Positions 1-64,000 of a DNA stretch of 64,000 bases are shown piece by piece. This stretch comes from Pontibacillus sp. HMF3514. Its GTDB lineage: Bacteria; Bacillota; Bacilli; Bacillales; BH030062. Numbering within the stretch: position 1 is the first letter of the stretch; the number at the start of each line of letters is the position of its first letter. Both the position numbers and the translations under genes were made by a program. The notes beneath the pieces were generated by a model. The model was given only the letters and a program-made list of their open reading frames with translations, ran no database searches and was not told the origin of the DNA. The stretch lies in contig NZ_CP047393.1 in NCBI RefSeq assembly GCF_009858175.1, positions 2,790,001 to 2,854,000 on the forward strand, written 5' to 3'.

Positions 1-909
1 ACCTTCAATGATTTTGTTATCTACCACTCGCTCTGTTATTTGAACGGCTTGCAGTACAGGTACTGAGCTATTGAACAATGAGCTTAACGTTCGTGTCATT
101 CTGGATAGTGCAGCCTTTTGCATAAGTGATCCGAATAAAGGAATCTTCAGTTTTATTAAATCTGTATAATAGGCAAAAGAGTCACTCTGTTTTCTCGCAT
201 ATACCATACCTGCATAAATTAGAATTGGTAGCAAAATAAACAACCACCAAAATACAGAAAAAAAGTCACCCATACTTAAAACAAACTGGGTTAGAGGAGG
301 TACTTCTCCTCCAAAAGACACAAACATATTCGCAAAGCGTGGAACGACAAAGCTTAAGAGGAAAATCACAATTCCTATGGCAATAATCCCAACTACGATC
401 GGATAGGTTAAAGCTGAAATCACTTTTTGACGCGTATTGTATTGCTTCTCGTAATAATTAGCCATGCGATTCAAAATTTCATCGAGATTACCGCCCGCTT
501 CTCCTGCTCGAATCATATTGACGAACAGATTCGGGAAAACTTTACGATGTGTTTCTGCTGCATCTGAGAAGGATTGTCCACCTTCTAGATCCTCTGCAAT
601 CGATTGGAGTGCCTTTTGTAATGGCTTACTCCTCGTTTGTTCCCCTAAAATATATGTAGCTTGTACGAGTGGGATTCCTGCTTCAATTAACGTGGCAAAC
701 TGCCGCAAATAAATCACAAAATCTTTAATTTTAATTTTTTGTCCGAGGTGTATCTCTTTATATAAAACACTATTAAGCTCTTGGATGGATATGACGGATA
801 CACCATCTGTACGAAGTTTCACAACCGCTTCTCGTCTTGAATCCGCTTTTAAACGGCCCTGCTTTAACTTCCCTTTAACATCACGGCCTTTGTACTTATA
901 GTACGCCAT
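1..909 (-). CDS. pilC: Type IV pilus inner-membrane platform protein PilC (partial, C-terminus beyond window)
   Basis: This is a GspF/PilC-family platform protein, the polytopic membrane component that couples the PilB and PilT motors to pilus growth. The start ATG is at 909, with a GAGGGAG ribosome site and a begin point touching the pilT stop codon, so it is translationally coupled. About 303 codons are visible of a family length near 400. Seen are the N-terminal YYKYKGRDVKGK segment, the cytoplasmic motif FVIYLRQFATLIEAGIPL, a second motif around MIRAGEAGGNLDEIL, and two hydrophobic stretches (VVGIIAIGIVIFLLSFVV and WWLFILLPILIYAGMVY). The gene runs off the left edge of the window. Paralogous GspF or ComGB proteins look similar, but the pilT and pilB neighbours favour PilC. 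Confidence 0.93.
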   Translation of the reverse strand, partial: MAYYKYKGRDVKGKLKQGRLKADSRREAVVKLRTDGVSVISIQELNSVLYKEIHLGQKIKIKDFVIYLRQFATLIEAGIPLVQATYILGEQTRSKPLQKALQSIAEDLEGGQSFSDAAETHRKVFPNLFVNMIRAGEAGGNLDEILNRMANYYEKQYNTRQKVISALTYPIVVGIIAIGIVIFLLSFVVPRFANMFVSFGGEVPPLTQFVLSMGDFFSVFWWLFILLPILIYAGMVYARKQSDSFAYYTDLIKLKIPLFGSLMQKAALSRMTRTLSSLFNSSVPVLQAVQITERVVDNKIIEG

Positions 910-1950
910 TTACGTCTCCCTCTCTGTTAAATAAGGAGTAGCTACTTCTGAGGAGATAACGCCTTCCTCCAAAAGTGACTTGATTGACATTTCTAATGTG
1001 TGCATTCCTTGAGCTTTAGATGTTTGCATTACGTTAGGAATTTGATGAATTTTTTCATTACGGATTAAGTTTTTCACCGCTGAAGTGTTCATCAAGATTT
1101 CTGTTGCCGCCCGTCTTCCTTTTCGATCTTTTGTCTGGAACAAACGTTGAGACACAATCGCTTGTAAGACATTAGCAAGCTGAATCCGAATTTGATCCTG
1201 CTGACTAGGCGGGAACACATCAATAATACGGTCAATGGTTGAAGCTGCATTTGTTGTATGTAAAGTACCTAACACCAAGTGACCCGTTTCAGCAGCTGTA
1301 ATAGCTGTTGATATGGTTTCTAAATCTCTCATCTCGCCTACAAGAATGACATCAGGATCCTGTCGTAAGCAGGCACGTAAGCCATTGCTGAAGTTTTGTG
1401 TATCAAACCCTACTTCACGTTGATCGATGATGCAATATCGGTGTGAATGTAAATACTCAATTGGGTCTTCGAGTGTAATAATATGTCTTCTCATTGATTG
1501 ATTCATATAATCAATCATGGATGCTAGCGATGTCGATTTACCGCTTCCTGTTGGACCTGTTACGAGTACTAACCCCTGAGGCTTTTCAGCAATCTCTCTT
1601 AGAGCACCTGGCATTTTTAACGTGTCCAAGGAAGGTATTTCTGTTGGTACTACACGCACTGCCATCGATATACAGTTCCGTTGATGATAAGCATTAATAC
1701 GAAAACGAGAGAGTCCAGGGATACCATATGAAAAGTCGATTTCCCCTTTTTCCTCGAATTGTTTCCATAGAGATTCTGATAAAATGGCTTTTGCCATCTC
1801 TTTTGTTTCATCTGGTTTCAATGTGTCTTTCCCGTACTGCTTCAAATCACCATGCAAGCGAAAAATAGGTGGTACTCCGACTGTTAAATGGATATCTGAT
1901 GCTTCTAATTCAAAAGCTGCTTTTAATAACGTATCGAACCGTTCTTTCAT
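910..1950 (-). CDS. pilT: Twitching motility retraction ATPase PilT
   Basis: The 346-aa product is a secretion-superfamily ATPase that depolymerises type IV pili in the cytoplasm. Visible are the Walker A GPTGSGKSTS, the Asp box around TLEDPIEYLHSH, the Walker B region RQDPDVILVGEMRD, the His box LVLGTLHT and the AIRaVPT-like VRVVPTEIPS that separates PilT from PilB. An upstream in-frame codon exists at 1983, but the ATG at 1950 has an AAGGGGG ribosome site eight bases away and gives the usual PilT N-terminus. It sits 13 bp after pilB and abuts pilC, so the three are one operon. The model Bacillus competence pilus has no dedicated PilT, so retraction-driven functions such as twitching are possible here. 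Confidence 0.95.
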   Translation of the reverse strand: MKERFDTLLKAAFELEASDIHLTVGVPPIFRLHGDLKQYGKDTLKPDETKEMAKAILSESLWKQFEEKGEIDFSYGIPGLSRFRINAYHQRNCISMAVRVVPTEIPSLDTLKMPGALREIAEKPQGLVLVTGPTGSGKSTSLASMIDYMNQSMRRHIITLEDPIEYLHSHRYCIIDQREVGFDTQNFSNGLRACLRQDPDVILVGEMRDLETISTAITAAETGHLVLGTLHTTNAASTIDRIIDVFPPSQQDQIRIQLANVLQAIVSQRLFQTKDRKGRRAATEILMNTSAVKNLIRNEKIHQIPNVMQTSKAQGMHTLEMSIKSLLEEGVISSEVATPYLTERET

Positions 1951-1963
1951 GCCTCGATCCCCC

Positions 1964-3589
1964 TTATTCATCCATTGCCACACGTAGGACTTCTTCTGTT
2001 GTGGTTAATCCTTGCTTCACTTTTAGCAGTCCATCATCCACTAGAAAAATCATGCCACTCTTCCAAGCATATTGACGAATTTGAGCGATAGACTGATTGT
2101 TCATCATCATTTGACGGATTTCATCATCTATGATCAACACTTCTTGGATCGCCATGCGACCTCGGTACCCTGTTTGTTGACAGCTACTACATCCCTTACC
2201 TTTGTAAATTTCATCTACTTTGATGCCTCGTTTTTGGAAGAGATTTGCTTCCATTTCAGTCGGCGTGTATGGTTCACGACAGTCTCGGCATATTCTACGT
2301 ACGAGTCTCTGTGCAACAATTCCGGACAGTGAAGACACAACTAAATAGGGTTCAATATCCATGTCTATTAAACGCGGAATGGTCGCAATAGCACTATTTG
2401 TATGTAACGTACTGAAAACAAGGTGACCTGTTAAGGAAGCGCGAATGGCTATCTCAGCTGTTTCCGAGTCTCGGACTTCCCCCACCATAATGATGTTCGG
2501 ATCTTGTCTTAAAATAGAACGTAAGCCATTCGAGAAAGTGAGTCCCACTCGGCTATTCACTTGCACCTGATTGATGCCCTCAATCTGATACTCTACAGGA
2601 TCCTCAACGGTAATAATGTTAACGTCATCTGTATTCAAGTGATTTAAGGAAGCATAAAGCGTACTCGACTTCCCTGATCCTGTAGGTCCTGTAAGCAAAA
2701 TAAGGCCTGAAGGTTGTTCAATTAATTTTAGAAAACGTCGATAATTGACCTTGTTAAACCCTAATTCAGATAGCTTGTTTAATACGCTTCCAAGGTCTAA
2801 AATTCGAATAACTACCTTCTCCCCGTAAACCGTTGGGAGCGTTGAGATACGTAAATCAACAGGTGTCATTTCTACATGCGTTTTGATACGGCCATCTTGA
2901 GGCAAGCGATTTTCCGTTATATTTAAGTTCGCCATAATTTTCACACGGGCTGTTAGCGAATTTTGCATCGACTTTGGTAACGTACGCTCTGTTTTTAATA
3001 CGCCATCAACACGGTAACGAATTAATACTTTGGTTTCTTGAGGGTCAATATGTATGTCACTTGCCTTCATTTGAACGCCTGCTTGCAAAATCTGGTTCAT
3101 TAAACGAATGGCTGGAGCATCCTCAGGGTCATTCGTTTCTTCTACGGTAACCTCGGTTTCTTTTAAGTTGTAATACTTATTAATGGCTTGGTAGATTTCA
3201 TCTTTGGTTGAAATAACCGGTGAAATTTGAAAGCCTGTTGATATTTGCAGGTCATCAATGGCGTAGTAATCCATTGGGTCATTCATCGCCACAATTAATT
3301 CATCCTCTTCCTTTTTTAAAGGAATAAGGAGATTTCGTCGTGCAAAATCCTTAGACACCATGGTCATCAGATTTGTATCAATGGGATAGCGATATAACGA
3401 AATATGGGGAATGCCTAGTTGGAACTCCAGCACTTCAATGAGCTGTTGTTCGGTTATAAAGCCTTTCTCTAATAAGGCATCCCCTAGTTTTTGCCCACTT
3501 TTTTTCGATTGAATCGCCTCTTCGATTTGCTCTTCTGAAAGCAATCCTGCTTCTTTTAATAAATCACCTAAACGCTTCCGCTTTGCCAT
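1964..3589 (-). CDS. pilB: Type IV pilus assembly ATPase PilB with MshEN-type N-terminus
   Basis: The 541-aa protein is the GspE/PilB extension ATPase that powers pilin polymerisation. Residues about 4-58 carry two tandem MshEN half-motifs (RLGDLLKEAGLLS and KLGDALLEKGFIT, each followed by a helical I/L-rich stretch), the pattern known to bind cyclic di-GMP in MshE and some PilB proteins. One glutamine of the consensus is replaced by lysine. The ATPase core has GPTGSGKSST, the Asp box TVEDPVEYQ, Walker B IIMVGEVRD and the His box LVFSTLHTN. The zinc tetracysteine CRDC...CSSC is present near the C-terminus. The ribosome site AAGGGGGAAGCC precedes the ATG. It lies 33 bp after the VanW/G5 gene in the same operon. 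Confidence 0.95.
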   Translation of the reverse strand: MAKRKRLGDLLKEAGLLSEEQIEEAIQSKKSGQKLGDALLEKGFITEQQLIEVLEFQLGIPHISLYRYPIDTNLMTMVSKDFARRNLLIPLKKEEDELIVAMNDPMDYYAIDDLQISTGFQISPVISTKDEIYQAINKYYNLKETEVTVEETNDPEDAPAIRLMNQILQAGVQMKASDIHIDPQETKVLIRYRVDGVLKTERTLPKSMQNSLTARVKIMANLNITENRLPQDGRIKTHVEMTPVDLRISTLPTVYGEKVVIRILDLGSVLNKLSELGFNKVNYRRFLKLIEQPSGLILLTGPTGSGKSSTLYASLNHLNTDDVNIITVEDPVEYQIEGINQVQVNSRVGLTFSNGLRSILRQDPNIIMVGEVRDSETAEIAIRASLTGHLVFSTLHTNSAIATIPRLIDMDIEPYLVVSSLSGIVAQRLVRRICRDCREPYTPTEMEANLFQKRGIKVDEIYKGKGCSSCQQTGYRGRMAIQEVLIIDDEIRQMMMNNQSIAQIRQYAWKSGMIFLVDDGLLKVKQGLTTTEEVLRVAMDE

Positions 3590-3622
3590 TAGGCTTCCCC
3601 CTTGATTTCCGCAGCAGTGATT

Positions 3623-5038
3623 TTATTTCTCTTTACTCTTCGTATTTCCTTGAGGTTTCTCCCAGATATCATTTGGAGCCTGGTTGGTATCATTCCCATC
3701 TGAGGTCCCTTCATCTACATTACTAGATGAGTGATTATCTCCATCACTTTCATTTGAATCTTCTTTAGGCGATGAAGAATTGCTTGAGTTATTCGAATGA
3801 TTATTCTCATCTTTACTAAACGTCGGAGCTCTATTGTCGTCCGAGCTTCCAGACGACAATCCACCTGAGTTGTTTGTTGAACCCGATTCTGTTTCTGGTG
3901 GTTGGTCGTTCGTACCATATCTCACTTCAATGCGGTTTACAGGCGGATAGTAATCGTCAGAGATAAAATCTTTTTGAATAACTTTTCCGTTATCCTCAAC
4001 AAAACGAAATACTTCTACTGAAGTTCCTTCTTGCCCTTCAACCTTTACATTTGATTCACCCTTCGGAACAAGTTCGGAAAACTGAACAATTGTCCTTGGT
4101 TGAATCTTACGGCTATTCTCTAAGGTTATCTCATAACTGTTTGGAAGAGGATAACCTAAAAGCTTCACGATTAGCTCACCATTCTCCACAGCTACGTTAA
4201 GCTGATAAGATTGCTCATTAGGATTCGCAAAAACAAGGTCATGATTGTTCTCAGGTTTTACACTCGCTTCTTTCCCTAACTCTGCGTAAGCAGGTAGTTT
4301 GGTAGAAATATGACGTTGTTTAATAATAAAGTTCGTTTCCAAAACAGCTCCATACATCGCTGTGGCTACAGCATTCACAGAAGGTTGATCCATACCTTCT
4401 TCTACAAATGAGAGAAGAGAAAAAGGAGTTTGCTTTTGAACAATTTCTTCATTTAGAGCATTGGCCAAGTCCGTAACGTCCATATCTTCATTCAAGGTAA
4501 TGCCATACTCACTAACCACTTCATAAAGTTGAGTTGTTCCATCTTCAACATACTGATAGATTGAAAAATGAAGTGGGTCTTGATATAAAGTTTCTGCCTT
4601 CGCTAAGATTTTTTTTGATAGTTTATCTATTAAAATATGATCATATAAATCCCTACCTACCTTATTTTGAAGAACACCAAAATAAGATTCATTCATGTCC
4701 ACAACAAAATAATTCCTTTCTCTATCCTCCACTTGGTTCAATGTTTCAGGGATATCAAACTGAATAAAATCTTGTTGGAAGAAAATATTTTGTTCTTTCA
4801 TCTCGAGCGTTACTTGATGCGTTTCCTTCCATTCGGAAGCTCGGGATGCAAGCTTTTGCCGTGCTTCAACTTTTGTTAACCCACCAATGTGAACGGGGCC
4901 CACCATTGTTTCGGCTTCATATGTACGTGGCTCCCCGAAAACTTGATCATACGCTAAAGGGCCAACTTGAGAAAAAGTGAAAAGAAAACCGGAACATAAT
5001 AAAAGAAATAAAAAAATACCAATATTACTTTTTCCCAT
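3623..5038 (-). CDS. VanW-like / G5-domain exported protein of the pilus locus
   Basis: The 471-aa protein starts with a signal-anchor (NIGIFLFLLLCSGFLFTFSQV). A central part with VATAMYGAVLETNF and a PAYAELGKEASVKPENNHDLVFANP block is typical of the VanW-like family, and a G5-like segment follows (ISDDYYPPVNRIEVRYG). The last 80 residues are low-complexity Ser/Asn/Asp/Glu, probably a disordered wall-facing tail. VanW/G5 proteins are predicted to act at the cell wall; here the place between pilB and the small basic ORF suggests a role in letting the pilus cross the thick wall, which is inference. The ATG follows a run of five G residues nine bases away. The enzymatic function of VanW proteins is not known. 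Confidence 0.75.
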   Translation of the reverse strand: MGKSNIGIFLFLLLCSGFLFTFSQVGPLAYDQVFGEPRTYEAETMVGPVHIGGLTKVEARQKLASRASEWKETHQVTLEMKEQNIFFQQDFIQFDIPETLNQVEDRERNYFVVDMNESYFGVLQNKVGRDLYDHILIDKLSKKILAKAETLYQDPLHFSIYQYVEDGTTQLYEVVSEYGITLNEDMDVTDLANALNEEIVQKQTPFSLLSFVEEGMDQPSVNAVATAMYGAVLETNFIIKQRHISTKLPAYAELGKEASVKPENNHDLVFANPNEQSYQLNVAVENGELIVKLLGYPLPNSYEITLENSRKIQPRTIVQFSELVPKGESNVKVEGQEGTSVEVFRFVEDNGKVIQKDFISDDYYPPVNRIEVRYGTNDQPPETESGSTNNSGGLSSGSSDDNRAPTFSKDENNHSNNSSNSSSPKEDSNESDGDNHSSSNVDEGTSDGNDTNQAPNDIWEKPQGNTKSKEK

Positions 5039-5049
5039 TGTAAGCCCCC

Positions 5050-5145
5050 TTAGCGCATACGTTTGAATACAATTTGCTTAATCATATGCTTGCCTTTTTT
5101 GAATAAAAATCCTTTTACATAACGTTTAAGAATCTTTTTGACCAT
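5050..5145 (-). CDS. Small very basic 31-aa peptide in the pilus operon
   Basis: An ATG at 5145 preceded by AAAGGGA eight bases upstream opens a 31-codon frame, MVKKILKRYVKGFLF followed by KKGKHMIKQIVFKRMR. Twelve of 31 residues are Lys or Arg and none is acidic. The frame begins inside the last 20 bases of the acidic membrane protein gene and ends 11 bases before the VanW/G5 start, so its stop codon overlaps that gene's ribosome site. This packing between two cotranscribed genes is what one expects of a translated coupling ORF. No family is recognised. It could be an amphipathic membrane-binding peptide, or a translated leader with no stable product. Confidence 0.5.
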   Translation of the reverse strand: MVKKILKRYVKGFLFKKGKHMIKQIVFKRMR

Positions 5146-6076
5146 AATCATCATCCCTTTGATTTAAAAGATCTTCTAAGTCCGTAAAATCCGATCGATC
5201 CTCTATTAATACGTCTGAACCTCGAGAAGGTATATCTTGTTCTTCAATAATATCAATATCAAAGCTCTCAAAACCTTCTCTTTCCTCAAACTGCTGCTTT
5301 AGATCTTTTTTCTCCAAATCCTCCTGCTTAAACTCATCTATAACAAAATCTTCTTGATCATCATTGAATAAAGAAGACGTTTGGGAGTTAAGCTCTCTAT
5401 CTTGTTTAGGTTGCTTATGGGTTTGTTGGCGAGCAGCTAGCAGCTCCTCTTCAGGTGAAATCTCTACTTTTGGAGTGGGTTCATTTCTTTCATGATTAGA
5501 ATCGATTTGAGATTCTTTTATTCCGCTCTCTCTTTTTCTGTTTAGGGATACTTCTTCTTCCAGATCGGTCATCGTTCCAGATTGGATATTGCTAATTTGT
5601 TCCTCAACTTGATCAACCTCTTCTTCTAGACTTGATTCAGAAGACTCATGAACGTAATCATGAGTATCTTGAATATCCTCATAATCCAGTATGGCATTTT
5701 CATTTTGAAAACTTTCTTCATCGATATTGGGCTTTTCACTTTTTACATCATCCAGGGATTGGAGTGTCCCCATTTGATTTTGACTTAAGATGTTTTTGTT
5801 AGTCTCTTCATCATGGTCTTCCTCAAAGATATTAGATGATTTAACCGATCTCTGTAATAGTATTGTCAATAAACCAGATAAAGTTATAAGTAATATAAGT
5901 ATGTACCACCACTGAAATAAGGATAAAGATAATAGGCCAATTAAAGATACAACGTATGCAGCTATAACTAAGGTGATTTTTCCTTTCATGGATATACCTA
6001 GAGGCATAAAATAGACTACAGAAAGCAGGATTAAAAATCCGATGCTAGCAAAAATTATGTTCTCCAATCTATTCAC
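5126..6076 (-). CDS. Acidic membrane protein of unknown function, pilus operon
   Basis: The 316-aa product has three hydrophobic segments in the first 80 residues (IIFASIGFLILLSVVYFM, ITLVIAAYVVSLIGLLSLSLF and WYILILLITLSGLLTILL). The remaining 230 residues are hydrophilic, rich in Glu, Asp, Gln and Ser, and probably disordered or coiled. I do not recognise a domain. It is the first gene of the minus-strand run leading to pilB-pilT-pilC, diverging from the prepilin genes, and it overlaps the small basic ORF. The strong acidic tail next to an all-basic peptide is notable. A scaffold or regulator of the pilus machine is a guess from position only. Confidence 0.7.
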   Translation of the reverse strand: MNRLENIIFASIGFLILLSVVYFMPLGISMKGKITLVIAAYVVSLIGLLSLSLFQWWYILILLITLSGLLTILLQRSVKSSNIFEEDHDEETNKNILSQNQMGTLQSLDDVKSEKPNIDEESFQNENAILDYEDIQDTHDYVHESSESSLEEEVDQVEEQISNIQSGTMTDLEEEVSLNRKRESGIKESQIDSNHERNEPTPKVEISPEEELLAARQQTHKQPKQDRELNSQTSSLFNDDQEDFVIDEFKQEDLEKKDLKQQFEEREGFESFDIDIIEEQDIPSRGSDVLIEDRSDFTDLEDLLNQRDDDYGQKDS

Positions 6077-6215
6077 CTCATTCTATTAGTCTATGACTTT
6101 TAACATATTCATTTTTAATTTATTGTATAATAAAGAAATTAGATTTAAAAGATTTGGAGCTTTTACATTTAATTGGTAAACAATTAATACCGAATGTAAG
6201 AAGGAGTTTGTTAAA

Positions 6216-6617
6216 TTGAAAAGTCAGAAAGGTTTTACATTAGTTGAGGTACTGGCAGCCTTGCTCCTTTTATCTATTATATCAATTGTTGTCTACTCAT
6301 TTATAAATTTTTCAAGTGTACAAAGTGTACAATCTAAAAACCGAGAAGAAGCTTTGAAAATAGGACAGAAGCATTTACAAACGACGATTGAGGAAATTAA
6401 AGCTGGGCAACTTAGCTCTCCTTTAAATCAATCTGCTTATACACAAGAGAATGGCTATACAATCTCAAGAATTGCTACAAATCCAGGTGACCCAATCCCC
6501 AATACATATTTGCCTGAACTACAACTCCACGTTTCCTTACAAGGCATTGCTTACAGACCAGGTTCAAGTGATGCAAAGCAAATTACGGTTACGGTTTCAT
6601 GGGAGGGAACAAATTGA
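6216..6617 (+). CDS. Prepilin-like protein (PilV/GspI type minor pilin)
   Basis: The 133-aa product begins KSQKG/FTLVEVLAALLLLSII, a class III prepilin peptidase site with Glu at +5 of the mature protein, followed by one hydrophobic helix. The rest is a small globular extracellular domain with a VTVSWEG ending that is typical of PilV or GspI minor pilins. The start is TTG at 6216, chosen because AAGGAG lies seven bases upstream and no better start exists. Its last bases overlap the next gene as TTGA. A TATAAT at 6126-6131 could be its promoter, though no good -35 is visible. It diverges from the minus-strand motor operon. Confidence 0.85.
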   Translation: MKSQKGFTLVEVLAALLLLSIISIVVYSFINFSSVQSVQSKNREEALKIGQKHLQTTIEEIKAGQLSSPLNQSAYTQENGYTISRIATNPGDPIPNTYLPELQLHVSLQGIAYRPGSSDAKQITVTVSWEGTN

Positions 6618-7171
6618 AGAAATTACAAAATCAAAAAGGGGTAACGCTAGTAGAGTTACTGGCAGGACTCGCCATTGGTGGGATTATAATCACTTTAGCC
6701 ATGAGTGTATTTATATTTTTATTTCAATTTGTCCAAGATCAAGAACAAGAAATAGTGGATCGATCTCAAAATCATCTATTAAATACAGTGTTATCAAGAA
6801 ACTTATCATCTCCCATAACCGTATACTATTGGGATGCAAATGAACTTAGGTTTAAAAATCAAGACGAGGTTACTTTTCGTATATTATTTAATAGTTCCGT
6901 GAACGAATTAACAATTTCTAAATGTTCTTCCTGCACAAATATTAAAACTTATTCAAATGAAACTGTTGTTGAAAAACTTCAAAATGTAAAAGATATGAGT
7001 GTCATAAATGCTTCTCCATCACAGGATAGTCCAATTACAAACCGATTCACCCTACGCTTCATTTTAGATGATATTAGTGTTAGAACTAACGGAGAGAAAA
7101 TCAATCAAGAAAAAGAAATTTCTTGGACAGTAACACCATTAAATGTGAATTATAATAAACCTCCTAATTGA
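6614..7171 (+). CDS. Prepilin-like protein (PilW/GspJ type minor pilin)
   Basis: The 185-aa product carries the cleavage site NQKG/VTLVELLAGLAIGGIII with Glu at +5 and one membrane helix, then a mainly beta-rich extracellular domain. A CSSC pair (SKCSSCTN) could form a disulfide. The likely start is TTG at 6614 because GGGAGGG lies six bases upstream; the ATG at 6599 lies upstream of that ribosome site. The TTGA overlap with the preceding prepilin implies coupled translation of a PilV/PilW-like pair, which in other pili primes assembly at the tip. The stop codon lies inside a bidirectional terminator. Confidence 0.82.
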   Translation: MKKLQNQKGVTLVELLAGLAIGGIIITLAMSVFIFLFQFVQDQEQEIVDRSQNHLLNTVLSRNLSSPITVYYWDANELRFKNQDEVTFRILFNSSVNELTISKCSSCTNIKTYSNETVVEKLQNVKDMSVINASPSQDSPITNRFTLRFILDDISVRTNGEKINQEKEISWTVTPLNVNYNKPPN

Positions 7172-7183
7172 AGGAGGTTTATT
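7154..7183. terminator. Bidirectional terminator between prepilin and PilX-like genes
   Basis: A 12-bp perfect stem (7154-7165 with 7172-7183, core CCTCCT/AGGAGG) encloses a six-base loop and is flanked by A-rich and T-rich sequence on both sides. It lies between two convergent genes, which fits termination in both directions. Confidence 0.8.
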
Positions 7184-8656
7184 TTATTGGCAAGTTCCAA
7201 AATTTACGGATCCAGCTAAATCACCTGATTTTAAAATTCCACAAGGATTACCACTATAATCAAATATATCTGTTGATTCTATAACACTTAGATCTTGCAA
7301 GTAAATCCCCTTTTCTTCACCCGCATACAGCATTAGCTCTGGTTTATTTTTACTATATTCTAAAGTGGCTTTTTGTAAAAAGATTTCTCCCACTGCATTA
7401 AACTCGATCCTTCTCTCTGCAAACAAATTAGCTCCTCGTGCATCAATATCCTGAGCAGATTGAATCGAAATTCCTGTAAAGCTATCCTGACTATTCGATG
7501 TTGAATTATTCCTTAAAGAACCTTGTATCACTACATTGCCAGTTTTTGAAGTAATATTAAATGTTGGATTACTCTGATTAGCAACTGTAAGGGAAGCAAG
7601 ATCTTGGATAACTACTTCACCAGCAGATAACGAAATGTTTTCTTTATCTGTATTTGTAAAATCAACACTATTGGTCACTATAAGCGTTTCATCAGCTGGC
7701 TGATCAATACTATTTTTCATCTCTTTATACTCAATTTCTCCATCAGGACCTATACGAATAACAGCATTCCCATTTGCTGCAGTAACATTTAGATAAGATG
7801 TCATACGATCACTTTTATCTCCATCAATAAAATTAGATGTAGCTCCTAATATTTTGGTGCTCGTGGCTGAATACTCCTTTGTAAATGCATAAAAGTTAAA
7901 ATTGGGCTTGAAGTCTCCAAATGCTACTCCCCCTTTTGCATTGGTATATTCAATGTTATAACTTTGACCATATTGATAATTTAAGAAGAATAGATAACTG
8001 CCAAATGATTGCTTTAAATCAGATAAGAGATCATCTTGTTCATTACTCTCTGATATTGCAATATCTGACTCTTCTAGACGACTTCTAATATCAGAGTCTG
8101 ATAGCATTGTAAATGAAGCAACACTATCCCAGCTAGCCCATTGGGTAGCTCCTTCATCTCTTATATCAAAGGTTATTTGGTTTGTCCCTTTTGGTGTAAA
8201 ACCACAAATCAGATGTTTCCCATTTCCCAGATCTTCAACATAAATCCAAGGTGGGAGTTTACGACGACTATTTACCACCATATGCGTTAAGGATTCTGAG
8301 TAGTCTCCTGAAAAAGCTTTCATCACTACTTTATATGCTTGGTTTCGTGTTTGACAGGACAGATCCATATCACTCATCGTCTGGGTCGTAACTTTTAAAG
8401 TAACTTTTTCTCCATCAGGTAAGTAAAGGTTTTCATTATTACATAAGCTTTGTAAAATCTCGTTGTTTTCTAAGTAACTATTCATGGCAGAGTTTAAGAC
8501 TTGGTTCACTTGTACCTCATTCGTTAACCTTATCACTTGAGAGCGATCTTGCGACAATTGTGAGAATACAACGGGCATAAATATAGCAAGTGAAAAAATA
8601 ATAAGTAACACATACACTAATGCACCGCCATTTTCATTTGTGAAGTAATGTTTCAT
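7184..8656 (-). CDS. PilX-like minor pilin / exported repeat-rich protein
   Basis: The 490-aa protein begins with NENGGALVYVLLIIFSLAIF, a prepilin-like hydrophobic N-terminus with Gly-Gly before Ala and no Glu at +5, as in PilX or GspK pilins. The C-terminal third (about residues 330-480) has repeated short strands rich in polar residues (GNVVIQGSLRNNS, DIDARGANLF, GEIFLQKATLE), suggesting a solenoid or beta-helix. I chose ATG at 8656 over the longer frame because AGGAG lies seven bases upstream. It is convergent with the two other prepilin genes and carries its own promoter-like TGATATAAT. Together the three would make a V/W/X tip set, extended here by a large surface domain. Confidence 0.7.
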   Translation of the reverse strand: MKHYFTNENGGALVYVLLIIFSLAIFMPVVFSQLSQDRSQVIRLTNEVQVNQVLNSAMNSYLENNEILQSLCNNENLYLPDGEKVTLKVTTQTMSDMDLSCQTRNQAYKVVMKAFSGDYSESLTHMVVNSRRKLPPWIYVEDLGNGKHLICGFTPKGTNQITFDIRDEGATQWASWDSVASFTMLSDSDIRSRLEESDIAISESNEQDDLLSDLKQSFGSYLFFLNYQYGQSYNIEYTNAKGGVAFGDFKPNFNFYAFTKEYSATSTKILGATSNFIDGDKSDRMTSYLNVTAANGNAVIRIGPDGEIEYKEMKNSIDQPADETLIVTNSVDFTNTDKENISLSAGEVVIQDLASLTVANQSNPTFNITSKTGNVVIQGSLRNNSTSNSQDSFTGISIQSAQDIDARGANLFAERRIEFNAVGEIFLQKATLEYSKNKPELMLYAGEEKGIYLQDLSVIESTDIFDYSGNPCGILKSGDLAGSVNFGTCQ

Positions 8657-8684
8657 AGTATCGCTCCTATGTAGATTCAAACCT

Positions 8685-8690
8685 ATTATA
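8685..8690 (-). promoter_or_regulatory. Extended -10 promoter candidate for the PilX-like gene
   Basis: On the minus strand TATAAT is preceded by TG one base away (TGATATAAT), an extended -10 sigma-A pattern, about 30 bases before the chosen ATG. No clear -35 is seen; the upstream sequence is the terminator of the diguanylate cyclase gene. Confidence 0.45.
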
Positions 8691-8708
8691 TCATGTTGAA
8701 GTATTTAA

Positions 8709-8736
8709 AAACGGCTGAGCATTCACTCAGCCGTTT
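8709..8736 (-). terminator. Rho-independent terminator of the diguanylate cyclase gene
   Basis: The stem AAACGGCTGAG pairs with CTCAGCCGTTT around a six-base loop immediately after the stop codon and continues into TTTTTAAA on the minus strand. Confidence 0.85.
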
Positions 8737-10482
8737 CTACTTTTCATATGCTGCTACTTTATTACGTCCTTTTCGTTTGGCACCCATGTACATGGCACGG
8801 TCTGCGTGACGAACAAGTTCTCTTGGATCTTCGCAATCTTCTGGATAAGTCGCGGTTCCTAAGCTGGCAGTTAAATTCACCTTAACCGGTTCACTATCAT
8901 CCATTATGTGCTCAGAAAGAATAAATGGTTCATTTGCGATCTTTCTTCTCACATTTTCTGCGATGTGATAAGCATGTTCTTGATTTACATTTGGAAGTAA
9001 AATGACGAACTCCTCTCCTCCATAGCGCGCCACAGTTCCTTTATCATCGATTATATTGATTAACCGTTCTGCTAATTCACATAACGCTTCATTTCCACTT
9101 TCATGACCATACATGTCATTGACCTGTTTAAAATGATCTAAATCAATTAGAACAATTGAGATGTGTTCTTCTCGATTCTGTTTATTTAATTCATTGAAAT
9201 AGTTTTCTAGATGATTTTCAAAGTAACGATAGTTATACAATTTCGTAAGTGGGCAAATCTCACTTTTTCGTTTAGTTTCCTCATAGTTTCTTGCGTTTAA
9301 CAATGCTACCGCTAAATAATTTGTTAAGATATCTGCGATCATATACTGGTATTTTTCATATGCTCGCTTCTTTTTTGAGGCTAACGTAAGTACCCCCACA
9401 ACACGCCCATCCCGTTCGATTGGAATGGATATAACGCTTTCTACATCCTCAGGTATAAAAGATGCTTGACCACTCGACTTGGATTTCGACCACTGTTTTC
9501 TCGATCTATAGTGAAGCCCTTGAGCATTTCCCCAAACTTTACCGCTTACGGATTCAAACTTGTTAAGAGTAACCTTAGGTAAATTTTCGTGATGTTCGGA
9601 GTCATAAAACCGAATTAATTTAAGGTATTCATGATTTGGATCATCACGATTTACATCATATACGTAGGCATAGTCGACATCTAATAAGCTTGAAATCCTC
9701 TCAACAAATCGATCTAACACCTCATCGGCCTCTAATTTTCCCGTTAGCTCGTGTCCGATCTCACTCGTTTTTTGTAAATATCCATTAATGCGTCTACTAG
9801 AATAGTACAACATTAAAATAAGCGATAAACTTACAAATGGTACACCTACATAATAAATGGCTTGTGTACCAATCTCTACGTAGAGAATATAAAGCACGAA
9901 CCCGATTGGTATTACAAACAGTGTATTATAAAAGTCCCACAAAAATCCTTTGTTAAAGAACTTCTGAGGTTCTCCCACTATGTATTTTCTTATTAAACTT
10001 AATAGAATCTGATTTGTTAAAAAGTAAGAGACAACATAACCCGTGATAGGGATTGCATCTCTAGGTGAATTCATAGCCATTTGGCCATGTTCACCATCCA
10101 AGATATAGTAAACTAAGGCACTTAATATAGATATGGTTAAAAACATTACAAGGTTTAAGGGAATCTTATATAGCAAGGTTTTGGGTAATCTTATCTTCAT
10201 AATTAACATGACATAGGCAAGTTGAGTCAAAATCATTTCGGTAAACAAACCGTAATACAGGAATACAGCAATTGATATACCATGAATGAAGAAAACAGGA
10301 GTATCGTTAACAATAATCGGTAACATTGCCACAATACTCATAAGTACAGCAAATGAGATCAAATCAAACCAATTACTATCAAAAGTTGGTGAAGGAAAAA
10401 CATTGTAAATCATTATCAGCGTGGTAGGGTACAATAACGCCCATACGCCCCATATCCCAACTACCTTCTGCTTAGAAATCAT
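8737..10482 (-). CDS. Membrane GAF-GGDEF diguanylate cyclase
   Basis: The 581-aa protein has seven or eight hydrophobic segments in its first 240 residues, a GAF domain at about 245-395 and a GGDEF domain at about 410-575. The active-site loop is RYGGEEFVILLP, so cyclic di-GMP synthesis from two GTP is expected. The inhibitory RxxD I-site that normally precedes it is replaced by DKGT, so product feedback through that site is probably absent. The start ATG at 10482 follows AGGGAG by ten bases; a longer frame to 10518 exists. It lies between folC and the pilus locus with its own terminator. Its signal is unknown. Confidence 0.9.
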   Translation of the reverse strand: MISKQKVVGIWGVWALLYPTTLIMIYNVFPSPTFDSNWFDLISFAVLMSIVAMLPIIVNDTPVFFIHGISIAVFLYYGLFTEMILTQLAYVMLIMKIRLPKTLLYKIPLNLVMFLTISILSALVYYILDGEHGQMAMNSPRDAIPITGYVVSYFLTNQILLSLIRKYIVGEPQKFFNKGFLWDFYNTLFVIPIGFVLYILYVEIGTQAIYYVGVPFVSLSLILMLYYSSRRINGYLQKTSEIGHELTGKLEADEVLDRFVERISSLLDVDYAYVYDVNRDDPNHEYLKLIRFYDSEHHENLPKVTLNKFESVSGKVWGNAQGLHYRSRKQWSKSKSSGQASFIPEDVESVISIPIERDGRVVGVLTLASKKKRAYEKYQYMIADILTNYLAVALLNARNYEETKRKSEICPLTKLYNYRYFENHLENYFNELNKQNREEHISIVLIDLDHFKQVNDMYGHESGNEALCELAERLINIIDDKGTVARYGGEEFVILLPNVNQEHAYHIAENVRRKIANEPFILSEHIMDDSEPVKVNLTASLGTATYPEDCEDPRELVRHADRAMYMGAKRKGRNKVAAYEK

Positions 10483-10728
10483 TTGCAAGCATCTCCCTAT
10501 AAAAATCTTCCAATACAATGCTTTAACTTAACGATTATTGATATTCTATGAGAATTCTATTTTAAATTATACAGAATATTCAATTTTAAATAATACTAAT
10601 AGCATAGCACATAAATCCTATATTTTCAAAAAATTCACCACCTCTAAATCTTGCATAAATAAGAGAAATAGCTACATATTTCGAGTTTTGACGAACATAC
10701 GCCATATAGTTTAATCAAAAAAAGTATA

Positions 10729-11979
10729 TTAGTCGTAAAGACTCATAAATTGTCGGATTTCAGAAATAAATTGTAATGATCCTGTTATTAATAAAATTTC
10801 TTGATGATTTAATTCGACATAATTTCCAATGAATTCTTTCCAATCATCCGTTATAGAAAAATTTTTACGGCCGAATTGAGCCTTCAAGTCTTGTACACTA
10901 GCAGATCGGGGATGATCAAAACTTGTTAACGTGATCGTATCAGCATGCTGATTCACATATTCCATCATCTGCTCCACTGGTTTATCCTTAAATGCCGCAA
11001 ATAACACTTGCTTCTTTTTATCTGGATACAAAGCATTGGCTGTATCCATACATGCATGGATACCTTCCAAATTGTGTGCACCATCTACTACAATCGTTGG
11101 TTGATCGTGTATTTTTTCAAAACGACCTGGCAAGCTCGCTTTTGCTAAACTTCCTTTTACTTTCTTCTTATCAAAATCTTCAAGAAGCAGTTCAATAGCT
11201 TTTATAGCTATCGCCCCATTTCTGGATTGATGTGTCCCTCTCATACCGAGTTCTACCTTTTCTATTATTCGAGCCTCACTTGTATATGTAGATAAAGAGA
11301 TATCGAACTCATGTCCTAAACAGAATAACGGGGCTTTATTTTCGTTAGCCACTGTTTGAATCACTTGTTTCGCCTCCGGCTGTATAACCCCTGACACAAC
11401 AGGTACTCCCTCTTTTATAATACCTGCCTTTTGCTTCGCAATCTCAGAAAGGGTATCCCCAAGAAAACGCATATGGTCATATCCTACGTTTGTTATAATA
11501 CTTAAGATGGGGATAAGGATGTTTGTGGAATCTTCTCTTCCTCCCATTCCCGCTTCAACGAGTACAATGTCTGTTTGGTCCTTTAAATATAAAATAGCGA
11601 TCATAACCATCAGTTCAAACTCGGTTGGTCCATTTTCTTCTTGATCCATTTCTTCTACAATAGGATAGAGCTCATTTACGATTTCTACAAAATCTTCATC
11701 TGGAATTGGATTATTTTGAATAAATATATGTTCTTGGATGTCTCCCATAGATGGGGATACGAAGCTACCTACTTGGAAACCATCGTCCATAAGCACTTGC
11801 TTTATATACGTTAAGGTGGAACCTTTTCCGTTCGTACCTGCAATATGGATAGCTTTTAAAGCCTGCTCTGGATGTTGAAATTTTTCAAGCATCGTTTCCA
11901 TTCTATTTAAGCCTGGGCGAATTCCTAAGTTTTTTCGACTTTGAATAAATGTTTGAGCCTCTTGAATTGATGAGAACAT
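10729..11979 (-). CDS. folC: Folylpolyglutamate synthase / dihydrofolate synthase FolC
   Basis: The 416-aa Mur-ligase-family enzyme adds glutamate to folates and makes dihydrofolate from dihydropteroate. It shows the ATP loop HIAGTNGKGSTLTYI near residue 44, the FVSPSMGD folate loop, the LVEAGMGGREDSTN segment and the C-terminal VVDGAHNLEGI typical of the family. It is separated from valS by two inserted ATP-grasp genes, whereas in B. subtilis valS and folC are adjacent. The ATG has a GGAGGC ribosome site. Confidence 0.96.
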   Translation of the reverse strand: MFSSIQEAQTFIQSRKNLGIRPGLNRMETMLEKFQHPEQALKAIHIAGTNGKGSTLTYIKQVLMDDGFQVGSFVSPSMGDIQEHIFIQNNPIPDEDFVEIVNELYPIVEEMDQEENGPTEFELMVMIAILYLKDQTDIVLVEAGMGGREDSTNILIPILSIITNVGYDHMRFLGDTLSEIAKQKAGIIKEGVPVVSGVIQPEAKQVIQTVANENKAPLFCLGHEFDISLSTYTSEARIIEKVELGMRGTHQSRNGAIAIKAIELLLEDFDKKKVKGSLAKASLPGRFEKIHDQPTIVVDGAHNLEGIHACMDTANALYPDKKKQVLFAAFKDKPVEQMMEYVNQHADTITLTSFDHPRSASVQDLKAQFGRKNFSITDDWKEFIGNYVELNHQEILLITGSLQFISEIRQFMSLYD

Positions 11980-12088
11980 CTCTGGAGCCTCCTCATATGT
12001 TTCTTTTCTTACTATAGAACAAATACTGAATATAATAAATGATATTCCTAAAATGGATGGGATTACTAATATTAAAAGGATGTTTTTT

Positions 12089-12997
12089 ATGTTAACTGGA
12101 TGGATTGTTTATAATGGCCACTTACCAGGAGATAAGTTTTTAGATTATGCAAATTGGATAAGCGATGCCGCTTCAAAAAAGGAAATTAAGATGGAAGTTT
12201 ATCCAAACCATCACTTACTTTCTTTGTTGGGAACTGCAAGGAATGAGATCGTAGATAAAGATACCCTACCCGATTTTGTTGTGTTTGGAGACAAGGACAT
12301 TCTTCTCGCTCGTCAATTTGAGCAGATGAGTGTTCCTGTATTTAACTCTTCTTTTGCTATAGAGGCATGTGATCATAAAGGTTTGATGTATCAACTTTTA
12401 GCTCAACACAGTATTCCAATTCCTAAGACAATTCTAGGGCCTAAGATTTTCCCTGGTACAAAAGAAATCGATACAGAGCGTTTTCAAAATGTATCTGAAC
12501 AAATTGGCTTTCCGATGATTATAAAAGAAGCATATGGTTCGTTTGGTGAGCAGGTGTATTTGATACATAGTAATGAAAACATGTTCGATAAACTTAAAGA
12601 AATACAAGGAAAGCCGTTTCTATTTCAAGAATTTATATCATCCAGCTACGGACGTGACGTTCGCTTAAATGTAGTCGGAAATCAGGTGATTACTTCCATG
12701 CTTAGATATGCCGAAAACGATTTTCGAGCAAACGTGAGTGCTGGTGGTCATATGAAGCCTTATGAACCATCTAAAAAAGAAAAAAACTTGGCCATTAAAG
12801 CGAGCCAAGCAATTGGAGCTGATTTTGCTGGAGTCGACTTGTTATTTGGGCCAAATGACGAACCTATTGTATGTGAGATCAATGGTAACGCTCATATCCG
12901 TAACATTTACAACTGTACAGGTGTGAATGTTGCAGATGACATGATCAACTATATCATAGAATGGTTTGATCGAAAGGAAGACGAATCAAATGAGTAA
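12089..12997 (+). CDS. RimK-like ATP-grasp ligase, copy 1
   Basis: The 302-aa protein (MLTGWIVYNGHLPG) has an ATP-grasp fold: a pre-grasp region with IEACDHKGLMYQLLAQHSIPIPKT, a lysine strand FPMIIKEAYGSFGEQVYLI, the LFQEFISSSYGRDVRLNVVG strand, and the metal-binding end DFAGVDLLFGP...VCEINGNAHIRN. RimK-type enzymes join an amino acid to a carboxylate through an acyl-phosphate; the substrate here is not known. The start at 12089 has AAAAGGA upstream; an in-frame ATG at 12053 would add 12 residues. The next gene begins eight bases before this one ends and encodes a paralogue. Confidence 0.82.
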   Translation: MLTGWIVYNGHLPGDKFLDYANWISDAASKKEIKMEVYPNHHLLSLLGTARNEIVDKDTLPDFVVFGDKDILLARQFEQMSVPVFNSSFAIEACDHKGLMYQLLAQHSIPIPKTILGPKIFPGTKEIDTERFQNVSEQIGFPMIIKEAYGSFGEQVYLIHSNENMFDKLKEIQGKPFLFQEFISSSYGRDVRLNVVGNQVITSMLRYAENDFRANVSAGGHMKPYEPSKKEKNLAIKASQAIGADFAGVDLLFGPNDEPIVCEINGNAHIRNIYNCTGVNVADDMINYIIEWFDRKEDESNE

Positions 12998-13847
12998 AAC
13001 GGGTTGGTTGATATATATAAAGGAAGAGGCTGAGCGTAACCGTTCATTTATTGATATGTTTATTGAGGAAGCGCGAAAGCAGGGAATCATTCTCCAATTA
13101 AAACTCAGAGAAGCCTTCCATATTGGTGTTCAGGAACATCAATTAGTCTGTTGGATAGAAGGACAGAGAACAGAACTTCCGGATTTTGCTGTAGTTCGGA
13201 CGATCGATCCACTTTTTACTGAACAGCTTGAATGTTTAGGTGTTCCTTGCTTTAACTCTTCTGATGTTGCACGAATCTGTAATGATAAAGCCAAAACTCA
13301 TCAATTCTTAGCCCAACAAGGGGTGCCAATGGTTGATACGCTCTTTCTAAAAGGAGAAGCTTTATCTTCCATCCCTTTTTCCTTCCCTCTCATTGCTAAA
13401 GAAGTCCATGGAAGAGGGGGGAAGAACGTGTATTGGGTTAATGACGAAGATGAAGTTCAGGAACTTTCATTTGAACCTCAACAAGATCTTGTCATTCAAA
13501 AACCAGCCTCAAAGTTAGGAAAAGATTTACGAGTCTTCGTCGTTGGTAACAAAATTGTCGGTGCCATACTCAGGCAGAATAAGAATGAATTCAAAGCTAA
13601 CTACACCCTTGGGGGTTCAGCATCGTTGTATGAACTCTCCGAACAGGAAAGGGAACTTGCACATAAAGTTATAGAGCCTTTTGAATTCGGAATGGTAGGA
13701 ATTGATTTTCTATTCGATGAGGAGAACCATCTATTATTGAATGAGATTGAGGATGTTGTAGGCAGCAGAACCTTATATCAAGAGAGCTCAATCAATATTT
13801 TAGAGTTATACGTCTCATATATTTCTAGCAAAATAAAAACCGTTTAG
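12990..13847 (+). CDS. RimK-like ATP-grasp ligase, copy 2
   Basis: The 285-aa product (MSKTGWLIYIKEEAERN) is a diverged paralogue of the preceding gene. Shared blocks include FNSSDVARICNDKAKTHQFLAQQGVPM, FPLIAKEVHGRGGKNVYWV, the basic strand KLGKDLRVFVVGNKIVGAIL and the ending MVGIDFLFDEENHLLLNEIED. In the metal-binding loop copy 1 has CEINGNAHIRN, while copy 2 has NEIEDVVGSRTLYQ, so the second metal ligand region differs and substrate or activity may too. The ATG follows GAAAGGAAG and overlaps the upstream gene by eight bases, so the two are coupled and may act as a pair. Convergent with valS. Confidence 0.8.
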   Translation: MSKTGWLIYIKEEAERNRSFIDMFIEEARKQGIILQLKLREAFHIGVQEHQLVCWIEGQRTELPDFAVVRTIDPLFTEQLECLGVPCFNSSDVARICNDKAKTHQFLAQQGVPMVDTLFLKGEALSSIPFSFPLIAKEVHGRGGKNVYWVNDEDEVQELSFEPQQDLVIQKPASKLGKDLRVFVVGNKIVGAILRQNKNEFKANYTLGGSASLYELSEQERELAHKVIEPFEFGMVGIDFLFDEENHLLLNEIEDVVGSRTLYQESSINILELYVSYISSKIKTV

Positions 13848-13871
13848 CCTCAAAGAAGGCTAAACGGTTTT
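13836..13871. terminator. Bidirectional terminator between ATP-grasp pair and valS
   Basis: A 14-bp perfect stem (13836-13849 with 13858-13871, core CGTTTAGCC/GGCTAAACG) and eight-base loop, with A-run before and T-run after, separates two convergent genes. Confidence 0.88.
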
Positions 13872-13879
13872 TGTACTTT

Positions 13880-16522
13880 TTAAGATTTCATCTCTTGAAT
13901 ACGTGCTTCTACTTTTTCACGTTTATCAAGGTAATCTTTTTCTTTGTCCCGCTCTTCTTGAACGATGTGCTCTGGTGCTTTATCAACAAACTTCTCGTTT
14001 GAAAGTTTCTTCTGCACACGTTCTACTTCCTTGTTCCACTTTTCCCATTCATTTTGAAGACGAGCAATCTCTTCTTCAATATCAATAAGACCTTCTAATG
14101 GAAGATAAAGCTCTGCACCAGTTACAACAGCTGACATTGCTTTTTCAGGAGCTTGAACGTCTTTACCAATCGTTAGCTCGCTTGGGTTACAAAAACGATC
14201 AAGATAGTTGCGGTTCTTCTCCAGTTCCGCAGCAACCGTTTCGTCAGAAGTTTTAATCATAAGCTGAATTTCTTTAGACATTGGCGTATCCACTTCTGCA
14301 CGGATATTACGAACAGAACGAATAATGGAAACGAGGCGTTTCATTTCTTCTGAAGCCTGCTCGTTGTGGAAATCATCACGAACCTGTGGCCAGGATGCTG
14401 TTGTGATGGATTCACCTTTTGTCGGTAGCGCCTGCCAGATTTCCTCTGTAATGAATGGCATAAATGGATGAAGCATACGCATTGTGTTGTCTAACACATA
14501 AGCTAAGATCGAACGAGTTGTTTTCTTCTTCGCTTCATCTTCACCGTAAAGTGGTAGCTTCGCCATTTCAATATACCAGTCACAGAAGTCATCCCAGATA
14601 AAGTTGTATAGATGACGACCCGCTTCACCAAATTCGTATTTATCAATGTTTTTCGTTACATGATCAATGGTTTCGTTCAAGCGAGTTAAGATCCACTGGT
14701 CTGCGATGGATTTTTCACCTGTCAGATCAATCTCATCATACTGAAGGTTATCCATGTTCATTAATGCGAAACGAGATGCGTTCCAGATCTTGTTGGCGAA
14801 GTTCCAAGTTGCTTCAACTTTCTCCCACTGGAAACGAAGGTCCTGACCTGGTGTTGATCCAGTTGATAAGAAATAACGTAAGGAATCAGCTCCGTATTTG
14901 TCGATCACATCCATCGGGTCAACACCGTTACCAAGAGACTTACTCATCTTGCGTCCTTCAGCATCACGTACAAGACCGTGAATTAATACGTCTTTAAATG
15001 GACGACGACCTGTGAACTCTAGGGATTGGAAGATCATACGTGATACCCAGAATCCAATGATATCGTAACCTGTTACAAGTACGTCTGTTGGGAAGTAACG
15101 CTTATAGTCTTCCGCATTTTCATCAGGCCAACCCATTGTAGAGAACGGCCATAATGCAGATGAGAACCACGTATCTAAAACGTCTTCATCTTGATACCAG
15201 TTTTCAATGTCAGTTGGCTCTTCTTTTCCTACATGAAGCTCGCCGGTTTCTTTGTGATACCAAGCAGGAATACGATGGCCCCACCACAATTGACGAGAAA
15301 TACACCAGTCACGCGTGTTTTCCATCCAGTGAAGGTACGGCTTCTCAAAACGATCTGGGACGAATTGAACTTTATCGTCTCCATTTTGTAAGGCGATCGC
15401 TTCGTCTGCTAGAGGTTGCATCTTAACGAACCACTGAGTGGATAGATAAGGTTCTACAACAGCTCCGCTACGCTCAGAGTGTCCTACAGAGTGCAGGTGC
15501 TCTTCAATTTTGAATAGGATACCTTCCTCTTGAAGATCGCGAACAAGCTGCTTACGGCACTCAAAACGGTCCATACCTTGATATTTACCTGCATTTTCAT
15601 TCATCGAACCATCTTCGTTCATAATAAGAACACGTTCTTTATTATGACGGTTTCCAATTTCAAAGTCGTTTGGATCGTGAGCTGGTGTAATTTTAACAGC
15701 ACCGCTTCCGAATTCCATATCTACATAGTCATCAGCTACGATTTCGATTTCACGACCTACGATAGGGAGAACAACGGTTTTACCGATAAGATCTTTATAA
15801 CGCTCATCTTCAGGGTGAACCGCTACAGCCGTATCACCAAGCATCGTTTCCGGACGTGTAGTTGCAATTTCAATATGACCACTACCGTCTTTTAACGGAT
15901 ACTTCATGTGATAGAAGTGACCTTGAACATCTTCGTATTCAACTTCGATGTCAGATAACGCCGTTTTCGTCGCTGGATCCCAGTTGATAATATATTCACC
16001 ACGATAAATTAAGCCTTTTTCATAAAGGTTTACGAATACTTCTTTAACTGCTTCAGATAAACCATTATCAAGCGTAAAGCGTTCACGTGAGTAATCTACA
16101 CCTAAACCAAGCTTTTCCCATTGCTTATGAATGAAAGATGCGTATTCATCCTTCCATTCCCAAGACTTCTCCAGGAATTTCTCGCGACCAAGGTCATGAC
16201 GAGATACACCTTGTTCACGAAGTTTTGCATCAACCTTCGCCTGCGTTGCAATCCCTGCGTGGTCCATTCCCGGTAACCATAAAACATCATAACCTTGCAT
16301 GCGCTTCGTACGCGTGATGATGTCTTGTAGCGTTGTATCCCAAGCGTGACCAAGGTGCAACTTACCTGTTACGTTTGGCGGTGGAATTACTACTGTAAAT
16401 GGCTCTTTACTCTTGTCATTTTTCGCTTCAAAAAACTTGCCCTCTACCCATTTCTGATAACGACCTTGCTCAATGGCATTCGGGTCATACTTCGTTGGCA
16501 GGGAAACTTCATTTTGTTCCAT
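13880..16522 (-). CDS. valS: Valyl-tRNA synthetase
   Basis: The 880-aa class I synthetase charges tRNA-Val with valine. It shows the HIGH-type motif [16 protein letters not shown] near residue 48, the editing-domain [19 protein letters not shown], the KMSKS motif [15 protein letters not shown] near 525, an anticodon-binding domain and a C-terminal coiled-coil arm ([20 protein letters not shown]), all in the usual order and length. The ATG is preceded by AAGGAGG. Expression is controlled by the T-box leader upstream. The downstream terminator is shared with the ATP-grasp gene. Confidence 0.98.
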
Positions 16523-16582
16523 GTTTTTGCCTCCTTATTTTCGGCCATGAAGGGAAGTGGATCTACACTTTGTAGACAATAA

Positions 16583-16850
16583 AAAAATCCTTTTCATCCT
16601 AGAAAAAGGACGAAAAGGATTCGCGGTACCACCTTTATTTACAAACGACATACGTCTTGTCTGTACACTTCATACGTTAACGGATGGACTCCGGTTTCTT
16701 CTACTTCGGTTCAAAGAAACTGCATCTGGGGCGACATTCTGAGTTCAAGTGCCTAGGAACCTCTCACCAAATGGCTCCCTCTCTTTAAGGATTGATCCTC
16801 ATACTCTTCCCCTTCACGGCATTTAGATATCGATTTGTACTTGTTATTTT
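16583..16850 (-). ncRNA. T-box leader controlling valS
   Basis: On the minus strand the T-box core AAGGTGGTACCGCG lies at 16635-16622, followed by a terminator stem (16608-16621 with 16586-16599, AATCC..GGATT ends) and a run of seven T. The bulge sequence TGGT would pair with the ACCA end of tRNA-Val. A stem I-like upstream part runs through GTGAGAGG and reaches a candidate valine specifier GTC at 16735-16733 in GAATGTCGCC. In this class uncharged tRNA pairs with the leader and blocks the terminator. The 5' boundary is approximate. The 130 bases beyond it up to the next gene hold nothing else I can name. Confidence 0.9.
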
Positions 16851-16981
16851 ATCCACTTTCCCTGTTAGAAGTCAATCTTTTTGCGAAACTTTTTCACCAT
16901 TGGGCTCATTCTTTGCATATGATAATAAAAAATACGTTATTTTTATGCTTTTTACGTATGAAAACGGGAGGGGTAGCTTCT

Positions 16982-17170
16982 ATGGGACGGTTTTATCGCT
17001 ATAAACTTCCACCCTGGTGTCGTCACTGGCTGTTTGTTATCGAAAAGTGTACGTTACCAATATTGATCTTTCAAATCATTCGAACTTTATTATTCCCAAC
17101 CACATTTGATGTGTTCTTACTCGGCATATTAGTTGGACTGCTTATCGCTTTTCAACTCGAATGGATTTAG
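16982..17170 (+). CDS. Small membrane protein, 62 aa, unknown function
   Basis: The ATG at 16982 has GGGAGGGG eight bases upstream, and the 62-aa product (MGRFYRYKLPPWCRHWLFV) contains two hydrophobic helices, CTLPILIFQIIRTLLF and TFDVFLLGILVGLLIAFQL. The frame stays open upstream to 16835, but only this start has a good ribosome site. It is divergent from the valS T-box leader and its TAG overlaps the ysxE stop codon on the other strand, so the two genes converge with no gap. I think similar short proteins occur beside valS in related Bacillaceae, but that is from memory. Function not known. Confidence 0.65.
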   Translation: MGRFYRYKLPPWCRHWLFVIEKCTLPILIFQIIRTLLFPTTFDVFLLGILVGLLIAFQLEWI

Positions 17171-18186
17171 CTTTCTTCCTGTTCTTGTTGAATGTACGTA
17201 CGTGTTTGCTCGAGCTGTTCTTCAATTTGTAGTGCATTATTTAATACAAAATAAGACCGCTCAAGTTTCTGTACACGAAACGGTTGCCCATCTTCTCGGG
17301 CACCATTTACATATCGCTCAATTTGCTCCATATAATGATCAGGTTGAAGCAAATAGATAGCCAGCAAACTACGTTCACTATTCTTTAAGGAAAACTGGTC
17401 TTCATAAGACGAGAACGTAGATGTTATTTGCTCAATTGGCGCGTCATGATAGCGCATGACTTGCCAAAAATAAGTAGTTAGGTCATGCATCGGATGATTA
17501 ATCGAAGCACGTTCCCAATTTAAGACATAAGGTTGATTGTCATCATACAAAAAATGAGTCGGCTTAAGTTGATTATGACTTAAAGCATGTCGGAACGTTT
17601 TATCTTCCTCAATATCATCTAAAAATCGGTCGCACCACTCTGCACTTTTTTGAAAAGCATACATGACATTACGAAAATGCGTGCAAATCTGGAGTTCGAA
17701 GGGTGGCATATAATGACGTTTTTCAAACTGTGTAACAGCATCCTCTAGGCGTTCACGCCAACCCTCTAATTGCATTTTTTGGTGTTCGATAAAAGGTTCA
17801 AAGTCTTCTCTTTTTACCGTTTCAGTATGAGATGTACGCCTATGGATCTCCCCCATTGTTGAGTATAAAGCCTCGAAAGGATACGGAGGCGTATCACGAT
17901 GAGGTGTATCAATCCAAGGCATCGCATAATAAATCCCCGTTTTGTTTCGGACAAATAGTTGCTTTTCTGACGTCATATATAGAGGAATAAAAGATTGTAT
18001 TCTATGATTTTTAGCTTGCTCATACACTTCAAGCCAATTATAGACAGTTTCATCCGTCAAACGAGAATGCTTAACCGCAACATCTCCATAGTGTGTTCGA
18101 ACTTTATATACTCTAGAAGTGTAAGCTTCATAATCTAACATACTCAAACCGTAGTAAGCTAACACCTCTTTCAGGACATCTTTCAT
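17167..18186 (-). CDS. ysxE: Spore coat protein YsxE, degenerate kinase-like CotS family
   Basis: The 339-aa protein has the aminoglycoside-phosphotransferase-like fold shared by CotS, YutH and YsxE, spore coat proteins that follow SpoVID in B. subtilis. The position after spoVID and before valS matches. The catalytic loop reads SHNQLKPTHFLYDD where active kinases have HGD, and the metal-binding Asp position reads LNWE, so kinase activity is unlikely. I chose the ATG at 18186 rather than the GTG at 18192 because AGGAGGG is eight bases from it. A hairpin terminator separates it from spoVID, so it may have its own weak promoter or rely on readthrough. Confidence 0.85.
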   Translation of the reverse strand: MKDVLKEVLAYYGLSMLDYEAYTSRVYKVRTHYGDVAVKHSRLTDETVYNWLEVYEQAKNHRIQSFIPLYMTSEKQLFVRNKTGIYYAMPWIDTPHRDTPPYPFEALYSTMGEIHRRTSHTETVKREDFEPFIEHQKMQLEGWRERLEDAVTQFEKRHYMPPFELQICTHFRNVMYAFQKSAEWCDRFLDDIEEDKTFRHALSHNQLKPTHFLYDDNQPYVLNWERASINHPMHDLTTYFWQVMRYHDAPIEQITSTFSSYEDQFSLKNSERSLLAIYLLQPDHYMEQIERYVNGAREDGQPFRVQKLERSYFVLNNALQIEEQLEQTRTYIQQEQEES

Positions 18187-18209
18187 TAACACTGCCCTCC
18201 TAATTGAAA

Positions 18210-18236
18210 AAGCGAGAAAGGATCCCTTTCTCGCTT
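18210..18236 (-). terminator. Terminator downstream of spoVID
   Basis: Twelve-bp perfect stem AAGCGAGAAAGG/CCTTTCTCGCTT with a three-base loop, followed on the minus strand by TTTTTC. It sits eight bases after the spoVID stop and before the ysxE ribosome site. Confidence 0.8.
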
Positions 18237-18243
18237 ATCATAC

Positions 18244-19233
18244 TTATTGTTTCGTCGGGATATATAAAATTTGGCCAGCTGAGATATCTTCATCGCCTAG
18301 TTTATTCACTCTACTTAGATGCGTTGGCGGTACCTTATATCTTTGGGCGATTGTGCCAAGAGTATCTTGCTCTTGTACAATACACATCTTCATTTTTGCA
18401 TAAGGCTCTTCTTCTCTTTGGAACATTGAGGTTAGGTAGCGAGCATCTGGTGCTTCTTCATCATCAGAATCCGAGGCGCTCTGTTGTTCCTTAACCTCTA
18501 TCTCATCTCGACTTTCATCTTCCTCGTAATAATCTGATGACTCCTCTTCATCATCCTGATCTTCTTCTTGCTCATGACCAAAGAATTCAGCAAAGGATTG
18601 AGATTTCTTTTTAAAGTTCCAGCGACCTTCTTCATCCTCTTCTGCTGTATCAGAAGTTTCCTGCGTTGTTTCTTGAACAGGTTCTACAAACTTTTGGTCG
18701 ATCGAAAAGCTTTCTTCTAATTCATCAGCCTGTTCTGTTGCAGAATCACGTTCTTCTACCTGTGAATTCTCAAACGAACGCTCTTCTTGCACTCCATGAA
18801 TGGCTACAGTTGCATTGAGCTTCAGGTGCCCTTGTTCAGGTAACTCATAGTCAAAAGAGTCGATACTTACCGTTACGTCTTCTAACGATTGAATACGGTG
18901 TTTCGGAATGGATACTTCGACCGGGAAACGATGATAAAACTCGCTCACCCCATCTTCATGCGTATCAATATTTTCGATCGTACGTTTTGATGCATGATCA
19001 CGTAAGGAAAGCACTTGAGCTTCTTCATCACTTTCACCTTCAGCGCTTTCTGATTGAAAATATTCACCTGCTAATTCAATGACACCACGAATGGACACAG
19101 TATCATCATTTTCCTGAATTGCAATATCAGGTTCTAACGAAATGCCCATGAATTCGTCAACTTCCTGTCCTCTTTTAAACCAAAGGGACTCATTCAAATG
19201 AAACGAAAATACATTCTGATCATCGTATGTCAA
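18244..19233 (-). CDS. spoVID: Spore coat morphogenetic protein SpoVID with C-terminal LysM
   Basis: The 329-aa product has the SpoVID N-terminal domain (FSFHLNESLWFKRGQEVDEF), a long acidic, low-complexity middle rich in Glu, Asp and Ser, and a C-terminal LysM domain (CIVQEQDTLGTIAQRYKVPPT to GQILYIPT). SpoVID drives encasement of the forespore by coat proteins, and LysM can bind peptidoglycan or lipid II. The start is TTG at 19233 with GGAGG eight bases upstream. B. subtilis SpoVID is 575 aa, so the middle is much shorter here. Gene order with ysxE and hemL matches B. subtilis. A sigma-E-like promoter lies upstream. Confidence 0.9.
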   Translation of the reverse strand: MTYDDQNVFSFHLNESLWFKRGQEVDEFMGISLEPDIAIQENDDTVSIRGVIELAGEYFQSESAEGESDEEAQVLSLRDHASKRTIENIDTHEDGVSEFYHRFPVEVSIPKHRIQSLEDVTVSIDSFDYELPEQGHLKLNATVAIHGVQEERSFENSQVEERDSATEQADELEESFSIDQKFVEPVQETTQETSDTAEEDEEGRWNFKKKSQSFAEFFGHEQEEDQDDEEESSDYYEEDESRDEIEVKEQQSASDSDDEEAPDARYLTSMFQREEEPYAKMKMCIVQEQDTLGTIAQRYKVPPTHLSRVNKLGDEDISAGQILYIPTKQ

Positions 19234-19289
19234 ATCCTTTTCCTCCTTTCAATTCCATACAGGACCTTTCGATCTTTTATGTCCTTACA

Positions 19290-19318
19290 ACTATATGAGG
19301 GAGGAAGTCCATTTATGA
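19290..19318 (-). promoter_or_regulatory. Sigma-E-like promoter of spoVID
   Basis: On the minus strand a -35-like TCATAAA (19318-19312) is followed after 14 bases by CATATAGT (19297-19290), close to the sigma-E pattern KMATATT-N14-CATACAMT (5 of 7 and 6 of 8). It would start transcription about 50 bases before the TTG codon, and spoVID is known to be mother-cell expressed in B. subtilis. Confidence 0.45.
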
Positions 19319-19375
19319 CTATTGAACAGGTGAGGGCTTCTTTTTTAGGCTTTAGGGATTGTGGAAAAAATAGAA

Positions 19376-19986
19376 GTTATTCAGCAAACTGGTAGGATTG
19401 TTGAAGACTTGAAACTGAGAGGAGTCCGTTGCTGTTGAATAAATTGTTGCGGTCAGTGAAACGGCAAGCCTGTTGTTGCCCCACACGACGTGGGGTAGTT
19501 CTACGTTGCCACATGATGTGGCGGTTTTAGTAGAACCTCCATTGTATAGCCTCCTCGTTCCTGCGGGGTCTCGTCTTCCCTTTGTTACCACGACAGTTTG
19601 CCGTTTCCTTCCCTCCACGCGATTATGGAGACTAACGGACCATAATTCAGCTTTCCCACCTCATATTGCTTGGAAATCATATTCAGAGAAGTTGCTCAGA
19701 CCCTTGTCATGATAGGCTTATACTACCTGGAATCAGAACATCCTCTCCCTGAACTACGGCGGTTCCGTTAGTCACCATTCGGCAAAGGTGGGCTGTGGAA
19801 CGGGTTGACTCCTCCGGTAGAAAGGGCGAGCGAGATCCCGCAGGAACGAAGTGACGAGGAAGCTCGATCGGTCTTCCGGGGAAAGCAACCCGTTCCACAG
19901 CCCGCCGATCTGCACAAAAGCAACGGAACCATACGCACATTATCTCGATTCCAAGTCTTCCACAATAGGGGGCTTCTGTGGAATAA
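19376..19986. repeat. R1 composite repeat, copy A (two head-to-head hairpin units)
   Basis: This 611-bp non-coding block is nearly identical to 58434-58989 outside one internal segment. It holds two units facing each other across a ~120-bp spacer. Unit 1 is bounded by GTCCGTT (19424) and AACGGAC (19634); unit 2 by GGTTCCGTT (19761) and AACGGAACC (19922). Inside unit 2, arms 19787-19807 and 19886-19906 pair over 21 positions with only one G-T wobble, around a conserved apical part with GAGATCCCGCAGGAACG. In unit 1 of this copy an extra piece (19476-19545) carries two more small hairpins. The block sits between spoVID and hemL; open frames inside it are not genes. Confidence 0.9.
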
Positions 19987-19995
19987 GTATAAAAA

Positions 19996-20020
19996 AACGC
20001 CCAGGAAGTCCCTAGGCGTT
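19996..20020 (-). terminator. Terminator of the hemAXCDBL operon
   Basis: The stem AACGCCTAGG/CCTGGGCGTT (one T-G wobble) follows the hemL stop by seven bases and runs into seven T on the minus strand. Confidence 0.85.
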
Positions 20021-20026
20021 AAATAG

Positions 20027-21316
20027 CTATTTCGCAATTCGAGCAAATGCTTTTTGAGCAGCTTCGATCGTTTTTTCGATATCCTCATCTGTGTGCTTCG
20101 TAGATAAGAATAACCCTTCAAATTGAGCTGGTGGCAAGTAGATGCCTTCTTGAATCATTTCCTGATAAAACTTCGCAAAGAGGTCGGTATCAGCTTGTTT
20201 CGCAGTATCGTAGTTATAAACCCCTTCACTTGTGAAGAAGAACGCAACCATTGAACCAGCACGGTTTACGGTTAATGGAATACTGTTGTCCACTGCCGCT
20301 TGTGTGAAGCCTTCTACTAAACGATCGACTTTACGGTTAATTTCATCATAGGATTCTGGTGTAAGAGCGCTTAACGTCTCATACCCCGCAGCCATAGCAA
20401 GTGGGTTACCAGAAAGTGTACCTGCTTGATAAATCGGTCCAGTTGGAGCAATCATCTCCATAATTTCTTTTTTACCACCGTAAGCTCCAACAGGAAGACC
20501 ACCACCAATGACTTTCCCAAGACAAGTCAAGTCAGGTGTTACACCATAAAAGCCTTGTGCACTATTGTAGTCAACACGGAAACCTGTCATAACCTCATCA
20601 AAAATTAATAGAGATTTATGCTCCTCTGTAATCTTACGAAGTTCAGGTAAGAAATTATCGTTCGGAGGAACAACACCCATGTTTCCTGAAACAGGCTCAA
20701 CAATTACACCTGCAATATCATCACCGTACTCTTCAAAAGCGTAGCGAATGCTCTCAAGGTCATTGTAAGGTACTGTAATCGTGTTTTTGGCAATACCTTC
20801 AGGAACTCCAGGAGAATCTGGCAGCCCTAATGTTGCTACTCCTGAACCTGCCTTAATTAAAAGCGAGTCACCATGGCCATGGTAGTTCCCTTCGAATTTA
20901 ATGATTTTGTTTTTCCCTGTATATCCACGAGCTAAGCGTAAAGCACTCATAGTTGCTTCTGTACCCGAGTTTACCATGCGAACCATTTCAATTGATGGCA
21001 CGCGATCAATAACAAGCTTTGCTAGATCATTTTCAAGCTTGGTTGGCGCACCAAAACTTGTTCCTTTTGCAGCCACTTCATTTAAACGACTTACTACTTG
21101 ATCATCAGCATGACCTAAAATAAGTGGGCCAAAGCTTAGCACATAATCAATATACTCATTGCCATCAATATCATAGATTTTAGATCCTTTGCCGCTCTCC
21201 ATAAAAAGTGGATCCATTTCTACTGATTTAAAGGCACGTGCGGGGGAGTTCACCCCACCCGGCATATATTGAACTGCTTCCTGAAATGCTTCTTGAGATT
21301 GTTTGAATTCGCGCAC
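20027..21316 (-). CDS. hemL: Glutamate-1-semialdehyde 2,1-aminomutase HemL
   Basis: The 429-aa PLP enzyme turns glutamate-1-semialdehyde into 5-aminolevulinate, the second step of the C5 haem route. It shows the [13 protein letters not shown] start, the [18 protein letters not shown] phosphate site, [13 protein letters not shown] with the PLP-contacting Asp, and the lysine motif [18 protein letters not shown]. The start codon is GTG at 21316 with AGGAG seven bases away; an ATG two bases further upstream is out of frame. It is the last gene of the hem operon and is 12 bp from hemB. Confidence 0.97.
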
Positions 21317-21328
21317 ATTACCACTCCT

Positions 21329-22309
21329 TTATTGTTGAGATAAATATTTAGCTACATCTTTTGCAAAGTACGTAATGATTAAGTCAGCTCCAGCACGCTT
21401 CATGGATGTTAGCTTTTCAAGAACGATTTCTTCTTCGTTCACCCAGCCATTTTGTGCAGCTGCTTTAATCATGGAATATTCACCACTTACGTTATAAGCA
21501 ACGATTGGAAGTGGAAAACGATCTTTCAGTTCACGCATAATATCCATATAAGAAAGACCCGGTTTTACGATTAGGAAATCCGCTCCTTCTTCCTCATCAG
21601 ATTGCGCTTCTCGAATAGCTTCTAAACGGTTTGCAGGGTCCATTTGATAAGCACGGCGATCCCCAAATTGAGGTGAGCTATGCGCTGCATCACGGAACGG
21701 GCCATAAAAGGCAGATGCAAACTTCACTGCGTAGGACATGATTGGTGTATTTACAAACCCTGCTTCATCTAACCCCTTACGAATCGCTGCCACAAAACCA
21801 TCCATCATATTAGAAGGGGCAATGATATCTGCACCAGCTTTCGCTTGGCTTACAGCTGTTTGTGCAAGCAGTGTTAAAGATTCATCATTTACGATCTCAC
21901 CATCACGTACCACTCCACAATGTCCATGATCTGTGTACTGACATAAGCACGTATCAGCAACAACCGTTAGATCTGGCACATCCTGCTTAATTTGACGAAT
22001 GGCTTGTTGAACAATGCCTGTCTCACAATAGGCTTGAGATCCAACCTCGTCTTTTTCTTTTGGTACACCGAACACAATAACTGAACGAATGCCTAGACCG
22101 CGTACTTCTTTCATTTCTTCAGTTAGATAGTCAAGCGAAAGGTGGTAAACTCCCGGCATTGATTGTACTTCTTTTTTAATTCCTTCACCTTCTACCACGA
22201 AAATCGGATAGATTAAATCTTGTGTTTGCAGATGTGTTTCGCGTACAAGTGCTCTCATAGATTCTGTAGTACGTAATCTGCGATGTCTTTGAAATTGTAG
22301 ATCTTTCAT
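21329..22309 (-). CDS. hemB: Delta-aminolevulinic acid dehydratase (porphobilinogen synthase)
   Basis: The 326-aa enzyme joins two 5-aminolevulinates to porphobilinogen. Visible are the zinc cysteines [17 protein letters not shown], the lysine loop [19 protein letters not shown] with the first Schiff-base Lys, and the second lysine in [13 protein letters not shown]. An in-frame codon at 22348 would add 13 residues, but ATG at 22309 gives the family N-terminus [13 protein letters not shown] and has AAGGAT nine bases upstream. It lies in the hem operon between hemD and hemL. Confidence 0.97.
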
Positions 22310-22337
22310 ATGTATCTTATCCTTTCTAAGGGGGGAT

Positions 22338-23120
22338 TTAACCCTCATTGTGACGTTTTTGATAAGCTTCCAATGCTTCTATCATTCCTTCGATAGAAAA
22401 CGTGTGTGGAATGATTACACGGTTAAAACCATATGCTTTTGCTTCTTGCTCTGTTGTAGGACCTATACATAGACATGGCTTAGACAGTGTATCATCCGTT
22501 ATGGCACCTTCTCCAAGAGAACAAAAAGCCCGAACTGTCGAAGGACTGGTAAATGTCAAAACATCTAGTGAATGAGATGTGAGTTCCTCTTGCAATCCAT
22601 CTTTTATTTTAACATTTACATGCGTTTCATACACAGTGACTGTTTCCACTCTATGACCCTTATCCTTTAATTCATGGGCTGCCGTTTGTTTGGAAAGGTT
22701 CCCTTGAACTATTAAGAGAGAAGTAGACTTTTTAGCCATTTCTGAGAAGGATTCACCTAGTTGCTTTCCAGTATATGTTTCAGGAACGAAATCCGCTGAA
22801 AAGCCATACTGTAAAAGCGATTGAGCTGTTTTATCGCCCACAACAGCAAATCGTTTTTGACTTAAACATGATTGGTCTATTCCTAGTTCCTCTAGCCAAT
22901 CAAAAAAATATCGAATTCCATTAGAACTAGTAAACACTATCCATTCATAACCATAAACTTGTTCCAGTTTTCGTTTGGTTGTCAGATCATTGGATCGTTG
23001 AAACACAAGAAGCGGAATTTCAATAGAAATTCCGCCTCGCTGGGTAATCATATCTGTAAAGGGCTTCGCTTGTTGTGATTCACGGGTCACAAGTATTCGC
23101 ATTCCCTCTAGCGGAAGCAT
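22338..23120 (-). CDS. hemD: Uroporphyrinogen-III synthase
   Basis: The 260-aa product cyclises hydroxymethylbilane with inversion of ring D. The family is poorly conserved; visible landmarks are [13 protein letters not shown] at the start, [44 protein letters not shown] and [15 protein letters not shown]. Its ATG overlaps the hemC stop as TAATG. A second ATG six codons in has GAGGGA almost touching it, so 23120 is the better choice. The position between hemC and hemB supports the call. Confidence 0.93.
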
Positions 23121-24049
23121 TATTGGTCAAGCTCCTCTTTAGCTTCTTCAATGATCTTAGCACCGCCACGATCAATGATCAGATTCGCGGCTTCACGGCC
23201 AACTTCTACAGAATCTGTACCACGTACCTGCTCGGTTAAGATCGTAGTTCCATCTGATGTACCTACCATAGCTGTAAGGACAATTTCATCCCCATCAAGA
23301 TAAGCATATCCACCGATCGGTACCTGACAACCACCATTTAATAGATCTAAGAATGTACGCTCAGCAATCACAGTACGATACGTGTACTCATGATTCAGTT
23401 CATTAAGAAGATCACGTAATTCACTATCATCCTCACGACATTCGATCGCAAGCGCACCTTGTCCAACGGCTGGCACACATACATTAGGTTCTAAATATTC
23501 GGTGATGACATCATCTGACCAACCCATACGTTTTAGACCAGCTGTCGCAAGGATAATCGCGTCATAGTCTTCTTCCTTTAACTTGCGAAGACGTGTGTCA
23601 ATATTCCCGCGAATCCATTTAATTTCAAGGTCAGGGCGTGTTGCTTTAATTTGCGAGCCACGGCGTAGACTGGACGTTCCGACAATTGCACCATTTGGCA
23701 GATCTTTAAGCAGTACATTATCATTTGCAATATATGCGTCACGATGGTCTTCGCGAATAGGAATACACCCTATTGTTAGACCTTCAGGTGTTTCAGCAGG
23801 CATGTCTTTCATGCTGTGAACAGCCATATCAATTTCTTTATCAAACATGGCTTGTTCTATTTCTTTTACGAATAATCCTTTTCCGCCTACTTTAGAGAGC
23901 GTGACATCAAGAATCTTATCACCTTTTGTTACGATTTTTTTTACTTCAAATTCATATGAAGGAGCAATGCTTTTCATTTGCTCGATAACCCAATTGGTTT
24001 GAGTTAATGCTAGTTGACTTTTTCTTGTACCTACGACAATTTTGCGCAT
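23120..24049 (-). CDS. hemC: Porphobilinogen deaminase (hydroxymethylbilane synthase)
   Basis: The 309-aa enzyme polymerises four porphobilinogens into hydroxymethylbilane. It has the start [17 protein letters not shown], the [17 protein letters not shown] loop, [17 protein letters not shown] and the dipyrromethane-cofactor cysteine in [17 protein letters not shown]. The ATG follows AGGAGG by eight bases. It is 18 bp after hemX and overlaps hemD by one base, in the operon order hemA-X-C-D-B-L. Confidence 0.97.
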
Positions 24050-24067
24050 CGGAGTGCCTCCTGACCT

Positions 24068-24889
24068 TTATAGAAAGTGAAAGTTTGACAATGTGCCAAA
24101 TAAAAAGAAATTTACGAGTAAAAATAGAAATGCGCCGGTGTTATAAAGGGCCATTGTTCTTCCTTGATACCCTTTCACAACACGCATAAATAAATAAACT
24201 AAGTACACCATTAAAACAATAATGGAACCAACTGTTTTTGAATCAATGATATACACCGTATCTCCTGAAACATATCCCCATACAAAACCTAATAATATTG
24301 CAATGAGAAGTAAGGGGACTCCAAGTACCACAGCGATATACGATAATCCATCTAGTTGTCCTAAATCCCCTAATCGCATTAAACGTTTGCTCCATTTTTT
24401 CTCTTTTAATAAACGATATTGTAGTAAATACATCACCGAAAAAATACAAGAGAATGTGAAGAAACCATAGGATACGATGGCTAGGGTGATATGGGTTACA
24501 AGTAACTCACTCACAAGTCGAAGCGCCTGTTCTGTTGCATCGTGCTGCGCCCGCGAAAAGATGTGTAGCATCATCATAAAGAATCCTAAGACATTCGTGA
24601 AGAACACAAAGAAATCCACGCGAAACAAACGGTTGATGACTAGTGAAAATGTTACGAGAATCCATGAGTAAAAATAAAGTCCATCATAGATTGTGGCTAT
24701 TGGAAAATTCGAATTCAAAAGCATCTGGCTCAATAAAAAAAAGGTTTGTAGAACCCAAACCATAGAAAGTAACCAGAAGGCAACGCGGTTGGCCTTCCGG
24801 TTATTTTGAATAAAATCTATAAAATACCCGATCAAACTTAAGCAATAAACCATAATGATGAGTTCATAAAGCCATTTTAATTCGAACAT
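24068..24889 (-). CDS. hemX: HemX, CcsA-like membrane protein
   Basis: The 273-aa protein has about eight hydrophobic helices and belongs to the cytochrome c assembly CcsA/ResC-like family. In B. subtilis HemX lowers the cellular level of the HemA protein. The motif LVTHITLAIVSYGFFTFSCIFSVMYLLQ contains a conserved His, and GFVWGYVSGDTVYIIDSKTVGSIIV resembles the WWD-like loop region of CcsA proteins without the full Trp-rich motif. It sits 16 bp downstream of hemA in the operon. Confidence 0.93.
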   Translation of the reverse strand: MFELKWLYELIIMVYCLSLIGYFIDFIQNNRKANRVAFWLLSMVWVLQTFFLLSQMLLNSNFPIATIYDGLYFYSWILVTFSLVINRLFRVDFFVFFTNVLGFFMMMLHIFSRAQHDATEQALRLVSELLVTHITLAIVSYGFFTFSCIFSVMYLLQYRLLKEKKWSKRLMRLGDLGQLDGLSYIAVVLGVPLLLIAILLGFVWGYVSGDTVYIIDSKTVGSIIVLMVYLVYLFMRVVKGYQGRTMALYNTGAFLFLLVNFFLFGTLSNFHFL

Positions 24890-24905
24890 AAAGGAAATTC
24901 CCCTT

Positions 24906-26273
24906 TTAATTAGTTACGTTCGGAGCAGTCTGAAAGGATAATTTCCCATCGCTCTCCAGGATGGCTTTTTGACTTTTCGCTTGTTGTTTTTGCAGTTCTT
25001 GTTGAACCTCTTCTTCAATACCAAAGATCTGTTTAAACATCTCTAATTGTTGTTCAGCGTTTGGATCAGCTGCATATTCTTTCGCTTGAAGAATAGGTTG
25101 CTTAAGCATTTGATTGATAATACTCTTCGTGTGTTTATTCAGTACTTTCTTTTCACGCTCAGTTAAGTCTGGCATTTTTCGTTCAATGCTTTCCATGGTT
25201 TCAGACTGAATATTGAGCGCTTTATTGCGAAGTGCTGATATAACTGGCACGACACCAATCGTTTGTAACCACTCTTTAAACGTTACAACTTCTGCTTCAA
25301 TCATCAATTCAATGGCCTCAGCTGCTTCTTTACGAGCTTCAAGGTTTGCATCCACAATCCCTTGTAAGTCATCGATATCATATAAGAATACAGAATCAAG
25401 GTCATCAAGTGATGGATCAAGATCACGTGGAACCGCAATATCAACAAGGAAAAGCGGACGTCCTTTACGCTTTTTATGCACAGATTGCAAGGATTCTTTC
25501 GTAATCACATAATCACTTGCTCCGGTTGAACTAATAAGAATATCAGCTGTTTCTAATGTATCATTTAAATCTTGCATCGATTTAGCCTGTCCATTAAACT
25601 GAGCAGCAAGCTCTTGCGCTTTTTCATAAGTACGGTTCACAACCGTTACTTTCTTCACACCAGAACCGTGTAAGTTTTTCGCTGCAAGCTCACCCATTTT
25701 TCCTGCACCAAGAATGACAACATGTTTATTTAACAGATCGCCAAAAATCTTTTTGGAAAGTTCCACGGCAGCATAACTTACAGAAACCGCATTTTCACCG
25801 ATTTCTGTTTCTTTATGGGAACGTTTTGCTAACGTCACCGCTTGCTTAAATAGTTGATTAAACATTGTGCCTGTCGTATTCGCTTCTTGAGCCTGTAAGA
25901 AAGACTGCTTCATTTGGCCAAGAATTTGCGTTTCTCCAATGACCATAGAATCAAGGCCACATGTGACTCTAAATAAATGCTCTATAGCTCCATCCGCTTC
26001 ATACATAGATAGGAATGGAGAGAATTCTGCTTTATCAATCTGGAACCAATCAGCTAAGAACTGCTTAATGTAATAACGACCTGTATGAAGTTGATCGACA
26101 ACAGCATAGATTTCTGTTCGATTACAGGTTGAAATAATTACATTTTCTAGCACACTTTTCTGATGGTTGAGGGATTTCATAGCTTCCGTCACATCATTCT
26201 CAGAAAATGTAAGCTTTTCACGAATTTCAACAGGGGCCGTTTTATAATTTACACCTACAACTAATACATGCAC
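24906..26273 (-). CDS. hemA: Glutamyl-tRNA reductase HemA
   Basis: The 455-aa NADPH enzyme reduces glutamyl-tRNA to glutamate-1-semialdehyde, the committed step of haem synthesis. It shows [18 protein letters not shown], the catalytic cysteine in [27 protein letters not shown], and the nucleotide motif [16 protein letters not shown]. The C-terminal dimerisation domain and its usual length are present. It is the first gene of the operon and has an extended -10 promoter about 55 bases upstream. Confidence 0.97.
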
Positions 26274-26327
26274 AACTTCACACCCCCAACAAACTTAAAC
26301 CTTCGTTCTTTTTTATCATCTTGTTTC

Positions 26328-26336
26328 ATTATAACA
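26328..26336 (-). promoter_or_regulatory. Extended -10 promoter candidate for the hem operon
   Basis: The minus-strand sequence TGTTATAAT carries TG one base before a perfect TATAAT. It would give a ~48-base leader to hemA. No good -35 is visible and no full PerR box was found, although hemA is PerR-controlled in B. subtilis. Confidence 0.5.
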
Positions 26337-26510
26337 TGGGAACGTAGCCCTTTTTTATAAAAAATGTGAACAGTTATTGAAACGTTATGATACGATATAG
26401 CTAAATGTATATTGATCTATCCTTATAAATAATACCGTTAGTACCTTAACATAACGTACCATTACAATCAAGAACACCGCTTTCATTACAGCAGGATAGG
26501 AGGCCCTCTT

Positions 26511-26996
26511 TTGAAAAAACAACACACCTTTACTGGCATTTTACTGATCGGAATTGGTGCATATTTCATGTTGAAAGAACTCGAAATCCCAATTATTACG
26601 AATTTTTACTCTTGGACAACCATTTTGATGATCATTGGTGTCGCCCTACTTCTACATAGCTATATTGCCAATGAATATGAAACCATCTTTATAGGAGCCA
26701 TACTGTTGGGCTTAGGTATCCATTTCCATGGCATGCAAACCTATAGTTTTTGGCTTCAACACTGGGGGATGTACCCTTTAATCATCGGAATTGCCTTTCT
26801 ATTACGGTACCAAAAAACCAAACATGGCCTGTTTCCGGGACTCATTTTAGTCATTATTGCATTATTCGCCATGTTTGTATCCAATAAGCCTGAATGGTTT
26901 TACTGGGTTACGGTTGTTGTAAACTTCATCGAAACCTTTTGGCCGCTGATTCTAATTGCGATTGGTTTATACATATTATTGTTCAAAAAGAAGTAA
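26511..26996 (+). CDS. ysxD: YsxD-like membrane protein (LiaI/LiaF-type transmembrane region)
   Basis: The 161-aa protein has five or six hydrophobic segments and resembles the LiaI/LiaF N-terminal transmembrane region (TFTGILLIGIGAYFMLKEL, FWPLILIAIGLYILLFKKK). Its place between hemA and engB matches ysxD of B. subtilis, whose function is unknown, but here it is on the opposite strand to its neighbours. The start is TTG at 26511 with AGGAGG seven bases upstream. Confidence 0.7.
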   Translation: MKKQHTFTGILLIGIGAYFMLKELEIPIITNFYSWTTILMIIGVALLLHSYIANEYETIFIGAILLGLGIHFHGMQTYSFWLQHWGMYPLIIGIAFLLRYQKTKHGLFPGLILVIIALFAMFVSNKPEWFYWVTVVVNFIETFWPLILIAIGLYILLFKKK

Positions 26997-27013
26997 ATTA
27001 TCAGTCTTTATGT

Positions 27014-27038
27014 AACGCCTGATCCATTATCAGGCGTT
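27014..27038 (+). terminator. Terminator of the ysxD-like gene
   Basis: Ten-bp stem AACGCCTGAT/ATCAGGCGTT, five-base loop, followed by six T, 18 bases after the stop codon. Confidence 0.88.
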
Positions 27039-27107
27039 TTTTAATGGAATTTTTTGATTAAAAGAACCCCCTCACCAACTAAGGAAAGGGGGGCAGTTCA
27101 GTTCTAA

Positions 27108-27692
27108 TTATTTTAAGTGTGCGTAAATGGCTTTCCACGCATCATCTTTTCCTTCGCCTGTTTCGGCAGAGAAAGGAATGACTGTATCTTCTTCTTCAAG
27201 CTCTAAGACTTCGATAATACGCTGTAAGTGCTTGGCTCTTTGACCTCGTTTAATTTTATCTAGTTTTGTAGCAATAACCGTTATAGGTAGGTCAAAGTGT
27301 TTCAAAAAGTCGTACATCATCACGTCATCTTTCGTTGGATCATGACGAATATCGATGATAAGAACGGCCATGTTTAAGTTTTCGCGTTCTGCGAAATACT
27401 CTTCCATCATCTTGCCCCATTTTTCCCGTTCCTTTTTAGATACTTTAGCGTATCCATAGCCAGGAACGTCTACAAAATAGTAAGCATCGTTAATCTTATA
27501 AAAGTTTAACGTTTGTGTCTTACCAGGTTTGGATGACGTACGAGCTAAGGCCTTACGTTGAATAATCTTGTTAATAAATGAAGACTTCCCCACATTCGAA
27601 CGACCTGCTAATGCAATTTCTGGCAGGGGTTCAGTTGGATATTGCTTCTTACTAACGGCACTTATGACAAGCTCCGCCTGATTGACTTTCAT
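27108..27692 (-). CDS. engB: Ribosome biogenesis GTPase EngB/YsxC
   Basis: The 194-aa TRAFAC GTPase is needed for late 50S subunit assembly. It has the P-loop [13 protein letters not shown], switch [14 protein letters not shown], the base-specificity motif [12 protein letters not shown] and a SAETGEG loop, at the normal family length. Its ATG overlaps the lonA stop as ATGA, so the two are coupled, as in B. subtilis lonA-ysxC. Confidence 0.97.
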
Positions 27693-30013
27693 GATTTCTC
27701 CTCCACTAATGCATGCTTTAATACTTCGTCTAGATGTTCAACCGGGATATACTTTAATCCTTCTCGTACACTTTCCGGAATGTCTTCTAGATCTTTTTCA
27801 TTTTCTTTTGGCATGATTACCGTTGTTAAACCAGCTCGGTGAGCACTTAACGATTTCTCTTTTAATCCACCAATAGGTAGAACACGTCCGCGAAGTGTAA
27901 TTTCTCCTGTCATACCTACTTCTTTCCGCACAGGACGTCCTGTAAGAGAGGACACAAGCGCTGTAGCCATTGTAATTCCTGCTGAAGGTCCATCTTTTGG
28001 TGTTGCCCCTTCTGGAACGTGAATGTGAATATCATTATTCTCACTGAATTCTGGATCAATGTTTAATTCTTCTGCTCTTGAGCGAATGTAACTGAAGGCA
28101 GCTTGAGCGGATTCCTTCATGACATCTCCAAGTTTACCAGTTAAGGTTAATTTTCCTTTTCCAGGGTACATTGAAACCTCAATAGAGAGCGTGTCTCCAC
28201 CTGCTGTTGTATAAGCTAATCCGGTAGCTGCTCCTATTTGATCTTCTGTTTCTGCCTGTCCATAGCGGAATTTAGGCTTCCCTAACAATGTTTCTAATTG
28301 TTTTTCCGTAACGACAACACGCTTTTTCTCATCAGATACGATGAGTTTAGCAGCCTTACGACATAAGGATGCAAGTTCACGCTCTAAACCACGAACGCCT
28401 GCTTCACGTGTATATTGGCGAATTAACTTCAATAATGCTTCTTCACGTACTTGCATATGGCTCTTCTTTAAACCATTTTCTTTAAGCTGCTTAGGTAGCA
28501 AATGCTCTTTTGCAATATGCAGCTTTTCTAATTCCGTATAACCAGCAATTGAGATGACTTCCATTCTGTCTAATAATGGTCCAGGAATGGTAGTCATGTT
28601 ATTCGCAGTTGCAACGAACATAACGTTGGATAGATCGTACGTTTCTTCAATAAAATGGTCGCTGAAATTACTATTTTGTTCAGGGTCTAATACTTCTAGC
28701 ATCGCAGAAGATGGATCGCCACGGAAGTCACTCGCCATCTTATCAATTTCATCTAGAAGAAACACAGGGTTGATCGTTTCTGCTTTCTTCATCCCATTGA
28801 TAATCCGACCTGGCATAGCTCCAACATACGTACGACGATGTCCGCGAATTTCAGATTCATCACGAACGCCTCCAAGAGAAGCTCTGACAAAATTTCTATT
28901 CATAGATCGTGCAATTGAGCGAGCTAGAGACGTTTTCCCGACACCAGGAGGCCCTACTAAGCATAGAATAGGTCCTTTAATGGATTCTGTAAGTTTTTGA
29001 ACAGCTAGGTATTCAAGAATACGTTCTTTTACTTTTTCTAGACCATAGTGATCTTCATCTAAAATATCCTCTGCACGAGGGATATCCAGGTTGTCTTCTG
29101 TTTCTTCCACCCATGGCAGTGCGATAAGCCATTCAATGTAATTACGAATAACAGAGCTTTCAGCAGAACTACTTGGGATTTTTTCATAGCGCTCTAACTC
29201 TTTAAGAGCTGTTTCTTCAACACGCTCTGGCATATTAGACTGGTCAATCTTTTCTTTCAACTCTTCTACTTCACCAGATTTTCCGTCTTTTTCGCCAAGT
29301 TCTTTCTGAATCGCCTTCATTTGTTCACGCAAGTAGTATTCTTTTTGGGTGCGCTCCATAGAGGTTTTTACACGTTGACTAATCTTCTTCTCAAGATGAA
29401 GCACTTCTTTTTCATTATTAATAATATCGATAATGTGCTGTAGACGCTCTTTTACATTCGCCATTTCAAGCACTTCTTGTTTATCTTTAATCTTTAATGA
29501 CAAATGAGATGTTACAATGTCTGCTAAACGTCCTGGAACCTCGATGTCTTTAACAGAAGCAAGTGTTTCATCACTGATTTTCTTCGAGACTTTTATGTAC
29601 TGCTCGAATTGTTGGAGAAGATTACGCATAAGTGCTTCCTCTTCTACTTTATCTCCATGTTCCTCTTCAACATTTTGTATTGCAACTTTGAAGTATTCCT
29701 CTTCGTCTAAATGCTCTTGTATCTCTGCTCGGTTAAGCCCTTCCACTAAAACACGGATCGTTCCATTTGGAAGCTTGAGCATTTGTTTTATTTTCGCTAA
29801 CGTACCAATTTTATAAATATCTTCTTCCCCAGGTTCATCAACACTTATTTCCTTTTGGGCAGCAAGAAAAATGATATTATCTTCTACCATTGCTTTTTCA
29901 ACGGCATTAACAGATTTATCTCGACCCACATCTAAATGCATAACCATTGATGGGTACACTAATAGACCACGTAATGGTAGGAGGGGGATGTGAATGATAT
30001 TATTTTCAGCCAT
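27689..30013 (-). CDS. lonA: ATP-dependent protease LonA
   Basis: The 774-aa protein has the LON substrate domain, a central coiled coil, an AAA+ module with Walker [14 protein letters not shown] and Walker [10 protein letters not shown], and the serine-lysine protease domain with [18 protein letters not shown] and a Lys in [19 protein letters not shown]. It degrades damaged and regulatory proteins in the cytoplasm. Length and neighbours match B. subtilis lonA. No CtsR or CIRCE box was seen in the 280-bp region upstream. Confidence 0.98.
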
Positions 30014-30250
30014 AATTCTGACACCTCCATATGTATGCCATATACCCTATTACAAGAAAAGATGAGCGCACTCCAACACATTAGGAACAGATTCTCTAAA
30101 AACCATAAGCCAATCTGCCTATTCGAGGATAATTCAATACCTTGTGAGCTAACTCATAAATCTTGCATGTGATATGGTTCTTTAAAAGTATAATGAAAAC
30201 AAAAATCTTTGTAAAATGTTTCATTTCTCCTAGATGGTTTCATGAAAATT

Positions 30251-30289
30251 GTTTAAGTCAGTTTTAGAGCGATAAAAACTGACTTAAAC
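30251..30289 (-). terminator. Hairpin downstream of lonB
   Basis: A 15-bp perfect stem (30251-30265 with 30275-30289) starts seven bases after the lonB stop. The trailing T run is short, so termination strength is uncertain. The rest of the region up to the lonA start (30014-30250) shows no gene or clear promoter. Confidence 0.6.
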
Positions 30290-30295
30290 TCCCTC

Positions 30296-31960
30296 TTAAA
30301 GGCTTTGTGATCGATTTTGAAAAATTCGTTTCTCTTTCAACAATGATTGAATATCTCCAGCTAAACTTAATGTTAACGCTTCTTGAATATGTTTAACAGG
30401 TATTATTTGGATACCTTCAATCTTTTCGAACATCTCTTGTTTATTGTCGTATGGAATAAGGACTTTCTTCGCTCCAGCTCGTTTGGCAGCTTTCACTTTA
30501 GCCATTACCCCACCAACGGGTTTAACATGTCCATGAATACTGATTTCACCTGTAAGAGCTACATCTTGCCTAACCGGAATTTTGTTAATAGCAGAATAAA
30601 TACCTAAGGCCATTGCCACTCCTGCAGAAGGACCATCGACCGGTACTCCACCAGGATAGTTAACATGAATATCATATTCATGAGCAGGAACACCTAATGA
30701 CCTTAATACCGTTAGCACATTTTCAATAGACCCTTTTGCCATGCTTTTTCGACGAATCTGTTTGCTTTGATTGCCAATGCTTTCTTCTTCAGCAATACCC
30801 GTGATATTAATAGTACCTTGTTGATTGGTTGGAAGTACGGTTACCTCTATTTCTAATAGTGCACCAGAATTCGGCCCAAATACAGCTAAACCGTTCACTA
30901 CTCCAACTTGATCTTCTGCAAATACCTTTTTCTCGTATCTTGGTTCTAATTGCGAAGCATCTACTACCCATTCAATATCAGCCTGCGTAACCGTATCACG
31001 TTCTGCTTTTTTGGCTATACCAGTAGCGATTTGAATCAAGTTTACAGCTTCACGGCCATTACGAGCATATCCTGCTAAAGCTTCTAATGCTTTTTCTTCG
31101 ACTTTGAACTGAATCTTCTCAGCAGCTCTCTTCGCAACCTCAATCACTTCTGATTGTTCTAGACCTCTAAAGAATACCTCTAAACAGCGTGAACGGATGG
31201 CTGGAGGGATTTCTTCAGGCGTACGTGTTGTAGCTCCAATAAGTCGAAAGTCAGCAGGAAGTCCTTTCTTGAATATCTCATGGATATGTAAAGGAATTTG
31301 TTGATTTTCCTCACTATAGTATGCACTTTCAAAATATACTTTGCGATCTTCTAATACTTTTAACAGTTTATTCATTTGAATCGGATGAAGCTCACCAATT
31401 TCATCAATGAAGAGCACACCGCCATGAGCATTTGATACAGCCCCCTGTTTGGGTTGCGGAATCCCTGCTTGCCCCATTGCACCTGCGCCTTGATAGATCG
31501 GGTCATGTACAGAGCCAATCAGGGGATCTGCAATGCCTCGTTCATCAAAACGTGCAGTTGTTGCATCAAGTTCAACAAATACAGCATCTTGCTTAAATGG
31601 TGATTCTGTATATTGTTTAGCTTCCTCTAAGACAAGCCTAGCTGCAGCTGTTTTCCCTACTCCTGGAGGTCCGTACACAATAACATGTTGGGGGTTCGCA
31701 CCACATATAGCGGCACGTAATGCCTCAATCCCATCTTGTTGTCCTACTATATCTTTAAAGGAACGGGGACGCACCTTTTCAGATAGTGGTTCAGATAAAG
31801 AGATTTGCCTCATTTTACGTAGTTCACTTAACTCTTTTTTCGATTCACGATCAATCGTTACTTTTTGCGTTCGTTGATTCTTTAGTAAGTTCCAAAAATA
31901 AAGCCCAATAACAACCCCAAAGAACAATTGGACAAAAAGGGCAATACCAGCTAATGACAT
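30296..31960 (-). CDS. lonB: Forespore ATP-dependent protease LonB
   Basis: The 554-aa protein is the membrane-anchored Lon paralogue made in the forespore of Bacillus. It starts with one transmembrane helix (LAGIALFVQLFFGVVIGLYFW), has Walker [16 protein letters not shown] and Walker B GVLFIDEIGEL, and ends with a Lon protease domain with PVDGPSAGVAMALG and GHVKPVGGVMAKVKAA. It lacks the LON substrate domain. The ATG follows AGGAGGA. A 12-bp perfect palindrome (CGAGCGCGCTCG, 31983-31994) lies just upstream of the ribosome site. Confidence 0.95.
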   Translation of the reverse strand: MSLAGIALFVQLFFGVVIGLYFWNLLKNQRTQKVTIDRESKKELSELRKMRQISLSEPLSEKVRPRSFKDIVGQQDGIEALRAAICGANPQHVIVYGPPGVGKTAAARLVLEEAKQYTESPFKQDAVFVELDATTARFDERGIADPLIGSVHDPIYQGAGAMGQAGIPQPKQGAVSNAHGGVLFIDEIGELHPIQMNKLLKVLEDRKVYFESAYYSEENQQIPLHIHEIFKKGLPADFRLIGATTRTPEEIPPAIRSRCLEVFFRGLEQSEVIEVAKRAAEKIQFKVEEKALEALAGYARNGREAVNLIQIATGIAKKAERDTVTQADIEWVVDASQLEPRYEKKVFAEDQVGVVNGLAVFGPNSGALLEIEVTVLPTNQQGTINITGIAEEESIGNQSKQIRRKSMAKGSIENVLTVLRSLGVPAHEYDIHVNYPGGVPVDGPSAGVAMALGIYSAINKIPVRQDVALTGEISIHGHVKPVGGVMAKVKAAKRAGAKKVLIPYDNKQEMFEKIEGIQIIPVKHIQEALTLSLAGDIQSLLKEKRIFQNRSQSL

Positions 31961-32126
31961 GAAGATTCCTCCTGTACCTATGCGAGCGCGCTCGAAAAGT
32001 TGTAGTAGAATAGCTACTTTTCGTTAACATTTCGAACAACCTCAATAATCTTTAATGTTATCAGCTAGTATCTCCTCAATTGGCCACATTAAACACAACT
32101 CGACTAAATCTCAGATAAGAAAACAA

Positions 32127-32239
32127 GACATTCACCAAGATGATGAATGTCGAGGCCAGTCTTCCACTGTAAAACAAAGAAATCCTACCAATCATCGGCA
32201 GGATTTCTTTAGTGAAAGTGTTCCTTTTTAGGAACCTTT
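32127..32239 (-). terminator. Tandem hairpins downstream of clpX
   Basis: Three hairpins follow clpX on the minus strand: one at 32215-32239 (GTTCC/GGAAC core), a strong 14-bp one at 32176-32189 with 32197-32210 followed by TTTGTTTT, and a weaker one at 32127-32134 with 32144-32151. The middle one is the likely terminator. The remaining bases up to lonB hold no visible gene. Confidence 0.75.
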
Positions 32240-32254
32240 TAAAGATACCTTTAT

Positions 32255-33532
32255 TTAAGCACTTTCTTTAGGTGTTTCATTTTCATCTTTAACCGTACCA
32301 TCACTTAAAACTAACTTTGGACGACCGTTGTCCTTTGTAACAGTATCATTTGTGATAATACATTTTTCAATATCTTCACGAGATGGCAATTCGTACATTA
32401 CATCTAGCATAATGTCTTCAATAATGGAACGAAGACCACGTGCACCTGTCTTACGTTCAATTGCTTTACGTGCAATTTCACGTAATGCTTCCTCTTCAAA
32501 CTCTAGCTCTACTGAGTCGATTTGGAACAGCTTTTGATATTGTTTAACTAATGCGTTCTTCGGTTTCGTTAGAATCTCAACAAGAGCATCTTCATCTAGT
32601 GGCTCTAGTGCACCGATAACAGGAAGACGACCGATGAATTCAGGGATAAGACCATAACGTAGTAAGTCCTCTGGAAGTACTTTCGTTAGAGCTGTACCTT
32701 TATCTAGGTCCTCTGCACCTGGGTCTTCAGAACCGAAACCAATAACTTTCTTACCTAAACGACGCTTAACGATTTGTTCAATACCGTCAAACGCTCCACC
32801 CACAACGAACAACACATTGGAAGTATCGATCTGGATGAATTCTTGATGAGGATGTTTTCTACCACCTTGAGGAGGTACACTTGCAACAGTTCCTTCAAGA
32901 ATTTTTAGAAGGGCTTGTTGTACACCTTCACCAGCTACGTCACGTGTGATAGATGGGTTCTCAGATTTACGAGCTACCTTATCAATTTCATCAATATAAA
33001 TGATACCTTTTTCAGCTTTTTCAACATCATAATCAGCTGCTTGAATTAGTTTAAGCAAAATGTTTTCAACATCTTCACCAACATAACCGGCTTCTGTCAG
33101 AGATGTTGCGTCCGCAATAGCGAAAGGTACATTTAAAATACGCGCTAATGTTTGTGCTAGTAATGTTTTACCACTACCCGTTGGTCCAAGCATCAAGATG
33201 TTACTCTTAGAAAGCTCAACATCATCTGATTTCTGGCCTGCATTAATACGTTTATAGTGGTTATAAACTGCTACAGATAAGGATTTCTTTGCCATATCCT
33301 GACCAATGACATAATCATCAAGAATTTCATTGATTTCCTGAGGCTTTGGAACTTCTTTGAATTCCACTTCCTCTTCGTTACCAAGTTCTTCTTCAACGAT
33401 TTCTGTGCAAAGTTCAATACACTCATCGCATATATATACGCCAGGTCCAGCAACTAATTTGCGGACTTGATCTTGTGTTTTTCCGCAGAAAGAACACTTC
33501 AATTGTCCCTTCTCTTCGTTAAATTTAAACAT
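32255..33532 (-). CDS. clpX: ClpX ATPase subunit of ClpXP protease
   Basis: The 425-aa AAA+ unfoldase feeds substrates to ClpP. It has the N-terminal zinc finger CSFCGK...CDECIELC, Walker [16 protein letters not shown], Walker [14 protein letters not shown], the pore loop [10 protein letters not shown], a GFGS-like loop (KKVIGFGSE) for ClpP docking, sensor 2 region [10 protein letters not shown] and family length. Neighbours tig and lonB match B. subtilis. A CTCACAAAG-side ribosome site (GAGGTG) precedes the ATG. Confidence 0.98.
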
Positions 33533-33960
33533 GTTTTCACCTCACAAAGTATATGGTACCTAATCTATACATAGTCACAAAAGAGCGTGCTCAAAATGTA
33601 ACTCCTATTGATCTGGAGCTTTTTGTTTTTAACATGGGTCATGCGCAACAGAATTTCTTCTGTTAGTTTACCCGAAATGATTTGAACAAACTCTAAAACG
33701 TGTAAACATTATGTGCCTTTCCAGTATCATATCAAAATATAAATGGTACGAAAAGTAAAAGGGGTCATGTTCTAAACAGTACTTAATCCATATGTATTCA
33801 TTATGTACATGTGTATGTTAGAAGTCAACTTTAGCTTAACATGATACACCTAGTGTATGTAAAGCATCAGCTTATGTTGAGAACCTTATCATATTTTTCT
33901 CAAAAACACACGTTTTTATAATTCATTTTGGGAGAAAACGTTCCCATGAATATTTAAAAA
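33533..33960. other. Intergenic region between tig and clpX
   Basis: This 430-bp AT-rich stretch has no convincing ORF or ribosome site. It must contain the clpX promoter and leader. A small hairpin ATACAC/GTGTAT occurs at 33844-33858. I see no R1 or R2 repeat and no recognisable RNA motif. Confidence 0.5.
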
Positions 33961-33984
33961 CAAGGCGCGACATATCGCGCCTTG
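33961..33984 (-). terminator. Terminator of tig
   Basis: Ten-bp perfect stem CAAGGCGCGA/TCGCGCCTTG with a four-base loop, followed by TTTTTAAA on the minus strand, 10 bases after the stop. Confidence 0.9.
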
Positions 33985-33994
33985 TTTATCTACA

Positions 33995-35281
33995 TTATGC
34001 AGTCTTGCTTTCAGCAACAAGGAAGTCAATCGCTTTTTTGATCTTAAGATCTTCTTTAACAGCGTCCGTGTTACCACCTAGCATCTGTTTCAAGTTATCG
34101 ATATTTGTCTGATACATAGAAGCCATGTTCTCAAGCTCAGCGTTAACGTCTTCTTCTGTTACTTCGACGTTTTCCGCTTCAGAGATTGCTTCTAATACAA
34201 GGTTTGTTTTAACGCGTTGTTCAGCATCATCTTTCATCTGTTCTTTAAGTGCGTTTTCATCTTGACCTGTGAACTGGAAGTACATTTCCATAGTCATCCC
34301 TTGCATTTGTAGACGCTGCTCAAATTCTTTCGTCATACGGTCAAGCTCAGAATCAACCATAGCTTGAGGTACGATAATTTCAGCATTGTCTGTAGCTTTG
34401 TTTACAAGCTCTTCACGCTTAGCGTTTTCAGCTTCAGTATTTTTCTCTTCTTGAAGACGTGCTTTTGTTTTCTCTTTAAGCTCGTCTAATGTTTCTACTT
34501 CTTCATCTACATCTTTAGCAAACTCATCATCAAGTCCAGGAAGCTCTTTTGTTTTGATTTCGTGAACTTTAACTTTGAATGTAGCTTTTTTACCAGCTAG
34601 CTCTTCAGCGTGGTATTCTTCAGGGAAAGTAACTTCTACTTCTGTTTCTTCTCCAGAAGATTTACCTAGTAGCTGCTCTTCAAAACCTGGAATGAATGTG
34701 CCAGAACCGATTTCTAGAGAATAGTTGTCTGCTTGTCCACCTTCGAATGCTTCGCCATCAACGAAACCTTCAAAGTCCATTACAACTGTATCGCCGTTTT
34801 CAATCGTTCCTTCTTCTTTTACAACAAGTTCAGCTTGCTGCTCTTGTTGTTTCTTTAATTCTTCTTCAACGTCTTCATCCGTAACTGTTGTATCTTGTGC
34901 TTCTACTTCAAGACCTTTGTAGTCGCCAAGTTCTACTTCAGGCTTCACAGTAACTTTCGCAGTGAAAATTAAGTTTTTACCTTTTTCGATCTGCTCAACA
35001 TCTACTTCTGGACGATCTACTGGGTTAATACCCGCTTCTTCAACAGCATTTGAGTATGCTTCTGGAAGAATGATGTCTAGTGCATCTTGATAAAGAGATT
35101 CAACGCCGAAACGCTGTTCGAAAATTGGACGAGGTACTTTACCTTTACGGAAACCTGGTACCTGTACTTGTTTTACTACCTTTTGGAATGCTTGATCTAG
35201 AGCACGATCAAATTCAGCAGAATCAACTTCTACTGTTAGTTGACCTTCATTGCCCTCTAATTTTTCCCATTTTGCAGACAT
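33995..35281 (-). CDS. tig: Trigger factor (ribosome-associated chaperone)
   Basis: The 428-aa chaperone binds nascent chains at the ribosome exit. It has the ribosome-docking signature [19 protein letters not shown], a central FKBP-type domain ([23 protein letters not shown] to [14 protein letters not shown]) and a long helical C-terminal chaperone arm. It is strongly acidic, as expected for this family and perhaps for a salt-adapted cell. Length matches B. subtilis Tig (424). Confidence 0.97.
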
Positions 35282-35436
35282 GATTTTCCCTCCAAAATCT
35301 ATTTAATAGTCATTTTGTATGTTTGTTGTAGTCTTTTCTAATTTGTAAGAAAGACACTCTCTAAATTGCAACCACTATATTATAACATAATATTGTATGC
35401 TTTCAATACTCATAGATATGTAGTTTCTTATGCCTA

Positions 35437-36435
35437 TCACGATTCATCCAATACGGAGAAATAGTTCGCTTCATAGTACTCAATCTGTTGCTTCCATAAA
35501 TCCACTTCTTTTTGCGATCCATAGTTTTCAAGTGGAAATGGATAATGGTCTAGTTGTAAGTATGAAGTTCCTAATTCGAAAAACGCCTTTGCAAGTGATG
35601 GTGTTTCTTCATCTGTTGGCATAACCGGAAAACGCACATACATATATCGAAATAATAGTTGCTGAATAAACTCATATAAAGTTGGATTATCCTGCTCAAC
35701 TGGATCTAGCAAATTTAAAATTTGCCTTGAAGATGGATGTGATAAGATATCATCTAATTTTGAAGGATTCACAACTTTGGTTTCACCAAGTTTCGTTACC
35801 TCCACATTTCGTTCTACCTTTTGTTCTTGCATCCATTGAAGCATTGCCGTTTTAATAACAGGCTGTATGTAATCTTTTTTCAGGAAAGGTACAAGTTCAT
35901 TGATGTAAGGATGGATATCTTGTTTTTTCAACTTAGATAAACATCTCCATTGTTTTTTCGCATCCTTCGAATCAAGTGATGCAATAAACTCATCAATATC
36001 TTCTATGTATTCTGCGCTACTTTCATCTTCTTTAAGTTTTTTCGTGATGTCATATAATTGCCAGAACTGTTTTCTTACTTCCTGAGGAATTTCCTCTGAT
36101 TCGAACACTTCGTCTAAGAGATCTAACAGCTCCTGATATTGACTGGTTTGAAATAAAACCGTTAAGTAAATATGTAGATATTGAAAGTAATTCCCCTCAT
36201 CTTCTTTCATAAGCTCTCTACATATAGTTTCCGCTTCTTCATAACGTCCCAGTTCCATTAGGCAAATCAACTTACCTGTCATAACTTCAGAATTCGCTGC
36301 CTCAAAAGATATAAGCTGCTCAAAATGTTCTAAAGCTTCTTTATACTTTTTAGCTTGAAGCGCAGTTCGACCTTTTTGCTCCAGGGAAGATTTCCATTTA
36401 GGAAACATGACTACATCCGCTTTGTTCTCTGTCAT
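35437..36435 (-). CDS. TPR-repeat protein, unknown function
   Basis: The 332-aa soluble protein has about three tetratricopeptide repeats in residues 10-120 (TALQAKKYKEALEHFEQLI, LICLMELGRYEEAETICREL, LTVLFQTSQYQELLDLLDEV). The rest is helical with a QWMQEQKVERN-like segment that I do not recognise. The ATG has GGAGGG upstream. In B. subtilis a TPR protein, YsoA, lies beside tig, and position and size (339 aa) suggest this is its orthologue. Its partner is not known. Confidence 0.75.
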   Translation of the reverse strand: MTENKADVVMFPKWKSSLEQKGRTALQAKKYKEALEHFEQLISFEAANSEVMTGKLICLMELGRYEEAETICRELMKEDEGNYFQYLHIYLTVLFQTSQYQELLDLLDEVFESEEIPQEVRKQFWQLYDITKKLKEDESSAEYIEDIDEFIASLDSKDAKKQWRCLSKLKKQDIHPYINELVPFLKKDYIQPVIKTAMLQWMQEQKVERNVEVTKLGETKVVNPSKLDDILSHPSSRQILNLLDPVEQDNPTLYEFIQQLLFRYMYVRFPVMPTDEETPSLAKAFFELGTSYLQLDHYPFPLENYGSQKEVDLWKQQIEYYEANYFSVLDES

Positions 36436-36665
36436 AATCTACCCTCCTTTTTATCCAATTTTGAATAATGTACACATAAACCAGTCTCCTCTTTTTTGTC
36501 TCTACCTATACAAACATCCCCTATATTTTAGGGGCAATTATATATATCTAATCTCTTACAACCGTACCATAACTTTATTGATAAGCAAACTTTTAAGAGT
36601 TGGAATAATGAAATCACACTCGATCTATTTTTTGAAATCTTACAAACATTTTTGGAACCATAAAA

Positions 36666-36706
36666 AAGTTGGAGATACAAAGTATAAATCTTTGTATCTC
36701 CAACTT
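36666..36706 (-). terminator. Terminator of the tRNA-Gly/tRNA-Arg transcript
   Basis: A 17-bp perfect stem (36666-36682 with 36690-36706) with a seven-base loop and six T beyond it on the minus strand follows the tRNA-Arg gene by eight bases. Confidence 0.92.
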
Positions 36707-36714
36707 GTTATGAA

Positions 36715-36788
36715 CGTCCCAGGAGAGATTCGAACTCCCGACCCACAGCTTAGAAGGCTGTTGCTCTATCCTACTGAGCTACTGGGAC
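36715..36788 (-). tRNA. tRNA-Arg (anticodon TCT)
   Basis: The minus strand folds as a tRNA: acceptor GTCCCAG/CTGGGAC, D arm with TAGCTCAGTAGGATAGAGC, anticodon loop CTTCTAA giving TCT, and T arm with GTTCGAATC. 74 bases including the discriminator G; CCA is not encoded. The + strand frame over it is a typical spurious translation. Confidence 0.96.
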
Positions 36789-36820
36789 ATGTTCAAGATT
36801 ATTTATTTGGTTATGTATGG

Positions 36821-36891
36821 AGCGGGTGATGGGAATCGAACCCACGACATCAGCTTGGAAGGCTGAGGTTTTACCACTAAACTACACCCGC
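36821..36891 (-). tRNA. tRNA-Gly (anticodon TCC)
   Basis: Minus strand: acceptor GCGGGTG/CACCCGC, D arm TAGTTTAGTGGTAAAA, anticodon loop CTTCCAA giving TCC, T arm GGTTCGATTCC, discriminator T, 71 bases. CCA is not encoded. It is 32 bp upstream of tRNA-Arg and probably cotranscribed. Confidence 0.96.
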
Positions 36892-37022
36892 ATAATAAAT
36901 CCTATGCTTACTACAAAAAATGTTTCTTGTTTTATTAATTTTTTGTCCTTATCGTTTCAAGCGAACAAGAATTATTATACGAACATATGCTTCAAATGTC
37001 AATGGGTTCAGGCAGAAGTTTT

Positions 37023-37550
37023 TTATTCTTCTGCCTGAAGTGAAGTTTCTACCGTCATTGAAGGAATTTGTTCTCCTTCAGCATTAAAAAATTCAACTTT
37101 AACATTGGATTTTCCATTCCATGAAGCAATTGCATAAGTCTTCTCTGTTATACCTCTTGGCAGTCGAATGGATCCTGGGTTAATGAATAATCGATTATCT
37201 ACTTTTTCAGCAGCAGCCATATGAGAATGACCGAAGCAGACAATATCCGCTCCAACTTCTTCTGCTCTATAAGATAAAGGCATCAACGTCGTTTTGATAC
37301 GATATAAATGACCATGAGTTGCTAAGAATTTCATTCCAGCAACATCTAGATCAATATCTTCTGGGTAACGATCATCAAAATCACAATTCCCTCTAACCTT
37401 CTGATAATCTTTCATTTCATCCGCATCAAAATCCAGCTCAGAATCACCGCAGTGAATCATTGCATCGACTTCATCCTCATGCCTTTCCTTAACCGTTTGA
37501 ACTTCATCTGTCAGTCCATGACTATCACTTACAATTAAAACTTTTGGCAC
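37023..37550 (-). CDS. ysnB: YfcE/YsnB-family metallophosphoesterase
   Basis: The 175-aa protein is a small calcineurin-like phosphoesterase with the metal motifs LIVSDSHG, MIHCGDSELD, RGNCDFDD, LATHGHLY and CFGHSHMA, and NPGSIRLPRG near the end. The family hydrolyses phosphodiesters; the cellular substrate is not known. The start GTG at 37550 has AAGGAG eight bases upstream; another GTG three codons earlier is too close to it. It lies 12 bp after rdgB, in the B. subtilis order rph-ysnA-ysnB. Confidence 0.9.
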   Translation of the reverse strand: MPKVLIVSDSHGLTDEVQTVKERHEDEVDAMIHCGDSELDFDADEMKDYQKVRGNCDFDDRYPEDIDLDVAGMKFLATHGHLYRIKTTLMPLSYRAEEVGADIVCFGHSHMAAAEKVDNRLFINPGSIRLPRGITEKTYAIASWNGKSNVKVEFFNAEGEQIPSMTVETSLQAEE

Positions 37551-37562
37551 GCTTATCACTCC

Positions 37563-38153
37563 TTACTCAGATTGACTTAACCAACCTTCTAATTGTTTAA
37601 GCGCGTTACTTCTGTGACTAATGCTGTTTTTTTCATCTGAGGAAAGTTGCGCCATGGTTCGATCAAAACCTTTAGGATAAAAAACAGGATCATAACCGAA
37701 TCCGTTTTCTCCTTGAGGTTCAGCACCAATTTGACCTTCACATGTTCCTCTTTTATATACCGTTTCTTTCCCTGGTCTTGCTAATGCTAAAACACAAACA
37801 AAGCGTGCTTCACGGTCTTCTTTTCCTTCAAGCTCATTTAACACTTTTTGAAGGTTTGCCTGATCATCTTTCTGCTCCCCAGCATAGCGAGCAGAATACA
37901 CACCCGGGCGTTTGTTTAAAGCATCTACTTCTAAACCAGAATCATCTGCAAGAACAGGAACTTGTATAATGTCTGAAATCGTTTCTGCTTTTAATCGAGC
38001 ATTTTCTTCAAATGTTTCCCCAGTCTCTTCTACATCAGGCAGAGTTTCATCCAAATCATTCATAGCTATAGTCTCAATTCCGTATTTCGAGAAAAGCTGA
38101 CGAAACTCCCTAATTTTCCCTTCATTTCCCGATGCAATTACAATTTGGTCCAT
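37563..38153 (-). CDS. rdgB: XTP/dITP diphosphatase (RdgB/HAM1, YsnA)
   Basis: The 196-aa house-cleaning enzyme removes non-canonical purine nucleotides such as XTP and dITP. It begins IVIASGNEGKIREFRQLF, and has the metal site VLADDSGLEVDALNKRPGVYSARYAG and the C-terminal GFGYDPVFYPKG...SHRSNALKQL. It lies 14 bp after rph and 12 bp before ysnB. Confidence 0.95.
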   Translation of the reverse strand: MDQIVIASGNEGKIREFRQLFSKYGIETIAMNDLDETLPDVEETGETFEENARLKAETISDIIQVPVLADDSGLEVDALNKRPGVYSARYAGEQKDDQANLQKVLNELEGKEDREARFVCVLALARPGKETVYKRGTCEGQIGAEPQGENGFGYDPVFYPKGFDRTMAQLSSDEKNSISHRSNALKQLEGWLSQSE

Positions 38154-38167
38154 GCCTCTTACCCCTT

Positions 38168-38923
38168 TTACGAATTTTGTTGGCGATTGCGATCAATATG
38201 TTTATTTAGATCTCCAAGGATTTCTTTTTGTTGATCAAATAATTCCTTAATCCCTTTTTGTGCAAGGCCAACCATTTCTTGAAGTTGAGTATAGGAAAAG
38301 GTAGCTTCTTCCCCAGTACCCTGCAATTCAACAAACTCTTCATTCCCTGTCATGACGATATTCATATCTACTTGAGCCTGAGAATCTTCTTCGTAACACA
38401 AGTCCAAAATTGTCTCATCATTTAGCACACCAACAGATGTAGCAGCAAGATAGTCTTTTATAGGAAGTTCTTTGATTGTATTTTGTTTAAGTAATTCTCC
38501 GAAAGCCAACGTCATGGCAACAAAAGCTCCAGTGATTGAAGCTGTACGTGTACCACCATCTGCCTGAATAACATCACAGTCTACCCATACCGTTCTCTCT
38601 CCAAATTTCTCAAGATCGACTACTGAGCGTAGAGCACGTCCAATAAGACGTTGGATTTCCATTGTACGACCTGATACTTTCCCTTTTGATGATTCACGAA
38701 TATTTCGTTGTTGAGTAGCACGAGGAAGCATTGCATATTCCGCTGTTACCCAACCTTTCCCTTGGTTTCTCATGAAAGGAGGGACACGATCTTCTATGCT
38801 AGCATTACAAATCACTTTCGTTTCCCCAACAGTTATTAAGACAGAACCTTCTGGGTGTTTAACATAGTCGCGCTCCATATGTATGGGTCTTAATTCATTA
38901 TTGTTTCTATTATCCGTTCTCAT
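38168..38923 (-). CDS. rph: Ribonuclease PH
   Basis: The 251-aa phosphorolytic exoribonuclease trims tRNA 3' ends. It shows [59 protein letters not shown], the catalytic [20 protein letters not shown] and [23 protein letters not shown]. Normal length. Ribosome site AGGAGG. It follows gerM with its terminator in between. Confidence 0.97.
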
Positions 38924-39029
38924 GATTTGCTCCTCCTTTATTAATCCTTGCTCATCTTAACATAAATCTTTGCTCGATTTCACTTATATCGGTAAGGAAA
39001 ACCCGATTTGTTTATTATAAATCAAGAAA

Positions 39030-39056
39030 AAAGAGGCTATGCTTACTAGCCTCTTT
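39030..39056 (-). terminator. Terminator of gerM
   Basis: Ten-bp stem AAAGAGGCTA/TAGCCTCTTT with a seven-base loop, followed by a T run on the minus strand, 30 bases after the gerM stop. Confidence 0.87.
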
Positions 39057-39085
39057 CCCTGTCTTATTATAACCAATCATCCAAA

Positions 39086-40177
39086 TTAAAATCGACGTGT
39101 ATTTACCATTTGCGGTCGAGAAACAGGTTCTGCTAATACTTCTCCCTGCTCACTAAATACTTGATCGATATTTTCAACTTCTACGGATACCGCTTCAACA
39201 CCAGGCTGCTCAGTTAGAGAAAGTACAAGTGAATCCATTACTTCTCTTGATAGTACTGCTTGGTCATCAAAGTTGTTTAAGACATTTTCATTAAACGTTA
39301 GTTTTAAAACGCCATCTGTATATTTCGGTTTTTCCACTAGTTGAACACCTTCATTAAATACTTGCTGTAGGTTTAGATCAAAACCAGGACCATTCACAAG
39401 TGTTTGTACAATCGTTTCATACATGTTTTCATTATTCGCTTCAACTCGCTTGGTGACTGGGACATAATATATTTGATCATCATGTTGCGTTGGGTAATAG
39501 ACTGTTACAGATTTACTATCACTTAAGTTTACAACATCGCCTAAGTGTAAGTTAATGCCATTAGCACGGGAATATCCATCAGAAATTGGTGTTCCATTAA
39601 CAGGCATTACATCAGTGTCATATCCATTAATCTGTAGTTTCACTCGTTCCACACTGTCAAACTGAGTGAGTGTGTATGTCATGGATTGTAAAATCTTCAA
39701 TTCATCCTCAGGTCGATATTCAGAGAATTCTTTCGATACGTCTACAACTAACGTACCGTCATCATGTAGATTTAAGCTATTAATTTCTGTGCCTGCTGGT
39801 AATACAGCCTCAAATCCACTTGGTAAAACATTTGTTATAGGCCCACCTTTCACCAAATACTCAAGAGCTTGTTTTGCATACTCTTTCGTTTCATGATCTG
39901 GAAGTAGTAGCGTTTGTGGTACTACCATTCCATTTTCATCTAATAGGTATAGCTGACGTTCTGTTGTTTCGACTATGACTTGGTTTTGATCTTGATTGAT
40001 TTCTTGTCCATTTTCCGATGTTGTCCCATTATCTTCTACGTTATTTTGACCTGTACTCGCTTGTTCCTGTGGTGGATCCATTTCTTGTAACGATTGCTCG
40101 CCTTGAAAGACACACCCTGAAAGAAGAGTAAGTCCTGTAATCACACTTCCATAAATTAAAGCAGCACGCTTCCGCAT
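39086..40177 (-). CDS. gerM: GerM sporulation/germination lipoprotein
   Basis: The 363-aa protein has a lipoprotein signal ending in the lipobox LLSGC, then an Asn/Gln/Glu-rich linker and two GerM domains (about residues 65-200 and 205-350, each with a VTVYYP- or RQLYLLDENG-like start and a P-V-N-G turn). GerM is needed in the mother cell for engulfment-stage septal and SpoIIIA channel anchoring and for germination. The position next to racE and rph matches B. subtilis. The ATG has GGAGGGG upstream. A weak sigma-E-like pattern lies within 60 bases of the start, but I do not annotate it. Confidence 0.92.
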   Translation of the reverse strand: MRKRAALIYGSVITGLTLLSGCVFQGEQSLQEMDPPQEQASTGQNNVEDNGTTSENGQEINQDQNQVIVETTERQLYLLDENGMVVPQTLLLPDHETKEYAKQALEYLVKGGPITNVLPSGFEAVLPAGTEINSLNLHDDGTLVVDVSKEFSEYRPEDELKILQSMTYTLTQFDSVERVKLQINGYDTDVMPVNGTPISDGYSRANGINLHLGDVVNLSDSKSVTVYYPTQHDDQIYYVPVTKRVEANNENMYETIVQTLVNGPGFDLNLQQVFNEGVQLVEKPKYTDGVLKLTFNENVLNNFDDQAVLSREVMDSLVLSLTEQPGVEAVSVEVENIDQVFSEQGEVLAEPVSRPQMVNTRRF

Positions 40178-40315
40178 GTTTTCCCCTCCTATGATGGTTT
40201 GTACTACTATATATACGAGCTTTCAGGCAAAATAGACCAAGCTAGAAAAATTTTATTTATATTAGTGAAGATATATTAAGTTGGCCGGTGGGTTTTGGAT
40301 GGGGAGAGGGATTTG

Positions 40316-40550
40316 TTCCATTAAAGGCCCCTTATGTGGAAGACTTGGATTCGAGATAAGGTGCGTATGGTTCCGTTGCTTTAATGGAGTGCGGCGGGCT
40401 GGGAAACGGGCTGCTTTCCCCGGACGAACGATCGAGCCTCCTCATCCGCTACGCTTCTTGCGGGGTCTCGCTCGCCCGTTTTTCCGGAGGAGTCAGCCCG
40501 TTTCCCAGCCCACCTTAGCCGTAATGAGATTAACGGAACCGCAGCGTAAT
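40316..40550 (-). repeat. R1 repeat, single unit copy B
   Basis: One R1 unit, reversed relative to unit 2 of copies A and D, is bounded by GGTTCCGTT (40369-40377) and AACGGAACC (40532-40540). The conserved outer tail GGAAGACTTGGATTCGAG lies at 40338-40355. The inner arms 40393-40413 and 40494-40514 pair over 21 positions with one wobble on the sense strand. Compared with copy A three arm pairs change on both sides (T-A to G-C, G-C to A-T, T-A to C-G). The unit sits upstream of gerM. Confidence 0.9.
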
Positions 40551-40693
40551 AAGTGTTTCTGTTTGGTATTTGTTAGTTGCACCTTAACAAGATAAAAGAG
40601 GGTTAGAGTCCTGAGATAAAGCGTTTTTATGGCATTTCTGATCTACATATAATACTTTTGATGCGCTATGGAAGATCAACTAATTAGAGCTGG

Positions 40694-40858
40694 GGTCGTT
40701 AACCTACATTCCAATGGGGGGAAGGAAACGGCAAACTCCCGCGGTAGAAAGGGCGGCCGAGACCCCGCAAGGAGCGTAGCGGATGAGGAGGCTTGGACGG
40801 TCTTCCGCAGGAGTATTGCCGTTTCAATGACCCCCACGCCTCACAAAAGCAACGAACC
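40694..40858 (+). repeat. R1 repeat, single unit copy C (diverged)
   Basis: Shares the apical core GAGACCCCGCAAGGAGCGTAGC-like sequence with copy B and pairs AAACGGCAA (40726-40734) with TTGCCGTTT (40816-40824) and TGGGGG (40715-40720) with CCCCCA (40831-40836). The outer ends (GGTCGTT, AACGAACC) are degenerate. It faces the opposite way to copy B, 150 bp away, so B and C form a wide inverted pair between gerM and murI. Confidence 0.82.
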
Positions 40859-40924
40859 CACCCTCTCACTCAGATGCTTATTCCAGATAACTGCCATATA
40901 ATTGAACAATTCGCCCAAAATAAA

Positions 40925-40947
40925 AAGCCCTTCTAAACGAAGAGCTT
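40925..40947 (-). terminator. Terminator of murI
   Basis: Nine-bp stem (AAGCTCTTC/GAAGGGCTT on the minus strand, one wobble) overlaps the murI stop and leads into TTTTTATTTT. Confidence 0.78.
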
Positions 40948-41743
40948 ACAAAGTAACTGCATTGATAGTTGCGACGGGGTCGCCGAACCACGCATTTGTC
41001 ACTTGTTCAAATAAGTATTGATCACCTGTAGCATAAAACTTGTGCTCTGGTTCACGTTGACCCTGATATAACGTTTGATAATATTCAAGCAACACACTAA
41101 CCTCACGAGCTGTTTCATCTCCAGAACTAATAATAGAGATTTCATCCCCCATGACTTCTTGAATCGTATCTCGAAGAAGCGGGTAATGGGTACACCCTAA
41201 AATAAGAGTATCCATTTCGTATCCTTTTTTTAAAGGAGCTAATGCCTGTTCAACAACTTTCTGCGCACTAGGACCATATAAGAGGCCTTGCTCTACCATT
41301 GGTACAAACGGCGGACACGCTAAACCATGCACGACCATATCCGGGTTAATGTGGTGAAGAGCATTTGGATATGCTTTACTTTTTATGGTCCCTTCAGTAC
41401 CTATAACACCAATCTTAGAGTTTTTCGTTGTCTTAATCGCAGCACGGGCACCTGGTTGAATAACACCCACTACAGGAATTGCTAAGTGTTCTCTTAAATG
41501 ATCAAGAGTATATGCAGTTGCTGTGTTGCAAGCAACTACCAACATTTTAATCCGTTCTTTGATAAGATAGTTCACCATATCCCAAGTATACTCCATAACC
41601 TCTTCTTTCGGCCTTGGACCATAAGGACATCGTAACGTATCACCAATGTAAATGAGTTCTTCTTTAGGCAATTGACGCATTAGTTCTTTGGCAACGGTTA
41701 ATCCGCCAACTCCTGAATCAATAACGCCGATCGGTCGGTCCAC
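40946..41743 (-). CDS. murI: Glutamate racemase MurI/RacE
   Basis: The 265-aa enzyme makes D-glutamate for peptidoglycan. Both catalytic cysteines are visible, in LVVACNTATAYTLD and LILGCTHYPLLR, along with the start PIGVIDSGVGGLTVAKEL and the substrate loop YIGDTLRCPYGPR. Orthologue of RacE in this position. It is 29 bp after the MarR gene, as in B. subtilis ysmB-racE. Confidence 0.97.
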   Translation of the reverse strand: MDRPIGVIDSGVGGLTVAKELMRQLPKEELIYIGDTLRCPYGPRPKEEVMEYTWDMVNYLIKERIKMLVVACNTATAYTLDHLREHLAIPVVGVIQPGARAAIKTTKNSKIGVIGTEGTIKSKAYPNALHHINPDMVVHGLACPPFVPMVEQGLLYGPSAQKVVEQALAPLKKGYEMDTLILGCTHYPLLRDTIQEVMGDEISIISSGDETAREVSVLLEYYQTLYQGQREPEHKFYATGDQYLFEQVTNAWFGDPVATINAVTL

Positions 41744-41772
41744 ACTACATCCCTCTTTTTTTAAGCATCTTG

Positions 41773-42237
41773 CTAATTATGTTCTTCTTGTTGTACATCC
41801 ATCATCTCTTCATGCATATCATTTAATAACACACGGAGCATATTGATATGTTCACCCGAGAAACTGCGAAGTACATGTTCAAGATAGGCCTGTCTTTTAT
41901 CTATCACTTCATGAATAATAGATTCACCTTTTTCAAGAAGATGGATTCTTACTACACGACGATCTTTTGGATCACGAACTCGTTCCACCAATTCGTTTTT
42001 TTCCATCCGATCAATTAAGTCGGTAGTGGTGCTACAAGCAAGGTACATTTTGTTAGATAATTCACCTATCGTCATGTCTCCGGTTTCTAACAACCACTGT
42101 AAAGCAATAAATTGCGGTGGTGTAATTGGGTATTGGTTTAATATTTCCCTACCTTTTTGCTTGATAATCCCTGAAATATAGCGCAGTTTTTTCTCTATAT
42201 CAGCAATTGTCGTCTCTGGAACTGTTATATTGTCCAC
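41773..42237 (-). CDS. ysmB: MarR-family regulator (YsmB)
   Basis: The 154-aa protein has the winged-helix MarR fold: helices with ITPPQFIALQWLLETGDMTIGELSNKMYLACSTTTDLIDRME, the wing LVERVRDPKDRRVVRIHLLEKG, and a C-terminal dimer helix. Its ligand is unknown. The position between gerE and murI matches ysmB of B. subtilis, where it lies in an operon with racE. The GTG/ATG start has GGAGG nearby. Confidence 0.88.
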   Translation of the reverse strand: MDNITVPETTIADIEKKLRYISGIIKQKGREILNQYPITPPQFIALQWLLETGDMTIGELSNKMYLACSTTTDLIDRMEKNELVERVRDPKDRRVVRIHLLEKGESIIHEVIDKRQAYLEHVLRSFSGEHINMLRVLLNDMHEEMMDVQQEEHN

Positions 42238-42342
42238 GGAGCTACTCCCCCTCCTCTAGATACCTATCATTATTGTTACGGTTTTAATTAGAAAATGCAA
42301 GAATCTTATTTTGCTAAGCCTGGTAGTCCAATACACATAAAA

Positions 42343-42366
42343 GCCGACTTCCCTGTAGAAAGCCGG
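42343..42366 (-). terminator. Terminator of gerE
   Basis: Imperfect stem on the minus strand (GCCGGCTTTC with GAAGTCGGC) leading into TTTTATG, just after the gerE stop. Confidence 0.65.
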
Positions 42367-42372
42367 CACCTC

Positions 42373-42597
42373 CTATAGCTTGAGTTCCCCCATGCGAAGG
42401 AGCTCAACCACAGCTTGTGAACGCCCCTTAACGCCAAGCTTTTGCATAGCGTTTGAAATATGATTGCGAACAGTCTTTTCTGATATGAAAAGTTCCTGAG
42501 CAATTTCTTTCGTTGTTTTGTCTTGCACCAGTAGTTCGAATACTTCCTTCTCCCGTTTCGTGAGTAACTGCTTTGGCTTGTAGTCTTTATCCTCCAA
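42373..42597 (-). CDS. gerE: Late mother-cell transcription regulator GerE
   Basis: The 74-aa LuxR-type helix-turn-helix protein has the same length as B. subtilis GerE, with LLTKREKEVFELLVQDKTTKEIAQELF and ISEKTVRNHISNAMQKLGVKGRSQAVVEL. GerE switches late spore coat genes with sigma-K RNA polymerase. A sigma-K-like promoter is present upstream. In B. subtilis gerE is next to ysmA and ysmB; here a ComAP-like pair is inserted on the ysmA side. Confidence 0.96.
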   Translation of the reverse strand: MEDKDYKPKQLLTKREKEVFELLVQDKTTKEIAQELFISEKTVRNHISNAMQKLGVKGRSQAVVELLRMGELKL

Positions 42598-42657
42598 GCG
42601 TTAACCCCTCCTTGCTGACTAAGAACTGCAAATCGAAGGGTAATGGTTTAGTCTTTA

Positions 42658-42685
42658 TATCTTATGAAGGGTAAAGCTAAGCTGT
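42658..42685 (-). promoter_or_regulatory. Sigma-K-like promoter of gerE
   Basis: On the minus strand the -10 pattern CATAAGATA (42666-42658) fits CATAnnnTA exactly and an AC pair lies 17 bases upstream (42685-42684), matching the sigma-K -35. The start site would be about 54 bases before the gerE ATG. gerE of B. subtilis is sigma-K dependent. Confidence 0.6.
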
Positions 42686-42707
42686 GCCATCAGCTATGAT
42701 ACATTTT

Positions 42708-43364
42708 TTAGCTTTCTGAAATTAATCCTAACTCTTTTGCTTTAATTAAGGCTTCCGTTCTTGACCTAACCTCTAATTTATTGAATACACCCGTTAAGGT
42801 GTATTCAACACTTCGCTGGGACATATGAAGATTCTGAGCGATATGGCGGTTGGTAAGTCCTTTTGAAACCTCATTTAAGATTTGTTGTTCTTTTTCATTT
42901 AAAGAAATGGATAAAGCCTCTTCATTCCCCTGACAACGTTCATGGCTTGCATGGGCTTCAGCTCTTCTCAATTGTTTGAACAAGTGTAAAGGGATGACGA
43001 CCTCTTCTCGCAAAGCACATCGAATAGCGGTAACAAGTTGATCCTTCGTAGCGGTTTTACTAACAAAACCAGATATATTCGACTCAACCAATAAATTAAA
43101 GTGCGTGTTAATATCAAAACCTGTATAGATGAGCACTTTCATGTCCGGGTCATTCGTCTTTATTTTTTTAGATAACTCAATTCCATTTAAACCAGGCATA
43201 TACAAATCTAAGAGCATAACATCATAATCATTTTCCATAATATATGATTCAGCTTCAAGGCTATCTGAAATTACATCAACCTGCATATCTGGTTCTTGCT
43301 CTAACATAGTTTTGGTACCTGTCCCAACTGCAGGATGATCATCCACAATTAAAATTCGAACCAT
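42708..43364 (-). CDS. comA: ComA-like response regulator
   Basis: The 218-aa NarL-family regulator has a receiver domain (VRILIVDDHPAVGTGTKTML, phosphoacceptor Asp in VMLLDLYMPG, Lys in GFVSKTATK) and a C-terminal LuxR-type domain with FNKLEVRSRTEALIKAK. The start DDHPAV..GTKT and the end FNKL.V.SRTEA match B. subtilis ComA closely in my memory. It overlaps the kinase gene by 16 bases. ComA controls competence and surfactin genes in B. subtilis; the regulon here is unknown. Confidence 0.85.
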   Translation of the reverse strand: MVRILIVDDHPAVGTGTKTMLEQEPDMQVDVISDSLEAESYIMENDYDVMLLDLYMPGLNGIELSKKIKTNDPDMKVLIYTGFDINTHFNLLVESNISGFVSKTATKDQLVTAIRCALREEVVIPLHLFKQLRRAEAHASHERCQGNEEALSISLNEKEQQILNEVSKGLTNRHIAQNLHMSQRSVEYTLTGVFNKLEVRSRTEALIKAKELGLISES

Positions 43365-45715
43365 TGTGTCTCCCCTCCAAATTGATCTGTAACATCATGA
43401 AATACAATGTTCATTTCAAATCCTTGATTCTTTGATGTTTTAATTTCAAACGTACCATTAAGTCCGTTAATACGTTGCTCTATTCCTGAAAGCCCCATGT
43501 GTGAAAAGGATTCAATCTGATTACTTTCTTCCATCCCAACCCCATTGTCACGATAATGAACTTTCACATTTCCTTTTTCACTTGTGATTTGAAGATAAAC
43601 CATATCTGCGTAGGAATGTTTCATTGCATTGGTTAGCAACTCTTGAACAATGCGGTAAATCCCAAGTACATACTCACTATTTAACTCCATATGGAACTGG
43701 TTTGATTCAAATTGCACTGTGAAGTTCGAACGAAGTTGGTATTGATTCACTAAATTTTCTAAAGAGGGAATTAAGCCTAATTCCTCCAAAAATGGAGGTC
43801 TTAATTCGTTACACGTTTCTCTAATTAAATGAATATTATCTAACAGTTGCTCTCGAAAGTGAACAAGCTTTTCCTGAACCTCATTTGGAATATCTTGCTT
43901 TCTACTAACGTAATCATCCATTTGTCGGTATAAATACAACTGCTCTTGTAGAACTGAATCATGTAAATCCACAGCGATTTCTTTTCTTTGATGGTCTGAT
44001 AAGGAGAATAACAAGCGAGAAAGCCACGCTGGATAACGTTGATTCCGATCTTTTCGAACGTGTTGTAGTTCTTGAAACAAATCCTCAATTAGAAGCAGAT
44101 TTTCTAAAGCAATGTTCGTATTATGAGATATCGTTTGTAAATAAGCTTTTTCATCTAAATTTAACGCCGTTTGGTTTGGCTTATCTGAACAATACAAATA
44201 CGTAATTTTACTCATGGTATGTCCAATAACTAATACATATCCCCTGTTTTTTTCAAGTTCAACAAGGGTTCCTACATCTGCATTTAACTTTTGAACTCGA
44301 TCTACACATTCATGCATTAACTGTAAAGGAATATCTTGATATATACAAAAGAAATTTGAAATAGTATTTCTGGAAAACACTTCAACCTCTTTCATTCCTA
44401 TTACATCAATTAGCTCTCGTTTTAAGCGTCTGAAAAGCCCCACAGGATTTGTTTCTTGCTTCATATCATGAACAAAACGTTGAAGACTGTTATGATAATT
44501 GTTTTTTTCCGAGAAAAGATTTCGTTGGATTTTATAATCAAAAATCTCCTTAATGTACAAAAACACAACAAAAATCAAAATCACACTTAAAAAGAGCAAG
44601 AATACATGCTGAACACCCCAGTTATGATCTACAACGAGCATGACAGTTAATACAACAAGGGATGTTGGTATTATGGAAACATATGCGTAATAACGCAATC
44701 TTCCCATCACAAAGTCTATATCAAATAGACGTTGTGCAGAAATTAAATAGATAAACACCATCGGCAGAACCATGATGAAAAGTATAGAGGCTTCCCCTGA
44801 TATGATCGGTACCCCAAACCATATATTCGGTAGCAGGTATAGAAATATAAATGGTGAGAACGCCACAAATATACCTGCAATTAGATATTGAAGAATTGGT
44901 GCAAATTGTGATTTTCGATAACGTTGGTTTCCATAAAAAATGATCACTAATGCCATGATGATAAATAGTAGAAATAAGAAGCCAATCAAACTTGGTAACC
45001 ACAAAGGATAATAGCCTAAAAAAATAAATATAGCTTCAATGAATACTACTAAAATAGCTACAACCTTCATGACGTGATAGAACCACGGAGAAAACCAACG
45101 TGCATCAATTTGTCTAAAATACGCATCGATGAAATGTAGTAAATAAGGCGGTGCCATTAAGAAGGTAAATGTACAAATAACAGAAGAAAGAAAATCTCCT
45201 CTAGAAGACCCACTTGCAGCTAAATACGCTAATCCTGTCGTTAATAAAAACAGGATCAACCTTTTACCAGATTCATCATCTCTATTATGAAATAATATAA
45301 AAAATGAAAGAACCAACATAATCCCACTATATAAAGATGGAAAAATAATATAAAACAACCATTGATCCAAACTTACCTCATCTTCTATACGAGTAAAATG
45401 AGTGACTGAACCATCAATTAAAAAGGTAATTGAACTTGCTTTTTCAACTGTCCGGAACATCGTGACAGTGTGGAAATCCCCAACAGGAATTCCGTTCACT
45501 GAGAGGATCGTTGTACCTTCTTCGATTCCTTGTTTATCAGCCCAACTATGCGGTGCAATATCTGCAACCTGCCAGAGTCCTCCTCTGGTTTGATTAACAT
45601 CTATACCAACGTATGGTGTTCTTAAAATAACACTTATTAAATAGATCGATAAAAGGAGAACAAGAATAGGGAGTATATAATAACGTTTTGATTGTAAGAA
45701 ATCTGACTTTGCCAT
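43349..45715 (-). CDS. comP: ComP-like sensor histidine kinase with PDZ-like loop
   Basis: The 788-aa protein has one N-terminal helix, a PDZ-like extracytoplasmic stretch (residues 40-110, with HSWADKQGIEEGTTILSVNGI), about eight further membrane helices, and a HisKA_3 kinase with phosphoacceptor His in IAVDLHDSVLQEQ and an ATPase domain (MGLSGIEQRINGLNG). Region MRYYAYVSIIPTSLVVL matches ComP. In B. subtilis ComP senses the ComX pheromone made by ComQ. No comQ or comX ORF is present in the 220 bp before this gene, so the signal is unknown. It lies between gerE and ysmA. Confidence 0.85.
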   Translation of the reverse strand: MAKSDFLQSKRYYILPILVLLLSIYLISVILRTPYVGIDVNQTRGGLWQVADIAPHSWADKQGIEEGTTILSVNGIPVGDFHTVTMFRTVEKASSITFLIDGSVTHFTRIEDEVSLDQWLFYIIFPSLYSGIMLVLSFFILFHNRDDESGKRLILFLLTTGLAYLAASGSSRGDFLSSVICTFTFLMAPPYLLHFIDAYFRQIDARWFSPWFYHVMKVVAILVVFIEAIFIFLGYYPLWLPSLIGFLFLLFIIMALVIIFYGNQRYRKSQFAPILQYLIAGIFVAFSPFIFLYLLPNIWFGVPIISGEASILFIMVLPMVFIYLISAQRLFDIDFVMGRLRYYAYVSIIPTSLVVLTVMLVVDHNWGVQHVFLLFLSVILIFVVFLYIKEIFDYKIQRNLFSEKNNYHNSLQRFVHDMKQETNPVGLFRRLKRELIDVIGMKEVEVFSRNTISNFFCIYQDIPLQLMHECVDRVQKLNADVGTLVELEKNRGYVLVIGHTMSKITYLYCSDKPNQTALNLDEKAYLQTISHNTNIALENLLLIEDLFQELQHVRKDRNQRYPAWLSRLLFSLSDHQRKEIAVDLHDSVLQEQLYLYRQMDDYVSRKQDIPNEVQEKLVHFREQLLDNIHLIRETCNELRPPFLEELGLIPSLENLVNQYQLRSNFTVQFESNQFHMELNSEYVLGIYRIVQELLTNAMKHSYADMVYLQITSEKGNVKVHYRDNGVGMEESNQIESFSHMGLSGIEQRINGLNGTFEIKTSKNQGFEMNIVFHDVTDQFGGETQWFEF

Positions 45716-45830
45716 AAGGACATCCTCTTCACAACTTCATTATGTATCTTTTTATAGTCCTAATCATACACGTTCATTTAACTCCTTACAAACCCATCAA
45801 AAGGGTTTTTGATTAACTAAGATAAAGAAA

Positions 45831-45881
45831 AGCACAGGCAATATGGGAGAGTTTTAAAAAACTACTCTCTATGCCTGTGCT
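45831..45881 (-). terminator. Terminator of ysmA
   Basis: Outer stem AGCACAGGCA/TGCCTGTGCT around an inner GAGAGTTTT/AAAACTACTCTC hairpin, followed by TTTTCTTT on the minus strand. It lies 58 bases after the ysmA stop. Confidence 0.82.
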
Positions 45882-45938
45882 AGTTTACAAACATCTATAA
45901 TCTTTAAGTAATGTCAGGCTCGAAATATGCCGAGCAAT

Positions 45939-46385
45939 TTACACTGTTGTCAATTGCTCTTTTATTTCCTGGGTAATCTCTACAGGCTTCCCTGTTTGAG
46001 GATTTATGTGAACGATACGTCCACGCCCCGTTAAACAAACATGATCATGTTGATTTTTTGCTAAATAGTGGACATCATACGAGGTGCGCCCCATACTTTC
46101 TACTTTTACATATAATCTCAACTGATCATCAAAGTATATTTGTTGATGGAAATCACATTGCAAGTCACCTACAACAGGTACACTCTCTGCTTTAGAACTA
46201 ACGTCTCCAAACATGCCTACCGACTTTAAAAACTCGATTCTTGCTTCTTCAAAATAAATAAACGGTGCAGTATTATTCATGTGTCCAAACATATCTGTTT
46301 CTGAAAACCTTACTTTTATCGGTATGTAAAAAGAAAACTCACTTAACCATTCTTCAGAGTGATCAACATAAGATAACTTTTTCAT
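45939..46385 (-). CDS. ysmA: Hotdog-fold acyl-CoA thioesterase YsmA
   Basis: The 148-aa 4-hydroxybenzoyl-CoA-thioesterase-like protein has the motif VRFSETDMFGHMNNTAPFIYFEEARIEFL with the catalytic Asp and conserved His-Met-Asn. Substrate unknown. I chose the ATG at 46385, with AAGGGGGGAAGG upstream, over the longer frame from 46415. Neighbour of sdhB as in B. subtilis. Confidence 0.9.
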   Translation of the reverse strand: MKKLSYVDHSEEWLSEFSFYIPIKVRFSETDMFGHMNNTAPFIYFEEARIEFLKSVGMFGDVSSKAESVPVVGDLQCDFHQQIYFDDQLRLYVKVESMGRTSYDVHYLAKNQHDHVCLTGRGRIVHINPQTGKPVEITQEIKEQLTTV

Positions 46386-46461
46386 AATCCTTCCCCCCTT
46401 AAAGTATTTACACATATTAATAATAGTTAAATATTAACACAATACATAAAATTATAGTAAA

Positions 46462-46494
46462 AGAAAAGCCTTCCCATATAGGAAAGGCTTTTCT
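46462..46494 (-). terminator. Terminator of the sdhCAB operon
   Basis: Eleven-bp perfect stem AGAAAAGCCTT/AAGGCTTTTCT directly after the sdhB stop, T run short. Confidence 0.75.
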
Positions 46495-46499
46495 CTACT

Positions 46500-47264
46500 T
46501 TATACTTTATGGTCACTTCCAAAGAAGCTCTTGAATGAATGTAGAGCAGTTTCACGGTTCATAGAAGCAATGGATGTTGTTAAAGGAATTCCTTTAGGGC
46601 AAGACTGAACACAGTTCTGAGAGTTACCACATTCAGCTAGTCCACCTTCTCCCATTAAACCTTCAAGACGTTCATTTTTATTCATTGCACCTGTTGGATG
46701 TGCGTTGAATAAACGAACTTGTGAAATAGCAGCCGGACCAATGAAGTCAGATTTACTATTCACATTTGGACAAGCTTCTAAGCATACACCACATGTCATA
46801 CACTTGGAAAGTTCATAAGCCCATTGACGTTTATTCTCCGCCATACGTGGACCTGGTCCAAGATCGTACGTTCCATCAATTGGAACCCATGCTTTAACCT
46901 TTTTCAAGGAATCGAACATACGGCTACGATCTACAGCTAGGTCACGTGTTACAGGGAAAGTTGACATTGGCTCTAGGCGAATTGGTTGCTCTAATTGGTC
47001 TACTAGCGCTGTACAAGATTGGCGTGGCTTCCCATTAATTTTCATGGAACAAGCACCACAAACTTCTTCAAGACAGCCCATATCCCAATATACAGGAGTC
47101 GTTGCTTCACCGTTTGCATTTACTGGGTTACGACGAATTTCCATAAGAGCAGAAATGACGTTCATATTTTGACGATATGGTATATCGAACTTCTCTTCAT
47201 AAGGAGCAGATTCTGGATCGTCCTGGCGCATAATAACGAGTTGGATACGTTTCTCTTCACTCAT
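46500..47264 (-). CDS. sdhB: Succinate dehydrogenase iron-sulfur subunit
   Basis: The 254-aa subunit carries electrons from FAD to menaquinone in complex II. It has the [2Fe-2S] cysteines CLEEVCGACSMKING...C and the 4Fe/3Fe motifs CMTCGVCLEACP and CVQSCPKGIPL. Length as in B. subtilis. It starts at the sdhA stop as TAATG. Confidence 0.97.
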   Translation of the reverse strand: MSEEKRIQLVIMRQDDPESAPYEEKFDIPYRQNMNVISALMEIRRNPVNANGEATTPVYWDMGCLEEVCGACSMKINGKPRQSCTALVDQLEQPIRLEPMSTFPVTRDLAVDRSRMFDSLKKVKAWVPIDGTYDLGPGPRMAENKRQWAYELSKCMTCGVCLEACPNVNSKSDFIGPAAISQVRLFNAHPTGAMNKNERLEGLMGEGGLAECGNSQNCVQSCPKGIPLTTSIASMNRETALHSFKSFFGSDHKV

Positions 47265-49027
47265 TACTTTTTACCCCCTTTGCTTTTAGAGTAGTCACGC
47301 TTACGTGGCTCGATATGAGACACATCTACATCTTCATAGCTGAATACCGGGGCGTTCTTTTCTGGATCGTAACTAGCTTTTGTTGTTTTTAACCATTCTT
47401 CATCATTACGATCAGGGAATTCAGGTTTGTAATGGGCACCGCGGCTCTCATTACGGTTATAAGCACCAAGTGTAACAACACGTGCTAACTGGAGCATGTT
47501 CTGTAATTGACGTGTGAACATAACACCTTGGTTACTCCAACGAGTCGTGTCATTAATGTTAATATCTTTGAAGCGCTCTTGAAGCTCTTGGATTTTCTTA
47601 TCTGTTTCAAGGAGTTTGTCGTTTTCACGAACAACTGTCACGTTGTCAGTCATCCATTCGCCTAATTCTTTATGAATTTGGTAAGCATTTTCGCTTCCAT
47701 CCATATTCAGTAGTTCTTCAAACTTCTCTTGCTCTTCTTTTAATTTTTCATCAAATAGAGTTGAAGAAATATCTTCTGCAGACTTCTCAAGACCTTGTAG
47801 GTATTTAACTGCATTTGGTCCTGCTTCCATACCACCGAAAATGGAAGATAGAAGTGAGTTTGCACCTAAGCGGTTCGCTCCGTGTTGAGTGAAATCACAC
47901 TCACCAGCTGCAAATACTCCTGGAATGTTCGTCATTTGATCGTAATCAACATATAAACCACCCATAGAGTAGTGAACAGCAGGGAAGATCTTCATCGGTA
48001 CTTTACGAGGATCGTCGCCAACGAACTTCTCATAAATTTCCATGATTCCACCAAGCTTAACATCAAGTTCTTTAGGATCCTTGTGAGAAAGATCTAAATA
48101 AACCATGTTTTCTCCGTTAATTCCTAACTTTTGACGTACACAAACATCAAAAATTTCACGAGTTGCAATATCACGAGGAACTAGGTTTCCGTATGCTGGA
48201 TATTTTTCCTCAAGGAAATACCATGGTTCTCCGTCTTTATATGTCCATACACGACCACCTTCACCACGAGCTGATTCACTCATAAGGCGAAGTTTATCAT
48301 CACCTGGGATCGCTGTAGGGTGAATTTGAATGAATTCACCATTTGCATAAATAGCACCTTGTTGATAAAGGGCAGACGCTGCAGAACCAGTATTAATAAC
48401 AGAGTTCGTAGATTTACCGAAAATGATTCCAGGTCCACCTGTTGCGATAATTGTCGCATCTGATTTAAAGGCTTTAATCTCATGAGAATTCATATTCTGA
48501 GCAATTACGCCTCGGCTAATTCCTTCTTCATCAATAATGGAAGATAGAAATTCCCAACCCTCATATTTTGTAACAAGCCCTGCCACTTCATGGCGACGAA
48601 CTTGTTCATCAAGTGCATATAATAATTGCTGTCCTGTTGTTGCACCTGCATAAGCAGTACGGTGGTGTTGTGTTCCACCAAAACGACGGAAGTCTAACAA
48701 CCCTTCAGGTGTACGGTTAAACATAACACCCATACGATCTAGCATATGTATAATACTTGGTGCTGCATCACACATAGCTTTTACTGGTGGTTGGTTCGCT
48801 AAGAAGTCTCCACCATATACTGTATCGTCAAAGTGCTCCCAAGGAGAGTCACCTTCCCCTTTTGTATCGACAGCACCATTAATACCACCTTGTGCACAAA
48901 CAGAGTGAGAACGCTTAACGGGTACAAGTGAAAGTAAATCAACGTGTACGCCTGCTTCTGCGGCTTTAATGGTTGCCATTAGTCCGGCTAGTCCACCGCC
49001 AATGACTACGATGTTCTGATTACTCAT
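47264..49027 (-). CDS. sdhA: Succinate dehydrogenase flavoprotein subunit
   Basis: The 587-aa subunit oxidises succinate. It has the dinucleotide motif VVIGGGLAGLMATIKAAEAG, the flavinylated His in SHSVCAQGGINGAVD, RLMSESARGEGG and the HGANRLGANSLLSSIFGG loop of the class. Middle gene of sdhCAB. Confidence 0.98.
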   Translation of the reverse strand: MSNQNIVVIGGGLAGLMATIKAAEAGVHVDLLSLVPVKRSHSVCAQGGINGAVDTKGEGDSPWEHFDDTVYGGDFLANQPPVKAMCDAAPSIIHMLDRMGVMFNRTPEGLLDFRRFGGTQHHRTAYAGATTGQQLLYALDEQVRRHEVAGLVTKYEGWEFLSSIIDEEGISRGVIAQNMNSHEIKAFKSDATIIATGGPGIIFGKSTNSVINTGSAASALYQQGAIYANGEFIQIHPTAIPGDDKLRLMSESARGEGGRVWTYKDGEPWYFLEEKYPAYGNLVPRDIATREIFDVCVRQKLGINGENMVYLDLSHKDPKELDVKLGGIMEIYEKFVGDDPRKVPMKIFPAVHYSMGGLYVDYDQMTNIPGVFAAGECDFTQHGANRLGANSLLSSIFGGMEAGPNAVKYLQGLEKSAEDISSTLFDEKLKEEQEKFEELLNMDGSENAYQIHKELGEWMTDNVTVVRENDKLLETDKKIQELQERFKDININDTTRWSNQGVMFTRQLQNMLQLARVVTLGAYNRNESRGAHYKPEFPDRNDEEWLKTTKASYDPEKNAPVFSYEDVDVSHIEPRKRDYSKSKGGKK

Positions 49028-49094
49028 TCTTAATGCTCACTCCCTTAGTTTCTCGACTAACTTGTCTAAACGATCTATTGAACCTAATAGGATA

Positions 49095-49709
49095 TTAGGA
49101 AACGAATGCAAAAATTGCTGCAATACCAACGTAGCTTAATGCCACAAAAATCGCCATCGTTACATACGTAGCAATACGCTGTGAACGTGGATTCAATGTA
49201 ATCCCCCAACTTACGCAGAAAGACCATAATCCATTAGCAAAGTGGAATGTAGTTGATACCACACCGATTATGTAGAACCACAACATAAATGGATCATTTA
49301 ATATGCCTTCCATTAATGAATAATTCACTTCTACATTTCCTAACGCGTATTGAATACGAGTTTGCCATACGTGCCAAGTAACAAAGATTAATGTAATAAT
49401 CCCTGAAATACGCTGTAGGTAGAACATCCAGTTTCGGAAGTATCCGTAGGTTGAAACGTTGTTCTTTGACGTAAAGGCAATGTAAACTCCATAAATAGCA
49501 TGGAAATAGAGTGGTATAAAGATAACGAACAGTTCTAACACCACACGGAATGGTAGGCTCTCCATAAAGTGCGCAGCATCATTAAATGCTTCTGCCCCAC
49601 GCGTTGCAAAATGGTTAACCACCAAGTGCTGAATTAGGAAGATTCCAACTGGTATAACTCCTAGTAGTGAATGCAATCTTCGATAAAAAAACTCACGATT
49701 TGCTGCCAT
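49095..49709 (-). CDS. sdhC: Succinate dehydrogenase cytochrome b558 subunit
   Basis: The 204-aa membrane anchor has five helices and binds two haems. It starts MAANREFFYRRLHSLLGVIPVGIFLIQHL, nearly the B. subtilis SdhC N-terminus, so I take ATG at 49709 rather than the longer frame to 49829. Histidines in RRLHSLLG, LIQHLVVNHF, PLYFHAIYG and TWHVWQ are candidate haem ligands. First gene of the operon. Confidence 0.95.
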   Translation of the reverse strand: MAANREFFYRRLHSLLGVIPVGIFLIQHLVVNHFATRGAEAFNDAAHFMESLPFRVVLELFVIFIPLYFHAIYGVYIAFTSKNNVSTYGYFRNWMFYLQRISGIITLIFVTWHVWQTRIQYALGNVEVNYSLMEGILNDPFMLWFYIIGVVSTTFHFANGLWSFCVSWGITLNPRSQRIATYVTMAIFVALSYVGIAAIFAFVS

Positions 49710-49770
49710 GGTGTGACTTTTACCCCCCTCGAGTAATAAATACGTGTACATTTTCGACATTTTCAGACAA

Positions 49771-49782
49771 TAAAGCGCTTTA
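49771..49782 (-). promoter_or_regulatory. Candidate cre-like site upstream of sdhC
   Basis: TAAAGCGCTTTA is a perfect 12-bp palindrome, close to CcpA cre cores (AAAGCGCTTT), about 62 bases upstream of the sdhC start. The outer TG..CA of the full consensus is absent. The rest of the 320-bp sdhC-yslB interval holds no other feature I can support. Confidence 0.35.
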
Positions 49783-50030
49783 CTTACACGCAAAAAATAA
49801 AGGAAAAGAAGCTTTTCCCTTTCATTCATCTGTTAAAATGTACAATTTGTGACATGTATATTGTACTTCTATCCAATGTAGGCGTCAAGGTATTAAGAAA
49901 AGCAAAGACGACTGTTTTGAACATCTCCTACATTTGAACGAAAAATAATAATATTACAGGAAATCTTTTTCTTATTATTGCGGAACTTCCTCTACCACTG
50001 TAATAATAGTAAAAGAGAGGATGAAACGAT

Positions 50031-50462
50031 ATGAATGACCAGATTTCGAAGTTATTCGATGACTTTAGGGATATCCCATCATCGACGATAGGACATGAAA
50101 TATTAAGAACTAAAGTTTTACCTGACTTATTAGGTAAAGAGGCAGATTCCATTCTTTATTTTATAGGTCGAAACTTGGCTAAATCCTACCCTTGTTCATC
50201 TTTAGATGAAATCGGCATTTTCTTTGGTGCCATGGGCTGGGACCACCTTTCTCTTGATAAAGAAAAGAAAAATGAGTACCAATTTACTTTATCTGGCGAT
50301 TTAACAGCAAAACGTCTTACATATGATACGGATTACTGTTTTCGATTAGAGGCTGGGTTTTTAGCTGAGCAAATTTCTTTGATCACTAATGAATTTGCAG
50401 AGTGCGCATATACGTGCCAACCTCGAAAAAAGAAAATAGAGTTTCAAGTTGTAAAGCAATAA
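50031..50462 (+). CDS. yslB: YslB, DUF2507 protein
   Basis: The 143-aa protein matches the DUF2507 family by size and by blocks such as IPSSTIGHEILRTKVLPDLLG, ILYFIGRNLAKSYPCSSLDEI and FRLEAGFLAEQISLITNEFAEC. It shares the 4VR-like ligand-binding type fold of V4R proteins and in B. subtilis YslB has been linked to envelope stress; this is recalled, not shown. It diverges from sdhC. AAGAGAGG precedes the ATG. In B. subtilis lysC lies between yslB and uvrC; it is missing here. Confidence 0.85.
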   Translation: MNDQISKLFDDFRDIPSSTIGHEILRTKVLPDLLGKEADSILYFIGRNLAKSYPCSSLDEIGIFFGAMGWDHLSLDKEKKNEYQFTLSGDLTAKRLTYDTDYCFRLEAGFLAEQISLITNEFAECAYTCQPRKKKIEFQVVKQ

Positions 50463-50514
50463 AATTAGATTTCCTAAGGAAGCAGGCTTCCTGTTTCGTT
50501 TATTATAAACTGAA

Positions 50515-50552
50515 AGAGTAGTTGTTATCCTTTTTAGGTTAACAACTACTCT
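50515..50552. terminator. Terminator between yslB and uvrC
   Basis: Thirteen-bp stem AGAGTAGTTGTTA/TAACAACTACTCT overlapping the uvrC stop, between convergent genes. Confidence 0.75.
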
Positions 50553-52354
50553 TCTTCTTGTTCTAGTTCTTTTTCTGCTTCTTTTTCTCTTAAGTGATTT
50601 AACATGGTGTTCGCTACATTAGCAGGTATTCCTAACTTTGTGATATCTTCAACTGAGGATTCTCTTATCTTTTGGACAGAATGGAAATGACGAAGCAACA
50701 ACCTTCTTCGTTTTTCACCTACTCCAGGAATTTGATCAAGTTCAGATTGAATAACCCCTTTACCTCTAAGTTGCCTATGGAAGGATATTGCAAATCGGTG
50801 AACTTCATCTTGAACACGTTGAATGAGATAAAACTCTTGAGACTGACGATCCATTTCAACAACTTGTGGTGGATCACCATATAACAACTCGCTTGTGCGG
50901 TGTTTCTCGTCTTTGGCTAAACCACATAATGGAATGTCTAACCCAAGTTCATTTTCCAGCACTTCCATGGCAGCACTCATTTGACCTTTTCCCCCATCTA
51001 CAAAAATAAGATCTGGAAGAGGTAAACCGTCTTTCACCACACGTTTATATCGCCTACGTATGACTTCTCGCATTGTCTCATAATCATCCGGTCCTTCTAC
51101 ATCTCGAATTTTATACTTTCTATACTCCTTCTTTTCCGGTCGACCATCTATAAATACTACCATTGCTGATACAGGATCCGTCCCTTGAATATTTGAGTTA
51201 TCAAAAGCTTCAATTCGGTGAGGGGTTTCAATATGAAGCTTTTCCCCTAACTCCTCTACTGCTTTAATGGTTCTCTCTTCGTCTCGTTCAATCAATGAAA
51301 ACTTTTCTTCTAATGCAATCTGAGCATTTTTCATAGCTAGTTCTACTAGCTCTTTCTTTCTTCCTCGCATTGGAATATGAACATCCAACTCCAGCAACTC
51401 TTTAAGCATGTCTTTATCAGCTCCCACAGGAACAAGAACTTGCTTTGGTTTTGGATGATTTTGATGAAGGTAAAAGCGTCCGATAAAGCTTAAGAATGTT
51501 TCCTCGGCATCATCAAAAAACGGAAAGACTGATACGTCACGCTCTATAAGTTTTCCCTGACGAATGAAAAAGACTTGAACACACATCCACCCTTTGTCAT
51601 AGGCGTAACCAAAAATATCTCGATTGACTTGATCATTTAAGGTCATCTTTTGTTGCTCCATAACAGACTCTATATGTTGAATTTGATCTCGTAGTTCTTT
51701 TGCACGCTCAAATTCAAGTTCCTCTGATGCCTTTTGCATTTTATCCTTTAAATCTTGTTTAATTTCCTTATGTCCACCATTTAAAAATCTCGTAATTTCA
51801 TTAACGATATCCCGGTTTTGTTCATCTGTCACTTTGTATTCACATGGTCCAAGACACTGGTGCATATGATAATACAAGCATACGCGGTCAGGCATTGTAT
51901 TGCATTTGCGAAGTGGGTACAGTCGATCAAGTAACCGCTTCGTTTCGCGAGCAGCAATTACGTTTGGATATGGCCCGAAATATTTCCCCTTATCTTTCTT
52001 TACTTTTCGTGTGACGATAAGTCTAGGATGTTTCTCACCAGTAATCTTTAAATATGGATAACTTTTATCATCCTTTAAAAGAACATTATATTTAGGGTCA
52101 TATTTCTTTATTAAATTCATCTCTAAAATGAGAGCTTCCATCTCTGATGAAGTGACAATGTATTCAAAATCCACGATTTCTTGTACTAATCTTTGAGTTT
52201 TCGCATCATTAGCACCTGTGAAATAAGATCTCACACGATTCTTAAGAACCTTTGACTTTCCTACATAAATCACCGTTCCATGCTTGTCTTTCATAATATA
52301 ACAGCCTGGCTGAGCCGGAAGTACAGCGAGCTTCTCTCTTATGTTGTCCTGCAC
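50546..52354 (-). CDS. uvrC: Excinuclease ABC subunit C
   Basis: The 602-aa nuclease makes both cuts in nucleotide excision repair. It has the GIY-YIG domain ([23 protein letters not shown]), a UVR motif in the middle, the RNase H-like C-terminal nuclease ([30 protein letters not shown]) and a helix-hairpin-helix end ([16 protein letters not shown]). Start GTG at 52354 with GGGAGAG eight bases away gives a normal N-terminus; the frame runs nine codons further. No LexA box was seen upstream. Confidence 0.97.
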
Positions 52355-52470
52355 TGTTATCACTCTCCCGTTAAACAACATCGCTTAAGAAAATGGTTCT
52401 ATCTCTATAGTGTAAAGCAAAGAGCGAAAGATCGCGACTATAAGAACATAGTATAAATTCGCCCAATAAA

Positions 52471-52497
52471 AAACAGCCTGTGAACCAGGCTGTTTTA
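52471..52497 (-). terminator. Terminator of trxA
   Basis: Eleven-bp stem AAAACAGCCTG/CAGGCTGTTTT with TTTTATTGGG after it on the minus strand; starts four bases after the stop. Confidence 0.88.
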
Positions 52498-52500
52498 TCA

Positions 52501-52815
52501 TTAGGAATGTTTGTTGATTAATTCAACAAGCGCTTCTTTTGGTTGGAAGCCAACTACTTGATCAACAACTTTTCCATCTTTGAAAAGAAGTAGTGTTGGA
52601 ATACTCATTACGCCGAATTTACCAGCGGTTTCTTGGTTTTCATCAACATCTAACTTAACAATCTTCACTTGGTCACTCATTTCAGCATCTAATTCTTCTA
52701 GTACTGGAGCGATCATTTTACAAGGTCCGCACCAAGGTGCCCAGAAATCTGCTAGGACAAGGTCGCTACCTGTTTCTTGTGTGAAGTTTTGGTCTGTTGC
52801 GTGTACAATTGACAT
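52501..52815 (-). CDS. trxA: Thioredoxin
   Basis: The 104-aa cytoplasmic disulfide reductase has the active site [14 protein letters not shown] and the cis-proline [11 protein letters not shown] at 52815 with GGAGG nine bases upstream gives the standard N-terminus [11 protein letters not shown]. Monocistronic by its own terminator and by the etfA terminator just upstream. Confidence 0.98.
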
Positions 52816-52974
52816 ATGTGAATTCCTCCTCAATTACATGTAAATCAAAATCCTATTAAAGTATATCATTCCATACATACATACGCTAACAATCTGTTTA
52901 TGTTTACTATACCCTGATTAAAAAAAATTCATGCTAAGGATTTATGAAAACATAACCTACATTAGCGTAAAACG

Positions 52975-53008
52975 AAGGTGCTGTAACATATATATGTTAC
53001 AGCACCTT
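52975..53008 (-). terminator. Terminator of the etfA-containing operon
   Basis: Sixteen-bp perfect stem (52975-52990 with 52993-53008) and a two-base loop, directly after the etfA stop. Confidence 0.82.
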
Positions 53009-53017
53009 TTGTGTTCC

Positions 53018-53998
53018 TTATGCATTCACTTTTATTTTCTTAATCTCTTCAGTCAGTTTAGGGACAACTTCAAACAAGTCCCCAACAATACCATAGTCAG
53101 CTACATTAAAGATATTCGCTTCTGGATCCTTATTAATCGCTACGATTACTTTAGAGTTAGACATTCCGGCAAGATGTTGAATAGCGCCAGAAATTCCGCA
53201 TGCGATGTATAAGTCTGGCGTTACAACTTTTCCTGTCTGACCAATCTGCAAGGAGTAATCACAGTATTCAGCGTCTGCAGCACCACGTGATGCACCAACA
53301 GCTCCACCTAGTACTTCAGCAAGTTCTTCAAGTGGCTTAAAGCCTTCTGAACTTTTCACACCACGTCCTCCAGCAACAATAACGTTAGCTTCGGATAAGT
53401 CTACACCATCGGTAGTTTTACGGATGATGTCTTGAATAACTGTGCGTAAGTCTTTGATGTCTACATCTTTACTTGTTACGTCTCCACTTCGACTATCGTC
53501 ACGCTCTAATGGTTTAATGTTGTTTGGACGGATTGTAGCAAAAATAACACCATCTGTGATAATCTTCTTCTCGAATGCTTTACCAGAGTAAATTGGGCGA
53601 GTGAACACTAGGTTGTCACCAGACTCTTCTAGGTTGATTGCATCTGAAATGAGACCGGTTTCAAGTTTGCTCGCAAGTTTAGGTGATAGGTCCTTCCCAA
53701 TCGCAGTATGTCCCATAACAATACCTTCTGGGTCCTCATCTTCAATAACAGCCATTGCTGCCTGACCAAATGCATCAGACGTATAGTTCTTTAATTGATC
53801 ATCTTGTACGGTAACAACACGGTCAGCACCGTAATAGATCATTTCTTTCCCCATATCTTCAAGGTTATCTGATCCAAGTAGAAGGCCTACAATTTCTCCA
53901 CCTTCACTTACTGTTTTTGCTGCTGTTATCGCTTCAAATGTTACATTACGTAGTTCTCCATCACGAACTTCTCCAATAACAAGTACTTTTCGACTCAT
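53018..53998 (-). CDS. etfA: Electron transfer flavoprotein alpha subunit
   Basis: The 326-aa subunit binds FAD, passing electrons from acyl-CoA dehydrogenases to the quinone pool. The C-terminal FAD domain shows IVAGGRGVKSSEGFK, GGAVGASRGAADAEY, IGQTGKVVTPDLYIACGISGAIQHLAGM and AINKDPEANIF. It is 25 bp after etfB in the fatty-acid operon. Confidence 0.97.
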   Translation of the reverse strand: MSRKVLVIGEVRDGELRNVTFEAITAAKTVSEGGEIVGLLLGSDNLEDMGKEMIYYGADRVVTVQDDQLKNYTSDAFGQAAMAVIEDEDPEGIVMGHTAIGKDLSPKLASKLETGLISDAINLEESGDNLVFTRPIYSGKAFEKKIITDGVIFATIRPNNIKPLERDDSRSGDVTSKDVDIKDLRTVIQDIIRKTTDGVDLSEANVIVAGGRGVKSSEGFKPLEELAEVLGGAVGASRGAADAEYCDYSLQIGQTGKVVTPDLYIACGISGAIQHLAGMSNSKVIVAINKDPEANIFNVADYGIVGDLFEVVPKLTEEIKKIKVNA

Positions 53999-54023
53999 AA
54001 AGATTCTCCTTTCAGGTTAACGG

Positions 54024-54797
54024 TTATAGTACTTTTGCTTCGTCACGTAGTAAGGTTACAAGTTCTTTTACTTGATCATCGACTTCGCCTTCAAGAACTT
54101 TTCCAGCCTCTTTTTCTGGAGGAAGGAATAGTTCAATAGTTTTGGTCTTCGGTTCAACATCATCTTCGTCTAAATCAAGATCATCTAATTCAATCTCTTC
54201 AAGAGGCTTCTTCTTCGCCTTCATAATACCTGGAAGAGAAGGGTAACGAGGTTCGTTTAAACCTTGCTGACACGTCACAAGTAGAGGTAGTTTTGTTTCC
54301 AACTTCTCAACGTCTCCTTCTACATCGCGCTCAATGTTAACGGTTTCACCATCGACTTTAATACTTGTAATAGTCGTTACATATGCAATGTCTAAACGTT
54401 CAGCTAGACGAGGACCTACTTGACCACTTGCTTCATCAATCGCTACGTTACCTGCAAGAATAATGTCCGCTTCTTTATCTTCGAAGAAAGCTTCAAGGAT
54501 TTTAACGGTTGTAAACTGGTCGCCTTCTTCTAAGTCATCTTCAGTATTGATAAGGTAAGCTTGATCTGCCCCCATTGCTAACGCAGTACGTAATTGCTTT
54601 TCAGCTTCTTCCTCACCAATTGTGATAACGCTTACTTCTCCGCCATGTTCATCACGCAATTGGATAGCTTCTTCAATTGCATATTCATCGTATGGGTTAA
54701 TGATAAATTCTGCGCCCTCATCTTCAATGCGGCCACCATCAATCATAATTTTTTCTTCCGTATCGAATGTTCTTTTCAGCAATACAAAAATGTTCAT
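54024..54797 (-). CDS. etfB: Electron transfer flavoprotein beta subunit
   Basis: The 257-aa partner subunit of EtfA, starting MNIFVLLKRTFDTEEKI, with the NPYDEYAIEEAIQLRDEHGGEV and LAMGADQAYLI segments. Of two adjacent ATG codons, the second (54797) has seven bases to GGGGG and gives the usual start. Between fadB and etfA in operon order. Confidence 0.96.
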   Translation of the reverse strand: MNIFVLLKRTFDTEEKIMIDGGRIEDEGAEFIINPYDEYAIEEAIQLRDEHGGEVSVITIGEEEAEKQLRTALAMGADQAYLINTEDDLEEGDQFTTVKILEAFFEDKEADIILAGNVAIDEASGQVGPRLAERLDIAYVTTITSIKVDGETVNIERDVEGDVEKLETKLPLLVTCQQGLNEPRYPSLPGIMKAKKKPLEEIELDDLDLDEDDVEPKTKTIELFLPPEKEAGKVLEGEVDDQVKELVTLLRDEAKVL

Positions 54798-54814
54798 CAT
54801 GATACCCCCTAGTA

Positions 54815-55588
54815 CTATTGATCTTTAAAATTTGGTTTGCGTTTCTCAATAAAGGCTTGAACGCCTTCTTTAGCATCTTCATTGCCGAATACTTTACCGA
54901 ACTCTTCTGCTTCTTCTAGCTGACCCTTTTCATATAGAGATGTGTTCGTGTATGGGATCAGTCGCATAATAGCTTGAACAGAAGGACCACTTTTAGCGGC
55001 AATTTTTCCTGCTAGCTTCATCGTTTCTTCTTCTAATTGTTCTTGAGGTATTGCTTTATTTGCTAACCCTAATGAAGCTGCCTCCACACCACTTATCGGC
55101 TCGCCGGTTAAAATCATTTCATAGGCTTTAGGCTGACCAACATAGCGAGGAAGTCGTTGTGTTCCAGCAAAACCAGGAACAATACCTAGGGAAAGCTCAG
55201 GTAACCCTAGTTTGGCATCTTCGGTTACGATACGCATGTGACAAGACATAGCCAACTCGAGTCCGCCTCCTAGTGAAGCTCCATGAATTGAAGCGATTAC
55301 AGGAATATGGAAGTTTTCTATTCGATTGAAAAGTTCTTGTCCTTGTCTTGATAGTTTACTATATTCATTTTCTTCCTGTAAGGAAGTGAATTCCTTAATG
55401 TCAGCCCCTGCTGAGAAGAATTTCCCTTCTCCTTTTAAAACCACAGCTTTGTATGCCGGATCATCTTGTATGCGGTCAAGCGCAGTTGATAAATCCTTTA
55501 AAATATACGAAGCTAATGCATTGGCTGGTGGACTCTGAATAGTAAGTACAGCAACATTTCCTTGTGCTTCAAAGTGCAAATAGTCCAA
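54815..55588 (-). CDS. fadB: Enoyl-CoA hydratase FadB-like
   Basis: The 257-aa crotonase hydrates trans-2-enoyl-CoA in beta-oxidation. It shows the oxyanion-hole GKFFSAGADIKEF, the second GASLGGGLELAMSCHMRI, catalytic Glu positions in LPELSLGIVPGFAGTQRLPRYVG. 21 bp after fadR. This matches YsiB/FadB of B. subtilis. Confidence 0.93.
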   Translation of the reverse strand: MDYLHFEAQGNVAVLTIQSPPANALASYILKDLSTALDRIQDDPAYKAVVLKGEGKFFSAGADIKEFTSLQEENEYSKLSRQGQELFNRIENFHIPVIASIHGASLGGGLELAMSCHMRIVTEDAKLGLPELSLGIVPGFAGTQRLPRYVGQPKAYEMILTGEPISGVEAASLGLANKAIPQEQLEEETMKLAGKIAAKSGPSVQAIMRLIPYTNTSLYEKGQLEEAEEFGKVFGNEDAKEGVQAFIEKRKPNFKDQ

Positions 55589-55609
55589 AATGTAATCCTC
55601 CCTTATCCC

Positions 55610-56194
55610 TTATTTTTGAGCTAATCCATTTATGAAGAGTTCATGGATTTCCTTCGCTTTCTTCATTAAATCATACTTTTGATCATTCATCACCCAATTT
55701 GTGACTGTTTCATCTAAAGTACCGAAAATCATCTGTCGGATAATGCGTAGATCAAGGGAAGAATCGAATAATTTTTCATCCATGCCTTCTTGCACGATTT
55801 GGTCAATGAGTTCTAAATATGGCTTGAGTACATCATTGATCATAAGGCGTAGTTCTTTGTTTGATTGGCGTAATTCCAACTGTGTCACAATGGCTAAATG
55901 GTGATTTTTTGTTAATTGACTGTAATGCATTTCAATTAACGTTAGTAGTTTTTGTTTTGCATTAGATTTTGTTTGAATCTCATCTTCAATGCTACTAATA
56001 AACTGTCCCATCTTTTCTTGGAAAAGAGAGACGAGAATGTCTTCTTTGTTTTTAAAATATAAATAAATGGTACCATCAGCAACGCCTGCTTTTTTGGCAA
56101 TCTTGGACACCTGTGAAGAATGGTATCCATTTTCAGCAATAACCTCTACGGCTGCATCTATAATTTGATTATACTTCGGTCGATTCTTCATCAT
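55610..56194 (-). CDS. fadR: FadR fatty-acid TetR-family repressor
   Basis: The 194-aa protein has a TetR helix-turn-helix (IIDAAVEVIAENGYHSSQV, IAKKAGVADGTIYLYFKNKED) and a ligand domain including FGTLDETVTNWVMNDQKYDL, nearly as in B. subtilis FadR (also 194 aa). Long-chain acyl-CoA releases it from DNA. The frame extends 44 codons upstream but that part does not look like FadR, so I take ATG at 56194 (or the adjacent 56191), with GGGG upstream. Operator-like sites lie upstream of it and upstream of lcfA. Confidence 0.95.
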   Translation of the reverse strand: MMKNRPKYNQIIDAAVEVIAENGYHSSQVSKIAKKAGVADGTIYLYFKNKEDILVSLFQEKMGQFISSIEDEIQTKSNAKQKLLTLIEMHYSQLTKNHHLAIVTQLELRQSNKELRLMINDVLKPYLELIDQIVQEGMDEKLFDSSLDLRIIRQMIFGTLDETVTNWVMNDQKYDLMKKAKEIHELFINGLAQK

Positions 56195-56346
56195 CTTGAT
56201 CCCCTTACTGCATTTAAAGTCATAAACAATAGCATCGGCCATAGGGTCTGCGAATAAGGAATAAATCCCTAAGTGACGTCTATCACACATTGGGTTCTGC
56301 TTATTCAATCGCCTTTTAGAAGCCAAAACTAGACTTATTCATAAAA

Positions 56347-56364
56347 TGAATGAATGGTCATTCA
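56347..56364 (-). promoter_or_regulatory. FadR operator
   Basis: TGAATGAATGGTCATTCA matches the FadR consensus TGAATGAnTAnTCATTCA at nearly every position. It is about 150 bases upstream of the fadR start codon, in the region between lcfA and fadR, so fadR may be self-regulated from a second promoter. Confidence 0.75.
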
Positions 56365-56432
56365 CTCTCATTTTACAAAATTGCTTTTCCGCTGTCAATT
56401 CACCTGGGGACTTGTCCTTCATTGTTATAAAG

Positions 56433-56568
56433 AAAACTTGCCGATTGGCAAGCCTTTTAAGGCGCAGACAGAGGCTTAGTTGCACTTATACTTCATTCTT
56501 TCAAAATTTTCACTACGTCGAATTGCTTCTTTGCTAAAATTTTATACTTTCTTAACGTGCAAAGAAAA
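56433..56568 (+). repeat. R2 repeat, copy 1
   Basis: A 136-bp block similar to 63860-63992. Shared pieces include TTGCCGATTGGCAA (56438-56451), GGCGCAGACAGAGGCTTAG, ACTACGTCGAA and CTTCTTTGCTAAAATTT. It contains two adjacent palindromes, TTGCCGATTGGCAA and GCCTTTTAAGGC. It lies just downstream of lcfA on the minus strand and may add terminator function. Confidence 0.8.
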
Positions 56569-56580
56569 AGAGCACGAGGC

Positions 56581-58287
56581 TCAAATGGTTTTTTCGTTTG
56601 CTTGAGCTTGTTTTTCTTTCTCTTCATCTACTAAAGCTCTACGAAGAATTTTACCAACTGCTGTTTTAGGTAACTCATCTCTAAACTCATAAATATGTGG
56701 GACTTTATAGGCTGCTAAATGCTTACGGCAAAATGCATTCAACTCTTCTTCAGTTAATTGGTACCCTTCTTTCAGGACAACATATGCTTTAACCGTTTCT
56801 CCCCTGTATGGATCAGGGATGCCAGCTACCACAACTTCTTGAACCGCTTCATTTTCATACATGACTTCCTCTACTTCTCTAGGGTAAATATTAAATCCAC
56901 CTGCGATAATCATATCTTTTTTACGATCCACAACGTAGAAGTAACCTTCTTCATCCATATAACCTAAATCACCCGTAAGGAACCAACCATCTTTCATGAC
57001 TTGGTCCGTTTCTTCAGGACGATTCCAATAGCCTTTCATAACTTGTGGGCCTTTAACAGCAATTTCCCCAACTTCTCCGACTTCAACTTCCTCAAAAGTG
57101 TCTGGCGTCACAATTTTAGAATCTGTATCTGGCCAAGGGACACCAATGCTTCCACTCAATCGATTCGCATATACAAAATTTGAATGGGTAACAGGTGATG
57201 TTTCAGTTAAACCGTACCCCTCTACTAATTTACCATCTGTAACTTTTTCAAACTGTTCTTGAACTTCAGCATGTAACGGTGCAGACCCACTGATACAAGC
57301 TTCGATGGAGGATAAGTCATATTTCTTTAATGTTGGATGGTTTAATAATGCAATATAGATTGTAGGTGCTCCAGGAAACAGGGTTGGTTTCTGTTTCTGT
57401 ATGGTTTTTAGAACATCCTCTACTTCAAACTTCGGAAGTAATACCATCTTAGATGCCATCATAATAGATAAATTCATAACGGCTGTCATTCCATATACAT
57501 GGAAGAAAGGGAGTACTCCAAGCACAATCTCTTGCCCTTTTTCTGTTTTATACAGCCAATTTTGACTCATCTGAGTGTTTGCTACTAGATTATAATGTGT
57601 AAGCATTACACCTTTCGGAAAACCAGTTGTTCCGCCCGTGTACTGAAATAAGGCTAGGTCTTCTTTAGGTGATACATCCACTTCTTTTACATCACCGGAT
57701 CCTTCCTCGAGTACACGTTTCCAAATGTGTGTACCATCTGAATGTTCAGGATGTACTACTATACCGTTTTGTTTCTTTTGAATGAAAGGATAGATGAGGT
57801 TTTTCGGAAAAGGTAGGTAATCTTTGATGCCTGTTACAATAACATGTTGTAGGTCTGTATTTCCTTTTACATTCGAAACTTTTGGGTATAACAAGTCTAG
57901 ACAAAGGATCATCTTTGCGCCAGAGTCTTTCATTTGGTACTCTAATTCACGTTCCATGTAGAGTGGATTCGTTTGAACCACAACACCACCGGCCATTAAT
58001 ACTCCGTAATAACCAATCACGGATTGCGGAGAATTCGGAAGCATAATGGCTACACGATCTCCTTTTTCTAACCCTAAATTCTGCAAATAGCTAGCAAATG
58101 CTTTCGTCTGCTCATATAGCTCTTCATATGTTAGCTCTTTCCCCAGAAAATGAAGTGCTTTCTTTTTCGGAAATTCTTCAGCAGTTTCTTGAAGAAAAAC
58201 GTGCAACGGTTTTTCGTCGTACTCAATCGTTGGCGAGATCTCTTCAGGATAATGCTTAACCCATGGACGTACATTTAACTCACTCAT
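56581..58287 (-). CDS. lcfA: Long-chain fatty-acid-CoA ligase LcfA
   Basis: The 568-aa adenylate-forming enzyme activates fatty acids to acyl-CoA for beta-oxidation. It has the P-loop FQYTGGTTGFPKGVMLTHYN, the YGLTETSPVTHSN motif, the FACS signature in GWFLTGDLGYMDEEGYFYVVDRKKDMI and the C-terminal Lys in LPKTAVGKILRRAL. First gene of lcfA-fadR-fadB-etfB-etfA. Confidence 0.97.
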   Translation of the reverse strand: MSELNVRPWVKHYPEEISPTIEYDEKPLHVFLQETAEEFPKKKALHFLGKELTYEELYEQTKAFASYLQNLGLEKGDRVAIMLPNSPQSVIGYYGVLMAGGVVVQTNPLYMERELEYQMKDSGAKMILCLDLLYPKVSNVKGNTDLQHVIVTGIKDYLPFPKNLIYPFIQKKQNGIVVHPEHSDGTHIWKRVLEEGSGDVKEVDVSPKEDLALFQYTGGTTGFPKGVMLTHYNLVANTQMSQNWLYKTEKGQEIVLGVLPFFHVYGMTAVMNLSIMMASKMVLLPKFEVEDVLKTIQKQKPTLFPGAPTIYIALLNHPTLKKYDLSSIEACISGSAPLHAEVQEQFEKVTDGKLVEGYGLTETSPVTHSNFVYANRLSGSIGVPWPDTDSKIVTPDTFEEVEVGEVGEIAVKGPQVMKGYWNRPEETDQVMKDGWFLTGDLGYMDEEGYFYVVDRKKDMIIAGGFNIYPREVEEVMYENEAVQEVVVAGIPDPYRGETVKAYVVLKEGYQLTEEELNAFCRKHLAAYKVPHIYEFRDELPKTAVGKILRRALVDEEKEKQAQANEKTI

Positions 58288-58322
58288 ACAGTTACCCCCT
58301 TTATGATTATAGACCTACTTCT

Positions 58323-58365
58323 ATTATAACCATTATGACTGAATATTTGAAATATTAATTATTCA
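58323..58365 (-). promoter_or_regulatory. lcfA promoter with overlapping FadR-like operator
   Basis: A perfect TATAAT lies at 58328-58323 on the minus strand, 36 bases before the lcfA ATG. An 18-bp imperfect palindrome TGAATAATTAATATTTCA at 58365-58348 (7 of 9 symmetric positions) resembles the FadR site and would overlap the -35 region, so binding would block the promoter. Confidence 0.45.
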
Positions 58366-58433
58366 ATGAGGAAAAATGGTTAGATTTTTATATGGGAAAT
58401 GTTAGTGAGAATAATCAGGGATATATGATACTT

Positions 58434-58989
58434 GTTATTCAGTTATATGGCAGGATTGTTGAAGACTTGAAACTGAGAGGAGTCCGTTGCTGTTGAGTAA
58501 TTTGTTCCGGTCAGTGAAACGGCAAGCCTGTTGTGGAAGAAAAGCCGAGCCTCCTCGTTCCTGCGGGGTCTCGTCTTCCCTTTGTTACCACGACAGTTTG
58601 CCGTTTCCTTCCCTCCACGCGATTATGGAGACTAACGGACCATAATTTAGCTGCTTTCCCACCTCATATTGATTGGAAATCATATTCAGAGAAGTTGCTC
58701 AAACCCTTGTCATGATAGGCTTATACTACCAGAAATCAGAACATCCTCTCCCTAAACTACAGCGGTTCCGTTAATCTCAATAACGCCAAGGTGGGATGTG
58801 GAACGGGTTGACTCCTCCGGTAGAAAGGGCGAGCGAGATCCCGCAGGAACGAAGTGACGAGGAAGCTCGATCGGTCTTCCGGGGAAAGCAACCCGTTCCA
58901 CAGCCCGCCGAACTGTACAAAAGCAACGGAACCATACGCACATTATCTCGATTCCAAGTCTTCCATATAAGGGGGCTTTAATGGAATAA
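58434..58989. repeat. R1 composite repeat, copy D
   Basis: Near-identical to copy A over its shared parts, with the same two head-to-head units (unit 1 58482-58640, unit 2 58764-58933) and the same spacer. It lacks the two extra hairpins of copy A. One arm base differs (GGATG for GGCTG), which breaks one pair. It lies between lcfA and the small ORF behind yshE. The intergenic stretch 58366-58433 has nothing else I can name. Confidence 0.9.
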
Positions 58990-59033
58990 AAAGAGCACTG
59001 AATTGCTTTACAATTCAATGCCCGTTCACTGCT

Positions 59034-59111
59034 CTACAACATCAAATATATAACTCCAATAATTACAAATAAAGCCGACACGACCCCTAACACTTTTGCT
59101 AAGGTTTCCAC
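59034..59111 (-). CDS. 25-aa membrane peptide downstream of yshE
   Basis: A GTG at 59111 with AAGGGAGAGA nine bases upstream opens a 25-codon frame: METLAKVLGVVSALFVII then GVIYLML. It is a single hydrophobic helix with a small polar head. It starts 15 bases after the yshE stop, so the two may be cotranscribed and functionally linked. No family is recognised. Confidence 0.5.
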   Translation of the reverse strand: METLAKVLGVVSALFVIIGVIYLML

Positions 59112-59126
59112 GTTGTGCTCTCTCCC

Positions 59127-59531
59127 TTACCCAATATTTGATCCAATAACAAATGATAGCCCCACAGAAATAATCATAGCAATAAACCCTACAGCTCTGT
59201 TATCTTTTTCGATCTCTTCATCAATTCGAAAGCTCGGTGTTAAAAATTCAAAAATAAAATAACCAAATAAGAGTAAGACGAATCCAAATAATCCCCACCC
59301 CATACTTTGTAACAAAGTGTCATTGTGTTGGATGGAATATCGGAAAATATTTGATATACCAAAAATTTTACCGCCAGTCGCCATAGCTACAGAAAAATTG
59401 CCTTGTTTAATCTGCTCCCAGTTGTTGTATTTCGTTACGATTTCAAAAATCGCTAAAAACAAAACACCACACAGTACAGACACACTATAGCTAGCTGCTG
59501 TTTCAATGAGCGGATGCTCCCAAAAATCCAT
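59127..59531 (-). CDS. yshE: DUF350 membrane protein YshE
   Basis: The 134-aa protein has four membrane helices and the DUF350 pattern (NFSVAMATGGKIFGISNI, GWGLFGFVLLLFGYFIFEFLTP). Its position between lcfA and mutS2 matches YshE of B. subtilis. The function of DUF350 is unknown. A 25-aa hydrophobic peptide gene follows it. Confidence 0.88.
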   Translation of the reverse strand: MDFWEHPLIETAASYSVSVLCGVLFLAIFEIVTKYNNWEQIKQGNFSVAMATGGKIFGISNIFRYSIQHNDTLLQSMGWGLFGFVLLLFGYFIFEFLTPSFRIDEEIEKDNRAVGFIAMIISVGLSFVIGSNIG

Positions 59532-59621
59532 GCGCGCCCTCCCCTTTATTTAACGTCATCTTATGTACAAATAAAGAAATACGGATATCCACTCAAATAG
59601 GTGAATATCGCATTTCCATTA

Positions 59622-61973
59622 TTAACCTAACTCTAAAACGGTAACGCCTCCGCCACCCTCGTTCATTCCACCAGATCGAGAGGACTTAATAGAACGGTGC
59701 TTCTTCGCATATTGTTCAACAGCGTTTCGTAAAGCTCCAGTTCCTTTACCATGGATAATTGAAACTTTCGGATATCCTGCAAGTAATGCATCGTCTAGAT
59801 ATTTTTCTAACCGACGAAGTGCTTCGTCATAACGCTCCCCACGTAAATCCAGCTCAGGCTTTACATGATGACTTGAACCTTTAACCGTCGCCATTGGTTT
59901 TTCCTTTAAAGGTTCTTCGCGTTTTATAAACTCAAGATCTTTCGCTTTCACTTTCATTTTCATAATTCCCAGCTGAACTTGGAATTCTTTATCACTTACT
60001 TTTTCAGCAATGTGACCAGTTCGGTCTAAGGAAAGTACTTTCACTTCGTCCCCAACCTGTAATTCGGGTTGGGTTTGTTTGGCTTTTGGTTTCTGGTCTT
60101 GCTTAACCTGTTTCTTTGCCAGCTCTGGTTGAGCCTCATCAAGCATTTTTCTAGCTTCAATCCATTCATGTTCTTTCATGTCCGCTTGATTTTTCATCCG
60201 GCGCATCTCAGAAACGATTTCTTCGGCTTCCTGTCGAGCTTTTTCAATGGCTTTCTGGGCCTTTTCTTCAGCTTTCTTATAGAGTTCTTCACGTTTCGCT
60301 TCAAAATCTGCCCATTTTTGTTCGAGCTCTCGGTGCATATCTTGAGCTTCTTGTAAGAGGTTTTCAGCTTCCTCATAATCTTTTTCGGCTCCACGCTTAG
60401 ATTCTTCAAGTGAAGCGATCATATTTTCAACACTCTTAGAGTCTGTACCCATATGCTCTTGAGCTTTTTCTATGACATTTTCTCGCAGCCCTAATCGGCG
60501 AGAAATCTCAAATGCGTTACTTCGACCAGGGACACCAATTAATAAACGATAGGTTGGCTTCAATGTTTGAATATCAAACTCGACAGAAGCATTAATAACA
60601 CCCTGGCGATTATAGCCATAGGCCTTCAGTTCAGGGTAGTGCGTCGTGGCGATAACACGAGCACCACGGCTGACAACATCATCTAGAATGGACATGGCAA
60701 GTGCTGCCCCTTCTTGCGGGTCTGTTCCTGCTCCAAGCTCGTCAAAGAGCACTAGAGATTTATGATCAACCTTGCTCAAAATATCCACAATGTTGGTCAT
60801 GTGAGAAGAGAATGTACTCAAGGACTGTTCAATCGACTGTTCATCTCCAATGTCAGCAAAGATGTTATCAAACACCGTCATCTCACAGCCATCTTGTGCT
60901 GGAATCTGCAACCCTGATTGAGCCATTAATGAGCATAGTCCAACCATTTTTAGCGTTACGGTTTTACCACCCGTATTGGGGCCTGTAATCACAATGGAGG
61001 AAAAGTCTTCCCCTAAATCTACGTCATTCGGAACTACTTCGTCTTCTTCGATAAGAGGATGTCTTGCCTGTCTCATTTTGATAATGCCTTGATCATTAAT
61101 ACCAGGCATGGCACCACGCATGTCTTTTCCTAAACGTGCTTTTGCAAACATGAAGTCCAATTGAGCTAACACTTCAACATTTTGATATAGAAATCCTTCA
61201 TCTGCTGCAATACGTTCTGATAACTCAATTAAAATGCGCTCTACTTCATGTTTTTCTTGAACTTTAGCTTCCTGAAGAGAGTTATTTAATTCCACGATTG
61301 CTTGGGGTTCCATAAATAACGTTGCACCAGATGCAGATTGGTCATGGACTATTCCGCCAAAATTACCACGATACTCCTGTTTCACAGGTAAAACATAGCG
61401 ATCATTTCGAATGGTAATAATCGCATCGGAAAGCATTTTGCTTTTTGACTTCGTCCACCCTTCCAATTTATCTCGTACACGACCTTCAAATGTTCTGATT
61501 CTTGAACGCAAAGTACGAAGCTTTTCAGAAGCGCCATCCATTACCTTTCCATTCTCATCAATACGGTTTTTAATCGTTCGCTCCAAATCACTTAACGGAA
61601 CGATTTGTTCTACAAGCTCGAGCATAATAGGGATCTCGACATCTTCTATCTCTTCGATGAATTTTTTCATCTGCTTTCCACCATAAATGGTGCTTGCAAC
61701 ATCCATACATTCTTCTGGTTGTAGCATGCCACCGACCGACGCTCGCTTGATGTGTGGACGAATATCAGACACGCCCCCTAGTGGAACATGACCTTTTAAG
61801 CGGAAAATATGTGCCGCTTCATCTGTGTCCTTTTGCCACTTACGAACTTGATCGACATCAGTAGATGGCTTTAATTTTTTTGCCTGTTCTTTCCCTAAGG
61901 AAGAAGAGGCTTGTTCTGCTAATTGCTCAATAATTTTTTTATATTCTAATACATGATAGATACGATCATTCAT
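59622..61973 (-). CDS. mutS2: MutS2 (mutSB), recombination/ribosome-rescue endonuclease
   Basis: The 783-aa protein has MutS-like core domains without the mismatch domain, Walker [15 protein letters not shown], Walker [16 protein letters not shown], a coiled coil rich in Glu/Lys, and a C-terminal Smr nuclease domain with [13 protein letters not shown] and [11 protein letters not shown]. In B. subtilis MutS2 acts on collided ribosomes, and earlier work linked it to recombination. It follows polX by 76 bp. Confidence 0.96.
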
Positions 61974-62000
61974 GACTTTTACCCCTTTGTTACTTCTTTA

Positions 62001-62034
62001 CCTGCCTTCATTCCAATCAGGCAGGGAGCCTGAT
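62001..62034 (-). other. Overlapping alternative hairpins between polX and mutS2
   Basis: Two stems share the segment AGGCAGG: CCTGCCT (62001-62007) pairs with AGGCAGG (62019-62025), and ATCAGGC (62017-62023) pairs with GCCTGAT (62028-62034). They exclude each other. No T run follows, so this is not a plain terminator; it lies in the leader of mutS2. Confidence 0.4.
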
Positions 62035-62048
62035 GTCACTAAGTAACA

Positions 62049-63770
62049 CTATTCTTTTGAAATATTTAAAAAGTCTTTAAGCTGCTGCTTCGTCCAAGTA
62101 TTTAATACATTTTCTTTACGAAGCATTGCTTTACGTGCAACTCCCACACCGATCTCCATATGTTCTAGCATTGGGTAGTTGTGGGCGTCCGTATTAATGG
62201 AAATATACACACCTTCATCTTGTGCCTTCCCTAAGTATTGCCAAGAAAGATCTAAACGATTTGGGTTTGCATTCAATTCCAATGCTGTATTTGTCTCTTT
62301 CGCTCTCTGAAAAAGCTGGTCAATATCTACACTGTAACCATCCCGACGCCCAATAAGACGACCTGTTGGATGGGCTATAAGATTTACATGCGGGCATTCA
62401 AAAGCGCGATCAAGACGTTTCATTATCTCTTCCTGAGACTGGTTAAAGTTAGAGTGAATAGATGCAATGACAAAATCCATCTCTTTTAAAAACTCATCAG
62501 AGAAATCGAGTGTGCCATCAGGCTTAATATCCATTTCAATACCAGCAAATATATGAAAATCATCATAGAATTCATTTAGCTTATCAATTTCTTCTCTTTG
62601 TTTACGAAGGCGTGTTTCATCAAGGCCATTGGCAACTCGTAAATACTTCGAGTGATCTGTAATTGCGATATATTCATATCCTTTTTCACGTGCACGCTCA
62701 GCCATTTCTGCTAGTGATTGTGCACCGTCACTCCATGCTGTGTGCATATGAAGATCTCCTCGAATATCTTTATGCTGTAATAAGGATACTTCTTCGCGAA
62801 AAGCTTCTACTTCTCCATTGTTTTCTCTAACCTCGGGAGGTATAAAATTCAGGCCAAAATGAGCGAAAAAATCCTCTTCAGATGAGAATGTCTTCACTTC
62901 TCCTGTTTCACTATTCTCCACTCCATACTCACTGATCTTCTCACCTTGGTCCTTTGCGAGCTGACGTAAGGCAACATTATGATCTTTAGAACCTGTAAAG
63001 TGGTGGAGTGTTGTCGGGAATTCTTCAGGTTTCACGAGTCTAAAATCTACACCGATATCATACCCCTCAGAAAGAACTAGGGATACTTTCGTTTCTCCTT
63101 GAGCTACGATCTCTTTAATATTATCAATTTCTAACAGCTGATCGCGTACTTTTTCAGGTGCATTTGTAGACAATATAAAGTCGATATCTTTTATAGTCTC
63201 TCTCATACGTCTTAAGCTACCTGCTCGAGAGTATTGTTCAATACCTGCCATATCTCCCAGGTACTCCTCAATCTTCTCTGCTAGAGGCAGCATTACCGCA
63301 ATCGGTAACCGTTCAGGTCGTTGATTGGCTTCCTCTAACGTTTGTAGAATTTTTTCCTCTGTCTTTTTACCAAAACCACTAAGCTGTTGTACTTTTCCTT
63401 CCTCACAAGCTTCTTTTAACGAGGTAGCATCCGTTACACCAAGTTCTTGATACAACTTGGCCAATTTCTTCCCACCAAGTCCTTGAAGCTGCAGCAAAGG
63501 AATCAACCCGGCTGGTACTTCCTGCTCTAATTGCGTAAGCGTTTGAGATTCACCAGACTCAATAATTTCTTGAATTACAGCTGCGGTACCTTTTCCAATC
63601 CCATTCATTTTTGTGAAATCCTCTATTTCAGATAAGGAACGATCATCTGTTTCTAAGGCTTGGGCCGCTTTTCGGTAAGCAGAAATTTTAAAAGGATTCT
63701 CCCCTTTTAACTCCAAGTACACAGCAATTTGTTCTAATTTCTTTATGAGTTGTTTTTTATCTACTTTCAT
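62049..63770 (-). CDS. polX: DNA polymerase X (polβ/PHP)
   Basis: The 573-aa protein has an N-terminal helix-hairpin-helix domain, a family X polymerase core (AGSLRRMRETIKDIDFIL with the metal Asp pair) and a C-terminal PHP domain with DLHMHTAWSDGAQ, the exonuclease in Bacillus PolX. It fills gaps in base-excision repair. ATG at 63770 has AGGTG six bases away. Neighbour of mutS2 as yshC-yshD in B. subtilis. Confidence 0.95.
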   Translation of the reverse strand: MKVDKKQLIKKLEQIAVYLELKGENPFKISAYRKAAQALETDDRSLSEIEDFTKMNGIGKGTAAVIQEIIESGESQTLTQLEQEVPAGLIPLLQLQGLGGKKLAKLYQELGVTDATSLKEACEEGKVQQLSGFGKKTEEKILQTLEEANQRPERLPIAVMLPLAEKIEEYLGDMAGIEQYSRAGSLRRMRETIKDIDFILSTNAPEKVRDQLLEIDNIKEIVAQGETKVSLVLSEGYDIGVDFRLVKPEEFPTTLHHFTGSKDHNVALRQLAKDQGEKISEYGVENSETGEVKTFSSEEDFFAHFGLNFIPPEVRENNGEVEAFREEVSLLQHKDIRGDLHMHTAWSDGAQSLAEMAERAREKGYEYIAITDHSKYLRVANGLDETRLRKQREEIDKLNEFYDDFHIFAGIEMDIKPDGTLDFSDEFLKEMDFVIASIHSNFNQSQEEIMKRLDRAFECPHVNLIAHPTGRLIGRRDGYSVDIDQLFQRAKETNTALELNANPNRLDLSWQYLGKAQDEGVYISINTDAHNYPMLEHMEIGVGVARKAMLRKENVLNTWTKQQLKDFLNISKE

Positions 63771-63859
63771 CTTGTTCACCTGCTTTTTATCTTAATAAGA
63801 AAAGCGCAAGGGCCCGTATAGCAATGAAGGGACTGGACTGAGCCAGTAGTGAGATTAAC

Positions 63860-63992
63860 CAAACTTGCTGATTGGCAAGCCGTTAGGCGCAGACAGAAGC
63901 TTAGTTGCCGTGGTACTTTAACCTAGAAATTTTAACTACGTCGAAATACTTCTTCGCTAAAATTTCATGTCATCAAATGTGTAAAGGAAACA
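63860..63992 (+). repeat. R2 repeat, copy 2
   Basis: A 133-bp block like copy 1: TTGCTGATTGGCAA (63865-63878), GCCGTTAGGC (63879-63888), GGCGCAGACAGAAGCTTAG, ACTACGTCGAA and CTTCTTCGCTAAAATTTC. It is in the same orientation as copy 1. The sequence just before it (63799-63812) has AAAAGCGCAAGGGCC, another stretch that I remember as common in Bacillaceae intergenic DNA. It abuts the window end. Confidence 0.75.
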
Positions 63993-64000
63993 CAAATTGT

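Follow-up and report, generated by a model that had tools for sequence, protein, structure and literature searches.

The R1 hairpin at 19787–19906 (+ strand), here called hairpin A (GAGATCCCGCA strand; limits from the sequence and the repeat listing), raises the question of what its paired arms are kept for, and what kind of element carries it. It lies within the 64 000 nt stretch of DNA analysed here (the window). In the preliminary description, 21 bp arms of A (19787–19807 with 19886–19906) and of hairpin B (40393–40413 with 40494–40514) were said to differ at three sites, each change being matched on the partner arm. Both pairs of arms are present exactly there, and the three paired changes (TA to GC, GC to AT, TA to CG) are exact when B (40393–40514, −; sequence and repeat listing), which is inverted relative to A, is read on its own strand. 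When both are read on the + strand, four arm positions differ; the fourth is a T.G wobble shared on like strands, which appears as T.G versus C.A in the + strand reading. Hairpin C (40716–40835, +; limits by eye, aligned copies) also retains paired arms, AAACGGCAA/TTGCCGTTT, as had been stated. A third A-like copy (58790–58909, +; repeat I9) has one uncompensated change (C-G to A.G). The observation on the arms is confirmed, and its interpretation as a folded RNA or a cruciform is partly supported: two-sided changes occur in all three helices, but RNA and DNA are not separable.

R1 units were collected by their GAGACCCC and GAGGAGGCT motifs, and helix 3, the inner helix, is therefore partly selected for. 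The alignment consisted of 38 of 56 cluster representatives plus the window copy; the 18 excluded representatives were chance matches, units shortened by Bacillaceae-1 RNA, a truncated unit (L181) and L001, represented by the window copy instead (G and L numbers label the genomes and loci compared, G000 being the window's own genome). For these 39 units, which cover the window's genus as well as other Bacillales, RNAalifold returned 24 consensus pairs, 19 of them with two-sided changes. Pairing cells made up 90.7 %, against 72.5 % in shuffled alignments and 36–51 % with partners slid. The covariation score was reached by 0 of 500 shuffles, with the structure taken from the same alignment and with statistics that ignore kinship. 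At pair 62–105 of the short inner helix, CG occurs 23 times across genera, UA 10 times and GC 6 times, with none broken.

Wobble strand bias was considered as proof of RNA and rejected, as the G.U and A.C counts flip with the strand folded. Among 19 pairs predicted from both strands, G.U fills 23 cells in 5 pairs and A.C 6 cells in 6 pairs; in the union of pairs from both strands the counts are 57 and 92. A count of 18 to 7 made earlier seemed to favour RNA and is biased because folds of one strand were used. Comparison of the copies supports a hairpin formed by a folded single strand or a cruciform, with which RNA, cruciform and single-stranded DNA would all be compatible. No Rfam family fits R1 when the whole window is scanned at gathering level; at a relaxed threshold, 40300–40920 gave only miRNA, frameshift and IRES models, every one under its cut-off.

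R1 hairpins are halves of larger composite elements, in which a divergent pair stands back to back with the GAGACCCC strands outward and a variable middle. Composite limits were taken from aligned type I copies and from type II copies of the own genome. In the loci read, 54 two-ended composites have fixed ends and span 448–743 bp; 50 start with a minus core and end with a plus core (35 of the 54 with exactly one of each) and 4 are single-core. Composite 1 (type I; 19377–19986, +), with both ends found, carries hairpin A and, as the first of the pair, hairpin E (19448–19621, −; limits by eye, repeat I11). It is flanked by spoVID-like and class-III aminotransferase genes (Pfam) and was compared in an alignment with 21 further type I copies from the own genome, the window copy at 58435 among them. 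Composite 2, or BC (40313–40909, −), is located between genes for a Germane-domain (GerM-like) protein and an Asp/Glu racemase. Composite 3, or D (58435–58989, +), contains the third A-like hairpin, is a short form without Bacillaceae-1 and is flanked by AMP-binding enzyme and DUF350 genes. At L050 (G000:C1:2707000–2710000) tandem copies of a unit like GGGTAGGCGACGGAATCGCTC take the place of the composite's first hairpin.

The 631 bp region around A has 118 aligned stretches in its own genome. The left-end pattern, with up to three mismatches, matches 122 times in the 3.98 Mb genome versus 5 times for the reversed pattern; with up to two mismatches, among eight genomes of the genus, there are 92 matches in the own genome, 70 in G002 and 0–2 in the others. 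The longest ATG ORF in the composites has a median of 65 and a maximum of 202 aa, and Pfam gives no match for the three ORFs that overlap composites of the window. By their sequence, R1 composites are apparently non-coding, that is, ORF-less. The window also holds two copies of a second dispersed repeat family (56408–56493 and 63835–63918; GATTGGCAAGCC...AGGCGCAGACAGAGGCTTAGTTGC), for which 56426–56567 has several matches in G001 and one each in G002 and G007; a piece of this family adjoins the L008 locus in G002. A T-box leader is located at 16603–16826 (−), ahead of an 880-aa ORF.

The apex of hairpin E holds a Bacillaceae-1 RNA (RF01690; 19480–19546, −; Rfam 64.5 bits, cut-off 35). This is the only position in the window at which the RF01690 gathering score is met, and R1 itself is no member. 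Type I copies have either the 67 nt Bacillaceae-1 segment or about 13 nt in that place, and 12 of 20 further loci scanned contain one RF01690 match each. Across seven loci compared, the distance from the RF01690 start to the GAGACCCC core is 26 nt in the type I copy L001 and 36–41 nt in L029, L039, L049, L057, L141 and L274. Bacillaceae-1 may be an interchangeable apical domain of R1.

The R1 model matches 152 of 199 genomes of the order and 77 of 97 genera, with up to 16 matches scored per genome, in agreement with the earlier statement that many Bacillaceae have similar elements. This breadth, together with the strongly kept internal motifs, the two-sided changes in three helices and the presence of an Rfam sRNA family in the apex, would suit R1 as primarily a functional RNA (an sRNA, a processing element or a cis element), to which the cassette-type ends described below are merely a vehicle. 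The wobble counts, in which the balance of G.U to A.C depends on the strand folded, lend this reading no backing; it is regarded as somewhat unlikely. Homogenisation of the arms, by template switching at quasi-palindromes or by exchange of whole hairpins, could likewise produce paired changes with no selection for pairing; at L018 the whole A hairpin has been swapped for a B-like one, bringing all paired changes together, and L008 carries a swapped apex. However, two-sided changes are also found in the short inner helix across genera, and conserved unpaired motifs stand between the helices, both of which make homogenisation an unlikely source of the pattern.

The left end of a composite consists of an outer arm TTATTCARTTAWA, a core TGGCAG and an inner arm TTATCTGGAATAAG or GATTGTTGAAGAC; the right end has an inner arm TATCTCGATTCCAAGTCTTCCnnnTAA, a core GGGGGC and an outer arm TTTAATGGAATAA. 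Inner arms are near-constant and outer arms variable among type I copies. In composite 1 the left site (19377–19408, +) is TTATTCAGCAAAC-TGGTAG-GATTGTTGAAGAC (outer arm, core, inner arm) and the right site (19939–19986, +) is TATCTCGATTCCAAGTCTTCC-nnnnn-GGGGGC-TTCTGTGGAATAA. In format, the right end agrees with the sites standing between small genes in gene-cassette arrays of the same genus. One such array, located in the own genome via a search for tyrosine recombinases, lies at ~323–350 kb, where an RHS-repeat protein is followed by small genes and a 280-aa recombinase; its spacer sites read ATCTCGAATTCAAGTsTTC-n-GGGCGC-n-CTGGAATAA. Arrays of this type also occur in G001 and G002, and in all three genomes the recombinase gene sits inside the array, among the cassettes and on the same strand. 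Over six loci, 46 array sites are on the recombinase strand and 3 on the opposite one, some of the 46 being counted twice because G000 and G002 share orthologous sequence. Of 47 ends of segments duplicated between arrays, 10 fall no more than 10 nt from a core, compared with a mean of 1.2 and a maximum of 6 in 1000 random draws. The cargo (Pfam) includes GNAT, HAD, HIT, NUDIX, histidine phosphatase, kinase, barstar and DUF34 genes. At L151 (5059–12183) an RHS-repeat protein is upstream of an array holding a barstar-like gene; immunity-gene cassettes beside the RHS-repeat protein are possible.

A position weight matrix (PWM) was trained on 33 sites from the recombinase-bearing arrays of G001 and G002, at loci without R1; one training locus, L161, shares long identical stretches with part of the G000 array. 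When the matrix was run over the window on both strands, its three top scores fell on the right ends of composites 1 to 3: 31.2 at 19939–19986 (+), 31.2 at 58942–58989 (+) and 28.5 at 40313–40360 (−). The fourth-best score in the window is 10.7 and the best in 10 Markov windows is 18.8; a cassette-type right end is present in 3 of 3 window composites. Elsewhere, L178 in G007 scores 31.0 and the other five of the six loci L176–L181 have none above 16. Sites at or above the threshold of 19 were found in three of five comparison loci (three in L159, one each in L135 and L141).

End-like palindromes are also found in other genera, often with small ORFs behind them and a second palindrome. G193 and G152 contain co-oriented small-gene arrays spaced by CAATC-core-GATTG sites. 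Arrays are visible by eye in Halobacillus (L228) and Litchfieldia (L233); in Lysinibacillus (L210) there is one possible site, with no array seen. At P sites of G088, G168, G193 and G145 (L070, L072, L089, L091 and L095) a shared promoter-like flank (TATGATAAAATGGAAATATCAG and close variants) directly precedes TTATTC (by eye), in the manner of an integron cassette promoter; in Pontibacillus neither an attI site nor such a promoter was defined.

The array recombinase matches PF00589 (1.5e-39). Intact relatives share 72–100 % identity in G000, G001, G002 and G175 and 65–77 % in G088 and G046; R138, K162, H229, R232, H255 and Y264, which we take to be the catalytic columns, are invariant in 7 of 7 proteins of 279–283 aa. 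A total of 209 relatives were found, and the best 80 of these belong to Bacillales genera except for one unclassified Bacillota MAG. The cut-off of the IntI subfamily (TIGR02249; 265) was missed by three proteins, with 103, 102 and 92 bits and matches split in two stretches. NCBIfam NF040815, 'site-specific tyrosine recombinase/integron integrase', gave 220.4 against a cut-off of 220 in one of the three proteins and lower scores in two. Its name puts 'integron' on a neighbouring model, a label which is no evidence of function. PDB relatives are, in order, XerD (1a0p), a XerC-like protein (4a8e) and XerA (5hxy), with IntI4 (2a3v) far later; by sequence likeness the recombinase relatives would be XerA/XerD-like. 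In G003 (C32:23557–24395), a same-genus genome without an R1 model match, a relative is split over two frames.

At the best 80 of the 209 recombinase loci, a strict site pattern matched 21 times on the recombinase strand and 7 times on the opposite strand (shuffles 0.33 and 1.7), at 16 of the 80 loci; without two P. marinus loci the counts are 17 and 7. Thirty XerC/XerD-type control loci (105 kb) gave 1 and 2, and these three matches, all at loci from the window's genus, resemble genuine composite-end sites; an excess per base over the control is not clear. A looser palindromic-core count gave 78 in 868 kb of recombinase loci versus 3 in the 105 kb of control loci; per 100 kb, this is 9.0 in 78 non-Pontibacillus recombinase loci, 2.9 in the control (only 3 matches) and 3.0 in shuffles. 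A single site pattern for all genera was tried and fails in most loci, the format varying outside Pontibacillus. Four tyrosine recombinase genes in a row are found near the G000 array and in G002, with a similar row in G007 (L152 14273–19490; L155; L156). Those of G000 (C1:353241–357281) were set aside as candidates for the enzyme, with no end-type site in L152–L153.

The ends were first read as transposon inverted repeats of a MITE or IS; the duplication test was negative, and the end pattern led to the cassette arrays. A MITE-like nature of R1 composites, with a conventional DDE or REP-type (Y1) transposase moving them and only a secondary likeness to array sites, agrees with their many dispersed copies, their imperfect terminal inverted repeats (TTATTC...), the finding of R1 far outside cassette contexts and a P-like site in another genus with ORFs 1–3 kb downstream (L082; G078:C1:3677300–3681300), but is improbable given ends that match recombinase-array sites and 54 copies in which no target duplication stands out at lengths 2–9 over a range of offsets. 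The ORFs near the L082 site resemble an IS66 set.

The gaps between the same neighbour genes were compared across species. No composite stands in the BC gap of G003 and G005 or in the D gap of G004, G005 and G006; the cut point is unreadable in these empty gaps because the flanks are only 69–77 % identical. In G004 and G006 the empty D gap still shows (by eye) a site-like remnant, and loss at D is for that reason as possible as non-insertion. Orthologues of the BC gap (L170, L171, L173, L174) contain R1 units in G004 and cassette-type sites in G001, G006 and G007; this would fit either an old insertion that these genomes have in common or a hot spot. Against a 93 %-identical sister genome, 10 loci included no precise empty site: 4 were filled, 5 had flanks on different contigs, which is compatible with presence, and 1, L008, showed an indel that exceeds the element size. 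Neither excision nor a circle nor integration was observed.

Because their ends match the sites of recombinase-bearing cassette arrays, R1 composites look like runaway cassettes. They are probably ORF-less cassettes of an integron-like Bacillaceae system, mobilised in trans by the tyrosine recombinase. The recombinase, or a relative since lost, would excise segments and re-insert them at palindromic sites, joining core to core; the composites would have spread across the chromosome as non-coding passengers. The conserved outer arms, in more than 100 copies, require a palindromic target or longer ends, and such a target is hardly seen unoccupied in G000. R1 may persist because its folded strand serves as a substrate in recombination, binds a protein as a cruciform or acts as RNA. 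More tentatively, the Bacillaceae could possess a cassette system of their own, made up of a Xer-like 280-aa recombinase and dif-like palindromic sites in place of IntI and attC, with R1 as a selfish non-coding offshoot whose hairpins present folded single strands to the recombinase; this would account for the more than 100 chromosomal sites and the spread over the order.

Co-occurrence of the recombinase and R1 is not strict. R1 composites occur without this recombinase in G004–G007 (only matches of 29–33 % identity) and G151 (none at 1e-30); G193, G168, G126 and G152 carry P sites or arrays, yet only ~30 %-identity recombinase matches. Of 11 foreign R1 pairs, 2 have a cassette-type site by PWM, in another family (G175 and G124), and 9 have none by PWM; two more pair-end sites were seen by eye, at L277 (that other family) and L272 (the window's genus). 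At L119 the R1 units have quite different outer arms and a cassette end was not noticed. Given this loose association, the few foreign pairs that are site-ended and the 152 genomes matched, R1 is a wider hairpin family for which the cassette form is one setting.

For Firmicutes, the IntegronFinder 2.0 survey reports a single complete integron, in Limnochorda pilosa, besides a few CALINs. With integrons very rare in this phylum by that survey, the cassette reading, if true, would add a second way for gene cassettes to be exchanged, one that uses other sites and another recombinase, with relatives in many Bacillaceae genera. Genes of immunity type, for example barstar next to an RHS protein, would be among those exchanged. 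A hairpin family that is very abundant and unnamed, and Bacillaceae-1 RNA with it, would gain a concrete setting and become testable in an ordinary laboratory host.

Searches of open-access PMC text listed no paper whose title or abstract opening describes this system or R1. Known systems were compared using parts of PMC2864571, PMC9029176, PMC8632094, PMC2267715, PMC9024848, PMC8618304, PMC12690207 and PMC11023631. Like R1, bcr1 of the Bacillus cereus group, described in these parts with mobile-element traits, and Bhal-1 of B. halodurans are intergenic hairpin repeats of Bacillus; their units, of 147–167 bp and 74 bp, are shorter. Bacillaceae-1 RNA is an Rfam family nested in R1 apices, spans 67 nt only and is lacking from many R1 units. 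REP/RAYT and MITE elements are palindromic, dispersed and apparently non-coding, as is R1; unlike them, R1 has no detected duplication and has ends that are recombinase-array sites, and a RAYT or DDE partner did not come to notice.

In XerCD/dif-type sites, two inverted arms flank a 6 nt core. The arrays share this layout and a Xer-like recombinase, but differ in that partner cores are unlike (GGGCAG, GGGGGC, GGGCGC) and in their gene-cassette organisation. The integron appears to be what the array system works like, though not a class to which it would belong: the attC motifs RYYYAAC/GTTRRRY are found in 0 of 33 array sites, and the ~280-aa recombinase is not of the IntI subfamily, has XerD/XerA as its nearest PDB relatives and is encoded inside the array and co-oriented with it. 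Dispersal of integron cassettes outside arrays has reportedly been described (attG). Common to integrons and the array system are the array of small genes, the short recombination-type spacer sites, a tyrosine recombinase gene at the array and similar cargo, as well as ORF-less cassettes, arrays without an integrase (CALINs) and cassettes outside arrays.
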